Source: a virus
Strand: one strand, 5' to 3'
IMG/VR virus record: IMGVR_UViG_3300030109_002631
Span: 1 to 45,848 of that record
DNA: 45,848 bases
Made by a program: the position numbers and the translations under genes. Every line of letters begins with the position of its first letter. The stretch's first letter is position 1. The notes beneath the pieces were generated by a model, which did no database searches, was not told the origin of the DNA, and was given only the letters and a program-made list of their open reading frames with translations. Positions 1-45,848 of this stretch are shown here, one piece after another.

Positions 1-1
1 T

Positions 2-115
2 AGTGGTCTTGCTGGAGATTATGCACCTACCGAAGGTAGAGGTCTACCTTGGGGTGATGGTAAAACTGGAAATGTCAGAGCCGATTACAAAGTTAACCCA
101 GATACTTCAGGTTAA
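2..115 (+). CDS. 3' end of a + strand gene, unidentified
   Basis: The first bases read open on the + strand from base 2 to a TAA at 113-115, giving 37 residues that end KVNPDTSG. The stop lies 2 nt from the stop of the minus-strand gene that follows, so the two genes converge. The Gly/Asp-rich composition would suit a structural or secreted protein, but no family is recognised. The gene begins outside the window, showing that a + strand transcription unit lies to the left. Confidence 0.5.
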   Translation, partial: SGLAGDYAPTEGRGLPWGDGKTGNVRADYKVNPDTSG

Positions 116-117
116 TT

Positions 118-1170
118 TTAACTATCTGACTCAGCGATATACTCAGCTAGAGTTGGGGGTTTTTTATTTATTATTATCCCTACAGAATAGTCTGTGGGGG
201 AGAAGGATATATTTTTACCCACTACCCGATAGTTTCCTGAGTACTTGGGGTTATCTGTTTGTATGCGTATTACATCATTTTCGCTAAGATACGCACCAAC
301 AAAGCTACTCATACTATATTCATACTGAACATGTAAGTTAGCTCTAAATAATTTTTGTGCAAAATCTTTACACTTAGCAGGGGATTCTAAAGATTTATTA
401 GTTACTTCTAAATATGTTCTATCGAAAGCTTCCATGGCACTATCATGGATAAATGTCCCCTTAACACCATTAGCTCCATTAACTATAACAATAGTTGGAA
501 CCTTTTTATTTAATATACTGATGTCTGATATATTATTTTTTTCATCGTAAACTTGTACTACTGGGTCGCTATCGAGGTCAGATTCAAGCTCTATTATGAT
601 TTGCGACATTGAGCCATTATCTATTATGCGTGCTATATTAGGTCTAGGTAAAGTGCCTGATGTATCTATTGCTTGACTAAGCAATGTCTTTATTATGTCT
701 AATAGAGCTAAGGTTCCTCTCAGCGGAGGGCGAACTGAGGACACGACGGGCGTAGTATTGCCGATAATAGCTGTACCTAGCTTATTCTCTAGTTTAGCCA
801 TGGTAACTGCCTTAGCTATTGCTGCACCAGCGCTTAGTCCATCGAGGTTATCAGTTTCAGTTAAAGCTATCTTAGCTTTCTCACTCGTGCCTCCTAATAA
901 CATATATCCTAAAATGTCTTGAGCAGAGATTTCTATCTGATTAAAATCCATATTTACCATTTTTATCCAACCTCTGAAAAGAGGAGTACTATCGGTCTTG
1001 TTTAAATACAAACATACCTCTTTGTTCCATAACTTCCTCATTCCTCCCTGAGTATTGGGCACAGTAAAGCTTAAAGTAGATGCACTGAGCTGTCCGGGAT
1101 TATCGTAGGTTCCATCAGTATAATCTACGTCTACTCCTTCAATTGTAATTCTAGGTGAAATCTCGTTCAT
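118..1170 (-). CDS. Tail hub/baseplate-like protein
   Basis: The product is 350 aa and is the last gene of the minus-strand tail cluster. It begins MNEISPRITIEGV and looks like a soluble beta-rich protein: an N-terminal beta region (LSFTVPN, LYLNKTDSTPLFRGW), a central helical part and a C-terminal part with NDVIRIQTDN and GNYRVVGK. The phrase about a local frame (LFRGWI, then QDILGYML) resembles gp27/XkdQ-type tail hub proteins, which assemble at the tip of the tail tube. It overlaps the upstream fibre gene by 20 nt. The hub assignment rests mainly on position and general pattern and is tentative. Confidence 0.45.
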   Translation of the reverse strand: MNEISPRITIEGVDVDYTDGTYDNPGQLSASTLSFTVPNTQGGMRKLWNKEVCLYLNKTDSTPLFRGWIKMVNMDFNQIEISAQDILGYMLLGGTSEKAKIALTETDNLDGLSAGAAIAKAVTMAKLENKLGTAIIGNTTPVVSSVRPPLRGTLALLDIIKTLLSQAIDTSGTLPRPNIARIIDNGSMSQIIIELESDLDSDPVVQVYDEKNNISDISILNKKVPTIVIVNGANGVKGTFIHDSAMEAFDRTYLEVTNKSLESPAKCKDFAQKLFRANLHVQYEYSMSSFVGAYLSENDVIRIQTDNPKYSGNYRVVGKNISFSPTDYSVGIIINKKPPTLAEYIAESDS

Positions 1171-4100
1171 CGAGCACTCCTCCTAGAGGGAAAATGTCAG
1201 TCATTAATTTACCATCATTTTCTAACAAAGCTATTTCTTCGATGGTCATATTGAAAGTATAAGTTGTTATAGAACGAGGCCCACCAGCAGGTCTGTTTTC
1301 AGCTACGTTAGTAATGATACCCCAGAACCTTACAAAGGTTCCATCTTTTTGAGGTTCATCCCAGTAACATCTAACAGTATTAGAATGTAACTTTCTTACA
1401 GTATGTAAATGTCCATATAAACTTTCAGGAGCAGTTGCTCCAAATTGATTAGCTGCTGATGTTGATTCATCTCCAGTAGCAACACTTCCAAAACTAACAT
1501 CTTGGATAGTATCTCCCGTTCTAGCTATGAAAACTTTACCCTTTCTAGTAATAGCTGTAAAGTAATTACCTGCTCTAGTAACTGAGAAGCCACTAGTTAT
1601 AGGAAGAGAATTTAAATTATAAGCTGAGTCATCTACTTCTTTTACAAAAGCAACACTACCCTCAGTTGCATCAAATATATTCCATATCTCAGGGAATGAT
1701 TTTATACCAGACCCTGCACCGTTAGCAGTTCCTGAGCCACTTACTGCTATTCTCATTGCATATTTAGAACTACCTGACCAATCTGTTTTCAGAGCTTTTC
1801 CTATACTACCAGCCGTAGAAGTATCTTTTACAACATATAGATTAGGGAATGCAGCAATCTCAGCGTCGACTGGAGTTAGTTTAACATTACTACTTCCTTG
1901 TCTTTCTACCTTACTTACACCACCTATGATATCATAAATGTTAACTCTTCTTATTAAGAATTTAGCGTTAGTAGCTCCAACTAAATCAGTAGGTTCATAA
2001 TCACTGCCTATATCTTCTCCATAAGTTAAATAGAGTTCATCAAGAGCTGCGTTAGTTCCATTACTGGTACCACTTGCTACCCACAAAGGTCGTTCATCTA
2101 TGTTAGATGCACCACCGGGGTCAGTACAAATAGCTATATATTTAAATGCACCAATATCATCAGCTGTACCTAATACACTCAAACTTTCTCCTGTAAGAGC
2201 ATCTATCTTAAGTACTCCTCCAAATTCAGCAGAAGCAGTAGCACCAACATTTGTAATAGTGTTACCTGTAATTAATAAATCTGTAGTTTGTGTAGCTGTC
2301 GTTGCATCAAATTGTCCTCCACATAATTCTTCTAGCTTAACTGACTCCCAATCTAAAGGCATGTCAAAAGACACGTATCCCGACTGAGAAAGAGAATTCG
2401 TCTCAGTATCGTAAGCATAAGTGCTAGTGTTTCTCAGTTCAAGTTGAGCTTTAGTAGTATCTTCAAATTCTACTTCTTTCCAGTACGCATGCTGTTTACT
2501 AGAAGTATCTGTTCCATATACAGCTTTATCATCTATAGCTAAATAAGAAACTCCAGCTATTTTATATCGTTCAGCATCTGTAACTGAACTTCCTGATAGT
2601 GTTTTTCCTATCAGTGTATTAGCATAATTATTAATATTAAATCCTACTTTATTAGTTTTACTATCCCACAATAAGACTATGTATTCCATAGCATTACGTG
2701 TATTACCTGCAATATCATTCCATGTTTGTGTGTTAGCACCTGAAAGGGATACTAAATTAGAACTACCATTCTTAACAGCTTCAGCTGTATAATCAGCAGT
2801 AAAATTACCTGAAGCAACAGGAGCCACATCAATCTTAGTAAATGAACCAGATGTAACATTACTCATGGTACTCAATCCTGCTGGTGTAATCCTATAAACA
2901 TTAGGTTGGTTAGTAATTATAGAACTTACTTCTGTATCTGTCATATTTGATGCACTAGAAGGTTCTACTGACATACGTGTTAAATGATACTGTGGAGTAA
3001 ATCTACCAAAATCATCAATAATAAACTGGTCTGTTCTATAAGCCTGAGTGGTAGTTGCTACTCCATCTCGTGCCCAATCAGAACCTGCTCCTGTTGTAAA
3101 TCCACTGTAAACAACCGAAGCCTGACCATTAAGACCATCAGGTCGTGTCATGTACGTATAACTTACTGGTTTAGTAGCTGAGGTCTGAACAGTGTTGTTA
3201 TTAAAGAAATAAGACCCTGTGGTTTCCCATTGAAATGCAGGGTTAAAAAAGACTTTACCATTATCATATCTATAATTTTTTAAAGATATATTAGAAGCAG
3301 CAGCCCTGCTCTGTGAAAAATCTAAAGTAACAGTTCGTAAGGGGTCATCTGCTTTTTTGATAGGTGAACCAGCTGAGACATATCCAATAGGATAATAATC
3401 AGCATCATCTCCCTGTACACATACAAATAATTTAAGATAATTAAAGGCATCATTTGTGTCATAATCTGTAGTTCCACCATCCACTTTAGGGTTAGTATAA
3501 GTTATTTTCAAAACTTTTGAAATCAATCCTCCAGTGCTAGTAATTGCATTCATACCAGCTGCTCCACTGAGGGCAGCGGCCGATAAAGTCTTAGTTAAAG
3601 TTACTAAAGAACTACCTGCACCACCAAGAGAAGTTGCCGCAGTTCCTGTAGCTACCATTGAATAATCTACTATACAATCTACTTCTACAGTAACACTACT
3701 AATTGAGTTTAATTGAGCAGCAGTGGCTAAAGGAGGAGCAAATAAATAAAGAACTTTACCTCCTTCTTTCTCAAAAATAGAATTATCAATACCTGATTTA
3801 ACTGTTTTGTTTTCTAAACGCATAATACCAGTTGCTTCACTGTCACTTATTGTAGTCCCAGTAATAGTAGCATCTTGCGTAAAGGGAGTGAGATTAGCAC
3901 TCTCGTCATTATTAGCATAGAATCTTGAAACGATTCCTTTTGAATTGATAGTTCTTACAACAGGGTTAAAGGTACCGGATGCAGTATATGTATGTTTAGC
4001 AGTTCCTGTCTCAATTGGTTCAGTAAACTGTACCCATTCGTAGTTAGCTTCTTCAAGTTTATTAGAAGGACCATCATCCCAATCTATATACATAGCTCTT

Positions 4101-4180
4101 ACATCATCATCTTTAAAGACAAATGTAGCTGTCTGTTCTGTATAAACAGTTGTGTTAGTAGGACTCCATGTAACGCTCAT
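1151..4180 (-). CDS. Large tail/fibre protein with PKD-like N-terminus
   Basis: The protein is 1009 aa. I chose the ATG at 4180 (MSVTWSPTNTTVYTEQ) because it overlaps the stop of the upstream gene as ATGA; an in-frame ATG 18 nt upstream is less likely. The N-terminus has a PKD-like pattern (YIDWDDGPSN, then AKHTYTASGTF, VVRTINSKG), as in extracellular beta-sandwich proteins. The rest is Thr/Ser/Gly-rich beta-strand sequence without membrane segments. The C-terminus includes YGHLHTVRKLHSNTVRCYW and a FVRFWGIITNVAENRP stretch typical of tail-associated proteins. It is probably a baseplate or fibre component, cotranscribed with the genes on both sides. Confidence 0.55.
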   Translation of the reverse strand: MSVTWSPTNTTVYTEQTATFVFKDDDVRAMYIDWDDGPSNKLEEANYEWVQFTEPIETGTAKHTYTASGTFNPVVRTINSKGIVSRFYANNDESANLTPFTQDATITGTTISDSEATGIMRLENKTVKSGIDNSIFEKEGGKVLYLFAPPLATAAQLNSISSVTVEVDCIVDYSMVATGTAATSLGGAGSSLVTLTKTLSAAALSGAAGMNAITSTGGLISKVLKITYTNPKVDGGTTDYDTNDAFNYLKLFVCVQGDDADYYPIGYVSAGSPIKKADDPLRTVTLDFSQSRAAASNISLKNYRYDNGKVFFNPAFQWETTGSYFFNNNTVQTSATKPVSYTYMTRPDGLNGQASVVYSGFTTGAGSDWARDGVATTTQAYRTDQFIIDDFGRFTPQYHLTRMSVEPSSASNMTDTEVSSIITNQPNVYRITPAGLSTMSNVTSGSFTKIDVAPVASGNFTADYTAEAVKNGSSNLVSLSGANTQTWNDIAGNTRNAMEYIVLLWDSKTNKVGFNINNYANTLIGKTLSGSSVTDAERYKIAGVSYLAIDDKAVYGTDTSSKQHAYWKEVEFEDTTKAQLELRNTSTYAYDTETNSLSQSGYVSFDMPLDWESVKLEELCGGQFDATTATQTTDLLITGNTITNVGATASAEFGGVLKIDALTGESLSVLGTADDIGAFKYIAICTDPGGASNIDERPLWVASGTSNGTNAALDELYLTYGEDIGSDYEPTDLVGATNAKFLIRRVNIYDIIGGVSKVERQGSSNVKLTPVDAEIAAFPNLYVVKDTSTAGSIGKALKTDWSGSSKYAMRIAVSGSGTANGAGSGIKSFPEIWNIFDATEGSVAFVKEVDDSAYNLNSLPITSGFSVTRAGNYFTAITRKGKVFIARTGDTIQDVSFGSVATGDESTSAANQFGATAPESLYGHLHTVRKLHSNTVRCYWDEPQKDGTFVRFWGIITNVAENRPAGGPRSITTYTFNMTIEEIALLENDGKLMTDIFPLGGVLDERDFT

Positions 4181-7100
4181 AATGCAGTACCTCTCCATGC
4201 TGTCGTATTACTCATAGCTACCTGAGTTCTTCCTCTACCTCTTACATTATGGTAATCAAACAAAGCAATCCTACCATAGTGAGTATATGTAGTATCTGCT
4301 GCGCCCGTTCCTGTTTTATCTAACAAGTAAGGATTATTATAAATATATTCTCCTGAGGTTTCAACAAATTGTACATCATTTTTAGTTTTATCTATTTCAT
4401 AATAAACAATTTCTTCTATAATACCTTCGTATCTACCTACACTTCCACTACCTATGTAAGTAACAGCAGTAGAACTGACTGCACTTGGTGCTGTACCGTT
4501 GTAAGCTTCTTCTTTACCGTTAACATATAATGCAAACTTTTTAACACCAGTTTGTTGGTATCGTACTGCAATTTGATAATTTACATCATTGTCTCTATCT
4601 AACTGAGTAGTTCCTGTTAATGAAACTCCTCTTTGTTGTACTACTACATTACCAGCAGCGTTAATAGATACTTCAAAACCATCACTACTTGCAGTTCCTT
4701 TTGAATATAAACTTCCACCACTTGCACTTGTAAGCATTGGTGTAGTATGTAATAAGAATAAATAATCTGTTGAACTAGTCATTGCTGCTCCTGAAGCATG
4801 TGGGAATTGTAAAAATCCATCTCCTCCAGTAGCGTATTTAGTTGCTCGGAAACCGTAACCCTGAAGACCTATAGGGTCTGCTCTACCATGAGCCCCTGAG
4901 GTCAAGGAACCACTAGAAAAACCATCTGTAGGTTTATAGAAGGTATATGCAGGACATGCTCCACTATTACCTGACTCATTAAGAGGCATCCATAATTCAG
5001 CATTACAGTATTTATTAGATATAGGGGCATCGTTAACGAATAACATTCTATACCATACATCATCACCTGATTCTTCCCACGTAAAATTAATTCCACTAAG
5101 GTTCTCATTTTGTAGTTCATATAAATTAGTTTCTTTATCTAATACATTAAACGCTGGACCTACTTGCATATTATTAATCATAGGTAATTCGTCATGGTAT
5201 CTAAATAAATAATGTGGTTTTATTAAATGCCAATCTGGTTCATCAGCAGCAGTATTATAATCGTTACCGTATAGGGTTGCACTTTGGTCAGCGGTTGGAC
5301 TGAATAAATTGATTGTGGTAACAAAGTCTTCGCTTGGTCCACTGTTATTTTTCTTTACGACCTGTGATATATCGAAAGGGGTTTGATAACCAGAATATAC
5401 AGTTTGTATATCTACTTCTCCTCCTTCTCCCGTATCTTCATCGAAGGCTCCAAAGCCATAATCTTTTGTTAAATCTAAATTAGTTTCGCTTTTTTCAGCT
5501 TTATCTAAAATCCAAGACTTTCCATAAACACCAGCCTTGGAAGAAGTTCCTACTAAAGCATTAGCTGCCTCAGTTGCATTCCAATTATAAGTCCATTCGT
5601 TCCATGTAGACCCTGTATTAGCAGCAGCTGGTGCTACTGTCCCTGAAAGAAGAGCTATTGTATCATAATATTTTGAAGTGTTACGTGCTTGAGCATTCAT
5701 AACATAAGTACCAGCAGCCTGAACAGCAGCATTACCCTTGAATCCCGTTCCTGCGAATACAAAACCACTCTGACTGGCGAAACTATCAGGTTCTCCGTCA
5801 GCAAACAGGGTACCATCTCCGGGATATAAAGCTAAATTAATCCAATACTTTCGTGGACATATATACCATGGATTACCTACTTTAAAATCAGCTCTTACTG
5901 AATCTAAAGGCATATCAAAGAAAATAACATCACCATCTCTTTTTCTTAACTGCCTTAATCCCTGAACATATAAACCTTGTGCATCTACGAATTCTCCTGT
6001 TCCTCCTGTTAAATAGAAAGGGTCTGTCATAGCACCACCATCTGCCCTATAAGCTATATATTCTGTATCTCCTAAAGTAGCTTCGTCAAATATATGTGGG
6101 TCATCTACTTGTAATACTCCTCCATTATAAGAGGATAAAGCAGAATCATCATCATATTTTGGAGCAGCTATAATTTTAGCAGCACATAAAGAGTTTTCAC
6201 GCTTAGCCCATCCATATACCATATTGTCTTGAGGAGCAGCATAATTAACTACTAAACCATCAGCTACAGTACCTGCTGAAACATCGCGGTCGATATTAGC
6301 AAACGTTGCAGTCAATGATACATTATTGAGTGTGTTACTACTTTTACCATTGTAATCACCTTCTCGTTTATTACCATCAGCATACGTTATAACAATAGTA
6401 CCTTTTGCATCTGGAAATAGAGAAGCATCATCTAAAACTAAAGTAGAAGGATTAGTTCCTTGTGCACCATCAACAGTAGTTTGAGCTCCATTACATACAT
6501 TAATTCTCATAGCTCCTTTTTGAGTAAATCCATCTGTACTGAGAACTGTATTAGCACTGCCAGTATATTGTAATAAAGATAATGGGGCTACAGGTGTACT
6601 GTCTGCGGGAATATTTCCTTTAGTTACATAAGAAGGTAATTTACCACTATCATTTCGACCTTCACTAGTTCCAGTTCCTCTACTATAATCTGAAAATAAA
6701 TCTTTACCTCGCTGTTGGATATATTTAGAAGACTGTGTTCCTGAAGTTTGCAAATTAAATCCAGATGAATACCATAGATTAGTACTATGCATATCTTGCC
6801 GACTTAATTTACTAAAATTATCTGAAGCAAAACCACTCCATAATAACCATCCTGTATAATCATTACCATACCCAGTACGTGCGCCCGTAGCGTATAAATC
6901 ACCAATTCCATTTTCAAAGCCAATAGATATGTAAGCTGGCATATATCTTTTAGGTAATTCTATACCTCTTGCATCAGGGAACTGAGAGAAACCTCCCACA
7001 TTCATGTTACTATACGAAGATATATTATCTGTAAGAGAACTATTATAATCAAGAAGTGTTCCTGAGTTAGTAGTAGTGTAATTACACCCCATATATCCTG

Positions 7101-9810
7101 TAATTGTACTTTCACGTATAGTAATAGGTCTTGATAATATACCAGAACCTGCTGAATTATTCTCAGTTTGAGAATTGAAATTGTTAAGAGTGACACTATC
7201 TACATGAACAGTGACTCCTCTTTCTCCAGCTTTCTCTGTAGCTGTATCATATAAAATTGTTTGTGAAGATGAACCTAAACCCCAGAAGCCATCTGTATTT
7301 TTAGCGTTACTACCAGTAGCTGTTTTATCAATATATCTATAATTCTGACACCATATATACATATATTTTGGAAACATTTGCACCGCATTAGTTGTGTCCC
7401 TTGCAGCAGGGTAACCAGCTTCACCATCTGCGGTAGCATATGTAGAATATGGTCTTATTACATTATTAGATGCACTATATCCAGCAGCACCTACTGCATT
7501 ACCATTACTATCATATCCACCCGAACATGGGAAATACACGGGTAAAGAAGGGATAAGAGGATTACCTATAGCAGTTTCGTCTGTTTCTCCCTGTGATAAA
7601 TATGCTCTTACAATTGCCGATTTGTTATTATTAGTCGCTGGGTCAGCAGTAGCTCCGCTTCCTATTTCTGCTCCTTGCAGAGAAAACACAAATCTTAAAT
7701 CAAAGAATTCGTTCATCTGTAATTTAACACATGGTTCATAATTATTAGTTGTGGCAGCTCTTAAATTAGTTACACTTTTTCCAGCTGTAGTTACAGTAGG
7801 GTCTAACAAAGCTCCTTCACATAATATCCTAGCATCTGCATCGATTGAAGTTCCTGCTTCAGTGTATGAACCTCTGTAGCCTTTACTTCCAACTAATTGA
7901 TAAAGACCATCTGCATCAGCATTACTGTATGCGTATAAACTCTTTCTCGTAGCCAGAGGGGATGCCACTATGTAACTATTTTCATGGTCCTCCGAGTCAT
8001 CAATAAATCTCTGGAATGCTATACCTCCTATATTCTTTTTGTCTGTGAAAAGTCTATCTCCAGATAAATAAGCATCATCCAATCCTCTTGCTACATATCT
8101 ATCCATAGTTTCACCAGACAATGCCTCATAATTACTGAGTGTTACAACAAAACTTCTTAAGAAAGTGCGCATTGGATTAGTTGTACCAGTTATATACTGG
8201 TCAGTTCCACCAAAGTTAGAGCCTGAATCAGTAGCATCAACAAACTTTTTAGCTTTGATTGCATAATCACCAGACGCTGCTCCACTTGCGAAAATAGTTC
8301 CATCCATCTTAGAAACATTAATTTTCATATTTACAAAAGGAGCTACAGCATTACTGCCTCCTCCTGTATCACCTATACGGCCAGAAGCATCAGAAGCAAT
8401 AGCCCCTATAGTTACAGAAGTACTTGTATCTCTTGCAATTCCATTAGTATCGAAGAGAAAAACAGTATCACTGGCTGACCAAGCTGAACCAGAAGTAAAT
8501 CCACCTACTCTTTTAGTAGCTGAGTCATAATAAGAAACATAAAGAAATTTTGTAGCAGAAGCAAAAGTTGCATTGTTAGTAATAATATCGGTTGAAATAG
8601 GCTTTGGACTAAAATTAGCACTCAATATAGCTGTTTCGACAGGTCTTTTATCAACAGCACCTGATGAATCATAGGGTACACCCAAAGCTAATGCATTATC
8701 TAAAGCAATTGGATAAGGAATTACGGGGCCACCAATAACTGTAAATTGAGGGTTGATTGATTTTGTGTCTCCATAAACTACATTAGAGTTAGGAGCAGAC
8801 GAAGTCCATGACCATATATGGCTCATTTCAAGTGAGGTACCTCCCTCAGCTGAGACTTCGTTTGATAATTGTAAAAAGGTCTGAGACCAAGGAGTACTGG
8901 AATCAGGGTCCATAGTAGATAAAGTCTCATTTGTAGGACTTTTACCTAAGAATTCGAAAATTGTATTATTTTTAGTTAATTCAGGAGGCTCTGTATCAGA
9001 AGATGGATTTGATTTAACAAAATTAATATTTCCTTTAATGTCGTTATATTTCCAAATTGGTGCAAACACTGTGTATTTATTTAATCCAGTTCGGTTATCA
9101 TATTTATTAGTCCAAAAACCATGTGGTTTCTTTCTATTTCTAGGTCTAACAAAAATAACTCTGTTTGACATTGCACCTTTACCATCAGTTGTATCACTAA
9201 TATTTCTTCCAAAATATCTACGCATGAATTGACCACCTGATTCTTCAGGGTCTTCTCCAATATGAAACATAGAATAGTCTCCACCTGCATGAACCTTTTC
9301 AGCAGCTTCTTCTGGCCAAAGATATTCGTCAGAAAATAGATTTCTTCCTCCACCATGTGTACCCACTGTAGGAACACTACCTAATGATTTACCTGCACCA
9401 TCAAAGTTTTCTTCTAAAATAGGTATATTTTCATCAAAGGTAGTAGTAGTAACAAATAATGAATCACCTCCACTACCACTTGTACCCAAATGCATTCCTC
9501 CTTCTTTTATTTGAGTACCTTCTTTAGCTTTATATAACGCTACTTGGGGTAATTTTCCAGTTTTAGTTAAATCAGTAGAAGATGGAGTTATTGTTAAAAA
9601 CCCTCCAACTAATTTACCTCCTCCAAAAGGAGGGTCAGGAGGTGTACTACCAGAAAAAACAATACGATTAGCTCCAGCAGCTCCTTTAAGTGTTAAAGTA
9701 CTAGCTTCAGCTGTAGGTAAATCTTTAAATTGTGATAATAATTTAACTGCCCCACTTGTAGAGATAGGGACTCTTCTATAAAATGAATTATTCTTTACTT
9801 GTATTGCCAT
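4177..9810 (-). CDS. Giant tail fibre protein with C-terminal LamG-like domain
   Basis: At 1877 aa this is the longest product in the window. It lies directly downstream of the tape measure gene (3 nt gap) and has a GGAAGGTAAAGA ribosome-binding region before ATG 9810. Most of the chain is Ser/Thr/Gly/Asn-rich and beta-structured. Near the C-terminus (about residues 1660-1830) a concanavalin/LamG-like segment is visible: FLQFPHASGAAM, then YLFLLHTTPML, FALYVNGKEEAYNG and VTYIGSGSVGRYEGIIEEI. Such domains bind carbohydrate, so the protein probably contributes to host-surface recognition. It ends RGTAL, with its stop overlapping the next start. The exact virion location is inference. Confidence 0.6.
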   Translation of the reverse strand: MAIQVKNNSFYRRVPISTSGAVKLLSQFKDLPTAEASTLTLKGAAGANRIVFSGSTPPDPPFGGGKLVGGFLTITPSSTDLTKTGKLPQVALYKAKEGTQIKEGGMHLGTSGSGGDSLFVTTTTFDENIPILEENFDGAGKSLGSVPTVGTHGGGRNLFSDEYLWPEEAAEKVHAGGDYSMFHIGEDPEESGGQFMRRYFGRNISDTTDGKGAMSNRVIFVRPRNRKKPHGFWTNKYDNRTGLNKYTVFAPIWKYNDIKGNINFVKSNPSSDTEPPELTKNNTIFEFLGKSPTNETLSTMDPDSSTPWSQTFLQLSNEVSAEGGTSLEMSHIWSWTSSAPNSNVVYGDTKSINPQFTVIGGPVIPYPIALDNALALGVPYDSSGAVDKRPVETAILSANFSPKPISTDIITNNATFASATKFLYVSYYDSATKRVGGFTSGSAWSASDTVFLFDTNGIARDTSTSVTIGAIASDASGRIGDTGGGSNAVAPFVNMKINVSKMDGTIFASGAASGDYAIKAKKFVDATDSGSNFGGTDQYITGTTNPMRTFLRSFVVTLSNYEALSGETMDRYVARGLDDAYLSGDRLFTDKKNIGGIAFQRFIDDSEDHENSYIVASPLATRKSLYAYSNADADGLYQLVGSKGYRGSYTEAGTSIDADARILCEGALLDPTVTTAGKSVTNLRAATTNNYEPCVKLQMNEFFDLRFVFSLQGAEIGSGATADPATNNNKSAIVRAYLSQGETDETAIGNPLIPSLPVYFPCSGGYDSNGNAVGAAGYSASNNVIRPYSTYATADGEAGYPAARDTTNAVQMFPKYMYIWCQNYRYIDKTATGSNAKNTDGFWGLGSSSQTILYDTATEKAGERGVTVHVDSVTLNNFNSQTENNSAGSGILSRPITIRESTITGYMGCNYTTTNSGTLLDYNSSLTDNISSYSNMNVGGFSQFPDARGIELPKRYMPAYISIGFENGIGDLYATGARTGYGNDYTGWLLWSGFASDNFSKLSRQDMHSTNLWYSSGFNLQTSGTQSSKYIQQRGKDLFSDYSRGTGTSEGRNDSGKLPSYVTKGNIPADSTPVAPLSLLQYTGSANTVLSTDGFTQKGAMRINVCNGAQTTVDGAQGTNPSTLVLDDASLFPDAKGTIVITYADGNKREGDYNGKSSNTLNNVSLTATFANIDRDVSAGTVADGLVVNYAAPQDNMVYGWAKRENSLCAAKIIAAPKYDDDSALSSYNGGVLQVDDPHIFDEATLGDTEYIAYRADGGAMTDPFYLTGGTGEFVDAQGLYVQGLRQLRKRDGDVIFFDMPLDSVRADFKVGNPWYICPRKYWINLALYPGDGTLFADGEPDSFASQSGFVFAGTGFKGNAAVQAAGTYVMNAQARNTSKYYDTIALLSGTVAPAAANTGSTWNEWTYNWNATEAANALVGTSSKAGVYGKSWILDKAEKSETNLDLTKDYGFGAFDEDTGEGGEVDIQTVYSGYQTPFDISQVVKKNNSGPSEDFVTTINLFSPTADQSATLYGNDYNTAADEPDWHLIKPHYLFRYHDELPMINNMQVGPAFNVLDKETNLYELQNENLSGINFTWEESGDDVWYRMLFVNDAPISNKYCNAELWMPLNESGNSGACPAYTFYKPTDGFSSGSLTSGAHGRADPIGLQGYGFRATKYATGGDGFLQFPHASGAAMTSSTDYLFLLHTTPMLTSASGGSLYSKGTASSDGFEVSINAAGNVVVQQRGVSLTGTTQLDRDNDVNYQIAVRYQQTGVKKFALYVNGKEEAYNGTAPSAVSSTAVTYIGSGSVGRYEGIIEEIVYYEIDKTKNDVQFVETSGEYIYNNPYLLDKTGTGAADTTYTHYGRIALFDYHNVRGRGRTQVAMSNTTAWRGTAL

Positions 9811-9813
9811 TCT

Positions 9814-12800
9814 TTACCTTCCCATGCCTCGTGCCTTTTTATACGGGTTTATTCCGATTTGAGTTCTATTGCTGGACATGTTACCAACAACCAATTCACT
9901 CACCTGCATTGATTGAGCACCCTGCATAGGTGCGCCCTTCTCAAGGCCACGTGCTAATATATCTTCCGTTCTTCTATTATTTAAAACTTGCCCCGATTGG
10001 TTAGGAACAAACAGCTCTGGGCCACGTTCTCCCACTAAATATGGACCTCTTTGACCTAAAGTACCACCAGATTGCATACCTGTAACGTAACCACCCGTAG
10101 CAAGTCCCGGTATTAAACCTACGACATCTTTAGCAGCTTCTGCTGCACTCTTTAAGATATTAATTTTATCAACTAACTTAACTATTCTATCCACAGTATC
10201 CGTTACAAACCCTGCTATTGTTGCTTTGAGGTCGTGGAAACCTTGGCTAATACTAATTCTACCTATTATCATCTCGTAAATAGTATGAAGTACATCGAAT
10301 ATACTTCCGAATAAATCTTTAACAATACCGAAAACTGTTTGGAAGACTGCTATTGGGAAACTTATAGGGAATAATAGTATATCTTTTAATAATTGAATAA
10401 ATGATTCAGGTATCATACCTACAATAGTAGCTCCTATTTCTTTAATCTTATCAACTAATGCTGCAACAGCAAATGCCAGTACAGCACCAAGTGCCATGAA
10501 CTCATTACCAAACTTGTAAATAAATGGGAAAATATAATCTTCATAAACTTCAGTTATTTTATCACCAATAGCTTGGAAAATACCTCTGAAACCATCAATC
10601 ACTATACCTATTACATCAAATTCTTTTTGAAGTATATACAAACCAGCTACAACAGCCATTATACCAAACAATAACCATCCTACTAGCGGAATAGCATAAA
10701 TACCAGAAGTTAAAGCCCATGTAGCTGCTGTCATAGTATACATCACAGTTTGATAAATAATACCTACTGAGGCGAAAGCTAAGAAGGTAATTGTAGAGAA
10801 TGATGTTACTGCCACTAATGCACTTTTTGCCAGCCATAATGCCCATGTTGCGATTGTTGAAGCCGCTGTTACTAAAGCATCGTATATCTTAGTTGCAGTA
10901 TTTGTAATCATCGTACCTATTTCAGTTAGCGTGACTCCTATGTTTGTAATCTTCAAAGCTATACTTTCTGCTAAAGTTAAATTCTGACCTTGAGAAATAG
11001 CTAAGTTAGCTTCTGAGGTCAAAGTTGCAATACCTTGAGTATATATCTCCATTACTGTTAGTGTTATTAAACTATAACCAGCTGCTATTCTTGAATAAAT
11101 TGTAGATAATGATAAATTATCAACCATCCATTTTCGCGTTGTAGTTAATATACTGGTGTTGACGACAGCTTGCTCTGTTATCTCAACTCCCATTTTTTCA
11201 GCTATAGCTGCTGTTTGCAATTTTGTAGCTACTGCTGCATGAGTTTGAGCTATAGCGTTAGCAGTCTGTAATACACTTGTAATAGGTAGTATTTTACTCA
11301 ACATATGTAAGTATAAAATAAACTTAGTTCCTTCTGGTCCTATTAAAGTTAAAAAGTCTAAGATTATTTTGAGTGGAATAGCATATAATTTTAATAATTC
11401 TAAATTGAGACTTCCTGCTTCAGTCATATCTCTTATAATTGTAGTAGCCTGTGTCATTAACTCTACTAACATGTAGATACCTTTGACTGCTACATCTTGT
11501 ACTTGCTGACCGAACGCAGTTAAAACATAACCAGTCTCAGTTTGTACTACAAGTAAGTCTGAGAGAGACTCAACAGCCACAACAACAGCTTCGTGGAAAG
11601 CATTCATGAATTGTGTTCCTTCATAATTAGCATCTCTCATAAAGAATATCATTTCAACATTGTTTTTCAATATTTGTATTTGTGAACGCATCGATTCGTT
11701 CTGGATTCTAACCATCTCATCTAACTCTCCACCAGCATTCCTACTGTCTTCGACAGCTTGAGTGAATTCATCAGACGCTTGAACTAAGTGGATAAACGCA
11801 GTTGCACCACGCACATTCAAGTCTTGAATCAAAGCCGTTAATAGCTCTGTATTGTTTACAGTATCTTCTCCTACTACCGCAGCAAAGTCAGCTGCTATCT
11901 CAGTTAACTGCTTCATACTACCATCAGCATTAAGGATATCTATTCCCATTTGTCTAAAGGCTGTGCTATTGTCCTCAGCTCCTTCAGCAAACTCTGCTAA
12001 CGCTTGTCTCAGACCACGCCCTGCAATACCTGCCTCCAAAGCTCTATTAGTCAAGACCTGTAAAGACCCTAGTAATTGGTCTATACTTTGCCCTGTGCTA
12101 GTAAAGAAAGGTAGAGCAAATTTAACAGCGCTTGATAAATCTTCATACTCTATAAGAGATTTCTGTATAGCATGCGCAAACTTATCTGTTACTTCCGCAG
12201 CCCTATTTGCTTCCATTTCGAAACCGAATAAAGTCTGAGTCGTTAACTTAGCGATTGTATTGTGGTCACCCTGAACAGCCATAGATAACTTGAGCGTTTC
12301 TGGTAAAATCTGCATTGACTCATCAGCGCTTAAACCAGCCGATGCTAACTGATAAAGACCAGTGGCACCGTTCTGCATGCTGAGACCGAACTGTTGTCCG
12401 AACTGAGTAATAACATTAGACGTCTCAAATAGTTCGTCTCTTGTTACATTAAACACAGAATTTGCATTGAGTAACTCTGCTTCGAAATCGATTAATGCAG
12501 AAGTTGCTTGATTGAGCTCATAATAAAATCCAGTAAGAATTGAAACAGATTCACGCACTGCATCGTTAAAGCCCTGTTTGACAGTAAAAGATAAATTGTG
12601 TAAATTTTGAGCTACTTCAACTGATGCACTGGATAACTCTTTTTGAGCTTGTTCATAATCAAAAGTAGCCCTACGAGCATCTCTTTTAGCATCAGCATCT
12701 GCTACCGTAGCTTCTTTTACCTCATTCATAGCTACAGATAATTTACCTCTTGTAAATGTAGCTAAATCACCTAAACCTTTTTTCAAGTCTTGTGCTGCGG

Positions 12801-13491
12801 CTAAGTTCATTTCTTTACCTGCTACCGAAGCTTCAGCAGTTTCGATTTCCTTCCGTAGAGTTGCTACATCCGCTTCAATCTTATCCTTAGCATCACCCTT
12901 AGCACCTTGGGCTGCCGCTTCAGAAGCATCTAACTCGGCCTTTTTCGCATCTATCAATTCCATGGTAGCACCTATACTTGCTTCAGCGTCAGCTACAGCA
13001 GTTTTTGCAAAATCATGAGCTGCTTTGTGTTCAGCAGCAGACATTTGACCCCAGTTACGAACCATCTGCTCAGCTCTCTGAGCTTGATTCATTGTTTCTG
13101 TAATACCAGCGGTTAGTTTACCACCAACATCAGGGTCTAACTGTTCTAAAGCTTTAAATGCTCCCCCTAATTCTTCTCCCTGTTGACCTAACTGACGACC
13201 AAACGCTTGATGTAAGGCTTGACCGTTCGCTAATGATTCAGCAAGTTGTGATTCAAGTATTTTATTAACATTTGCTTCAGCCGCTATGACTCTTTCACCC
13301 GCAGCTTTTGCTGCTTCTCCAGCAGCCGCTGCCCTGTCTTTCATTTGACCTAAAGCTACAGAATTAGTTGTATTATAAATAGCTTGGATACCTTTCGCGA
13401 GCAGACCACCTTGAGCTTGCATAGCCTTTGGGCTAGGAACTGCTAACCCTACCGCTACACGCGCTGCAAATATCTGCCCTGCGAAACCCAT
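9814..13491 (-). CDS. Tail tape measure protein (TP901-like)
   Basis: The protein is 1225 aa and sets tail length; it occupies the tail tube lumen and is ejected with DNA. Residues 1-300 are Ala/Glu/Lys-rich helical coiled coil. The central block (about 340-560, with AGLSADESMQILPETLKL and LEAGIAGRGLRQALAEFAEG) is typical of TP901-family tape measures. Several hydrophobic membrane-spanning stretches follow (for example WALTSGIYAIPLVGWLLFG). The C-terminus carries the characteristic LVGERGPELFVP motif in a Gly-rich context. AGGA lies 6 nt before ATG 13491. Its position directly after the chaperone pair and before the fibre genes is the usual tail order. Confidence 0.92.
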   Translation of the reverse strand: MGFAGQIFAARVAVGLAVPSPKAMQAQGGLLAKGIQAIYNTTNSVALGQMKDRAAAAGEAAKAAGERVIAAEANVNKILESQLAESLANGQALHQAFGRQLGQQGEELGGAFKALEQLDPDVGGKLTAGITETMNQAQRAEQMVRNWGQMSAAEHKAAHDFAKTAVADAEASIGATMELIDAKKAELDASEAAAQGAKGDAKDKIEADVATLRKEIETAEASVAGKEMNLAAAQDLKKGLGDLATFTRGKLSVAMNEVKEATVADADAKRDARRATFDYEQAQKELSSASVEVAQNLHNLSFTVKQGFNDAVRESVSILTGFYYELNQATSALIDFEAELLNANSVFNVTRDELFETSNVITQFGQQFGLSMQNGATGLYQLASAGLSADESMQILPETLKLSMAVQGDHNTIAKLTTQTLFGFEMEANRAAEVTDKFAHAIQKSLIEYEDLSSAVKFALPFFTSTGQSIDQLLGSLQVLTNRALEAGIAGRGLRQALAEFAEGAEDNSTAFRQMGIDILNADGSMKQLTEIAADFAAVVGEDTVNNTELLTALIQDLNVRGATAFIHLVQASDEFTQAVEDSRNAGGELDEMVRIQNESMRSQIQILKNNVEMIFFMRDANYEGTQFMNAFHEAVVVAVESLSDLLVVQTETGYVLTAFGQQVQDVAVKGIYMLVELMTQATTIIRDMTEAGSLNLELLKLYAIPLKIILDFLTLIGPEGTKFILYLHMLSKILPITSVLQTANAIAQTHAAVATKLQTAAIAEKMGVEITEQAVVNTSILTTTRKWMVDNLSLSTIYSRIAAGYSLITLTVMEIYTQGIATLTSEANLAISQGQNLTLAESIALKITNIGVTLTEIGTMITNTATKIYDALVTAASTIATWALWLAKSALVAVTSFSTITFLAFASVGIIYQTVMYTMTAATWALTSGIYAIPLVGWLLFGIMAVVAGLYILQKEFDVIGIVIDGFRGIFQAIGDKITEVYEDYIFPFIYKFGNEFMALGAVLAFAVAALVDKIKEIGATIVGMIPESFIQLLKDILLFPISFPIAVFQTVFGIVKDLFGSIFDVLHTIYEMIIGRISISQGFHDLKATIAGFVTDTVDRIVKLVDKINILKSAAEAAKDVVGLIPGLATGGYVTGMQSGGTLGQRGPYLVGERGPELFVPNQSGQVLNNRRTEDILARGLEKGAPMQGAQSMQVSELVVGNMSSNRTQIGINPYKKARGMGR

Positions 13492-13493
13492 AT

Positions 13494-13790
13494 TTATCCT
13501 GTTATATCTCCGAAACTTACGCTTCGCTTCTTACCAACCATTTCTTCATATTTAGCTCGTTTCTCCATGTACTTATTGTAACTACTTCGAATTGCTGGCT
13601 TGTTTTTAGCCATAGAGCTAACATCATTCGCATCATAACCATCCATAGAATGAAAATCATCGTACTCGTGCATGGCTGCAAGTAAACCTTCTAATTCCAT
13701 TCGAGATGTTCCTTTAATTTCTTCCCAACTCATCCCCAATCCCTTCATTAAGGGAATGTAGACAAGGACCGCATCAGGCGATTCCGTCAT
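13494..13790 (-). CDS. Tail assembly chaperone, downstream (T-like) part
   Basis: This 98-aa ORF starts at ATG 13790, which overlaps the stop of the upstream ORF as TGATG. It is acidic and helical (MTESPDAVLVYIPLMKGLG, then NKPAIRSSYNKYMEKRAKYEEM). It lies between the tail tube and tape measure genes, where long-tailed viruses keep the gpG/gpGT chaperone pair. It has no good Shine-Dalgarno sequence, and it lies in the -1 frame relative to the upstream ORF, just past a slippery heptamer. It may be made mainly as the C-terminal part of a 223-aa frameshift product. Confidence 0.65.
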   Translation of the reverse strand: MTESPDAVLVYIPLMKGLGMSWEEIKGTSRMELEGLLAAMHEYDDFHSMDGYDANDVSSMAKNKPAIRSSYNKYMEKRAKYEEMVGKKRSVSFGDITG

Positions 13791-14167
13791 CAGATTGTAA
13801 AATTTTCTTTCACAGCTCCTTCGACACCCATTATCTTATTGGCTATTTGATATCTTAGGGTAGTAGGTAATCCCAACCAATGTTCCTTGGTTAGACATGG
13901 TCCCTCTGGGTTTTTTTCATTTGCTTTTTCTATCATTTTTAAACATCGCTGTGAACCCAATTCCTGATACATCGCCATTTTATCATCTTCGGATGTATTA
14001 GGGCCTAGATTTTTAAACTTAGGTTCTTCTGCTTCTGTTAATTCACAAAATTGAAATTTCACTAACTTTCCACGATATTCCAATTCTTCTTCTTGCACTT
14101 CATCAGTAAGTGCTATTAGGTCATCCATTGACCAAACTTCTTCTTCTATAACTTCGTTTTCTGTCAT
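13790..14167 (-). CDS. Tail assembly chaperone, upstream (G-like) part
   Basis: The product is 125 aa, acidic and helical, with AAGGAG 8 nt before ATG 14167. It contains LEYRGKLVKFQFCELTEAEE and ends KENFTI. In long-tailed viruses such a small protein upstream of the tape measure gene coats the tape measure during tail assembly and is also made as a frameshift fusion. Here the last codons are GAA AAT TTT ACA ATC TGA, which contain the heptamer A-AAT-TTT at 13799-13805. A -1 shift enters exactly the frame of the next ORF. Confidence 0.68.
   Translation of the reverse strand: MTENEVIEEEVWSMDDLIALTDEVQEEELEYRGKLVKFQFCELTEAEEPKFKNLGPNTSEDDKMAMYQELGSQRCLKMIEKANEKNPEGPCLTKEHWLGLPTTLRYQIANKIMGVEGAVKENFTI
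13799..13805 (-). promoter_or_regulatory. Candidate -1 ribosomal frameshift site (A AAU UUU)
   Basis: On the minus strand the heptamer AAATTTT is in the X_XXY_YYZ phase of the upstream chaperone ORF (GAA AAT TTT ACA ATC TGA). Slipping back one base joins residue 122 or so to the downstream ORF, passing through TAC AAT CTG and then its ATG. Tail chaperone genes of many dsDNA tailed phages use this arrangement. Confidence 0.6.
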
Positions 14168-14188
14168 TTTTTTCTCCTTAAAGAAGGA

Positions 14189-14203
14189 GGGGCTTCAAGC
14201 CCC
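14189..14203 (-). terminator. Hairpin downstream of tail tube genes
   Basis: GGGGC-TTCAA-GCCCC is a perfect inverted repeat (14189-14203) in the gap after the second tail tube gene and before the chaperone gene. The following minus-strand sequence includes TTAAGGAG and an A-rich run leading to ATG 14167. It may attenuate transcription so that tail tube is made in excess over the chaperone and tape measure. Confidence 0.5.
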
Positions 14204-14213
14204 TATGTCTTCC

Positions 14214-14843
14214 TTAAATGTTTGCGCTTGTGGTTGCACCAGTAATATCAGCTGAAGCTCCAGTTGTAACAAGTGGACTTACGTATGACATAAATTCAAT
14301 TGTTTCTTCTTGAGTCCCATCAGCGTTAATAGAAACTGTGTGAGCCTGAACGCAGTTGTTAGGGATAGTAAAAACTTCACTACCACTTTTCAAAACTACA
14401 TGTATTCGATATCCGTAAGAAATATTACTGCTGACTTTTTGTAAGCTAGGCATTGTAAGCCCGTCTGACAAACTGTCGCCTACAGATGAACCAGATACTC
14501 CGTATCTTGCTCCGCTGTATATTGATTCCATAACGTTATCGTTCTTTTTCTTCGTTAAGGTCACAGTAGTTTCTTTCTTAATCTCGGCTTTGGTTGTAGA
14601 ACGAATACCAAAATAGGTAATGTCTTCATCCACGGCTCCGATTGAAACATCTACTCCTGTTACATCTGAGGACCTGTTTCCTGAAGTACCACTGTTAAGT
14701 GGAAGGAAAGCAAGTGAATCGCCTGAACCAGACGTTAATGCTAATGCACCATTCGCTGTAACATAAATTCCTGTTGCTGAAGCTCCTGAAGGTGCTTCTG
14801 TTGTGACATATACTTCTACGTCTCTTCCTAAAAAGTAAACCAT
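14214..14843 (-). CDS. Tail tube protein paralogue 2
   Basis: The protein is 209 aa and begins MVYFLGRDVEVYV, nearly identical to the start of the neighbouring 238-aa protein. Both share blocks such as TGVDVSIGAVDEDITYFG, KAEIKKETTVTLT and YGYRIHVVLKSGS. The order tube, chaperone pair, tape measure marks these as major tail proteins, which stack as hexamer rings around the tape measure. The start codon overlaps the preceding stop as TGATG. The similarity indicates a tandem duplication. Confidence 0.7.
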   Translation of the reverse strand: MVYFLGRDVEVYVTTEAPSGASATGIYVTANGALALTSGSGDSLAFLPLNSGTSGNRSSDVTGVDVSIGAVDEDITYFGIRSTTKAEIKKETTVTLTKKKNDNVMESIYSGARYGVSGSSVGDSLSDGLTMPSLQKVSSNISYGYRIHVVLKSGSEVFTIPNNCVQAHTVSINADGTQEETIEFMSYVSPLVTTGASADITGATTSANI

Positions 14844-15559
14844 CAGTAACCTGCCTGTGTTGTGAGAGTGTTGTTAATATTATTACCAATGCTGTGTAAT
14901 ACACTTTGATTGGTTGTAAATTCTAAACTTTCTTCCGTAACACCATCTGCATTAAGTGATACGGTATAACTTGTAACTGCACAATTTGGTATCGATAGTG
15001 TTGCAGTTGTTCCATCGGTTGCTGAACCTGATTTCAACTGAACATGTATACGATAACCATAACATACATTTGTAGTTCCACTAACTATAATATCTCTGGG
15101 ATTAGCCAGTCCAGCACCTAAGTATGGAGCAGTAGCTGAACCTGTTTTATCAAGTCCCCATCTTGCACCAAAAGCTTGGTCTGCACTGAAATTCTCCAAA
15201 GAAGTGTTGTTAGTAGGACCATTAAATATAGTGCCCCATACATCATCTTTCTTCTTGTGGGTGAGTGTCACTGTTATCTCTTTCTTTTGTTCGACTTTCG
15301 CCGTACCTTTTTGACCGATATAAGTGATATCCTCATCCATAGCGCCAACGCTAATATCTACGCCTGTCAAATCTTGTACTATACCGTCTCCCCCACCGAA
15401 AGAAGCGAAAGTGCTTCCAGCCATATCGGCTGCGAATTTAATGTGGGTACCAGCTGCTCCTGAGACACATTTGTTAGAAGCTACGCTAACATTGTCCCCT
15501 GCGACATCTGATTCAGTACTGATTGCGACATTTACGTCTCGTCCTAGGAAATATACCAT
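14843..15559 (-). CDS. Tail tube protein paralogue 1
   Basis: The product is 238 aa (MVYFLGRDVNVAI...), with AAGGAG 9 nt before ATG 15559 and a TATA box about 75 nt upstream. It shares with its downstream neighbour the blocks LTGVDISVGAMDEDITYIG, KEITVTLTHKKKDD and CYGYRIHVQLKSGS. It carries an extra segment around residues 105-150 (NGPTNNTSLENFSADQ). Its own strong promoter and Shine-Dalgarno sequence suit a protein needed in many copies. It is most likely the principal tail tube subunit, while the second copy may be specialised. Confidence 0.72.
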   Translation of the reverse strand: MVYFLGRDVNVAISTESDVAGDNVSVASNKCVSGAAGTHIKFAADMAGSTFASFGGGDGIVQDLTGVDISVGAMDEDITYIGQKGTAKVEQKKEITVTLTHKKKDDVWGTIFNGPTNNTSLENFSADQAFGARWGLDKTGSATAPYLGAGLANPRDIIVSGTTNVCYGYRIHVQLKSGSATDGTTATLSIPNCAVTSYTVSLNADGVTEESLEFTTNQSVLHSIGNNINNTLTTQAGY

Positions 15560-15630
15560 TATTATTTTCTCCTTGTTTGTCTAGACATCATTCAAGACAT
15601 TCCACTCGTAGATTAATTTACCTCGACTTC

Positions 15631-15640
15631 GTATATAAAG
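15631..15640 (-). promoter_or_regulatory. Promoter of the tail operon
   Basis: On the minus strand the sequence reads AAAGCTTTATATAC, the same box that precedes other operons here. The predicted start, about 26 nt downstream (near 15608), leaves a leader of about 50 nt carrying the AAGGAG of the tail tube gene. Confidence 0.65.
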
Positions 15641-15649
15641 CTTTCCCTA

Positions 15650-17311
15650 TTATCTCTTATATTCGTTACCCCATTTGGCCACAAATTTATTTCTGGATAT
15701 TAAATAGGGGGATACTTGTAAACCTAAAGCATCTTTTTTAGTCATCCACTGACTTGGTCTTTCATTCCATATACCATGGTCACCAGCAGAAACTATTTCA
15801 GCTTGCTGACCCATGCGAGGCATGTTAGGTCGTATATCTAATCTGCTATTAGGGTTCTGTCCAGTTTTATATTGCCAAGCATCTCCTTCTCCTTTTATAG
15901 CAGCATTATGGAAAGCTATTTCCTTTCTTCTCCACTCTGCGTATAATGCGTCAGTTTCTTTAAATGCATTATTATACCATCTTTCAAACTTTCTTCTATT
16001 ATCTGGATTCTTAGCCCAGTTTTCAATCTGAGTGTGTAAAGATTTAGCTATTTGAGTTGTAGTCATTGTTTGAACTACTTCTGCAATTACTGCTGTACTG
16101 TCGTCTACCATTTCTCCAATGGCTACGTCTTGTACTCCTCCTATCGCAGCTATTCTACTTGCAGTTTGAACAGCTAAATTAGCCAAACCTACATCGTCTA
16201 AAAATTTAAACGTTACCGTATCTAATTTATGTCTACTGGCATATTGATTATATGCTGCTGCTAAACATAGAGCAGAAGTAGCTACTACTCCATCAGGGGC
16301 TACCTTTTTAAATGTAACAGAAGGTATAACACTTAGGGCTTTACCTTTTATATTTTTAGGAGTTAATGTTATGATTGCTGTATATCCAGAAGCACCAATA
16401 GGTTCTTGAAATACGAACATATTATGAGTGAATGTAGCATTAGGATTTCTAGCCATTAAATTACCAATACCAATAAAGTTAGCTAATACGTGTTTACCAA
16501 AACCTTCTAAAGACGTGGTTCCGAGGTTAGTAGTTACTTTACCTTCGTAGGCAGTGCCTTTGAATACATCTTTTACAACTCTGGTAGTTTTATCCATTTC
16601 ATAACCTATCTGTCCAAATTGGTCATTCATGTCTTGAATCTTATCTAATATCACTTGTTCTATCTCATTTAAGGTGCTATCATCTACCTGAACTACATTT
16701 GCAAATTCTCCAGTTAAATATTTAGAACGAGTACTATCTGTAACATCAAGAGCATAAGCACTAGTTTTAATAGCCTTTCCTACTTCCCCACCAGCTAACT
16801 CTCCCATCAACTCAACTGCCATCATACCTTCTAACGTAGTTTTTTGATGGTCTAATGCATTGGATACTCCTATATTCCCTAAATCTTGTAACACTTTAGA
16901 ACTCTGGAATTTCTTTTGTATATCTGGTGGCATTTGTTTCATAATCTCAAAGTTTTGTATTTCACCTTCTATGGCTGTAGCAGGAGGGTTACTAAAATCT
17001 TTACCTTTGTAATCTAACATATCAAATATTCGTTGAGCCATTACAATTGATTGTTCTTTAGTAGCAGGTAAGATACTTTGTTGTAAACTATTCCATCCCC
17101 TAAGTTTATCAAAGTAATTCTGAGCAAATTGATGATATGCTGCATCTCCTCCTTTATCCGCAGGAGTTAATTGAAATCCCTTTCCTGATTTACCTACTGC
17201 ATTTTGTAAAAGCATCTCAGTTTGTCGAACTGAGGGAAGATAGGGACTTGCTCCCACTGAAAGTGTTTTGAAGTGGTCTTGTATTAAAAAACGGGTTGTG
17301 TATGAAGCCAT
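15650..17311 (-). CDS. Unknown 553-aa virion-cluster protein
   Basis: I chose ATG 17311 (MASYTTRFLIQDHF), two bases after the upstream stop; an upstream in-frame ATG would overlap the preceding gene by 49 nt. The protein is mainly helical with mixed charge. It contains EGMMAVELMGELAGGEVGKA (about 165-185), a Val/Thr/Ile-rich beta part (GYTAIITLTPKNIKGKALS) and a basic, aromatic C-terminal part (KFERWYNNAFKETDALYAEW). I do not recognise the family. Its position between neck genes and the tail tube promoter suggests a structural or assembly role, for example a connector or sheath-like component, but nothing in the sequence settles this. Confidence 0.55.
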   Translation of the reverse strand: MASYTTRFLIQDHFKTLSVGASPYLPSVRQTEMLLQNAVGKSGKGFQLTPADKGGDAAYHQFAQNYFDKLRGWNSLQQSILPATKEQSIVMAQRIFDMLDYKGKDFSNPPATAIEGEIQNFEIMKQMPPDIQKKFQSSKVLQDLGNIGVSNALDHQKTTLEGMMAVELMGELAGGEVGKAIKTSAYALDVTDSTRSKYLTGEFANVVQVDDSTLNEIEQVILDKIQDMNDQFGQIGYEMDKTTRVVKDVFKGTAYEGKVTTNLGTTSLEGFGKHVLANFIGIGNLMARNPNATFTHNMFVFQEPIGASGYTAIITLTPKNIKGKALSVIPSVTFKKVAPDGVVATSALCLAAAYNQYASRHKLDTVTFKFLDDVGLANLAVQTASRIAAIGGVQDVAIGEMVDDSTAVIAEVVQTMTTTQIAKSLHTQIENWAKNPDNRRKFERWYNNAFKETDALYAEWRRKEIAFHNAAIKGEGDAWQYKTGQNPNSRLDIRPNMPRMGQQAEIVSAGDHGIWNERPSQWMTKKDALGLQVSPYLISRNKFVAKWGNEYKR

Positions 17312-17313
17312 CG

Positions 17314-17844
17314 CTATCTTTCGTTCTTGAAGACTATCACCATAGTGGCCATGGCTGCCCAAAGTTCCAATTCAGGATTATATCCTACATCTTGAAATCC
17401 ACTAAAGATGCGCTGAACAACCTCCGTATCTGTTGCAGCTTCACTACCTATAAAATCACAATCCATAATGACATTAGCGCAATTAATCATGAGATAATTA
17501 AGCAATCTTCTTTCTTTATAGGGCGCCCCACTAACCGTAATAGAGCTATCTCTATCTACAGCTATATGCACTCTAAAGCCTACTCCATATAGCTCTCCTT
17601 TCTTTTCAGAGCCACCATATGTAATATTCTGTCCCATAAATTCTTCTTGGATACCATTAGCAATCATCTCAGTTATTATACACGGATATTTTGTTTGGTC
17701 AGTTGTTGGGAATTGTCCGAACACTGTAACGTCCGTAGTATCCCATGCTGAACCAGAGCCTATTCCTGCTGTGGTATTATATGTTCCATCTCTTAGATTA
17801 TCTATGAGTTGTCTTTCTAAGTTATTAAGGTGGTCAGGTGCCAT
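17314..17844 (-). CDS. Tail completion/terminator-like protein
   Basis: The product is 176 aa (MAPDHLNNLERQLIDNL...). It has the size and layout of tail terminator proteins that cap the tail tube at the neck: an N-terminal helix, the strand phrase DQTKYPCIITEMI, then YGVGFRVHIAVDRDSSITV and a C-terminal helix followed by ELWAAMATMVIVFKNE. It lies after the connector and stopper genes, the normal gene order. GAGGACTA precedes ATG 17844 within the end of the upstream gene. Confidence 0.55.
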   Translation of the reverse strand: MAPDHLNNLERQLIDNLRDGTYNTTAGIGSGSAWDTTDVTVFGQFPTTDQTKYPCIITEMIANGIQEEFMGQNITYGGSEKKGELYGVGFRVHIAVDRDSSITVSGAPYKERRLLNYLMINCANVIMDCDFIGSEAATDTEVVQRIFSGFQDVGYNPELELWAAMATMVIVFKNER

Positions 17845-18797
17845 TAGTCCTCAGCCCTCCTACGTGCATCGTCCCGTCCTTTTGTTCTAACACAATTGAA
17901 GATAATATAACCATCAGTCATGTCTTTAAGGGAATGAACGTGCCATGAAACAGATTTGTAGAAATCTACTTCTTTAATTTGTACTGTGTTAGAAGTTGCA
18001 CCATATCCTGTATAATTAAGTTGAAATAAATTGATATTCTTTTCATAGTCATAAGTTCCTCCTACAGTAACTGCATAACGAGTTCCATCTCTATAAATAC
18101 TACTTGCTGTAGTGCCTGAAATAAATGGTAAATCTATAGTGAGCCAAGAACCACTTGGTATAGTTAAAGAGGTGGGTGTATATGTAAGTGTTTCAGGAGC
18201 TACATTAGTTGATGTTCCTGAAGTAAGTGTAAGTGTAAAATTAGTTTTAATTTTGAATCTTAATCTATCTGCTTCTAATACATTTTTAGATGTAGCAGTA
18301 TATCTTATATAACCATTTCCAGTTAGTGTATTGGTTATTGATTCTCCATCGCTAGTTATAGCACCAGCATCAGTAGACCAATTAGTTGTACCTGTAGTAG
18401 AAGGACTGAATACACTACGATAGTTCGTAATGAGTCTATCCCACCCTTCAATTTCATTAAAGTTAGTATTGTCGTCTTGGTCAAAATTAGAATATTTTTT
18501 GATAGTTTTTAGATTAGGAGTGTACACACGAGCTGCACCAATGATATTATTACCATATCTTTCTTGAGAATAATCTGCTGTTATAGCAGGTCTAATAATA
18601 GCTGGAAGGTCAGGTAATAAAATCTCAGGACTACCTACTGTCCCAGAAGGAACACCATAATCATCAGTTTTATAAATAGCTTGTCTGTGAAAGGTAACGT
18701 ATTGAGCTTGTTCGGTTCTATAACGAAGAGCACGAAAAACCCTATTCATATTAAGAGCTCCGGGCCGAACTCCTTGGTTACCAATCAAACCCGGCAT
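17844..18797 (-). CDS. Head-tail stopper-like neck protein with inserted beta domain
   Basis: The protein is 317 aa. The ends look like a small neck protein: FRALRYRTEQAQYVTFHRQA near the start and TDGYIIFNCVRTKGRDDARR at the end. Between about residues 130 and 275 sits a Thr/Ser-rich beta-sandwich-like block (NTLTGNGYIRYTATSKN, LTIDLPFISGTTA, TVQIKEVDFYKS) that resembles galactose-binding or carbohydrate-binding domains. GGAGG lies before ATG 18797. It is flanked by a connector-like gene upstream and a tail-terminator-like gene downstream, which supports a stopper role at the portal exit. Confidence 0.5.
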   Translation of the reverse strand: MPGLIGNQGVRPGALNMNRVFRALRYRTEQAQYVTFHRQAIYKTDDYGVPSGTVGSPEILLPDLPAIIRPAITADYSQERYGNNIIGAARVYTPNLKTIKKYSNFDQDDNTNFNEIEGWDRLITNYRSVFSPSTTGTTNWSTDAGAITSDGESITNTLTGNGYIRYTATSKNVLEADRLRFKIKTNFTLTLTSGTSTNVAPETLTYTPTSLTIPSGSWLTIDLPFISGTTASSIYRDGTRYAVTVGGTYDYEKNINLFQLNYTGYGATSNTVQIKEVDFYKSVSWHVHSLKDMTDGYIIFNCVRTKGRDDARRRAED

Positions 18798-19261
18798 TAT
18801 AATCCTCCAGTATTCCTCGGTCTAGGATACATTGTCTCAGTTGAGTCAACACCTTTAACGTTCTTCATCCAGTTGACATCACCAGTCCATGGGTTAGCGT
18901 TGTAAGTAGTTGTTTTAATACTGAGACCAAGTTTCATAATTAATTGTTGTTCAGCTAATTCTTTGAAATGTATATATTGGTCATTCTCATAATAAACAGC
19001 TAAATCACCAACTTGGATTCGTTCTATTCCTACACCATTCTGTGCCATGGAAGATAAATAACATGTGTAATACATAACTGCATTATCATAAGTATTGTTA
19101 CTATTTAAAGTAAATGTAGTGCCTGTATTTTCAGCAAACCATTCAGCAGAAATATTAGCTAAAATATCTAATGTATCGTTATCTAACTCTTCTTGCTCAA
19201 TGCCCGCTAACAAACGGACTCTATTACGGAATGTTGCATTCCATGAAATACTTACCGGCAT
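18797..19261 (-). CDS. Head-tail connector (adaptor-like) protein
   Basis: The product is 154 aa. The N-terminal half (FRNRVRLLAGIEQEELDNDT, then ILANISAEWFAENTG and DNAVMYYTCYLSSMAQNG) has the all-helical pattern of gp6/gp15-type adaptor proteins that bind the portal ring. The C-terminal half is hydrophilic (GDVNWMKNVKGVDSTE). ATGGGAG precedes the start at 19261, which overlaps the stop of the small membrane protein gene. The gene order also supports the call. Confidence 0.55.
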   Translation of the reverse strand: MPVSISWNATFRNRVRLLAGIEQEELDNDTLDILANISAEWFAENTGTTFTLNSNNTYDNAVMYYTCYLSSMAQNGVGIERIQVGDLAVYYENDQYIHFKELAEQQLIMKLGLSIKTTTYNANPWTGDVNWMKNVKGVDSTETMYPRPRNTGGL

Positions 19262-19476
19262 TAAATTACTCCCATCATCATAGCTCCACTACCTGTAGCA
19301 GCGGTTACAACGATACCTACCCACCATCTCATTTGGGCCTTTATGTCATTCTCCCATTGTTCATGGTGATGTAAGTGGTTGGTAAAGAGAGTCTCAAACT
19401 TCTCCATCCGGTTGAATACCGTTTTAATTCGTTCATCCACACGGATTAGAAGTTCGTCGCGCTCCTGCACCTTCAT
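19261..19476 (-). CDS. Small membrane protein with coiled coil
   Basis: This is a 71-aa protein starting at ATG 19476 (MKVQERDELLIRVDERI). A longer in-frame extension exists but runs into the collagen-like gene. A TATA box centred near 19503, 27 nt upstream, supports the short leaderless form. The N-terminal 45 residues are charged and helical (RIKTVFNRMEKFETLF, then NHLHHHEQWEND). One hydrophobic segment follows (WWVGIVVTAATGSGAMMMGV). This layout resembles phage haemolysin XhlA-type and other small lysis or membrane-anchor proteins, so a holin-like role is possible but unproven. Confidence 0.6.
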   Translation of the reverse strand: MKVQERDELLIRVDERIKTVFNRMEKFETLFTNHLHHHEQWENDIKAQMRWWVGIVVTAATGSGAMMMGVI

Positions 19477-19497
19477 ATATAATTTAACCCCGTTCTT

Positions 19498-19507
19498 GTA
19501 TTTAAAG
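19498..19507 (-). promoter_or_regulatory. Internal promoter for the neck/tail completion operon
   Basis: On the minus strand AAAGCTTTAAATACAAG is centred 27 nt before ATG 19476, in the short gap after the collagen-like gene. It predicts a leaderless transcript. Confidence 0.6.
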
Positions 19508-19513
19508 CTTTCC

Positions 19514-22500
19514 TCATAATTGCACCCACACTGGCCAATAATAGTTAGTTCCACTAACAGTTGCGTAACAATATCCTTGTGGAGCGAAACCATTACCTGC
19601 CATATCGAACATTTCAACTGGTGCACCACTTATCCATGTAACTGGAGCAGCACCCATTAATGGAGAACCACCTGCACCTGCTTGACTGATAGTAGTACCT
19701 CCACCACCACCACCACCTGATGCTCCTGTAGTTCCCTGTGAACCTTGTGAACCATTTGAACCACCAGCTCCTTGAGTTCCACCAGCTCCTTGAGTTCCTG
19801 TTGTACCTTGAGTTCCTGCACCAGTAGCTCCTTGTGAACCTTGACTTCCTGTACCTCCAGAACCAGATGTACCTTGAGCTCCTTGAGAACCTGTTCCTCC
19901 GTTATTACCTCTAATACCTTGCGTACCTTGAGCACCGGGGTCACCGGGTGGTCCTTCAACACCTTGTCCACCTACTGTACCTTGAGTTCCTGCACCTGTA
20001 GTACCTTGTGTACCTGTAGTACCTGTAGTACCTTGTGGTCCTGTGCTACCTATTGGTCCTCTAACTCCTTGTATACCTTGAGCTCCTTGAGAACCTGTTG
20101 CACCCTGAGTACCTTTATCTCCTGATACAGAAAATGCTACAGTAATTCTTTCACCATTACTGAAAGGTGGATTACCTGACCCAACTAATGGAACAACCTC
20201 TATCCTGAAATAACCTGTTTGTTCAGAAATTGCTGTTACGTGGAACGAAGCATATGACGAATCACTACTATCAGCAGATTGTATAACTAAAGTACCTTTG
20301 ATTGTACTTGAAGAATCATCCCACGTACGCATCCATGCTTGTTGGTCATTACCATCTTCATCATCATCGTCAATCATTAATCTGCCAATACTACTGAAAG
20401 TAGCGTTGTCAAATCTAATGTCCCCTGCACCGGGGTCGGAATCAGTAGTAGAAGTATCGAAGGTCCATGGTGTTCCACCTCTATCACCAGAACCATCAGT
20501 TCCTTGAGTTCCTGTTGTACCTTGTGAACCTGTTCCACCACTAGAACCAGCAGTACCTTGAGAACCAGTATTACCATTATTTCCTTGAGTACCAGTTGTA
20601 CCTTGAGAACCAGTAGCTCCATCAGTTCCTTGACTACCGTTACTTCCATCAATACCTTTAATACCTTGAGTTCCCTGAGATGCACTACCACCAGATATAC
20701 CTTGAGCACCTTGTGAACCAACACCTCCTAATTCTCCTCTTATACCTTGAGTTCCTTGAGTTCCATCTGTTCCTTGTGTACCAGTTGTACCTTGTGTTCC
20801 TGTAGTTCCCTGAGTTCCTGTAGTTCCCTGAGTTCCTGTAGTACCTTGTGTACCTGTAGTTCCTTGTGTACCAGTTGCTCCTTGAGTTCCAGTTGTTCCT
20901 TGTGTACCAGTTGCTCCTTGAGAACCAGTATTACCTGTAGTACCATCAGTACCTTGAGTTCCAGTATCTCCCTTTATTCCTTGAATTCCCTGTGCGCCTG
21001 TAGTACCTTGTGCGCCCGTTGTACCTTGAGATGCACTACCACCAGATGTACCTTGTGTTCCTGTAGTTCCCTGAGTTCCTGTAGTTCCCTGAGTTCCTGT
21101 AGTTCCTTGTGTACCAGTCGTTCCTTGTGTTCCAGTAGTTCCTTGAGTTCCAGTTGTTCCCTGTGTACCAGTTGCTCCTTGGCTTCCTGTATTACCAGTA
21201 TTTCCGTCAGTTCCTTGTGTACCCGTAGTTCCTTGAGAACCAGTAGTTCCATTATTTCCTTGAGTACCTGTAGTTCCTTGTGCTCCATCTGTTCCTTGAG
21301 TACCATTTGTACCTTGTGTACCATCTGTACCTTGTGTTCCTGTGGTTCCTTGTGTTCCATCTGTTCCTTGTGTACCTGTTGTACCTTGGGTTCCAGTATC
21401 ACCAGTATCTCCTTTAATACCTTGAACTCCTTGAGCACCAGTATCACCGTCTGTTCCCTGAGTACCAGTTGCACCTTGAGCTCCCGTATTACCAGTAGTT
21501 CCTTGGGTTCCATTTGTTCCTTGTGTACCAGTAGTTCCCTGTGTACCTTTATCACCAGTTCTACTAAAGTCTAAAACTATCCTTTCACCATTACTAAATG
21601 GTGGATTGCCTGAGCCAACTAATGGAGTAACATCTATCTTAAAATAACCTGATGCCTCACTAACTCCTGTTACTTGCATCGATGCATATGATGTATCACT
21701 GCCATCAGCAGACTGTATGATTATAACACCTTCGACTGTACTAGATGAATCATCCCATGTCCTCATCCACGCTTGTTGGTCGTTACCGTCTTCGTCGGTG
21801 TCGTCTATAAATATTTTTGAAACACTACTGAATGTAGCATTGTTAAACCTAATATCCCCTGAACCGGGGTCTGAATCACTGGTAGAAGTATCGAATGTCC
21901 ATGGTGTTCCTCCACGATAACCTGTAGTTCCTTGAGCACCTTGAGCTCCTGTATTACCTTGTGAACCACCTGTAACTGTACCATCTGTACCTTGTGTTCC
22001 TGTGGTTCCCTGTGTTCCTATAGGTCCTTGAGTACCTTGAGCTCCTTGAGTTCCTGTTGTACCTTGTGTACCTGTAGTTCCCTGAGTTCCAGTAGTTCCT
22101 TGTGTACCTGTAGTTCCTTGAGTTCCATCTGTTCCTTGTGTACCAGTTGTACCTTGAGTTCCTGTTGTTCCTTGGGTTCCATCTGTTCCTTGTGTACCTG
22201 TTGTACCTTGGCTTCCAGTATCACCAGTATCTCCTTTAATACCTTGAATACCTTGTGCTCCCTGTGTACCTGTAGTTCCTTGAGTTCCAGTAGTTCCTTG
22301 TGCACCATCTGTTCCTTGAGTACCATCTGTACCTTGTGTTCCATCTGTTCCTTGAGTACCTGTAGTTCCTTGTGTACCTGTAGTTCCTTGAGTACCTGTT
22401 GTACCCTGAGTTCCATCTGTTCCTTGTGTACCAGTAGCTCCATCAGTTCCTTGTGTTCCCGTAGCTCCTTGTGTACCATCTGCACCTTGAGTTCCTACAG

Positions 22501-23833
22501 CTCCTTGAGTTCCTGTAGTTCCTTGTGTACCTATAGTTCCCTGTGTACCTTGAGTTCCTGTAGTTCCTTGGATTCCCTGTGTACCTTGTGTTCCATCGGT
22601 TCCTTGAGTACCTGTAGTTCCTTGTGTACCAGTTGTACCTTGTGTTCCATCTGTTCCTTGGGTTCCATCTGTTCCTTGTGTACCAGTAGCTCCTTGTGTT
22701 CCAGTAGTTCCTTGAGTACCTGTTGTACCCTGTGTTCCGTCTGCACCTTGAGTTCCTGTTGTACCTTGAGTACCTGTAGTTCCTTGTGTACCAGTTGTAC
22801 CTTGTGTTCCATCTGTTCCTTGAGTTCCATCTGTTCCTTGTGTACCAGTAGCTCCCTGAGTACCTGTATCACCAGTGTCTCCCTTTATACCTTGAATACC
22901 TTGACTTCCTTGTGTACCATTTGTTCCCTGAGTTCCCGTTGTTCCCTGCGTACCCGTAGCACCCTGAGAACCAGTTGTACCTTGTGTACCATTTGTACCT
23001 TGTGTTCCTGTGGTCCCTTGTGTACCATTTGTACCTTGTGTGCCTACAGCTCCTTGAGAACCTTTATCTCCAGTTTGAACAAAAGTAATTACACAATCAT
23101 CACCATTAGAAAAACTACCATTATGGTCTACATACTGAACTTGGACTTCTTCGTAGGCTGTTACTCCTGTTCCTCCACCTACATTAGCTCCAGTTATATC
23201 TAAGTTTACCCATTTAGTAGAATCATCTGTTTTAAATATTCTTAAATGACCTCGTGTGGTGCTATCACCATCATCTAAAGCATCATTCCATGCACTAACA
23301 TCAACAGAATTAATATCGAAATCTGAAATACCTACTTTAGAAATTAAAGCGTAATTAGGTACACCTCCTCCACCGGGTAATGCTAGATTAAATCCAAAAT
23401 TAGTTGACCCCGGTGAGCCAGCAGTAATGTCAAAACTGCTGTAATTAAATTCTTGGCTGTTACCACCAAAAAGACCTTGCTTTCCTTGCGTTCCTTGCGT
23501 TCCTTGAATTCCTTGAATTCCTTGCGTTCCTTGCGTTCCTGTCGTTCCTTGTGTACCAGTTGCTCCTTGAGAACCTTGAGTTCCTGTAGTTCCTTGAGAA
23601 CCTTGACTACCAGCAGTTCCTTGTGTTCCTGTAGTACCAGTAGTACCTTGTGTTCCTACAGCTCCTTGAGATGCAGTAGTACCAGCAGTACCTTGTGTAC
23701 CCTGTGCCCCTTGTGCACCCAAAGCACCTTGAGTCCCTTGACTGCCTGATTGAACTTTAGACAAGACCCAATTCTTGGTTGCGGTTCCGATTTCTCTACT
23801 TTGTAATTCTTTTCTTAATTGTCTACTGGGCAT
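19514..23833 (-). CDS. Collagen-like fibre protein with three globular inserts
   Basis: The product is 1439 aa, dominated by Gly-X-Y triplets, mostly GTQ and GTT/GTD units with little proline. A short N-terminal helix (MPSRQLRKELQSREIGTATK) probably anchors it to the virion. Three globular beta inserts interrupt the triplets: one near residues 125-260 (EFNYSSFDITAGSPG) and two similar ones sharing GGTPWTFDTST, then DEDGNDQQAWMRTWDDSSST and GNPPFSNGERI. The C-terminus is non-collagenous (APQGYCYATVSGTNYYWPVW). Such proteins form trimeric fibres on virions. It lies directly after the major capsid gene, so it may be a head fibre or a receptor-binding fibre. The Thr/Gln richness could provide O-glycosylation sites, but that is inference. 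Confidence 0.88.
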   Translation of the reverse strand: MPSRQLRKELQSREIGTATKNWVLSKVQSGSQGTQGALGAQGAQGTQGTAGTTASQGAVGTQGTTGTTGTQGTAGSQGSQGTTGTQGSQGATGTQGTTGTQGTQGIQGIQGTQGTQGKQGLFGGNSQEFNYSSFDITAGSPGSTNFGFNLALPGGGGVPNYALISKVGISDFDINSVDVSAWNDALDDGDSTTRGHLRIFKTDDSTKWVNLDITGANVGGGTGVTAYEEVQVQYVDHNGSFSNGDDCVITFVQTGDKGSQGAVGTQGTNGTQGTTGTQGTNGTQGTTGSQGATGTQGTTGTQGTNGTQGSQGIQGIKGDTGDTGTQGATGTQGTDGTQGTDGTQGTTGTQGTTGTQGTTGTQGADGTQGTTGTQGTTGTQGATGTQGTDGTQGTDGTQGTTGTQGTTGTQGTDGTQGTQGIQGTTGTQGTQGTIGTQGTTGTQGAVGTQGADGTQGATGTQGTDGATGTQGTDGTQGTTGTQGTTGTQGTTGTQGTDGTQGTDGTQGTDGAQGTTGTQGTTGTQGAQGIQGIKGDTGDTGSQGTTGTQGTDGTQGTTGTQGTTGTQGTDGTQGTTGTQGTTGTQGTTGTQGTTGTQGAQGTQGPIGTQGTTGTQGTDGTVTGGSQGNTGAQGAQGTTGYRGGTPWTFDTSTSDSDPGSGDIRFNNATFSSVSKIFIDDTDEDGNDQQAWMRTWDDSSSTVEGVIIIQSADGSDTSYASMQVTGVSEASGYFKIDVTPLVGSGNPPFSNGERIVLDFSRTGDKGTQGTTGTQGTNGTQGTTGNTGAQGATGTQGTDGDTGAQGVQGIKGDTGDTGTQGTTGTQGTDGTQGTTGTQGTDGTQGTNGTQGTDGAQGTTGTQGNNGTTGSQGTTGTQGTDGNTGNTGSQGATGTQGTTGTQGTTGTQGTTGTQGTTGTQGTTGTQGTTGTQGTSGGSASQGTTGAQGTTGAQGIQGIKGDTGTQGTDGTTGNTGSQGATGTQGTTGTQGATGTQGTTGTQGTTGTQGTTGTQGTTGTQGTTGTQGTDGTQGTQGIRGELGGVGSQGAQGISGGSASQGTQGIKGIDGSNGSQGTDGATGSQGTTGTQGNNGNTGSQGTAGSSGGTGSQGTTGTQGTDGSGDRGGTPWTFDTSTTDSDPGAGDIRFDNATFSSIGRLMIDDDDEDGNDQQAWMRTWDDSSSTIKGTLVIQSADSSDSSYASFHVTAISEQTGYFRIEVVPLVGSGNPPFSNGERITVAFSVSGDKGTQGATGSQGAQGIQGVRGPIGSTGPQGTTGTTGTQGTTGAGTQGTVGGQGVEGPPGDPGAQGTQGIRGNNGGTGSQGAQGTSGSGGTGSQGSQGATGAGTQGTTGTQGAGGTQGAGGSNGSQGSQGTTGASGGGGGGGTTISQAGAGGSPLMGAAPVTWISGAPVEMFDMAGNGFAPQGYCYATVSGTNYYWPVWVQL

Positions 23834-23870
23834 TGGAACTCCTCACAAGGAACATGTGAAAATATATAGT

Positions 23871-23897
23871 GGAGGGATTAAGGCTCCCTCCGAGCCT
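23871..23897 (-). terminator. Overlapping hairpins after the major capsid gene
   Basis: Two mutually exclusive inverted repeats lie between the capsid gene and the collagen-like gene. GGAGGG at 871-876 can pair with CCCTCC at 886-891, and AGGCT at 881-885 with AGCCT at 893-897. They could limit readthrough from the highly expressed capsid gene. ACTATATATT follows at 861-870 on the minus strand and may act as a promoter for the fibre gene. Confidence 0.4.
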
Positions 23898-23934
23898 ATC
23901 TTAATTTAATTAAACAATAATCTAAACTAAGTAT

Positions 23935-25041
23935 CTAACCTGAAGCACCGTTGATGAAAATACATCCAACTTCTGGGCGTATAATCTTCAAACCGTATCT
24001 CATAGACATGTATGAACCAACAATTCCAAATCCGGGATTTGCTTCTTCAACTGTCAATGGTCTTCTTTCTACATAAACCATAGGTTTAGTTCCCAAATCG
24101 AATACTGCGAATCGAGTTGAAGGAACCCATGCGTTTACAACAACTGTTAAACCGTAGATGCTTCCTACGACTCCTGTTCTTGCAGTCTCAGAGACTGGTG
24201 AACCGGGCATCATAGCAGCGGTCGTTGGGTTTTGAGCTGCACCAGCTTCTCCTTGTCCTGCTGTGAAAGCAGTTACGAAGTCACCGAGGTCCAATAAGGA
24301 CTTGTAGTGAGCTGGGGAAATGAACAAGTGAGTTGCAGTGTATCCACGTGCACCTACTCTGTCAATTCCGTCTGTTATGTCAGAAAGAGCGAGGTTTCCA
24401 GCAGTGTCGCCAGCTGCACGAACGTAGGAGTTTCGTATTAATCTTGTGGAACTTTCGTTACCATAAGAGTTTACACGTGAACTTCCGCTGTCAATGTCTG
24501 CGGCTACGATTCCAGTTCCGTAGAATCCAGAGTATGGATTGCTTGCGAAAGTGGTGATTGCTGATTCTGCTGTAGTTTCGTCGATTTGGATGGTTCCAAA
24601 TGTTGAGTTAGCTGCGTGAGCACCGAAGACGACTTTCACAACATTGTCTGTCATATGTCTGTCTACGGCTCGGCGAGCTTCATTCAAAGCCATTTCTACT
24701 TCGTTGAATCTTGAATCTTCAATCATTCTGCGGGTTACACCTACTGCTATACCCCATTCTTTCACAGAGATACGCTCGGAGCGTAGCTTTGTGTGTTGGT
24801 ATTGCGGGGTGGTTCCCTCGTCAATTTGTTCTAGCTTCATGCTAGGTCTGTTCAAAGTAATATCAATATTACCCCCTGTGTCAGTAGTCATTGATTCTGC
24901 AAAGAATTGCATTACTGGAAGGTCTGTGACCTTGTAGTCCATTATTGCGTCTTTGTAATCAATCAATACTCTTTCACCGAGTCCGCCGTTGACGGACCCT
25001 GTGTTCAGGGTTGTTAGTATACCGGGTGTTGCATCAACCAT
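23935..25041 (-). CDS. Major capsid protein (HK97-type)
   Basis: The product is 368 aa and forms the icosahedral shell. It is preceded by TAGGAGAAGATTAAC before ATG 25041. Typical features are an N-terminal arm (LIDYKDAIMDYKVTDLPVMQ), an E-loop-like beta section (GNIDITLNRPSMKLEQIDEG), a long helix (RRMIEDSRFNEVEMALNEAR), an A-domain segment (GYTATHLFISPAHYKSLLDLG) and a closing beta region (YGLTVVVNAWVPSTRFAVFD). It follows the protease/scaffold and decoration genes, the canonical order. There is no separate delta-domain gene, because the upstream protease carries a coiled-coil scaffold. Confidence 0.88.
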   Translation of the reverse strand: MVDATPGILTTLNTGSVNGGLGERVLIDYKDAIMDYKVTDLPVMQFFAESMTTDTGGNIDITLNRPSMKLEQIDEGTTPQYQHTKLRSERISVKEWGIAVGVTRRMIEDSRFNEVEMALNEARRAVDRHMTDNVVKVVFGAHAANSTFGTIQIDETTAESAITTFASNPYSGFYGTGIVAADIDSGSSRVNSYGNESSTRLIRNSYVRAAGDTAGNLALSDITDGIDRVGARGYTATHLFISPAHYKSLLDLGDFVTAFTAGQGEAGAAQNPTTAAMMPGSPVSETARTGVVGSIYGLTVVVNAWVPSTRFAVFDLGTKPMVYVERRPLTVEEANPGFGIVGSYMSMRYGLKIIRPEVGCIFINGASG

Positions 25042-25061
25042 GTTAATCTTCTCCTAAGTAT

Positions 25062-25448
25062 TTAACCCCACAGGACCAATTGTAATGAGGCTGCACCTGA
25101 GTGCGCACCGCTTGGGTCGATGTAGGTTCCTACAGCGACGGATGAAGCGCTTGCTTGTCCAAGGTTACCGTCAGCTAATGTAGCTACACCGTCTCCTCTT
25201 CCTACAGTTCCAGATACGTACATGTTTAATACAATACCTTTTCCTGTTATTACGCTTGCTATGTTTCCAGATGCGGCGTCAGTAAAAGCGACTCCAACAG
25301 GCATAACATTATCTGCTGATGCTATTGTGTCTACTTCTCCATCTCCACCCATTTGAAGGGCATATCCTGCGGTTATTGCGCTACCAGCTGTGAAAGGAAT
25401 AATCCTTGCTGGTGCACCACCATCATTAACTAAAATCTCTGTTGCCAT
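25062..25448 (-). CDS. Capsid decoration protein (DUF2190-like), copy 1
   Basis: The product is 128 aa (MATEILVNDGGAPARIIPFT...), small, Gly/Ala/Val-rich and all beta, with AAGGAG before ATG 25448. It contains GVAFTDAASGNIASVITGKG and GIVLNMYVSGTV. This pattern, and its place between protease and major capsid genes, match head decoration proteins that bind the outer capsid surface and stabilise it. A clear paralogue lies at 31300-31689. Confidence 0.68.
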   Translation of the reverse strand: MATEILVNDGGAPARIIPFTAGSAITAGYALQMGGDGEVDTIASADNVMPVGVAFTDAASGNIASVITGKGIVLNMYVSGTVGRGDGVATLADGNLGQASASSVAVGTYIDPSGAHSGAASLQLVLWG

Positions 25449-25450
25449 TT

Positions 25451-26716
25451 TTAGTTCTCCTTAATATCCTTGAGGATATTCTTGTCAAGGGTAATTCTAC
25501 CATTGACCATCTTTACGGCGAATTCTCTTTCGGTTTCAGCAACTGGTGCACCTTCTGGTGCTTTGCCTTTTCCGAATGAGCGCTCGACGTCTGCTTGAGG
25601 TTCTGGTATTGCTGCCAAAGCCTCGCTGAATCCAGTCAGCTTCATCTCATCCCATGCGGAGAGTTCCTCTACACGAGCATCCTTGTTCTCTTCTGGTATA
25701 GTACCAAATAAGAGTTCTTTGGATATGATTGCATCAACTGCTGCTAGTTTTCTAGCTTCTGCTTCTTCTGCGGTTCTCTTTTCTTCAGCTTCTTGGAACT
25801 TCTCTAATTGTTTTAGAGCATCCTTGTACTGTTTCTCGATTTCCTTTTTGGAAGCTTCTGCCTCTTCTAGCATTGTACGCAGTGACGCGAACTCGCGCTC
25901 GACAATGTTCTCTGCATCGGATTTCACGTTGGTTTCTTTAACTTCTTCAGTCATAATTTCTACCTCTGTTTTCCCGTCTTCACATTCACATGCTGTGTGT
26001 TCACCACCACAACCGCAGTCATGGTCGTCATCCTTAACATGTAATTCACATTCCGTTTCTATTGTACATTCTTTACAGACGGGGTCCATCGATTTATTAT
26101 CGATAAAACTTACCTCCGTGGGACGTATTTTAGTGGCGAATGTATCGCCCATCACATCTACATCGTTTGAAAACCAATCGATGCTTACATGTGTCATGTC
26201 CCCGTCTTTCACTTTATCCATTGCTTCTTGACCTCTACCATGTGTATTATTAATGGTGGCCAACATTTTCACTGCTGTCTTTCCGTTATCCATCTTGATT
26301 AGCTCAGGCTCAGTAGCCATGCCGATTAAATCCTCAGCTGTTCGTTGATGGTCTATATAAATGGGGAGTTCGCTGAATTTCTCTAGACTGTCCTCCAGCA
26401 TACTTCCCTCAATATAAACTTTTTGTTCTTGCCCATCTGCCTCATATTCATGAGGGCCGGACGTAATGGCGATTACGGGAAATTCCACGGTGGTTACCCC
26501 GTCGCTCTCTGTAAGTGTAAAATCCGCACTATCTTCAACAGTTAATGCAAATGACCTACGAACTGGTTCTTTGGGGGTTGTCCTTCCGAATTCCCGCTCT
26601 ACGCCATTTTCCTCAGCCCAAATACTACACATATTCTGAGCTTTCTCGGTGTGATTATCAAAACCACGATTTTCTAGCGTTTTGCTAACAGTCGTTACAC
26701 ATTTGTCGTATGTCAT
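25451..26716 (-). CDS. Prohead protease fused to scaffold-like region
   Basis: The protein is 421 aa. Residues about 75-205 fit the herpesvirus/HK97-type serine protease fold: the histidine in LPIYIDHQRTAEDLIG, the serine in MTHVSIDW and the following PTEVSFIDN. A Cys-rich insert follows (about 205-245, ECTIETECELHVKDDDHD then CGCGGEHTACECEDG), which could bind metal. The C-terminal half has a Glu/Lys-rich coiled coil (RTMLEEAEASKKEIEKQYKD), as expected for an internal scaffold. The protease would process the prohead and remove the scaffold. The stop overlaps the portal gene end-to-start as ATGA. Confidence 0.82.
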   Translation of the reverse strand: MTYDKCVTTVSKTLENRGFDNHTEKAQNMCSIWAEENGVEREFGRTTPKEPVRRSFALTVEDSADFTLTESDGVTTVEFPVIAITSGPHEYEADGQEQKVYIEGSMLEDSLEKFSELPIYIDHQRTAEDLIGMATEPELIKMDNGKTAVKMLATINNTHGRGQEAMDKVKDGDMTHVSIDWFSNDVDVMGDTFATKIRPTEVSFIDNKSMDPVCKECTIETECELHVKDDDHDCGCGGEHTACECEDGKTEVEIMTEEVKETNVKSDAENIVEREFASLRTMLEEAEASKKEIEKQYKDALKQLEKFQEAEEKRTAEEAEARKLAAVDAIISKELLFGTIPEENKDARVEELSAWDEMKLTGFSEALAAIPEPQADVERSFGKGKAPEGAPVAETEREFAVKMVNGRITLDKNILKDIKEN

Positions 26717-28020
26717 TTTCTATCTCCCGTTGCGTTTGCGGACGGCTTGTTGCCTCGGTTTTGTGCTCTCGCACTTTCTTCCTTTTTATCTGTATCCTTT
26801 CCACCAGATACATTTGCGTTCTTACTACTCTTAGTAGGTTTAACTTCAGCTCTTCCTTCTGTAGTTATTTCTTCTACTTGATTCTCTAACACTTCTGCCC
26901 CTTCAGGGTCAAGACCTCTCTCTTCCCTTACTTCACCGGGCGACAACACTCCTTCAGACAGATAAATCATATCAGTCTTTGCTTTAGTAAACGCATCTTC
27001 TACATTGATTTGCCTAAACTTAAACTTAGCTTCACCACTTTCTAATTGTGGTAATAGCTGAGCATTTAGGGCTCCTTCAATCATTGTTTGTAAGTATCTA
27101 ACATAAGGCTCAAAAATAGGTCGAGCCTTTTCTGGGTCAGTCCACATTGTCCTTGGCACTTTAAGCGCCATGTGGATTTTGTCTAATATATCATCGGTAT
27201 ATTTACCATATTCGAATGCTCTTTGTGTGCCCTGCAATTCTTTGATAACTATATCGTTACCGTGAATAATATCTTCACCGGGCTCTAATCCATTAAAAGC
27301 ACTAACTATCTCATTAATTTTATCTGGACCATATGGCATATCTGGTAGACCACATGATATATCAAAACGTGATGTAGCATATTTATTTAGAGCAGCTCCT
27401 ATGTCTCGCTCTGCATAATCTTTTAAATCTACTAAATAGAGAATAGGATGAATATCGCTTAATCCATAAGCATAGTCATCAAATTCATTATTTTTAAGTT
27501 CTATTATCTCATCGGCTTCAAATCTAACATTTTCTTTATCAGCGCCTGTATCTTGATAATAATACATTATTTGTCCATGTTCGTCGCGTTGCACATACAT
27601 ATTCTGAGAAGACCTTACGACTAAATTGTCGCCTGTCCACTCCATATATCCTGTTCCAAAAATACGTGCATTCCTTACCCACGCATATAGAGTCTGCTCT
27701 ATATTTATATCCCTAAACATTTCTTCCACTTCTTGTCTTAAGTCGTCATGTTCAGTTACTATATCAAAATTATCTTTGACTGCGTAAAAACAAGGAAGGT
27801 CGATTAATCCTCGAACTATTGGGTCAGACAAATATACATTCATATAAGTTCTATTGTTACCTATATGGGATTCATAATCCTTTATCTGGTAGCCCCCTTG
27901 TCTCTGTAATTTGATGCGTTTTATAATACCCGCACCGAAACTACGTGGGTCATCTTTTTTAAACGGCGGATTGCTTCCTGTGGTTGCAAAACGTCGCCTA
28001 ATATTATCTATCAACGACAT
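26713..28020 (-). CDS. Portal protein
   Basis: The product is 435 aa and forms the dodecameric portal through which DNA is packaged. The alpha/beta core has NMYVQRDEHGQIMYYYQDT, FEADEIIELKNNEF and GLSDIHPILYLVDLKDYAER, which are characteristic of phage portals. It continues with DDILDKIHMALKVPRTMWTD, and a C-terminal Lys/Glu/Asn-rich tail follows (KPTKSSKNANVSGG). A TATA box lies 30 nt before ATG 28020, so the capsid operon starts here. It sits directly downstream of the terminase gene. Confidence 0.87.
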   Translation of the reverse strand: MSLIDNIRRRFATTGSNPPFKKDDPRSFGAGIIKRIKLQRQGGYQIKDYESHIGNNRTYMNVYLSDPIVRGLIDLPCFYAVKDNFDIVTEHDDLRQEVEEMFRDINIEQTLYAWVRNARIFGTGYMEWTGDNLVVRSSQNMYVQRDEHGQIMYYYQDTGADKENVRFEADEIIELKNNEFDDYAYGLSDIHPILYLVDLKDYAERDIGAALNKYATSRFDISCGLPDMPYGPDKINEIVSAFNGLEPGEDIIHGNDIVIKELQGTQRAFEYGKYTDDILDKIHMALKVPRTMWTDPEKARPIFEPYVRYLQTMIEGALNAQLLPQLESGEAKFKFRQINVEDAFTKAKTDMIYLSEGVLSPGEVREERGLDPEGAEVLENQVEEITTEGRAEVKPTKSSKNANVSGGKDTDKKEESARAQNRGNKPSANATGDRK

Positions 28021-28045
28021 GGCTATTTAATATTAATATAATATA

Positions 28046-28055
28046 GTATATAAAG
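28046..28055 (-). promoter_or_regulatory. Promoter of the capsid operon
   Basis: On the minus strand AAAGCTTTATATACTA is centred about 30 nt upstream of the portal start codon, which would give a leader of only a few bases. It matches the boxes at 15631 and 30592. Confidence 0.7.
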
Positions 28056-28061
28056 CTTTTG

Positions 28062-29750
28062 TTATATATTACCTAGATTTGGTTTATTTAGGCGCATATT
28101 TCTTCTTTTTACACGTGCAAAGGGCGCTGCGCTTCTATTTGACATGTGTTTTCCAGCCGCTCTATTCTGAGAAACATTACCTCCACCAAACGAACCACCA
28201 GCAGACGCTGGAAGCATTGTAAGTGTAGCATGTAAAGCAATAACACTACTATCACAGTAATCATCATGTTTTCCATCAGGTGCTGCTATCCTTTCTGTTT
28301 TATTAGCTGCATCCATAACGTATTGTAACTCTATATGTTCTCTTATCCATTTGTTAACACACTTAGCTGCATATCCTGTTAAGAACTCAGGATTAGGAAT
28401 CTTTACTCTTCTTTGTTGAATATACGACTGATAATCTCTATAGGCTTGAGTTTTACTACCTTTTGGGCCACCAGTAAATACGAACGGTATAAAATGTATA
28501 GAAGCATTTATGCACGCCACCCGTAAATCTTGTTCAATAGCACCACCAATACCAGTAGCGTCGATAATGACCCTATCAGCACCCAGCCCAACGGCAACGT
28601 CCATGATACGTTGACGCTGATATGGAATATCGTGTCCACCTGTTCTAGGATTGATTTCTTCAATGTAGATAAGCCTTGCATGATTAGCTTCTTCTCCCTG
28701 CTCCAATTGCCAACCAGAGATAACAGTAGAATTAACTGACTTCCCAATGTCAACACCAACAGTGATAGGTAGGTCACCTTTTCGAAACGACTCCAAGTTT
28801 TCGGGATAAGTAATGTCATGTCCATCATAGCACGCTTTTATTTTGCTTGGATTAAATATATTCGATACACTCTCTACAAACTCACATTCATACTCAGTTC
28901 TCCAATAAACTGAATCCTCTCCCCATTCTGTCATTTTATCTAACATTTGTCTTTCAGTGTAAGGAGCCTCGTATGCTGCTCCCGGTTTCACTGCATCCCT
29001 CCATGTATAGTGTAATCTTGTAAATGTTTCAGCATAAGCTTCATCATAAAGGTAACGCCACATATGGTTATCTTTAGATTTAGGTGTTCCCAAATTAATA
29101 AAGGGAGCTTTGTTAGAAACTATAGCTGGTTCTACATTATCAATAAAAAGCTTATCGTCAATCAACGGAGATTCGTCAACTATACAGAATGTTGGATGTT
29201 GTCCACGTATAGCTTGACCTTGATTACTTGGGGCTAAAGGTGCACGTCTCATTATTGTACCACCTTTCATTGTAATACTAGGTTTGTTATGGAATCTATA
29301 ATTCTCAACTAGACTATTTAACATGTTACTATCAGCGAAATGTCTATATACATAATTAAAAATTAACGCTGCTTGGTCCTCTGAAGGAGCTAGAACAAAT
29401 ATTAAATCTCTAAAACGATTAAAGAACATGTAGATAACTACTGCTACTGACAGGGCGAATGATTTTCCACTTCCACGCGGAGCTAAGATAGCTACTTTAC
29501 GTTGCTCTCCATCTGCTCGATGAATTAATGATTTAACGATAATATCTAATTGAAGAGGGCGTAACATTAGAGCTCTTTGTTTATTATCTAAAAGGTATGA
29601 TTTACAAAAACCTTTGACAAGTGCAAGCATTTTCTTTTCATCTTGTCTACACTTTTCGAATATATTCTCTAATTGTCTTGAATCATAGGCCCCTTTCCCC
29701 GTCATCGCGGCTCTTAGGGTCTTTGACTCGTTCTTCACTGTCATCGTCAT
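28062..29750 (-). CDS. terL: Terminase large subunit
   Basis: The product is 562 aa, the ATP-driven motor and nuclease that packages and cuts the genome. The Walker A motif is LAPRGSGKSFAL (about residues 89-100) and the Walker B motif is FCIVDESP (about 188-195). The RNase H-like nuclease has Asp residues in VGVDIGKSVNSTVISG (about 331), RVIIDATGIGG (about 393) and HDDYCDSSVIAL (about 500). I kept ATG 29750 because GGAG lies 7 nt upstream; it overlaps the end of the upstream gene by 68 nt. A start at 29705 is possible. Confidence 0.93.
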   Translation of the reverse strand: MTMTVKNESKTLRAAMTGKGAYDSRQLENIFEKCRQDEKKMLALVKGFCKSYLLDNKQRALMLRPLQLDIIVKSLIHRADGEQRKVAILAPRGSGKSFALSVAVVIYMFFNRFRDLIFVLAPSEDQAALIFNYVYRHFADSNMLNSLVENYRFHNKPSITMKGGTIMRRAPLAPSNQGQAIRGQHPTFCIVDESPLIDDKLFIDNVEPAIVSNKAPFINLGTPKSKDNHMWRYLYDEAYAETFTRLHYTWRDAVKPGAAYEAPYTERQMLDKMTEWGEDSVYWRTEYECEFVESVSNIFNPSKIKACYDGHDITYPENLESFRKGDLPITVGVDIGKSVNSTVISGWQLEQGEEANHARLIYIEEINPRTGGHDIPYQRQRIMDVAVGLGADRVIIDATGIGGAIEQDLRVACINASIHFIPFVFTGGPKGSKTQAYRDYQSYIQQRRVKIPNPEFLTGYAAKCVNKWIREHIELQYVMDAANKTERIAAPDGKHDDYCDSSVIALHATLTMLPASAGGSFGGGNVSQNRAAGKHMSNRSAAPFARVKRRNMRLNKPNLGNI

Positions 29751-30042
29751 CTACTAACTCCATCATCATTGAAGCGAAATCTTCGCTATTTTTCTCTGCT
29801 ACGGTAGGGACTTGGATATTCAACGCTCTGAATTCTGTATGTATGTCCTTAACGATTGCATTTCTTTGGCGCAAGAGCTCTGTTCTAGCGTCAACATCCC
29901 GAATAGATACAAGAACTTCCGCCCACAAAATATCTTCAAGAGCAAGATTGCGCGCCAGCAGCAGGACAAGCTCTTTATGACGTTCATATTCAGCCTCTCC
30001 TACTCTCTGACGTAATCTTTGCTCGTATTCCTCTACGTTCAA
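29683..30042 (-). CDS. Probable terminase small subunit
   Basis: The product is 119 aa, acidic and helical (NVEEYEQRLRQRVGEAEYER, then RDVDARTELLRQRNAI), ending in an Asp/Glu/Arg-rich tail. It lies immediately upstream of and overlaps the large terminase gene, the usual place of the DNA-recognising small subunit. No helix-turn-helix is obvious. The start overlaps the upstream stop as ATGA. The function is inferred from position and size. Confidence 0.5.
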   Translation of the reverse strand: MNVEEYEQRLRQRVGEAEYERHKELVLLLARNLALEDILWAEVLVSIRDVDARTELLRQRNAIVKDIHTEFRALNIQVPTVAEKNSEDFASMMMELVDDDDSEERVKDPKSRDDGERGL

Positions 30043-30485
30043 AGTGCTTTGCCTTCATCAAGGCTGGCCTTGACTTTGGACTTTACTAAGGCAGCAAGTT
30101 CATCATCTTTTTCATCCCAAGCTGTAATTAATACATTACGGACTAAAGAGTCTTTAACATGCTTCTGTGCTGTCTTATCAAGCTTATCAAAAGCTTTCAT
30201 CTGGGCTTTGGTTAGATTTGTATCTAATAAATCCATCAATTCTGCTTCATTATTCTTTAAGTATTTAAAGACTAACGCCTTAACTGCTGGTACTGTATAA
30301 GCGACGTAAGCGCCTAAAGCTAATACCAGTGCAGCAAGTGCTGCTAATAATGGGTCGTCCATTAGTGCGTCTAACATTCCAGATTCTTCTACAGTGTCCA
30401 ATAAAGCAGTAAGGTTACCGTCATCAGAGGTATTGTTATCAGCTGTATTGTTTGATTCTGCTGTATTATTTGTTGTTTCATTCAT
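30039..30485 (-). CDS. Membrane protein with Asn/Thr-rich N-terminus
   Basis: The product is 148 aa. The first 25 residues are Asn/Thr/Asp-rich with several N-x-T sequons (ETTNNTAESNNTADNNTS). One long hydrophobic segment follows (LLAALAALVLALGAYVAYTV, about 46-65). The rest is a charged helical domain (KAQMKAFDKLDKTAQKHV). The topology, with an exposed glycosylatable N-terminus, one membrane span and a cytoplasmic helix, would suit a holin, spanin or membrane anchor. I do not recognise a family. GGAGATATC precedes ATG 30485. Confidence 0.6.
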   Translation of the reverse strand: MNETTNNTAESNNTADNNTSDDGNLTALLDTVEESGMLDALMDDPLLAALAALVLALGAYVAYTVPAVKALVFKYLKNNEAELMDLLDTNLTKAQMKAFDKLDKTAQKHVKDSLVRNVLITAWDEKDDELAALVKSKVKASLDEGKAL

Positions 30486-30540
30486 ATGTTGATATCTCCA
30501 TATATGTTGGGGTCTCTCTTGGACACTGGCGAATGCCGTC

Positions 30541-30573
30541 CTATGAAGCCTTGGCCCTAGCGAGAGCGCCCAT
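30541..30573 (-). other. Possible 10-aa leader ORF upstream of the packaging operon
   Basis: An ATG at 30573 stands about 23 nt after the centre of the TATA box, exactly where leaderless genes of this genome start. It encodes MGALARAKAS and a stop, 55 nt before the main gene's ATG at 30485. It could be a translated leader affecting downstream expression, or chance. Confidence 0.25.
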
Positions 30574-30591
30574 AATAATTAGGTACTCCCA

Positions 30592-30601
30592 GTATATAAA
30601 G
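30592..30601 (-). promoter_or_regulatory. Promoter of the terminase operon
   Basis: On the minus strand GTAAGCTTTATATACT is centred near 30596. The predicted transcript starts near 30570 and has an 85-nt leader to the membrane protein gene at 30485, longer than usual here. Confidence 0.65.
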
Positions 30602-30606
30602 CTTAC

Positions 30607-30795
30607 CTATAAGTTAGCCTCAATCCATGTTTTAGTTGAGTCTAAAAGAGCAAGTTGACGCGTATAGTTGTCACATTGTAGTTCATCTTTAGTGTTAAGT
30701 AAACTACCTGTAGACATCAAAGATGTTAGTTTATTGGTAACATCATCTATATCTGCGTCAATCACTGTTAAAATTTCTGCTTTCGTTATTGCCAT
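30607..30795 (-). CDS. Small acidic helical protein, unknown
   Basis: The product is 62 aa (MAITKAEILTVIDADIDDVT...) and consists of two amphipathic helices: an acidic N-terminal one and NYTRQLALLDSTKTWIEANL at the end. It lies directly after the Arg/Lys-rich protein gene (adjacent stop and start), so it is translated from the same message. Nothing identifies its function. Its size and pairing with basic proteins suggest a virion or assembly accessory. Confidence 0.6.
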   Translation of the reverse strand: MAITKAEILTVIDADIDDVTNKLTSLMSTGSLLNTKDELQCDNYTRQLALLDSTKTWIEANL

Positions 30796-31122
30796 CTAAC
30801 ACTTCCATCTTCTACGTGCTTGATTGATTCTTGAATTAGGGTCGTTTTGTGTTTTCTTAGAACTTCTCTTTTTCTGTCCTGCTGACCTAGCACAATAAGA
30901 TTTACGTCTTTTGGCTGCTTTACTACCTTTCTTAACTTTACCTGTAACTGCTGTTTTGAGTTTAGAACCGGGATTAGCTCTCCTATAAGCTTTAACTCCC
31001 TTTCTAGTCATACCAGCTCCAGATTTTGTTTTACGATAGTTAGCTCCTTTACCTTTCGTTGTTTTGCGTATAGCTTTCGCTTTTTTTCTTTTTGTAGTGG
31101 CTTTCTTTTTACGAGGTGCCAT
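30796..31122 (-). CDS. Arg/Lys-rich basic protein of marine virus type
   Basis: The product is 108 aa. The first 45 residues are almost entirely Lys/Arg/Gly/Thr (APRKKKATTKRKKAKAIRKT). The second half has AYRRANPGSKLKTAVTGKV, KGSKAAKRRKSYCARSAGQ and a closing NDPNSRINQARRRWKC. This C-terminal pattern recurs in small basic proteins of marine phages and large DNA viruses, where the function is unknown. The charge implies DNA binding or condensation in the capsid. The start overlaps the upstream stop as TAATG. Confidence 0.75.
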   Translation of the reverse strand: MAPRKKKATTKRKKAKAIRKTTKGKGANYRKTKSGAGMTRKGVKAYRRANPGSKLKTAVTGKVKKGSKAAKRRKSYCARSAGQKKRSSKKTQNDPNSRINQARRRWKC

Positions 31123-31298
31123 TACTTCTTCTTCCTCTTGTAAGTTCTCTTCTTAGCAGTCTTAGCTGCTTTTTTGAACTGTTTAGCTGTTGGTCGCCCC
31201 TTTGCTCCTTTCTTTTTCATTTTTTCACCTGAGCCTTTCTTGATGCGTTTCCGTTTAGCATGTATGTTAGCATACAAGCCTTTCTTCTTAGGAGCCAT
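31122..31298 (-). CDS. Lys-rich basic protein of marine phage type
   Basis: This 58-aa gene reads MAPKKKGLYANIHAKRKRIK, then KGSGEKMKKKGAKGRPTAKQ and a closing Lys/Arg-rich tail. Nearly the same sequence (KKGLYANIHAKRKRI followed by GSGEKMRKPG) is very common in marine phages, including cyanophages; its function is not known. It lies 1 nt from the upstream stop and overlaps the next gene as TAATG. With its neighbour it forms a pair of basic proteins that may condense DNA. Confidence 0.82.
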   Translation of the reverse strand: MAPKKKGLYANIHAKRKRIKKGSGEKMKKKGAKGRPTAKQFKKAAKTAKKRTYKRKKK

Positions 31299-31299
31299 T

Positions 31300-31689
31300 C
31301 TAATAAGCTGTTAAACAGGTGTTTAATCCAGCTGCTCCGTTATCTTCAATACGAATAGCTACTGTGTGACCTAGTGCTGTGTTATCTTCTAATCTACCAT
31401 CTGTAGAACTTACTTTAAGTGCTTTACCAGCGTTTCCAGAAGTTGTGTTTATTTTACATAGAACACCACGTCCTGTAATTATACTGTTGAAGTTACCAGA
31501 TGTAGCAGTCAACATAGCTATACCTATAACATACTCTTTGAATCCTGCACCTAGACTTGTGTTTGCGTTAGTTAGTTCTCCACTAGAATCCATAGTGACT
31601 GCATTACCTGCGGTAATAGTCTCTGCGCAAACGAATGGTAAGATTCTTGCTGGCGAAGCGCCATCATTCATCAATATGTCTGTTGCCAT
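31300..31689 (-). CDS. Decoration-like protein (DUF2190-like), copy 2
   Basis: The product is 129 aa and paralogous to the 25062-25448 product. Shared features include the start MATDILMNDGASPARILPF (copy 1: MATEILVNDGGAPARIIPF), the TITAG motif and GNFNSIITGRGVLCKI against GNIASVITGKGIVLNM. It lies within the small-protein cluster rather than with the capsid gene. It may decorate the capsid as a second subunit type or act as a minor head fibre base. Confidence 0.65.
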   Translation of the reverse strand: MATDILMNDGASPARILPFVCAETITAGNAVTMDSSGELTNANTSLGAGFKEYVIGIAMLTATSGNFNSIITGRGVLCKINTTSGNAGKALKVSSTDGRLEDNTALGHTVAIRIEDNGAAGLNTCLTAY

Positions 31690-31691
31690 AA

Positions 31692-31934
31692 TTAATCCCT
31701 CATAGGGGTCTTTCTGTGTTGTTTAGAACCAATGTGATGCCCGTGATGCTCTCTACGTGCTATCTCGGACTCGGTTACATCTCTTATCTGCTTCAATGCA
31801 GTTTCTTTAGATATAGCGTGTTTTTCCAAAGCGTGGGTTTTACCACCTACGTGACTGAAGACTTTCTCTCCAGAACCACTCTTTCTCATTGTTAACGTTT
31901 TATCTATATTATATTTTTTATTTTGGTTTACCAT
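31692..31934 (-). CDS. Small basic His-rich protein, unknown
   Basis: The product is 80 aa (MVNQNKKYNIDKTLTMRKSG...), strongly basic, with a His-rich C-terminus (EIARREHHGHHIGSKQHRKT) and GSGEKVFSHVGGKTHALEKH in the middle. The Lys/His content suggests nucleic acid or metal binding. It lies 2 nt before the decoration paralogue gene and is cotranscribed with it. The family is not recognised. Confidence 0.6.
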   Translation of the reverse strand: MVNQNKKYNIDKTLTMRKSGSGEKVFSHVGGKTHALEKHAISKETALKQIRDVTESEIARREHHGHHIGSKQHRKTPMRD

Positions 31935-31943
31935 GTTATCACC

Positions 31944-32216
31944 TTATTGTGTGTTTCTGAAACTACCGGGAGCATAGTTTTTCTTATCTGCAATATAGTC
32001 TGCGTTAGGTGTAGACATAACGTCACTACCATCCATGTAGATAGGTTTTTCTTTTGCTACTTCCGACATATTAGCTTCAGCAGTTTTATAAGACGTAGTT
32101 GCCATAGCACACTGCATCTCATTAATTTCTTCCTGTGTAGGTTTTTCAAAATACAACTTCATGTCAGGGTTATTCTTACTGAAGTGTTCACCCTTCAAGA
32201 CTGTGTCTTCTGCCAT
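31944..32216 (-). CDS. Small acidic protein, unknown
   Basis: The product is 90 aa (MAEDTVLKGEHFSKNNPDMK...), hydrophilic and without membrane segments. It contains EKPTQEEINEMQCAMATTSY and ends DYIADKKNYAPGSFRNTQ. It sits in the minus-strand small-protein cluster, 2 nt downstream of a 46-aa gene. No family is recognised. Confidence 0.6.
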   Translation of the reverse strand: MAEDTVLKGEHFSKNNPDMKLYFEKPTQEEINEMQCAMATTSYKTAEANMSEVAKEKPIYMDGSDVMSTPNADYIADKKNYAPGSFRNTQ

Positions 32217-32218
32217 AT

Positions 32219-32359
32219 TTATTCCTCCTCATCGCCGTCATCGGCGTCTTTGCTTGAGCAGCAGCATAAGTGTAAATCGGAATTTTCAAGTAATGCTTCC
32301 ACTACTTGATGTAATCCCTCTACTTGCTCTGCTAAGTCCTTTACTTCAAAATCGTTCAT
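32219..32359 (-). CDS. 46-aa Cys/Asp-rich protein, unknown
   Basis: The protein reads MNDFEVKDLAEQVEGLHQVV and ends in a Cys-rich then acidic tail (LHLCCCSSKDADDGDEEE). Its ATG at 32359 overlaps the stop of the membrane protein gene as ATGA, which supports translation. The three adjacent cysteines could be a metal site or lipidation site. The first part is a short helix with heptad-like spacing. Confidence 0.6.
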   Translation of the reverse strand: MNDFEVKDLAEQVEGLHQVVEALLENSDLHLCCCSSKDADDGDEEE

Positions 32360-32883
32360 TTTTTACTCTCCATCTTGTGTTCTTGTTCTTGCGCTTTAGA
32401 TTCAATCATTTGAGCTTGCTTCTGCATGCTGTCATTATAATCAATAACTGCTTGCGCTTTTACTTTATAAAATGCTGTCTTCTCAGCCTGTTCTTGTTTC
32501 CAGACATCAAGTGCATCTTTGATAATTAGAAGGGCGGGCCCACCTAATATAGCTATCAAAGTTGTATATCCTTCAATCTGGTCTAGAACGCTGCTATCAT
32601 TAAGTCCGCTGTGTATAACAAACCCAGCAAACCCAACCCATAGTAACACTAAAGGTACAGCAATCATAAACATAAAGATGTCATTAAAAGTGACTCCTTC
32701 GCCTTTCTCTTTACTCATTCTTTTCTCCTTTGTCTCTTGTGGAACAGTTGTCCTTGGTTTTCTTAGTTTTAGTATCTTTCTTGTCATTGTCATTGCAAAA
32801 GCAATCAGCATTATAATCGTAACAAAGATTAGAACACTCGCTAAAATGTGTATGAGGAAAATTAATATCACTTGTAAATCCAT
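32356..32883 (-). CDS. Three-span membrane protein, holin-like, possible dual start
   Basis: The product is 175 aa. An N-terminal hydrophobic span (LIFLIHILASVLIFVTIIML-like, residues 5-30) is followed by a basic loop (KILKLRKPRTTVPQETKEKR). Two further spans occur at about 68-92 (FMFMIAVPLVLLWVGFAGFV) and 105-122. The charged C-terminal helix is rich in Lys, Gln and Glu. An in-frame ATG at 32718 (MSKEKGEGVTFND) has a near-perfect AAAGGAGAAAAGA in front, so a 120-aa two-span form is probably also made. Dual-start membrane proteins are familiar among holins, but lysis function here is inference. Confidence 0.6.
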   Translation of the reverse strand: MDLQVILIFLIHILASVLIFVTIIMLIAFAMTMTRKILKLRKPRTTVPQETKEKRMSKEKGEGVTFNDIFMFMIAVPLVLLWVGFAGFVIHSGLNDSSVLDQIEGYTTLIAILGGPALLIIKDALDVWKQEQAEKTAFYKVKAQAVIDYNDSMQKQAQMIESKAQEQEHKMESKK

Positions 32884-33000
32884 TCATTCTTCCTCCTCGA
32901 AATTATTACGAAAATCATTCGCAACGGCTTCCTTTAACATTGCTTTTAAGTCATCTACTTCTGATATAATTTTAGCTAACATATTGGTAAGTACGAGCAT
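32884..33000 (-). CDS. 38-aa acidic helical protein
   Basis: The protein is MLVLTNMLAKIISEVDDLKA, followed by MLKEAVANDFRNNFEEEE. It ends 1 nt before the start of the membrane protein gene (GAATGAATGG), and GAGGAGGAA at its end serves as a ribosome-binding site for that gene. The start at 33000 lacks a clear Shine-Dalgarno sequence and may depend on coupling from the upstream 17-aa ORF. The evidence is the compact, unbroken operon spacing. Confidence 0.45.
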   Translation of the reverse strand: MLVLTNMLAKIISEVDDLKAMLKEAVANDFRNNFEEEE

Positions 33001-33014
33001 GTCTGCGGCACGCA

Positions 33015-33068
33015 TTACTCGACATCCTCCCCTATACTTTCTAAAAGCTTTTTATATCTATTCTTCAT
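33015..33068 (-). CDS. 17-aa microORF between operon genes
   Basis: ATG 33068 overlaps the stop of the 343-aa gene (ATGA) and encodes MKNRYKKLLESIGEDVE. It is basic-then-acidic and fills the gap before the 38-aa gene. A GGGGAGGA within it could serve the next start. It may be a translational coupling element rather than a functional protein. Confidence 0.3.
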   Translation of the reverse strand: MKNRYKKLLESIGEDVE

Positions 33069-34096
33069 ACCTCTAACCTCCATCCCACTTCTTCTATGTC
33101 GCCGTTACCCCAGTTAGTGGAATAACCAACATATTCATCTTCTCCGTAATAGTCACCATCTCCATTATAGTCAGCATAGTAAGAGACATAATAAATCCAG
33201 TAACCTTCGTGAATGTCATTAAAGTTTTCTTCTAATGGTGTTTCGAATAATTCATCATATTCAAACCAGTGTTCATCTTCGAACCATCCTGATACATTAA
33301 AATATAACTTAGTATAAATGTAATTATCGTAGTACATAGACTTATTACCATTTTCATCTTCATCAACTATGATATGTACTAAATCATAATAAACTAGAAT
33401 TGGTAAGGGGTCATCCTCATCATCACAATCAGTATCAAAGTCCATATACATGTCTGTACTACTATTAGATGGTCTGGATACGTTTCCATGAGATAGTCCA
33501 CCCCATGCATACAAATCAGTGTGGTTACAGTGGTTTTCTTCATGTTCGTATTCACAAGACCCATCATCTTCAGTTGCACGGTCGTTATAGTTATTTGCAT
33601 CTATATCCATACAACCATACACTGTTTCATTAGTTTGTGTCTCGTTATTTTCACCTGTACCATTTTGATTTAAAATATTACATCTCCCATTATCGTGTGT
33701 AGCTTGAGGGTCATAGTTAACCGCTTCAGGGTCTGTACAACCATACACTATCACAACAAAGTTACAGCTACCATCATCGAAAGTAGCTTGGGGATTATAA
33801 TTTGTGGCGTTTGATTCTAAGCAGCCCCCGATGGGGCCTTCGTCATCTCCATTGAAATAATCATGGATAATAGACATGTTGGCCCCCCCACTCAAGAGCG
33901 CTAGTAATACGACGGTGATTATAGTTCCTATCTTCTTACCTACTTGGGTTTCCCCAATCTTATCCGCAGCTTTGCCGATAGTCTCAAATAGTTTTTCCTC
34001 TTCTTCATCAGAAGGTTTTTTTGGACCACTAATTCCTAATATCTCTCGTTCTTCATCAGAGATTACGGAAATAGCTCCATAATCATCGCGCGCCAT
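33065..34096 (-). CDS. Membrane-anchored protein with calcium-type DDGSC repeats
   Basis: The product is 343 aa. After a charged N-terminal cytoplasmic part (about 1-57) there is one membrane span (IGTIITVVLLALLSGGANMS). Three repeats of the type GC-x-DP/SNA-x-NYNPQAT-x-DDGSC follow (about 91-115, 118-140, 160-183). These are Asp/Asn-rich, probably Ca-binding repeats with a Cys pair, common in marine bacterial and Poseidoniales surface proteins. The last part is very acidic and aromatic (DYNGDGDYYGEDEYVGYSTN). A TATA box centred 26 nt upstream of ATG 34096 predicts a leaderless mRNA. It is probably displayed on the cell or virion surface. Confidence 0.75.
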   Translation of the reverse strand: MARDDYGAISVISDEEREILGISGPKKPSDEEEEKLFETIGKAADKIGETQVGKKIGTIITVVLLALLSGGANMSIIHDYFNGDDEGPIGGCLESNATNYNPQATFDDGSCNFVVIVYGCTDPEAVNYDPQATHDNGRCNILNQNGTGENNETQTNETVYGCMDIDANNYNDRATEDDGSCEYEHEENHCNHTDLYAWGGLSHGNVSRPSNSSTDMYMDFDTDCDDEDDPLPILVYYDLVHIIVDEDENGNKSMYYDNYIYTKLYFNVSGWFEDEHWFEYDELFETPLEENFNDIHEGYWIYYVSYYADYNGDGDYYGEDEYVGYSTNWGNGDIEEVGWRLEV

Positions 34097-34117
34097 GTAT
34101 TATTTTACATGACGCTA

Positions 34118-34127
34118 CTATTTAAAG
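34118..34127 (-). promoter_or_regulatory. Promoter of the small-protein operon
   Basis: On the minus strand AATCTTTAAATAGTAG is centred 26 nt before ATG 34096, so the message should begin at the start codon. Confidence 0.65.
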
Positions 34128-34134
34128 ATTACCC

Positions 34135-35121
34135 CTAATCGAACTCAGGAAACTGCTCTTGGTTCTCAAGCTCTATTAAGTCTTTAGATTTATTATCGAT
34201 ATCTGCGTAGTTCTCTTTCTTTCTGGTATATTTAGGTTTCCACTTAGGTATTTCTGCATCACATGGCCCCCCATTAGATTTATGGAACGAGCACCATTTA
34301 CATAAGTTCTGTGGAACTTGTTCATATCTATCTACGTGTTCTTCTCTTTCCTTAATACAGTCATGTACAAACTTAATTAAGTCTTTAGCTTCATCGAGCA
34401 CTTGCTGATTGACCTTAACAAAGAACGTGTCATCAAAGCGTAAATAGTTGACACCTACAAAGTTAGGCATCTCTCCCATCTCTAATGTGTATAAAAACGC
34501 ATATATGATTAGTTGGCGATAGTATTCTTCAGGAAGGTATGCTCCATAGCGCTTACTAGTCTTATAGTCCAGTAATGTAGTACCACCATCGAAATCATTA
34601 CACACAACATCGACAACTCCTACAATAGCATATTCATGAGATTTAACCCACTTCTCAGCATACTTAGGTGCTACTGCATTCCATGCTTGTTGCTTGTTCC
34701 TAAATATCTTCCATTCAACCATCTCTGTAAGTTTTTTATTTACACTACCTACAAAGTTCTGTAAGAGTTGTTCTGTCTCAATATACATAGACTCCATCTC
34801 TTCATCAGTGTGTACTTCCCATAACCATTTATGTTTAGCTATCTTTTCTTCCCATCCTGTTTCGAATTGTTCTTGTACCCACTCGAATGCATTTCCTTTT
34901 TCCCATTGTGCTAAAGTACGATATTTTTGTTTGAATAAATCTTCTAATACTTTGTGAACTAAAGTTCCACGGAATAAATGAATTGTTTTCTTTTCTGGAA
35001 GTTTTGCAATATATTTATAATAGAACTCTCTGGGACATTTCTTGTATGTGTTTATTTTTGAAGGGCTCAACCTCATATGGCTTGGTTGCCATTTATCTGT
35101 ATCTGCTTTACCTACTATCAT
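34135..35121 (-). CDS. PD-(D/E)XK exonuclease, Cas4/RecB-like with Fe-S cysteines
   Basis: The product is 328 aa. Motifs in order are LSPSKINTYKKCPREFYYKY with a first Cys at about 29, RGTLVHKVLEDL (His about 56), IVGVVDVVCNDFDGGTTLLD and DYKTSKRYG (catalytic Asp and Lys), YRQLIIYAFLY (Gln) and a C-terminal CKWCSFHKSNGGPC. The four-cysteine arrangement (one N-terminal, three C-terminal) is that of Cas4/AddB iron-sulfur nucleases. It probably processes DNA ends in replication or recombination. There is no CRISPR array here. The start overlaps the preceding stop (ATGA). Confidence 0.82.
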   Translation of the reverse strand: MIVGKADTDKWQPSHMRLSPSKINTYKKCPREFYYKYIAKLPEKKTIHLFRGTLVHKVLEDLFKQKYRTLAQWEKGNAFEWVQEQFETGWEEKIAKHKWLWEVHTDEEMESMYIETEQLLQNFVGSVNKKLTEMVEWKIFRNKQQAWNAVAPKYAEKWVKSHEYAIVGVVDVVCNDFDGGTTLLDYKTSKRYGAYLPEEYYRQLIIYAFLYTLEMGEMPNFVGVNYLRFDDTFFVKVNQQVLDEAKDLIKFVHDCIKEREEHVDRYEQVPQNLCKWCSFHKSNGGPCDAEIPKWKPKYTRKKENYADIDNKSKDLIELENQEQFPEFD

Positions 35122-35870
35122 CTTTCCTCTGTGTTAAAAAAGTATAACTGAAATAATCTATCATTCTCTATGGAATCTCCAAAGTATTGAGAAGCAGCAT
35201 GTATATGTTTAGCTTCAAATAATATCATACGATTATATTTGTTTCCTATTACATCTACTATTTCAAATGGGGTAGGGTCATAAAAATTACCCTTAAACAC
35301 ATCCCAATCAGATTTTCTTTCTACTCTATCTTGTCCTGTCTTCTTATGCCTATAAAGTGTTGTTCCACACTCTACTGGAGCATCAGGAGTTAGATAAATC
35401 ATAGCTGCCCATTTCTGGTCATCAGCATGTATTACGAAAGGGTCTTCTGCCATACAGTGTTGAAACACACCATTAGTTTGATAATCCCATCCACCTAGTT
35501 CATTACCCTTTGCCATCTTCTTTCCTAATATACTTTCAAATTTTTCTTTAACTCCTTTGAAATGTTTAGGGGTTAAAGTACGGTGCCCTACGGCTCCGTG
35601 ATATCCTCTTTCTACAAATTCTCTTGTCATAGCGTAATCTCTTACAGCATCTGGATTACTATAAAAATTATCTATCACTACTATGGAAGGTTGACTATCT
35701 GTCGGAGTAATATCTGCTACTCTTTCTTCCATGAGTTCTTCAACTGATAAGTTTTTAAGTCTTTCATATTCTTTTGGGTCATCCATACCTAAAGCTCTCA
35801 TTTCTCCATAGTCTTCAGCAGATATGTATCCATCTGGTTGTATTTGTGGTATGACAATTTCCTCTTTCAT
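35118..35870 (-). CDS. 2-oxoglutarate/Fe(II) oxygenase-like protein (prolyl hydroxylase type)
   Basis: The product is 250 aa. The core has the cupin-like iron site: FVIHADDQKWAAMIYLTPDA (H-x-D), then GTTLYRHKKTG, NRMILFEAKHIHAASQYFG (distal His) and RLFQLYFF (possible Arg for 2-oxoglutarate). An upstream domain has the phrase VVIDNFYSNPDAVRDYAM, typical of 2OG oxygenase families in viruses and marine bacteria that hydroxylate proteins or sugars. It is in a tight operon with TPR-like and glycan-type enzymes. The substrate is unknown; a virion or host surface component is plausible. Confidence 0.72.
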   Translation of the reverse strand: MKEEIVIPQIQPDGYISAEDYGEMRALGMDDPKEYERLKNLSVEELMEERVADITPTDSQPSIVVIDNFYSNPDAVRDYAMTREFVERGYHGAVGHRTLTPKHFKGVKEKFESILGKKMAKGNELGGWDYQTNGVFQHCMAEDPFVIHADDQKWAAMIYLTPDAPVECGTTLYRHKKTGQDRVERKSDWDVFKGNFYDPTPFEIVDVIGNKYNRMILFEAKHIHAASQYFGDSIENDRLFQLYFFNTEER

Positions 35871-36535
35871 TTATCTTTCTCCGCTAACATCTTTTTAATG
35901 ATTTCATCTTTATCAGTAATAGACTTAGATGTAGATGGTTTAAGTCCAGCTAAAGCGTCAGCGTCTCTTCCTTCAAGGTTATCAATGTTCCATTGACAGT
36001 GTCCTATATAGGCAGCATCTATTCCTTTCATTGCTTTCACTTCTTTAAACTTTTCTATACATTCTTTAAATCTTCCAATCCACCATAGCGCTACTGCTTC
36101 TTGGAATGGAAGCGCAAAGAATCCGGGATATTCACAACAGCGGTCATCTAAGTTGTAAAGCAGTGGTGTTCTATCTCCGTTAAGTTTTTGAGCAATCTTT
36201 GCTATAGCATATGATTCATGCCAATCCCCTGTTCTTTCTAACGAGCAAGATAGGATATGGTAAGCCTCTGGTCTGTTAGGTAGAACAGATATTGCTAAAT
36301 TAGCATTGGTCTGAACGTGTGATTCTCTTTCACCTGCTTTTGTAAAACATATAGCCTTTCGGCATAAACATTCGTAAGCTAATAGTTCATTGTCTGTTAA
36401 CTCTGCACATTTAAGATAATATCCCATGGCAGAGGCGTATTGCCCTATGAGTTCATACTCCCACCCGATTTCAAAAGAATTTTCGGGAACATCTGGGGCT
36501 TCGATGTAGTTTTCTAGTTTTGATTGTAATGACAT
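35867..36535 (-). CDS. TPR-like repeat protein
   Basis: The product is 222 aa, made of paired helices: NSFEIGWEYELIGQYASAMG (about 18-37), LLAYECLCRKAICFTKAGE (about 50-68), PEAYHILSCSLERTGDWHE and QEAVALWWIGRFKECIEKFK. These match tetratricopeptide repeats, such as those found in glycosyltransferase-associated proteins (the segment DRCCEYPGFFALPFQEAVAL resembles GT-linked helical domains). It is likely a scaffold for the neighbouring modification enzymes. It overlaps the oxygenase gene (ATGA) and starts 2 nt after the upstream stop. Confidence 0.65.
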   Translation of the reverse strand: MSLQSKLENYIEAPDVPENSFEIGWEYELIGQYASAMGYYLKCAELTDNELLAYECLCRKAICFTKAGERESHVQTNANLAISVLPNRPEAYHILSCSLERTGDWHESYAIAKIAQKLNGDRTPLLYNLDDRCCEYPGFFALPFQEAVALWWIGRFKECIEKFKEVKAMKGIDAAYIGHCQWNIDNLEGRDADALAGLKPSTSKSITDKDEIIKKMLAEKDK

Positions 36536-36537
36536 AA

Positions 36538-38166
36538 TTATTTCTCTCTAATTGCTAAATAAATCTCAGGATGTTCAGTTGTCTTAACTTCATACCCTAT
36601 TTCATCTAAATAATCGAATAAATCGTTTTGGAGTTTAATGTTAGTTTTGTGGTGAGGTGGCCAGCTCTCGAATAGTATAGGTGGATAGTTATTATCTGTT
36701 AAAGTTTGAGAAGCACCCTTAAGGACTTCTAGTTCATACCCTTCAACATCTATTTTGATTAAACCAATGTCTTTTAAATTAAAGTGGTCTAATCTTCTAA
36801 TCTCTTTCATGTATTGCGCTTGATTATTACCTACCCAAGCGTCACCATCATATTCTAAGCGGAAACCATTTGTTCCACCATCTGTACTTCTTTCAAAGAA
36901 TGTTTTGAGTCCATCTTCGTTACCTAATGCTATATTATGGATATCTACCTTTCTTGATAGACCTTTAAGTAAAACATTGGCACTGAGATAGTTAAATGTT
37001 TCTACTGTAGGTTCAAAGGCATAAGTTCTTCTAAAATGAGGAGCTAAGGTCCAAGTATATGTTCCTACGTGTGCTCCTACGTCTACAAACACTTTATCAG
37101 CGTCTGCAAACTTATTTAGCGTCCATTCTATCATTTCATGTTCTGGAGCTTTGTAATCCTTTAAATATTGGACCATAGCTTCAGGGACCATGTAATTATT
37201 ATTATCCATCCTATATATCTTCTTTTCATCTTCTACTAAACATACTGCATCTGAATCTACATAGAATGCTTCAGGTATATTTAAATCTTCAGATATAATG
37301 TTAGCGTATTTAGGGTCTACACCATTTTCACACCTCTTACACATATCGTATGTCGTATTAGGTGGTGGTAATATATCATCATACTCTTCTTCGTATAGAT
37401 TACCTAAGATTTCTTCTAAATTGTAATCCATACAACATAATGATACCTCACCATTAGGGAGTAGTATATTATGATACAAGTCTTCTACACAACCACATGT
37501 TTTATCTCCTTCGTGGTATACTGACTTAAATTCATTCCATACTTCCTTTACTTCTGGTTTTAGTTGTGCTTCACCCAATAAGTTACCTGCTCTGTGCCAC
37601 ATTTCATATTTATTCACTTTTTCATCAGGGTACAGGTGTTCTACTTCTGGGTGTACAGTTCCCATTGCCATAGTTTGAAAATTATTGATATTAGCGTTCT
37701 TCAATGCTTCTACTACCTTAATGTATGTACTCGTAACTGGATGTTTGGCTCTATATTCTTTGTCTGGTAAGTGTAAGGTGAAACCACCATTAGGTCCACC
37801 ACAGTATGGTATATCCTTAAGACGTTCTACATCTTTAAGCTTCATACCTACAGCTGTTGTAAATACAGATACTCTATGCCCTTGTTCGTGTGCATATAGT
37901 AACATATCTGTAGCTTTGCTGTTTAACCATGGTTCTGTAAACCCAGAGAGTGTTATACGTACTTCTTTAGGTAATTTATCTATTACTTTCTTAAAGTCTT
38001 CTAACTGCATTGTTCTTGCTCTCTCTGTAGTAAACTTCTCAGCGTCCCATACTTTTTGTAAGACTCGCTGAGGACAAAAGACACAATCTACTACACATCC
38101 CTTTTTAGGGATAGAGGTTGTTATCTCTAAGGTAGGCCACTCTGTAACTCTCCAATATTCATTCAT
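36538..38166 (-). CDS. Radical SAM enzyme fused to FkbM-type methyltransferase
   Basis: The product is 542 aa. The N-terminal radical SAM domain has the 4Fe-4S motif KGCVVDCVFCPQ (Cys 24, 28, 31), preceded by LEITTSIP. A SPASM-like auxiliary cluster region follows (TCGCVEDLYHNILLPNGEVS, then LCCMDYNLEEILGN and a later CKRCENG). The C-terminal part from about residue 355 is an FkbM-type SAM methyltransferase: KVFVDVGAHVGTYTWTLAP, RRTYAFEPTVETFNYL, LIKIDVEGYELEVLKGA. Both halves are complete. This suggests a modification that couples radical chemistry with O-methylation, probably of a sugar or peptide. The two domains are usually separate proteins. Confidence 0.82.
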   Translation of the reverse strand: MNEYWRVTEWPTLEITTSIPKKGCVVDCVFCPQRVLQKVWDAEKFTTERARTMQLEDFKKVIDKLPKEVRITLSGFTEPWLNSKATDMLLYAHEQGHRVSVFTTAVGMKLKDVERLKDIPYCGGPNGGFTLHLPDKEYRAKHPVTSTYIKVVEALKNANINNFQTMAMGTVHPEVEHLYPDEKVNKYEMWHRAGNLLGEAQLKPEVKEVWNEFKSVYHEGDKTCGCVEDLYHNILLPNGEVSLCCMDYNLEEILGNLYEEEYDDILPPPNTTYDMCKRCENGVDPKYANIISEDLNIPEAFYVDSDAVCLVEDEKKIYRMDNNNYMVPEAMVQYLKDYKAPEHEMIEWTLNKFADADKVFVDVGAHVGTYTWTLAPHFRRTYAFEPTVETFNYLSANVLLKGLSRKVDIHNIALGNEDGLKTFFERSTDGGTNGFRLEYDGDAWVGNNQAQYMKEIRRLDHFNLKDIGLIKIDVEGYELEVLKGASQTLTDNNYPPILFESWPPHHKTNIKLQNDLFDYLDEIGYEVKTTEHPEIYLAIREK

Positions 38167-39320
38167 TCTTTAGAAACGATTTGAGCGTACTGCTCTTTAC
38201 TAGTCCTCCAGTTTATTATATCTTCTAAGTAAGCACTTGGTAAATGAACCATGTACGCTGAATTATCTTGGAATCCAAATGTACAATAGAAGTCATTAGC
38301 CATTTCATCTGGATGCTTAGCTAATCCACAGCAGAATTCTATTCTACCATCCATAAACTTAAAAGCATCTGATGTGCCTACTACATTCCAGTCTTCGTCC
38401 CATACAAAGAATCTATGATAGTAATGTGCATCTCTATCATCTTTATCATTATGCCAGTAATCACATTCGTGGGTTACAGCCATATAATGTTTCTTACCTT
38501 CTCTTGTATAAGGTACTACTTGTGAGCTACCTCTAGGGGAAAGTTGTAGGGGTATCTGCGTAGAATCATCACCTTGGAATACTACTTCACATGGTGTTGT
38601 ATATTTTCTTGGATTATTCTTGTGCTTCTTATTGATATTTACTTTTACCACTTGTATAGGGTTTGACCATTTCACGTAGTGAAACGGCATATCTAATATA
38701 GGCATCCAATTCTTCTCACAGTATGCATCCTCTTCACCTTCTGGTGGGTCTATGACATACCTACCTAATTCTTTGACTCTATTGTCTTTCTTAGAAATCT
38801 CAATCTCGGAAAGTACCATCCTTCCTTTTCCATTGGGCGCGTAGCGACGAACGCCTGTAACGTACATCTTCTTGTCCCATTGGACGATACGAGCGTCCTC
38901 TAGTCCTACGAAATCCCATTCTGGTTCCTTAGGGAACTTCGATGTGTCTATCTTACGTGGTCTGGTAAGTTTCATATTCCTTAGATTAAAATCACAGATA
39001 TAGTTCTGTGTTCTAAGGTATGGGTCATTATCAGGTCTTACGTAGTTTAGGGGTCCCCATGGAGTCTGGTATTTCTGTTCTCCTTCGCAATGGTGTAGGT
39101 AGTATGATACGTTTCTAACGTTAACTAAATACTTGGTTGTATCTGGTATGTGCCAAATGGACGGGTTGCATAATCCAAGTCCACCTGTCTCTTCCCAGCC
39201 TACTATGAGGGGTTCAATTCTCCCTCCCTTCGATAATAGTTGTTCTACTAAAGAAGTCTCCATTACGTCTTTCATCTCCGTGCTTTCACGTTTTATTTCT
39301 TGTTGCATATTAAGCTCCAT
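38163..39320 (-). CDS. Five-bladed beta-propeller glycoside phosphorylase/glycosyltransferase-like (GH130-like)
   Basis: The product is 385 aa. Strand-rich blades are visible, with motifs LCNPSIWHIPDTTKYLVNVR, VGLEDARIVQWDKKMYVTGV, YCEKNWMPILDMPFHYVKW and RGSSQVVPYTREGKKHYMAV. YHRFFVWDEDWNV and IEFCCGLA follow later. These fit the GH43/GH130/GT108 propeller superfamily (Glu-Asp-Ala-Arg and Glu-Lys-Asn-Trp motifs), which acts on mannosides or related sugars. Alternative start 39308 has GGAG at the right distance. It is in one operon with the FkbM fusion, so glycan synthesis or trimming is the likely context. Confidence 0.68.
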   Translation of the reverse strand: MELNMQQEIKRESTEMKDVMETSLVEQLLSKGGRIEPLIVGWEETGGLGLCNPSIWHIPDTTKYLVNVRNVSYYLHHCEGEQKYQTPWGPLNYVRPDNDPYLRTQNYICDFNLRNMKLTRPRKIDTSKFPKEPEWDFVGLEDARIVQWDKKMYVTGVRRYAPNGKGRMVLSEIEISKKDNRVKELGRYVIDPPEGEEDAYCEKNWMPILDMPFHYVKWSNPIQVVKVNINKKHKNNPRKYTTPCEVVFQGDDSTQIPLQLSPRGSSQVVPYTREGKKHYMAVTHECDYWHNDKDDRDAHYYHRFFVWDEDWNVVGTSDAFKFMDGRIEFCCGLAKHPDEMANDFYCTFGFQDNSAYMVHLPSAYLEDIINWRTSKEQYAQIVSKE

Positions 39321-39331
39321 TAATCTAAGCT

Positions 39332-39712
39332 CTAATTAGCATGAGTAAAGACGCTAACCTTTACGTCTGACGGGGCTGCGTAACATTGGCATGACTGTTC
39401 GTGCATCCCGTGTTCGCAATTACACACTGTTACATTCATGCTATTGCTGCCTCGTTCTCTTGCTACTTTGAGCAAAATTAGATAACCAATCAAGTCATCT
39501 AAAGTGTCTTCAGTTGCATCATCGAGCCCATTGTTCTTAATGCGACTGAGCTTGTCGTCGATACGTGCACAGATAGCCTGTGCGTTATCGAGCTTACTAA
39601 AAATATTATCAGGCTCTATGGCGCTATCACCATAGGCTTTGTTCTTGCTTACGAGTAAATCTCGTATTTCATTACATGTCCATTTTATGGAATTTTGCGT
39701 TGTTCTTGTCAT
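39332..39712 (-). CDS. MazG/DUF1599-like helical protein with Cys-rich tail
   Basis: The product is 126 aa. The core resembles the DUF1599/Nmad1 nucleotide modification-associated family: SKNKAYGDSAIEPDNIFSK, ARIDDKLSRIKNNG and EDTLDDLIGYLILLKVARER. MazG-like proteins hydrolyse NTPs; this family is often found with phage nucleotide modification. The last 40 residues add a Cys/His cluster (CNCEHGMHEQSCQCY) that could bind zinc. It is the first gene of the enzyme operon. Confidence 0.68.
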   Translation of the reverse strand: MTRTTQNSIKWTCNEIRDLLVSKNKAYGDSAIEPDNIFSKLDNAQAICARIDDKLSRIKNNGLDDATEDTLDDLIGYLILLKVARERGSNSMNVTVCNCEHGMHEQSCQCYAAPSDVKVSVFTHAN

Positions 39713-39747
39713 ATTTAAATTTCTCTAATTACTTTTAACACATGTGG

Positions 39748-39757
39748 GTATATAAAG
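39748..39757 (-). promoter_or_regulatory. Promoter of the enzyme operon
   Basis: On the minus strand AATCTTTATATACCCAC is centred about 40 nt upstream of ATG 39712, giving a leader of about 14 nt. Confidence 0.6.
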
Positions 39758-39783
39758 ATTACTGTTATCTTTCTCAGTTCATC

Positions 39784-39985
39784 CATGCTCTATATAGATA
39801 TATAGCTATACCAAGTGTTTACACTATATAGATATATTAAGCTACTTTCAAAATTTCACTCGATTTGTGAGTACCCCCTATCCCTCGTTTTGTCTCTTCC
39901 CCCCTCATCTTTTTAGACGGGGGGTCATAAATTTATTATATATTATTTATTATTTATTTATTATTTATTTAATTATTATTTATTA
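39784..39985. repeat. AT-rich region with direct repeats and TTATTATTTA runs
   Basis: The segment between two minus-strand genes has a 14-bp direct repeat CTATATAGATATAT at 39790-39803 and 39824-39837. A C-rich/G-rich stretch (39897-39928) follows, then nearly pure A/T (39928-39985) with tandem TTATTTATTA units. No gene was found. The AT-rich tract could be a duplex-unwinding element or transcript end for the gene at 39987-40301. Confidence 0.5.
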
Positions 39986-39986
39986 T

Positions 39987-40301
39987 TCATTCATTAACTA
40001 CATGGTCAATATAACATTGATTACACAACCATCTATCTAATGTGTTATTCATGTCATCTATATCATAGACATCTTCACAGTAAGAACATGTAAAGCCTTC
40101 CTTGATAGATGCGCTACTAATAGATAGGGCATATACAGGTAATACCTGTTTCACACTGTCCCCCTTAGCAGGGGTAGCAGTGTTAGGGTTGGTCCATGTA
40201 TGGAGGTCATGGAAGGTTATACCTACACATACCTCACATCGGCCACCCTCCATGGTGGAGGGGGTCAATAGCTCGTTACAGAGTTCGCAGTTTTTGCTCA
40301 T
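39987..40301 (-). CDS. Double zinc-ribbon small protein
   Basis: The product is 104 aa with four Cys pairs: NCELCNELL, GRCEVCVG, FTCSYCEDVY and WLCNQCYIDH. These give two treble-clef or zinc-ribbon folds joined by a Thr/Ala linker. Such proteins bind DNA, RNA or partner proteins. A TATA box centred 24 nt before ATG 40301 predicts a leaderless mRNA. It is divergent from the + strand array and next to the iteron block, so it could regulate that region. Confidence 0.72.
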   Translation of the reverse strand: MSKNCELCNELLTPSTMEGGRCEVCVGITFHDLHTWTNPNTATPAKGDSVKQVLPVYALSISSASIKEGFTCSYCEDVYDIDDMNNTLDRWLCNQCYIDHVVNE

Positions 40302-40320
40302 AGGTGGCTATAGGGTAGGG

Positions 40321-40329
40321 CATATAAAA
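40321..40329 (-). promoter_or_regulatory. Promoter of the zinc-ribbon gene
   Basis: On the minus strand GCATTTTATATGCCC is centred 24-25 nt before ATG 40301. Confidence 0.6.
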
Positions 40330-40362
40330 TGCTCCTCCCCTCTATCTAAATCAATACAGACA

Positions 40363-40456
40363 TAGGTGAGAATGAGATTACGCGTGTAATGTCCACGTAG
40401 GTGAGTAATTATCCTAAGTGAGAAAGTATCTGTAGGTGAGTAACTAGCTAGGTGAG
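40363..40456. repeat. Iteron array, TAGGTGAG at about 17-bp spacing
   Basis: TAGGTGAG occurs at 40363, 40398, 40433 and 40449, and TAAGTGAG at 40415. Spacings are 35, 17, 18 and 16 bp, so the units lie on one register with one missing copy near 40380. Each is followed by AA or TAA. The last unit ends in a perfect GTGAG-AAAA-CTCAC dyad (40452-40465). The array lies between divergent promoters, as expected of an origin or operator bound by a virus protein. Confidence 0.7.
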
Positions 40457-40510
40457 AAAACTCACTGTGACTATGAGGGGTAGGGTTATGACTAACCCCC
40501 CCCACCGTCC

Positions 40511-40572
40511 CTTTTTTGGCGGCACTGGGTTTGGCATCCCTAAGAAGTTTCCCGCCGTGAGAATGAGAAAAT
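40511..40572 (+). repeat. Duplicated upstream cassette, copy 1
   Basis: GGCACTGGGTTTGGCA at 40521-40536 is followed at the same distance by GTGAGAATGAGAAA at 40557-40570. The same two blocks recur at 41244-41259 and 41280-41293, 36 bp apart in both copies. Each cassette lies upstream of a GIY-YIG-like paralogue. GTGAGAATGAGA also occurs in the first iteron (40367). Confidence 0.75.
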
Positions 40573-40591
40573 GTCGAGCAGGATTTTTTCC

Positions 40592-40599
40592 TTTATATA
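40592..40599 (+). promoter_or_regulatory. Distal TATA box, GIY-YIG-like gene 1
   Basis: GGATTTTTTCCTTTATATAC ends in the TATA box, and a CCCTCGA initiator-like motif lies about 26 nt downstream (40624). It would give a transcript with a 44-nt leader. Confidence 0.6.
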
Positions 40600-40633
40600 C
40601 CCCCTTCTCCAGACACCTAAAACCCCTCGAAAG

Positions 40634-40642
40634 CTTATATAG
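40634..40642 (+). promoter_or_regulatory. Proximal TATA box, GIY-YIG-like gene 1
   Basis: AAGCTTATATAGGG is centred about 26 nt before ATG 40665 and predicts a leaderless mRNA. Confidence 0.65.
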
Positions 40643-40664
40643 GGTGTTGCCTATGTATATATCA

Positions 40665-41003
40665 ATGGAAGCAAATCAAGCAAAACCGGATTTCTACATA
40701 TATGCCCTTGTGTCTACGAATGAAAATGTCAAAGGTGAAAATTCATTACGCGTGGACGTCGGGACTTTCGACGGACTCGGAGAGTCAATTGAATATATAG
40801 GAATCAGCCGAAACATGCCACAAAAAAGACTAAGTCAACACCATGCAAGCAAAAACAAAAATTTAGGAATGTTTGTTTTAGATTCTGAAATAAAATCAGA
40901 ATGGCATGCACTTAGAGACGAAGCAAAATATGTGAGCGACTACTTCGACCAATATGGCGAAGCACCAAAATTGCAGGGTGCTGCAAATTCAGGAAAATAC
41001 TAA
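40665..41003 (+). CDS. GIY-YIG-like nuclease, paralogue 1
   Basis: The product is 112 aa. I chose ATG 40665 because the proximal TATA box is centred about 26 nt upstream; an in-frame ATG at 40653 lies too close to it. The sequence has FYIYALV (GIY-like strand), IEYIGISRNMPQKRLSQH (YIG-like strand, then Arg and His), HALRDEAKYV (candidate catalytic Glu) and AANSGKY (terminal Asn). This order matches GIY-YIG endonucleases. A paralogue lies at 41471. It could cut host or competitor DNA or act in recombination. The motif is degenerate, so activity is unproven. Confidence 0.62.
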   Translation: MEANQAKPDFYIYALVSTNENVKGENSLRVDVGTFDGLGESIEYIGISRNMPQKRLSQHHASKNKNLGMFVLDSEIKSEWHALRDEAKYVSDYFDQYGEAPKLQGAANSGKY

Positions 41004-41016
41004 GGGGGTGAAATAA

Positions 41017-41175
41017 ATGAATACAAGCGAATTAATCCGAATGGGATTCGAAGAATCCGAAGAAGCTAATGATTTAGTAGAGGATATGTGCGAGTGCTGC
41101 AACGATGCAGCCCAAGCACACAGAGCCAGAGGATATAAAGTCTGTCTGGACTGTTTCCACGAATTGGGAGTATAA
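41017..41175 (+). CDS. 52-aa zinc-finger-like protein
   Basis: The protein is MNTSELIRMGFEESEEANDL, then VEDMCECCNDAAQAHRARGY and KVCLDCFHELGV. Two CxxC pairs (CECC, CLDC) about 14 residues apart make a zinc knuckle. AAGGGGGTGA lies 7 nt before ATG 41017, so translation follows the GIY-YIG-like gene in the same message. The stop codon sits in the loop of an 11-bp hairpin. Confidence 0.72.
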   Translation: MNTSELIRMGFEESEEANDLVEDMCECCNDAAQAHRARGYKVCLDCFHELGV

Positions 41176-41186
41176 ACTCCTAATTC
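41161..41186 (+). terminator. Hairpin overlapping the stop of the zinc-finger gene
   Basis: GAATTGGGAGT (41161-41171) pairs with ACTCCTAATTC (41176-41186) over 11 positions with one G-T pair. The loop is ATAA and holds part of the stop codon. Confidence 0.5.
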
Positions 41187-41203
41187 AATCATTCGCCCTA
41201 AGC

Positions 41204-41219
41204 GGAGCCGAAAGGCTCC
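41204..41219 (+). terminator. GAAA-loop hairpin followed by T-rich tract
   Basis: GGAGCC-GAAA-GGCTCC is followed by a T-rich stretch (41220-41238), the best terminator-like structure of the + strand array. Confidence 0.65.
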
Positions 41220-41233
41220 TTCTCTTATTGTTC

Positions 41234-41295
41234 CTTTTTGGATGGCACTGGGTTTGGCACCCTATATATGTAGCGCTCCGTGAGAATGAGAAAGT
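41234..41295 (+). repeat. Duplicated upstream cassette, copy 2
   Basis: GGCACTGGGTTTGGCA at 41244-41259 and GTGAGAATGAGAAA at 41280-41293 repeat the blocks at 40521 and 40557 with identical spacing. The DNA between the blocks differs (TATATATG against AAGAAGTT), so the blocks themselves appear conserved. Confidence 0.75.
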
Positions 41296-41312
41296 GAGAG
41301 AGCGCGCCTCCC

Positions 41313-41450
41313 TTTATATACCCCCCTCTAGCTCGGCGCCCCCCTTTATATACCCCTCTCTATCTCGCCCATCCTCACCCGTGGCCCGCTCCCCTTTATA
41401 TACCCCCTTCTATCTCAGCCTCTTTTTCAAAAAAAGCAAAAGCTTATATA
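41313..41450 (+). promoter_or_regulatory. Four tandem TATA boxes upstream of one gene
   Basis: CCCTTTATATACCCC-type boxes lie at 41313-41320, 41345-41352 and 41395-41402, then CTTATATAGG at 41443-41452. Only the last is placed for a leaderless start at ATG 41471 (24 nt). The segment 41176-41470 has no gene. Confidence 0.65.
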
Positions 41451-41470
41451 GGCACACTCAATCTCTAATT

Positions 41471-41797
41471 ATGCCTAAATCAAACGACCAAAAGCATTTT
41501 TTCATATATGCACTTGTCCCTACCGGTAGAACAACAGATTACCATCATGTGGACATGGCATCATTTGATGATGTAGTAAGCAGTTCCGTATATTACGGAC
41601 TAACTCAAAATCCACAAAAGAGATTGAGTCAACACAGACCACGAAAAGGTTCCGACCTCGGTATGGTTGTGATAGATGAATGTGACCATCCATTATTAGC
41701 TTTAAAGCTTGAAGCTGATTATACATATGAACATTTTAAGAGAACTGGTGAAATCCCAAAACATCAAGGGATGGCAAACAGCGGGGTATACAGCTAA
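41471..41797 (+). CDS. GIY-YIG-like nuclease, paralogue 2
   Basis: The product is 108 aa, starting MPKSNDQKHFFIYALVPTGR. It shares the framework of paralogue 1: FFIYALV, VYYGLTQNPQKRLSQHRP, GSDLGMVVIDE (paralogue 1: LGMFVLDSE), ALKLEADYTYE with the candidate Glu and MANSGVYS with the Asn. Here the middle motif is YYG rather than YIG. A GCTTATATAGG box 24 nt upstream predicts a leaderless mRNA. It is downstream of a copy of the same 5' cassette, so gene and control region were duplicated together. Confidence 0.62.
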   Translation: MPKSNDQKHFFIYALVPTGRTTDYHHVDMASFDDVVSSSVYYGLTQNPQKRLSQHRPRKGSDLGMVVIDECDHPLLALKLEADYTYEHFKRTGEIPKHQGMANSGVYS

Positions 41798-41819
41798 GCC
41801 CCAAAGCTTATAAAGGGGC
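41798..41819 (+). promoter_or_regulatory. Promoter embedded in a GCCCC/GGGGC inverted repeat
   Basis: GCCCC (41798-41802) and GGGGC (41815-41819) flank AAAGCTTATAAA, so the TATA box lies in the loop, right after a stop codon. The predicted start is near 41836 with a short leader carrying GAGG before ATG 41847. Confidence 0.6.
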
Positions 41820-41846
41820 ACTCAATAGGTAAACAGAGGAAAAAAT

Positions 41847-42077
41847 ATGTCAAACAAAGAATACGAAACAATGAGCATGTGGCACACCTACAAGTCAAAC
41901 GGTGGTAGTGCAGACTTCGAGACCTTCTATGCACACAGCAGGAAGAATCAAGAATTATTGGTAAAGGTTGCACGGGGTAAAGCATTACTCCGTGGCGCTA
42001 AGCCAATCACAGTAGGACACGAAGACCTAAGATTCAACGGTGGAGATATCGAAATCGGATGGGGTGAAGATGAGTAA
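41847..42077 (+). CDS. 76-aa unknown early protein
   Basis: The protein begins MSNKEYETMSMWHTYKSNGG and continues with DFETFYAHSRKNQELLVKVA, then GAKPITVGHEDLRFNGGDIE and an acidic end. AGAGGA lies before the ATG, one of the few leadered genes of the array. It is the first of three overlapping small genes. No family is recognised; the YKSNGGSADFETFYAH phrase suggests a small alpha fold. Confidence 0.65.
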   Translation: MSNKEYETMSMWHTYKSNGGSADFETFYAHSRKNQELLVKVARGKALLRGAKPITVGHEDLRFNGGDIEIGWGEDE

Positions 42078-42168
42078 ACATCCTTGGGCACATCTATCTT
42101 TAAAACAGATATATGCAAACACAAGAGCACTAAGAAGAATAAGAAAAGAAATGGAAGAACAATTATGA
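42070..42168 (+). CDS. 32-aa basic micropeptide gene
   Basis: ATG 42070 overlaps the end of the upstream gene by 8 nt (ATGAGTAA), and its TGA overlaps the next ATG (ATGA). It encodes MSKHPWAHLSLKQIYANTRA and ALRRIRKEMEEQL, one amphipathic helix. The two-sided coupling is the main support. Confidence 0.55.
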   Translation: MSKHPWAHLSLKQIYANTRALRRIRKEMEEQL

Positions 42169-42317
42169 AAACAAAACGAAAAGATGGATACACAGTAATC
42201 CACAGTGGGCGGGATGCCCGCGGTGGTAAGTATTGGTTAGTCCATGACCCTGACACAGGTGGTAGTAAATACATCTGGAAGAGAGGTCATGTCTGGGCAG
42301 GATTCCAAAAGGTATAA
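42165..42317 (+). CDS. 50-aa basic beta-rich protein
   Basis: ATG 42165 overlaps the upstream stop; a longer reading from 42084 would run through the overlapping gene and is unlikely. The protein is MKTKRKDGYTVIHSGRDARG, then GKYWLVHDPDTGGSKYIWKR and GHVWAGFQKV. Alternating hydrophobic and charged residues suggest a small beta sheet. No family is recognised. Confidence 0.6.
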   Translation: MKTKRKDGYTVIHSGRDARGGKYWLVHDPDTGGSKYIWKRGHVWAGFQKV

Positions 42318-42324
42318 GGTAGAG

Positions 42325-42342
42325 GCCCCTATATAAAGGGGC
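42325..42342 (+). terminator. GCCCC/GGGGC hairpin with TATATAAA loop
   Basis: This directly follows the 50-aa gene. The loop TATATAAA makes it both a possible terminator and a possible TATA element; on the minus strand it reads CCCTTTATATAGGGG, close to the promoter consensus, so antisense transcription is possible. Confidence 0.5.
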
Positions 42343-42360
42343 TCCGCTCGTGTGGACGGC

Positions 42361-42476
42361 CCCAAAAAGTGCGAGCGGGATTAAGTCCTTTATATACCCC
42401 CTTATAGAAATTTGAGTCCCTCGACGAGAGAACCCACCCATAATAATATATGCTCCCCTACTATTGGTATATTATG
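42361..42476 (+). repeat. Duplicated double-TATA promoter cassette, copy 1
   Basis: CAAAAAGTGCGAGCGGGATT (42363-42382) precedes a distal TATA box (42389-42396) by 26 nt. A TCGACGAGAGAACCCACC leader motif, GCTCCCCTA and an ATGAGC start follow. The same order recurs at 42998-43113, and partly at 45084-45171. Two start sites are predicted: near 42420 from the distal box and at 42474 from the proximal box (42446-42451). Confidence 0.72.
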
Positions 42477-42542
42477 AGCAAATACAGCACATGGTTAACC
42501 AGCTATATGGTTAGCATATCATACGCAACAAGGAAACTGTAA
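42474..42542 (+). CDS. 22-aa leaderless micropeptide
   Basis: ATG 42474 stands 26 nt after the proximal TATA box and follows the ATTGGTATATT motif seen before other real starts. It encodes MSKYSTWLTSYMVSISYATR and two more residues. The nucleotide sequence contains TGGTTAACCA (42492-42501) and other dyads, so the transcript may instead act as RNA. Confidence 0.4.
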   Translation: MSKYSTWLTSYMVSISYATRKL

Positions 42543-42768
42543 ACATACATTCCGTGAGTTAGTCAGACAGTAAGATGTGGCCCAAGGAGTAGGCGCACCC
42601 CAACGGAAAGGGGCATGTCACCAACTGAAAGAGGTTAATAGCCAAGTTGGTATTAAGTGACTAATAACAGAGGAGGTCTGACAAGTGAAGATACTATGGG
42701 CAACTGGTCCCCATACGAAGGCTCTGCATGACCCTACTCCTCAGGCTGGATTGACCACCAGCCGACAA
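42543..42768 (+). ncRNA. Candidate structured ncRNA A
   Basis: There is no gene here, yet complementary segments are frequent: AGGAGTAGG (42585-42593) with CCTACTCCT (42733-42741), ACCAACT (42620-42626) with AGTTGGT (42645-42651), TATGGG (42695-42700) with CCCATA (42710-42715), and GGCTGG (42744-42749) with CCAGCC (42758-42763). GTCAGAC (42562-42568) with GTCTGAC (42676-42682) would cross the first helix as a pseudoknot. It is probably transcribed from the promoter of the preceding micropeptide. Short dyads occur by chance, so this is a hypothesis. Confidence 0.4.
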
Positions 42769-42769
42769 C

Positions 42770-42789
42770 CTTATATAGGCATGGCCTAT
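42770..42789 (+). promoter_or_regulatory. Leaderless-type promoter without a start codon
   Basis: CTTATATAGGC, then a spacer and CTATTGTATATT, align base for base with promoters of leaderless genes (for example 44305). At the position of ATG the sequence is TTAACG. A dyad ATAGGC-ATG-GCCTAT (42775-42789) overlaps it. Confidence 0.6.
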
Positions 42790-42796
42790 TGTATAT

Positions 42797-42965
42797 TTAA
42801 CGGGGTAGCTCCCTGTTATCGGGTATGGCCGAACAAGTCCGCCACGGACTAAGGCACAGGGTAAGCAAACCAAGAACCAACTGGTGGAGGGATGCTTAAC
42901 TGGTAACGCGTCTACTATGTAGTGGCATAACGCGTTTGGAGGTATACATTAAATCCTCCTACCCA
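42797..42965 (+). ncRNA. Candidate structured ncRNA B
   Basis: It is predicted to start near 42797. Nested helices are CCCTGT (42811-42816) with ACAGGG (42856-42861), GCC (42828-42830) with GGC (42853-42855), and AGTCCG-CCA-CGGACT (42836-42850). These are followed by TAAGCA (42862-42867) with TGCTTA (42893-42898), AACGCGT (42905-42911) with ACGCGTT (42930-42936) enclosing CTAC-TAT-GTAG, and GGAGG (42938-42942) with CCTCC (42955-42959). The helices are consecutive and compatible. No ORF is present and no known RNA family was recognised. Confidence 0.5.
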
Positions 42966-42966
42966 C

Positions 42967-42980
42967 CTTATATACCCCCC
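42967..42980 (+). promoter_or_regulatory. CTTATATACCCCCC box after ncRNA B
   Basis: This consensus TATA box has no start codon 20-40 nt downstream. A CCACGCTTGTGG hairpin (42984-42995) lies at the predicted start. It may be a relic or the start of a longer leader for the 43111 unit. Confidence 0.4.
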
Positions 42981-42983
42981 TTT

Positions 42984-42995
42984 CCACGCTTGTGG
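42984..42995 (+). terminator. CCAC-GCTT-GTGG hairpin
   Basis: The identical 12-mer occurs at 45037-45048, where it is followed by T7. A related dyad, CCAC-CCGT-GTGG, lies at 43836-43847. Confidence 0.45.
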
Positions 42996-42997
42996 AT

Positions 42998-43113
42998 TTC
43001 AAAAAGTGCGAGCGGGATTTTTTCCTTTATATACCCCAATATAGGATTTTAGGGTTCTCGACGATAGGGGCCACCGAAAGTGGTATAAGTTAGCTCCCCT
43101 ATACTATATTATG
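42998..43113 (+). repeat. Duplicated double-TATA promoter cassette, copy 2
   Basis: CAAAAAGTGCGAGCGGGATT (43000-43019) is identical to 42363-42382. It is followed at the same distance by TTTATATA (43026-43033), TTCTCGACGA (43055-43064), GCTCCCCTA and ATGAGC. The proximal box GGTATAAG (43082-43089) is 25 nt before ATG 43111. Confidence 0.72.
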
Positions 43114-43236
43114 AGCAGAAGCGAACCATTTGGCAGTTGCGAAGACTGTGGGCTTGATGAAGTCGAATTATTCGGCGGACTGTGTGAAGATTGTGACACA
43201 CAAATGTTTACTACATTCTGGACCGGTGAGGAATAA
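43111..43236 (+). CDS. 41-aa zinc-knuckle protein
   Basis: The protein is MSRSEPFGSCEDCGLDEVEL, then FGGLCEDCDTQMFTTFWTGE. Two CxxC pairs (CEDC, CEDC) 14 residues apart resemble a minimal zinc ribbon and the two pairs of the 41017 product. It starts leaderless from the proximal box. Its stop abuts the next start (TAAATG). Confidence 0.68.
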   Translation: MSRSEPFGSCEDCGLDEVELFGGLCEDCDTQMFTTFWTGEE

Positions 43237-43464
43237 ATGTATTTAATAAAGAAGTATGCTGAAGCCCGAAGAGATGCACCGGCACTAAGCCGTGAGGCAA
43301 TTCGAGCAGAAGCAAATCTTGGCCTTCAATTAGAAAGTTTAATTTCAGCTTGGTCATCTTTAGCAAAAGATTCAAGAAATAAAAATGACTGGAACAACTT
43401 CGCTAAGTATGTATTAAATGAAATCGAAGCAATAGACAAAACAATAAAGGAGGTAAAGGCATGA
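43237..43464 (+). CDS. 75-aa helical protein, unknown
   Basis: The protein begins MYLIKKYAEARRDAPALSRE and continues with AIRAEANLGLQLESLISAWS and NNFAKYVLNEIEAIDKTIKE. It is all helical, with positive and negative faces, like a small DNA-binding or bundle protein. It abuts the upstream zinc-knuckle gene and carries AAAGGAGGT near its end for the next gene. Confidence 0.68.
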   Translation: MYLIKKYAEARRDAPALSREAIRAEANLGLQLESLISAWSSLAKDSRNKNDWNNFAKYVLNEIEAIDKTIKEVKA

Positions 43465-43595
43465 AATTCGAAATAGAAGTATCTGATGACGATTGGAAAC
43501 TAATGTTAAAGAATAGATACGGGCATGACAATGTTATAACCCGAAGCTATATGCTTGACATAGTGCACGACATCATCGACCAGATGCATGAGTAA
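43461..43595 (+). CDS. 44-aa acidic protein
   Basis: ATG 43461 overlaps the upstream stop (ATGA) and is preceded by a strong AAAGGAGGT. The protein is MKFEIEVSDDDWKLMLKNRY, then GHDNVITRSYMLDIVHDIID and QMHE. It has a strand then helices and could be a small antirepressor or adaptor; no family was recognised. Confidence 0.65.
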   Translation: MKFEIEVSDDDWKLMLKNRYGHDNVITRSYMLDIVHDIIDQMHE

Positions 43596-43596
43596 A

Positions 43597-43606
43597 CTAT
43601 ATATAC
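43597..43606 (+). promoter_or_regulatory. Promoter of the 50-aa gene
   Basis: CTATATATACCCCC lies just past a stop codon and about 26 nt before ATG 43627. A CTATTGGTATACT motif follows directly before the ATG. Confidence 0.65.
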
Positions 43607-43626
43607 CCCCTCCCTATTGGTATACT

Positions 43627-43779
43627 ATGACAAGAAAACACTTCAGAGCAATAGCCAACATCTTAAAGATGCACAAAGCAAATGCAAATTTGATAATGGA
43701 CTTTGCCAACGAATGCGATAAACATAACGACTACTTTGACCTGCACAGGTTTCTAACTGCATCAGGTTATTACGATTAA
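43627..43779 (+). CDS. 50-aa leaderless protein, unknown
   Basis: I chose ATG 43627 because of the TATA box 26 nt upstream; an in-frame ATG at 43588 lies inside the preceding gene. The protein is MTRKHFRAIANILKMHKANA, then NLIMDFANECDKHNDYFDLH and RFLTASGYYD. Proteins of the form RKHF...IA..L...(N/K)A....F...C......FD..RFL.A.G. are common small ORFs of marine phages and archaeal viruses, of unknown function. Confidence 0.7.
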   Translation: MTRKHFRAIANILKMHKANANLIMDFANECDKHNDYFDLHRFLTASGYYD

Positions 43780-43804
43780 ATAGCTCGTTTGTTTCGGAAG
43801 AGCT

Positions 43805-43824
43805 GGCCCCTCTATAAAAGGGCC
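43805..43824 (+). terminator. GGCCC/GGGCC hairpin with TATAAAA loop
   Basis: This dyad, with TCTATAAAA in its loop, follows the 50-aa gene, like those at 41798 and 42325. Confidence 0.5.
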
Positions 43825-43863
43825 GCCTCGTTTTCCACCCGTGTGGCCCCTCGGACCACAACG

Positions 43864-43872
43864 CTTATATAG
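43864..43872 (+). promoter_or_regulatory. Promoter of the micropeptide operon
   Basis: GCTTATATAGCCACACTCAT is centred 24 nt before ATG 43892, with ATTGGTATAGT before the ATG. Confidence 0.7.
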
Positions 43873-43891
43873 CCACACTCATTGGTATAGT

Positions 43892-44026
43892 ATGACTAAG
43901 ATACAAGACATAAGAAACGAGTTTCGTTTCAGGAGAGCACCACGCAGAACCATCACTAAGAATAAAGTTGACTCTGGCGTGTTAGACCAACTCAAAGCAA
44001 TCAAGTTGGGGTTGACCGATGAGTAA
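43892..44026 (+). CDS. 44-aa basic protein
   Basis: It starts leaderless at ATG 43892; an upstream in-frame ATG precedes the TATA box and cannot be used from it. The protein is MTKIQDIRNEFRFRRAPRRT, then ITKNKVDSGVLDQLKAIKLG and LTDE. The basic middle suggests nucleic-acid binding. It is the first of four overlapping micro-genes. Confidence 0.65.
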   Translation: MTKIQDIRNEFRFRRAPRRTITKNKVDSGVLDQLKAIKLGLTDE

Positions 44027-44105
44027 AGACAAACAAACTCTGATTGATGAGTGGATAGAGATGCAGATAGACATGTATATAGAAGAGAAACACAACGGTG
44101 ACTAA
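44019..44105 (+). CDS. 28-aa acidic micropeptide
   Basis: ATG 44019 overlaps the upstream stop (ATGAGTAA). It encodes MSKDKQTLIDEWIEMQIDMY and IEEKHNGD, one acidic amphipathic helix. The stop abuts the next ATG. Support comes from consistent coupling. Confidence 0.55.
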   Translation: MSKDKQTLIDEWIEMQIDMYIEEKHNGD

Positions 44106-44174
44106 ATGAGTAAAGAAGACGCAACTGAGAGATATATACAATACCTTAAGAGAATCATGGAAGCTCACAGATGA
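44106..44174 (+). CDS. 22-aa micropeptide
   Basis: It follows directly after a stop (TAAATGAG). It encodes MSKEDATERYIQYLKRIMEA and two more residues, one helix, and its TGA overlaps the next ATG. Confidence 0.5.
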   Translation: MSKEDATERYIQYLKRIMEAHR

Positions 44175-44266
44175 AGAGCATCTTAGATATTCTTGATAAC
44201 ATGGAAGTAGAGTATTTCATACTCTGTGGATGTGAAGACGCTCCCTGCTGTGGTTGTAACGAGTAG
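44171..44266 (+). CDS. 31-aa Cys-rich micropeptide
   Basis: The protein is MKSILDILDNMEVEYFILCG and CEDAPCCGCNE. The five cysteines near the C-terminus (CGC, CCGC) could bind a metal. It is the last member of the coupled series. Confidence 0.55.
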   Translation: MKSILDILDNMEVEYFILCGCEDAPCCGCNE

Positions 44267-44277
44267 GGGGGCTGTCC

Positions 44278-44287
44278 CCACATGTGG
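44278..44287 (+). terminator. CCACATGTGG palindrome after the micropeptide operon
   Basis: The perfect 10-bp palindrome follows a G6/C4 run, between the operon end and the next promoter, as with the CCAC/GTGG hairpins elsewhere. Confidence 0.4.
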
Positions 44288-44304
44288 ACGAACTGAGGGC
44301 AAAG

Positions 44305-44313
44305 CTTATATAG
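44305..44313 (+). promoter_or_regulatory. Promoter of the 105-aa gene
   Basis: GCTTATATAGGCACACTC is centred 24 nt before ATG 44333, followed by TATGGTATAGT; this is the clearest example of the consensus. Confidence 0.72.
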
Positions 44314-44332
44314 GCACACTCTATGGTATAGT

Positions 44333-44650
44333 ATGACTAAAGGAACATGTGGTGCTATCACCAGAAAAGATTACGCAAAAGGCAGGGGTAAGAATCCCTG
44401 TGGCAAAACGGTATCAGTCGATGAGCCGTATGAAATATATAAGAACATCGCTTCAGGTTTTGAGTGGCGAGTATTGAAGAAATACCAAACACCTAAAAAG
44501 GAAGCTGAGAACTTTGAGAAAGCAAAAGCAGGTGCTGTCAATTACACCCGTTGGTTCTGCGCTGTCAAGTCACCTATGACTTATGACTCGTGGGAATACG
44601 GAGATGTATACGCACAGGACATTGTGACATACGGGGAAAGAGTTAAATAG
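44333..44650 (+). CDS. 105-aa zinc-binding-like protein
   Basis: The protein begins MTKGTCGAITRKDYAKGRGK, then NPCGKTVSVDEPYEIYKNIA and later YQTPKKEAENFEKAKAGAVN and YTRWFCAVKSPMTYDSWEYG. Three cysteines and aromatic strands suggest a small beta fold, possibly with a metal site (CGAIT, CGKT). It is leaderless. The end of its coding sequence (GTTAAATAG) contains the TATA box of the following gene-free unit. The family is unknown. Confidence 0.7.
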   Translation: MTKGTCGAITRKDYAKGRGKNPCGKTVSVDEPYEIYKNIASGFEWRVLKKYQTPKKEAENFEKAKAGAVNYTRWFCAVKSPMTYDSWEYGDVYAQDIVTYGERVK

Positions 44651-44670
44651 GCTTCCCCCTATGTAGTATT
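44643..44670 (+). promoter_or_regulatory. Promoter without a start codon, overlapping a stop codon
   Basis: TTAAATAGGCTTCCCCCT, then ATGTAGTATTACAG, aligns with the 45401 promoter (CTTAAATAGGCTTACCCCTC). The expected ATG is replaced by TACAG at about 44670. Confidence 0.55.
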
Positions 44671-45066
44671 ACAGTTAAGCATATGCATAACACGTGACCA
44701 GAGTAGTAAGACAAGAATAGACCATACGCCAGTAACGACACACCACAACCAAATTAGCTGAACCATCCCTCAACGGTTATCTTAAGAGAGAGTTGGCCAT
44801 TAACTGATTCGACATGATTGCATCACTAATCCCTGTTGTAGAGTTTCGTCGTGAAGCTATGACGCAATTCTCTTCATCTCACTATGACTCCATCTCCTGA
44901 CCGTTCGCGGTTTGACTTGGAGCTGGTCACACCCTAATCGGTAACCTCTGTTCGTTAACAACACGTTACTGTGTGGCGACCGCTCCCAATGTGACTTGTT
45001 TCAAAGTATATACCACATTGGTGAAGTCGCATCTATCCACGCTTGTGGAAAATTTTCAATTTTTTT
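44670..45066 (+). ncRNA. Candidate structured ncRNA C, about 400 nt
   Basis: The segment 44651-45168 has no supported gene. GTGACCAG (44694-44701) can pair with CTGGTCAC (44923-44930). Just inside lies CTCCA (44888-44892) with TGGAG (44918-44922), enclosing ACCG-TTCG-CGGT (44900-44911). Further on are CCAATGTG (44986-44993) with CACATTGG (45014-45021) and an inner ACTT/AAGT. A TCCAC-GCTT-GTGGA hairpin (45036-45049) and T7 (45060-45066) end the unit. The promoter at one end and the terminator-like hairpin at the other bound a transcript. Confidence 0.48.
45036..45066 (+). terminator. Hairpin and T7 tract ending ncRNA C
   Basis: TCCAC-GCTT-GTGGA is followed by A/T-rich sequence and seven T residues, as expected for archaeal oligo-T termination. 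Confidence 0.6.
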
Positions 45067-45083
45067 CTGCGGAACAGAGGCTC

Positions 45084-45145
45084 TTTATATACTACCCTCT
45101 ACAAAAAACACTACGTCGTCGTGAGAACCCACCGCAAACTATAAG
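45084..45145 (+). promoter_or_regulatory. Double promoter of the 76-aa gene
   Basis: The distal CTCTTTATATAC is centred near 45088 with CGTCGTC about 27 nt later. The proximal ACTATAAGAG is centred near 45142, 27 nt before ATG 45169. The TCGTGAGAACCCACC block matches the leader at 42421. Confidence 0.55.
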
Positions 45146-45168
45146 AGGCGCTCCAACTATGTAGTAAT

Positions 45169-45399
45169 ATGGTAACAGAGACTAAGAGTGGATTGCCTTG
45201 GCAGTCCCGAAATGAAACTGTCGACTACTTTGTTGAAGTCGGCACGACTCCGTATGGTAAATACGGTTTATACAAAGAAATGATTCCAGTCGGAGCTGGT
45301 AAGAGAGGACGTCATATGGAAATGGCAACTGAGATTCAGTTATCAAATCCTGAAGTCTTTAATAACTTAAAGCTTAGACAAATCGTTAGCAGGGGTTAA
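45169..45399 (+). CDS. 76-aa leaderless protein, unknown
   Basis: The protein begins MVTETKSGLPWQSRNETVDY and continues with FVEVGTTPYGKYGLYKEMIP and VGAGKRGRHMEMATEIQLSN. It is mixed alpha/beta and basic in the middle. The ATG is 27 nt after the proximal TATA box. The stop lies inside the hairpin that carries the promoter of the next gene. Confidence 0.65.
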   Translation: MVTETKSGLPWQSRNETVDYFVEVGTTPYGKYGLYKEMIPVGAGKRGRHMEMATEIQLSNPEVFNNLKLRQIVSRG

Positions 45400-45419
45400 G
45401 CTTAAATAGGCTTACCCCT
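45391..45419 (+). promoter_or_regulatory. TATA box in the loop of a 10-bp stem
   Basis: AGGGG and TAAGC (45391-45395, 45397-45401) pair with GCTTA and CCCCT (45410-45419). The loop TTAAATAG forms the TATA box for ATG 45430, 25 nt away. The stop codon of the upstream gene is within the stem. Confidence 0.65.
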
Positions 45420-45429
45420 CTGGGTATCT

Positions 45430-45768
45430 ATGACTAAGAAAGAAGTAATGGACTACCTATGGGCCCCTAAGTCAGAAGGTATTGTTTCTGGTATGCTTGA
45501 CCATCTCGGTTTTACCGGTGTCGGCAAATCAGGACGATATCCTACTGGTGTAAAGTATGATGCATTGGTTGCACTAAGTGAAGCCGTCTTATCAGATGAA
45601 AAGATGGCATCAATGGTTGCATCTCGCACTCATGATTTACAAGGAGCTCGTAAGAGTAGAAAGTCCACAGTAAAAGCCAACCCCGATTCAATTGTTAGAG
45701 CACTACAAGCTGGAACTATTTCAGAAGCAGAGCTTAAAACAGCGATGAAGAAAGCTGGTATACTGTAG
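45430..45768 (+). CDS. 112-aa helical protein, unknown
   Basis: The protein begins MTKKEVMDYLWAPKSEGIVS and continues with GMLDHLGFTGVGKSGRYPTG, then KYDALVALSEAVLSDEKMAS. It ends with a short helical module (PDSIVRALQAGTISEAELKT, then AMKKAGIL). The C-terminal part looks like a small dimerisation or DNA-binding helix pair. The mRNA is leaderless. A GC-rich terminator follows. Confidence 0.7.
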   Translation: MTKKEVMDYLWAPKSEGIVSGMLDHLGFTGVGKSGRYPTGVKYDALVALSEAVLSDEKMASMVASRTHDLQGARKSRKSTVKANPDSIVRALQAGTISEAELKTAMKKAGIL

Positions 45769-45775
45769 AAGTAAA

Positions 45776-45827
45776 CGCTGAACACAGCGGTTAACAAGCA
45801 AACACGTAGGCGGGGCGATTCCCCGCC
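45776..45827 (+). terminator. Two consecutive GC hairpins
   Basis: CGCTG-AACA-CAGCG (45776-45789) is followed by GGCGGGG-CGATT-CCCCGCC (45809-45827) and then a T/A-rich end. This is a strong terminator-like pair ending the + strand array. Confidence 0.68.
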
Positions 45828-45848
45828 GGTATTACCTTTATTTACAGT

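Follow-up and report, generated by a model that had tools for sequence, protein, structure and literature searches.

On sequence evidence, nucleotides 42798-42969 of the window, i.e. of the whole 45,848-nt stretch of viral DNA analysed here, are a real RNA gene and a member of the manA family. A cmscan search against Rfam matched this stretch to RF01745 (manA RNA) on the plus strand with 67.1 bits (E 4.7e-15), above the family's gathering cut-off of 55.2 bits, and the match spans positions 1-192 of the 192-position model. It is the single manA match that the Rfam search returned in the whole 66,265-base virus record. The first-pass annotation had recognised no known RNA family at this site, a statement that the Infernal/Rfam search shows to be wrong, and had placed the 3' end at 42965, which the RF01745 match moves to 42969. 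We favour, with reasonable though not high confidence, the interpretation that this is an autonomous manA-family RNA gene whose product would stand alone and act in trans. The features referred to below are the following.

42771..42777, plus strand: TATA box (TTATATA) of the RNA's own predicted archaeal-type promoter, with the 27-nt spacing shared with leaderless genes
42798..42969, plus strand: manA-family RNA (RF01745), divergent archaeal-virus form (cmscan, covariation, fold z-score); predicted transcript start at 42798
42798..42818, plus strand: P1, the 5'-terminal 8-bp hairpin, 42798-42805 with 42811-42818, loop UAGCU (covariation)
42821..42964, plus strand: P2, the closing helix, GGGUA (42821-42825) with UACCC (42960-42964) (covariation)
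within 42828..42855, plus strand: P3, GCC/GGC (42828-42830 / 42853-42855)
within 42828..42855, plus strand: P3b, AGUCCG/CGGACU (42836-42841 / 42845-42850) (covariation)
42856..42936, plus strand: variable arms 4 and 5 (MFE fold, alignments A1 to A3; outside the pair counts)
42938..42959, plus strand: hairpin GGAGG-(12 nt)-CCUCC, directly 5' of the P2 3' strand (covariation)
43111..43236, plus strand: next downstream ORF, ~41 aa, MSRSEPFGSCEDCG... (sequence reading)

About 20 homologues were gathered by an Rfam search of terminase-sharing records and by core-pattern scans of viral contigs, and five core helices were counted in a sequence-based (MAFFT) alignment of 18 sequences (A2). Here, 97.6% of cells are paired. 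The structure came from the window sequence together with the Rfam alignment, which biases this percentage in its favour; the compensatory changes are independent of that choice. Both-side changes affect 13 of the 25 pairs, and the covariation score of 0.495 (at most 0.164 for slid pairings) was reached by none of 500 shuffles. The covariation in relatives that had earlier been named as a check is thus present, and the conserved helices carry compensatory changes as in a manA family member. Both sides changed in five of the eight pairs of P1, and double changes were found in three of five pairs of P2, three of the four counted pairs of P3b and two of five pairs of the GGAGG/CCUCC hairpin, with the latter three helices paired in 100% of cells. 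P2 reads GGGUA/UACCC in the window, GUGAG/CUCAC in a second variant of the RNA (see below) and GGGAG/CUCCC in cyanophages. P3 and P3b are linked through a conserved internal loop, GAAYAA / UAA. Arm 5 of the window (ACGCG..CUAC-UAU-GUAG..CGCGU) and arm 4 are rebuilt differently in the second variant. Among the helices first proposed, GCC/GGC and AGTCCG/CGGACT proved to be conserved, the latter with compensatory changes, but CCCTGT/ACAGGG (42811-42816 / 42856-42861) was not: it retains 1 to 4 of its 6 pairs in 17 relatives and competes with the conserved P1.

Folded by free energy without its relatives, the window sequence shows the same core as the alignment; at -63.7 kcal/mol this fold is better than 200 of 200 shuffles (z -3.4), in line with the compact paired RNA proposed at first. 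No ORF of at least 45 aa lies inside the RNA on the same strand, nor is there an ATG at the expected start. Wobble cells comprise 14 G-U and no A-C, which identifies the RNA as the plus strand. This bears on whether the region could instead be a packaging or replication signal at the DNA level, whose dyads merely resemble RNA helices. Several inverted repeats in a noncoding region would suit such an element, but the wobble pairs are strand-specific, covariation across the multi-helix junction is that of a single RNA and the stretch matches an RNA family (RF01745), so that we regard a DNA-level signal as highly improbable. The packaging role suggested by the first-pass annotation is likewise unlikely, given the strand-specific wobble pairs and the place of the relatives among phage tRNA genes.

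The predicted 5' end agrees with the promoter. TTATATA boxes at 41444, 43865 and 44306 precede the ATG codons of leaderless genes (41471, 43892 and 44333) by 27 nt each; further leaderless promoters have spacings of 30 nt (40635) and 26 nt (30599, minus strand). Adding 27 nt to the TATA box at 42771 leads to 42798, exactly where the manA model begins. Promoter geometry and covariance model, as independent predictors, thus point to the same base, and the alignment originally drawn with the array's leaderless promoters holds. Together, promoter geometry, covariation and the absent ORF support a non-coding, structured and, as predicted, separately transcribed viral RNA. The homologue in L246/L261 has an own-promoter layout like that of the window (CTTATATAGCACCATGCTATGTTATATTTAACGG / CTTATATAGCACCATGCTATGTTATATTTAACGGGG). 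We considered a TATA promoter common to all relatives and rejected it, as the box is clear only in the window and in L246/L261. Most other archaeal-type relatives have no suitably spaced TATA box. Their manA comes after a small ORF or after the last codons of a protein gene (..KKAGLLK stop), in many cases preceded by a hairpin whose end is CCACCTTAT, and is therefore probably transcribed from further upstream. Besides, CCTTTATATACCCC-like strings, which are TATA-like boxes with no ATG at +27, occur in the window at 41314, 41346, 41396, 42390, 42968 and 43027, one of them overlapping the 3' end of manA, and a ~110-nt block (AAAAAGTGCGAGCGGGATT...) is present twice, near 42368 and 43004.

From the TATA/leaderless promoters above all, together with the matches of the family-B polymerase and a weak match of the terminase to a haloarchaeal virus, we infer that the virus probably infects archaea. 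The best PDB matches of the polymerase are entries that we take to be largely archaeal. Neither a CRISPR nor a provirus link to a host was found, and a scan of the genome collection yielded three stretches, of which only that in a gammaproteobacterial MAG (L172) scored with the model, weakly and cut by the contig end, and so gives no host link. The manA relatives come from IMG/VR viral records and cyanophage isolates, and it is from this cyanophage company that we infer a marine source. The virus is a tailed one with a probable marine archaeal host.

The manA RNA was described by Weinberg et al. 2010 (PMC2864571), its alignment was revised in Rfam 14.3 (PMC7779021), and it is listed as a known family (PMC2864571, PMC7779021, PMC7657543). 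The window RNA shares with RF01745 the order of helices, the GAAUAA/UAAGG loop and the GGUAUACA..UAA..UCC hairpin, but its closing helix and arms are rewritten, it lies outside any 5' UTR here, and it is found in contigs with archaeal TATA boxes rather than in cyanophages or gamma-proteobacteria; the putatively archaeal host is beyond the published manA range (PMC2864571). The archaeal-type copies fall into two variants. Variant 1 (the window, L022, L038, L048, L050, L160, L161, L163, L177 and L228) exceeds the Rfam cut-off in the members that were scored, whereas variant 2 (L166-L170, L246, L250 and L255; 49.5-55.5 bits) lies around it and L189 is intermediate (56.6 bits); the core of variant 2 is clearly the same as that of variant 1 (alignment; model R1). 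At blastn level, no DNA similarity to phage isolates was detected. A strongly diverged manA-like RNA (29.2 bits, below the cut-off) is located between tRNA-Arg and tRNA-Ser in L045:8230-8383, a phage contig that carries 28 tRNAs. As an unusual viral cargo gene, L157:11802-12404 (record 53801-54403) encodes a squalene/phytoene synthase (PF00494, E 3.9e-26).

According to Rfam, which assigns RF01745 the type Cis-reg, and to Weinberg et al. (2010), the fold would be a cis-regulatory leader or riboswitch through which a metabolite is sensed and the following gene regulated. In the original report, manA was located in the 5' UTRs of mannose, nucleotide and photosynthesis genes (PMC2864571), and the very conserved junction nucleotides fit this role. 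In the window, however, the next ORF at 43111 starts 141 nt after the end of manA and has its own TATA box (TATAA at 43084, with +27 giving the ATG at 43111), and is therefore not obviously served by manA as a 5' UTR. For most archaeal-type relatives, a plausible gene is reached only ~490-770 nt downstream, nearer short ORFs having been set aside by judgement, which leaves ~500-700 nt empty of a plausible gene. By sequence reading, such gene spacing is atypical for a 5' UTR: manA does not lie in the 5' UTR of a same-transcript gene in the window or most archaeal-type relatives, and does so only for some cyanophage copies. Moreover, the downstream genes are mutually unrelated; a terminator stands behind manA in L237, and a T run resembling one does so in L072/L074.

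Many cyanophage copies are located 20-60 nt 5' of ORFs (gp32-like, purL, transaldolase); a gp32-like ORF follows 29-59 nt behind many of them, and in P-SSM2 manA ends ~16 nt before purL, so that a leader role is conceivable in some phages. Others sit among tRNA genes. A tRNA gene follows ~10 nt 3' of manA in L003, L005, L011, L014, L021, L029, L036, L047, L055, L069 and L071. The 5' end of manA in L231 and L203 is 1 nt from the preceding tRNA-Gly, and its 3' end in L231 is 2 nt from the following tRNA-Asn; in RB11-B, tRNA-Arg and tRNA-Thr are each 1 nt away; and in the isolate S-CREM1, manA fills the space between tRNA-Leu and tRNA-Asn, beginning 1 nt after the former and reaching the first base of the latter. 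The gaps to the tRNAs in L231, S-CREM1 and RB11-B are thus 0-2 nt on both sides. The S-CREM1 study gives the RNA a cis-regulatory annotation (PMC9964418), yet a position between tRNA genes in S-CREM1, RB11-B and L231 speaks against a leader, and overall we consider the leader or riboswitch explanation unlikely. Rather, the frequent location of relatives in tRNA gene clusters suggests a free-standing RNA, as in our preferred reading of an autonomous RNA gene.

The S-CREM1 manA (PMC9964418; OP535465) is of the same family as the window RNA and also viral, but is found between tRNA-Leu and tRNA-Asn, while ARAGORN detected no tRNA genes in the window virus. The variant 2 contig L255 has a same-strand tRNA (3560-3632) ~327 nt 3' of manA. 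Like tRNAs, with which it shares tRNA operons in phages, manA has a closing helix (5 bp in the window RNA) whose 3' strand comes right after a 5-bp hairpin, reminiscent of acceptor and T arms. Unlike in tRNA, the end helix is of 5 bp rather than 7 bp, the 12-nt loop is devoid of a T-loop motif, and manA has an additional 5' hairpin and no conserved CCA. A tRNA or tmRNA identity was rejected, as ARAGORN calls none here, and so was a conserved 3' CCA mimic, since the 3' tail varies (ACCTT, ATCC, ACATT or a T run). An SD or anti-SD mimic (GGAGG/CCUCC) was discarded as well, because this helix covaries to GGGGG/CCCCC and GUGGG/CCCAC, and to GUUGG/CCAAC in cyanophages.

In 40 of 42 non-redundant cyanophage-type copies, a near-consensus sigma-70 promoter is present, with 4-7 nt between the end of its -10 box and P1. 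For the other two (L015, L073), the script misplaced the hairpin, and a TATAAT-like box is visible by eye; in L018, an additional copy, the promoter scan returned no hairpin. P1 is therefore at or next to the 5' end in cyanophages also. That P1 occupies the very 5' end under both promoter systems would be expected if manA were nothing further than an element for processing or stability, a module at the 5' terminus or trailing at the 3' end by which viral transcripts are protected or cleavage sites marked. The CCACCTTAT-like strings on both sides of archaeal-type copies, with a second structured stretch after them, would fit as well. Still, ~170-215 nt with conserved internal loops and a junction go far beyond what a protective hairpin needs, and the position between tRNAs in some phages is at odds with such a module, which we consider quite unlikely. 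Regarding the structured neighbours, a ~100-nt RNA directly follows manA in L022, L048, L050, L160, L161, L163, L167 and L168 (GCCCCUUGACUU ... AAGUCAGGGGC, inner CUUCC/GGAAG, often with a T run at the end), and a comparison of L022 with L048 suggests covariation in its stems. Window 42541-42690, previously proposed as a probable ncRNA (A), is a second structured noncoding stretch, with GUCAGAC ... GUCUGAC around ACCAACU/AGUUGGU and CCCC/GGGG, for which Rfam returned no match. A conserved leaderless mini-ORF of ~22 aa ending in SYATRKL is found at window 42474-42542 and in L166 (MSKYSTWLTSYMVSISYATRKL and MNQYQKSLLTWLVGISYATRKL, respectively), and in L166 manA comes directly after it.

If manA is an autonomous RNA gene, the host RNA polymerase would make a short transcript that begins with the P1 hairpin and is closed by P2, and this short RNA itself, rather than a gene it leads, would be the product. 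tRNA trimming by RNase P and RNase Z is established chemistry. Between tRNA genes in cyanophages, trimming of the neighbouring tRNAs would release a free manA with defined ends. The RNA would then act in trans on a target common to bacteria and archaea, as the same core in cyanobacterial and probable archaeal viruses argues for a shared target or a self-contained activity. The company of tRNAs points to translation or tRNA handling, and this machinery would be the most plausible target, albeit as a guess that we put somewhat below even chances.

Existing records of manA are mostly from cyanobacterial phages, and the RNA carries the label of a gene-control leader. In the part of the literature that we searched, manA is not reported from archaeal viruses and the tRNA-slot argument does not appear, and the literature searched names no ligand, with manA listed as a putative riboswitch since 2010. 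New are hence its presence in putative archaeal viruses, a divergent subfamily and the sequence evidence for a stand-alone RNA. The copy behind a TATA promoter in a probable archaeal virus and the exact fit between tRNA genes in some cyanophages both point to a free RNA. More tentatively, manA RNAs may be widespread autonomous, trans-acting viral RNAs, not riboswitches, in bacterial phages and archaeal tailed viruses alike. If so, they would be transcribed alone or matured from tRNA operons and would target a translation or tRNA-metabolism component common to both domains, e.g. to protect viral translation or to blunt a tRNA-directed host defence. An RNA kept by viruses of two domains would imply an ancient or shared host target.
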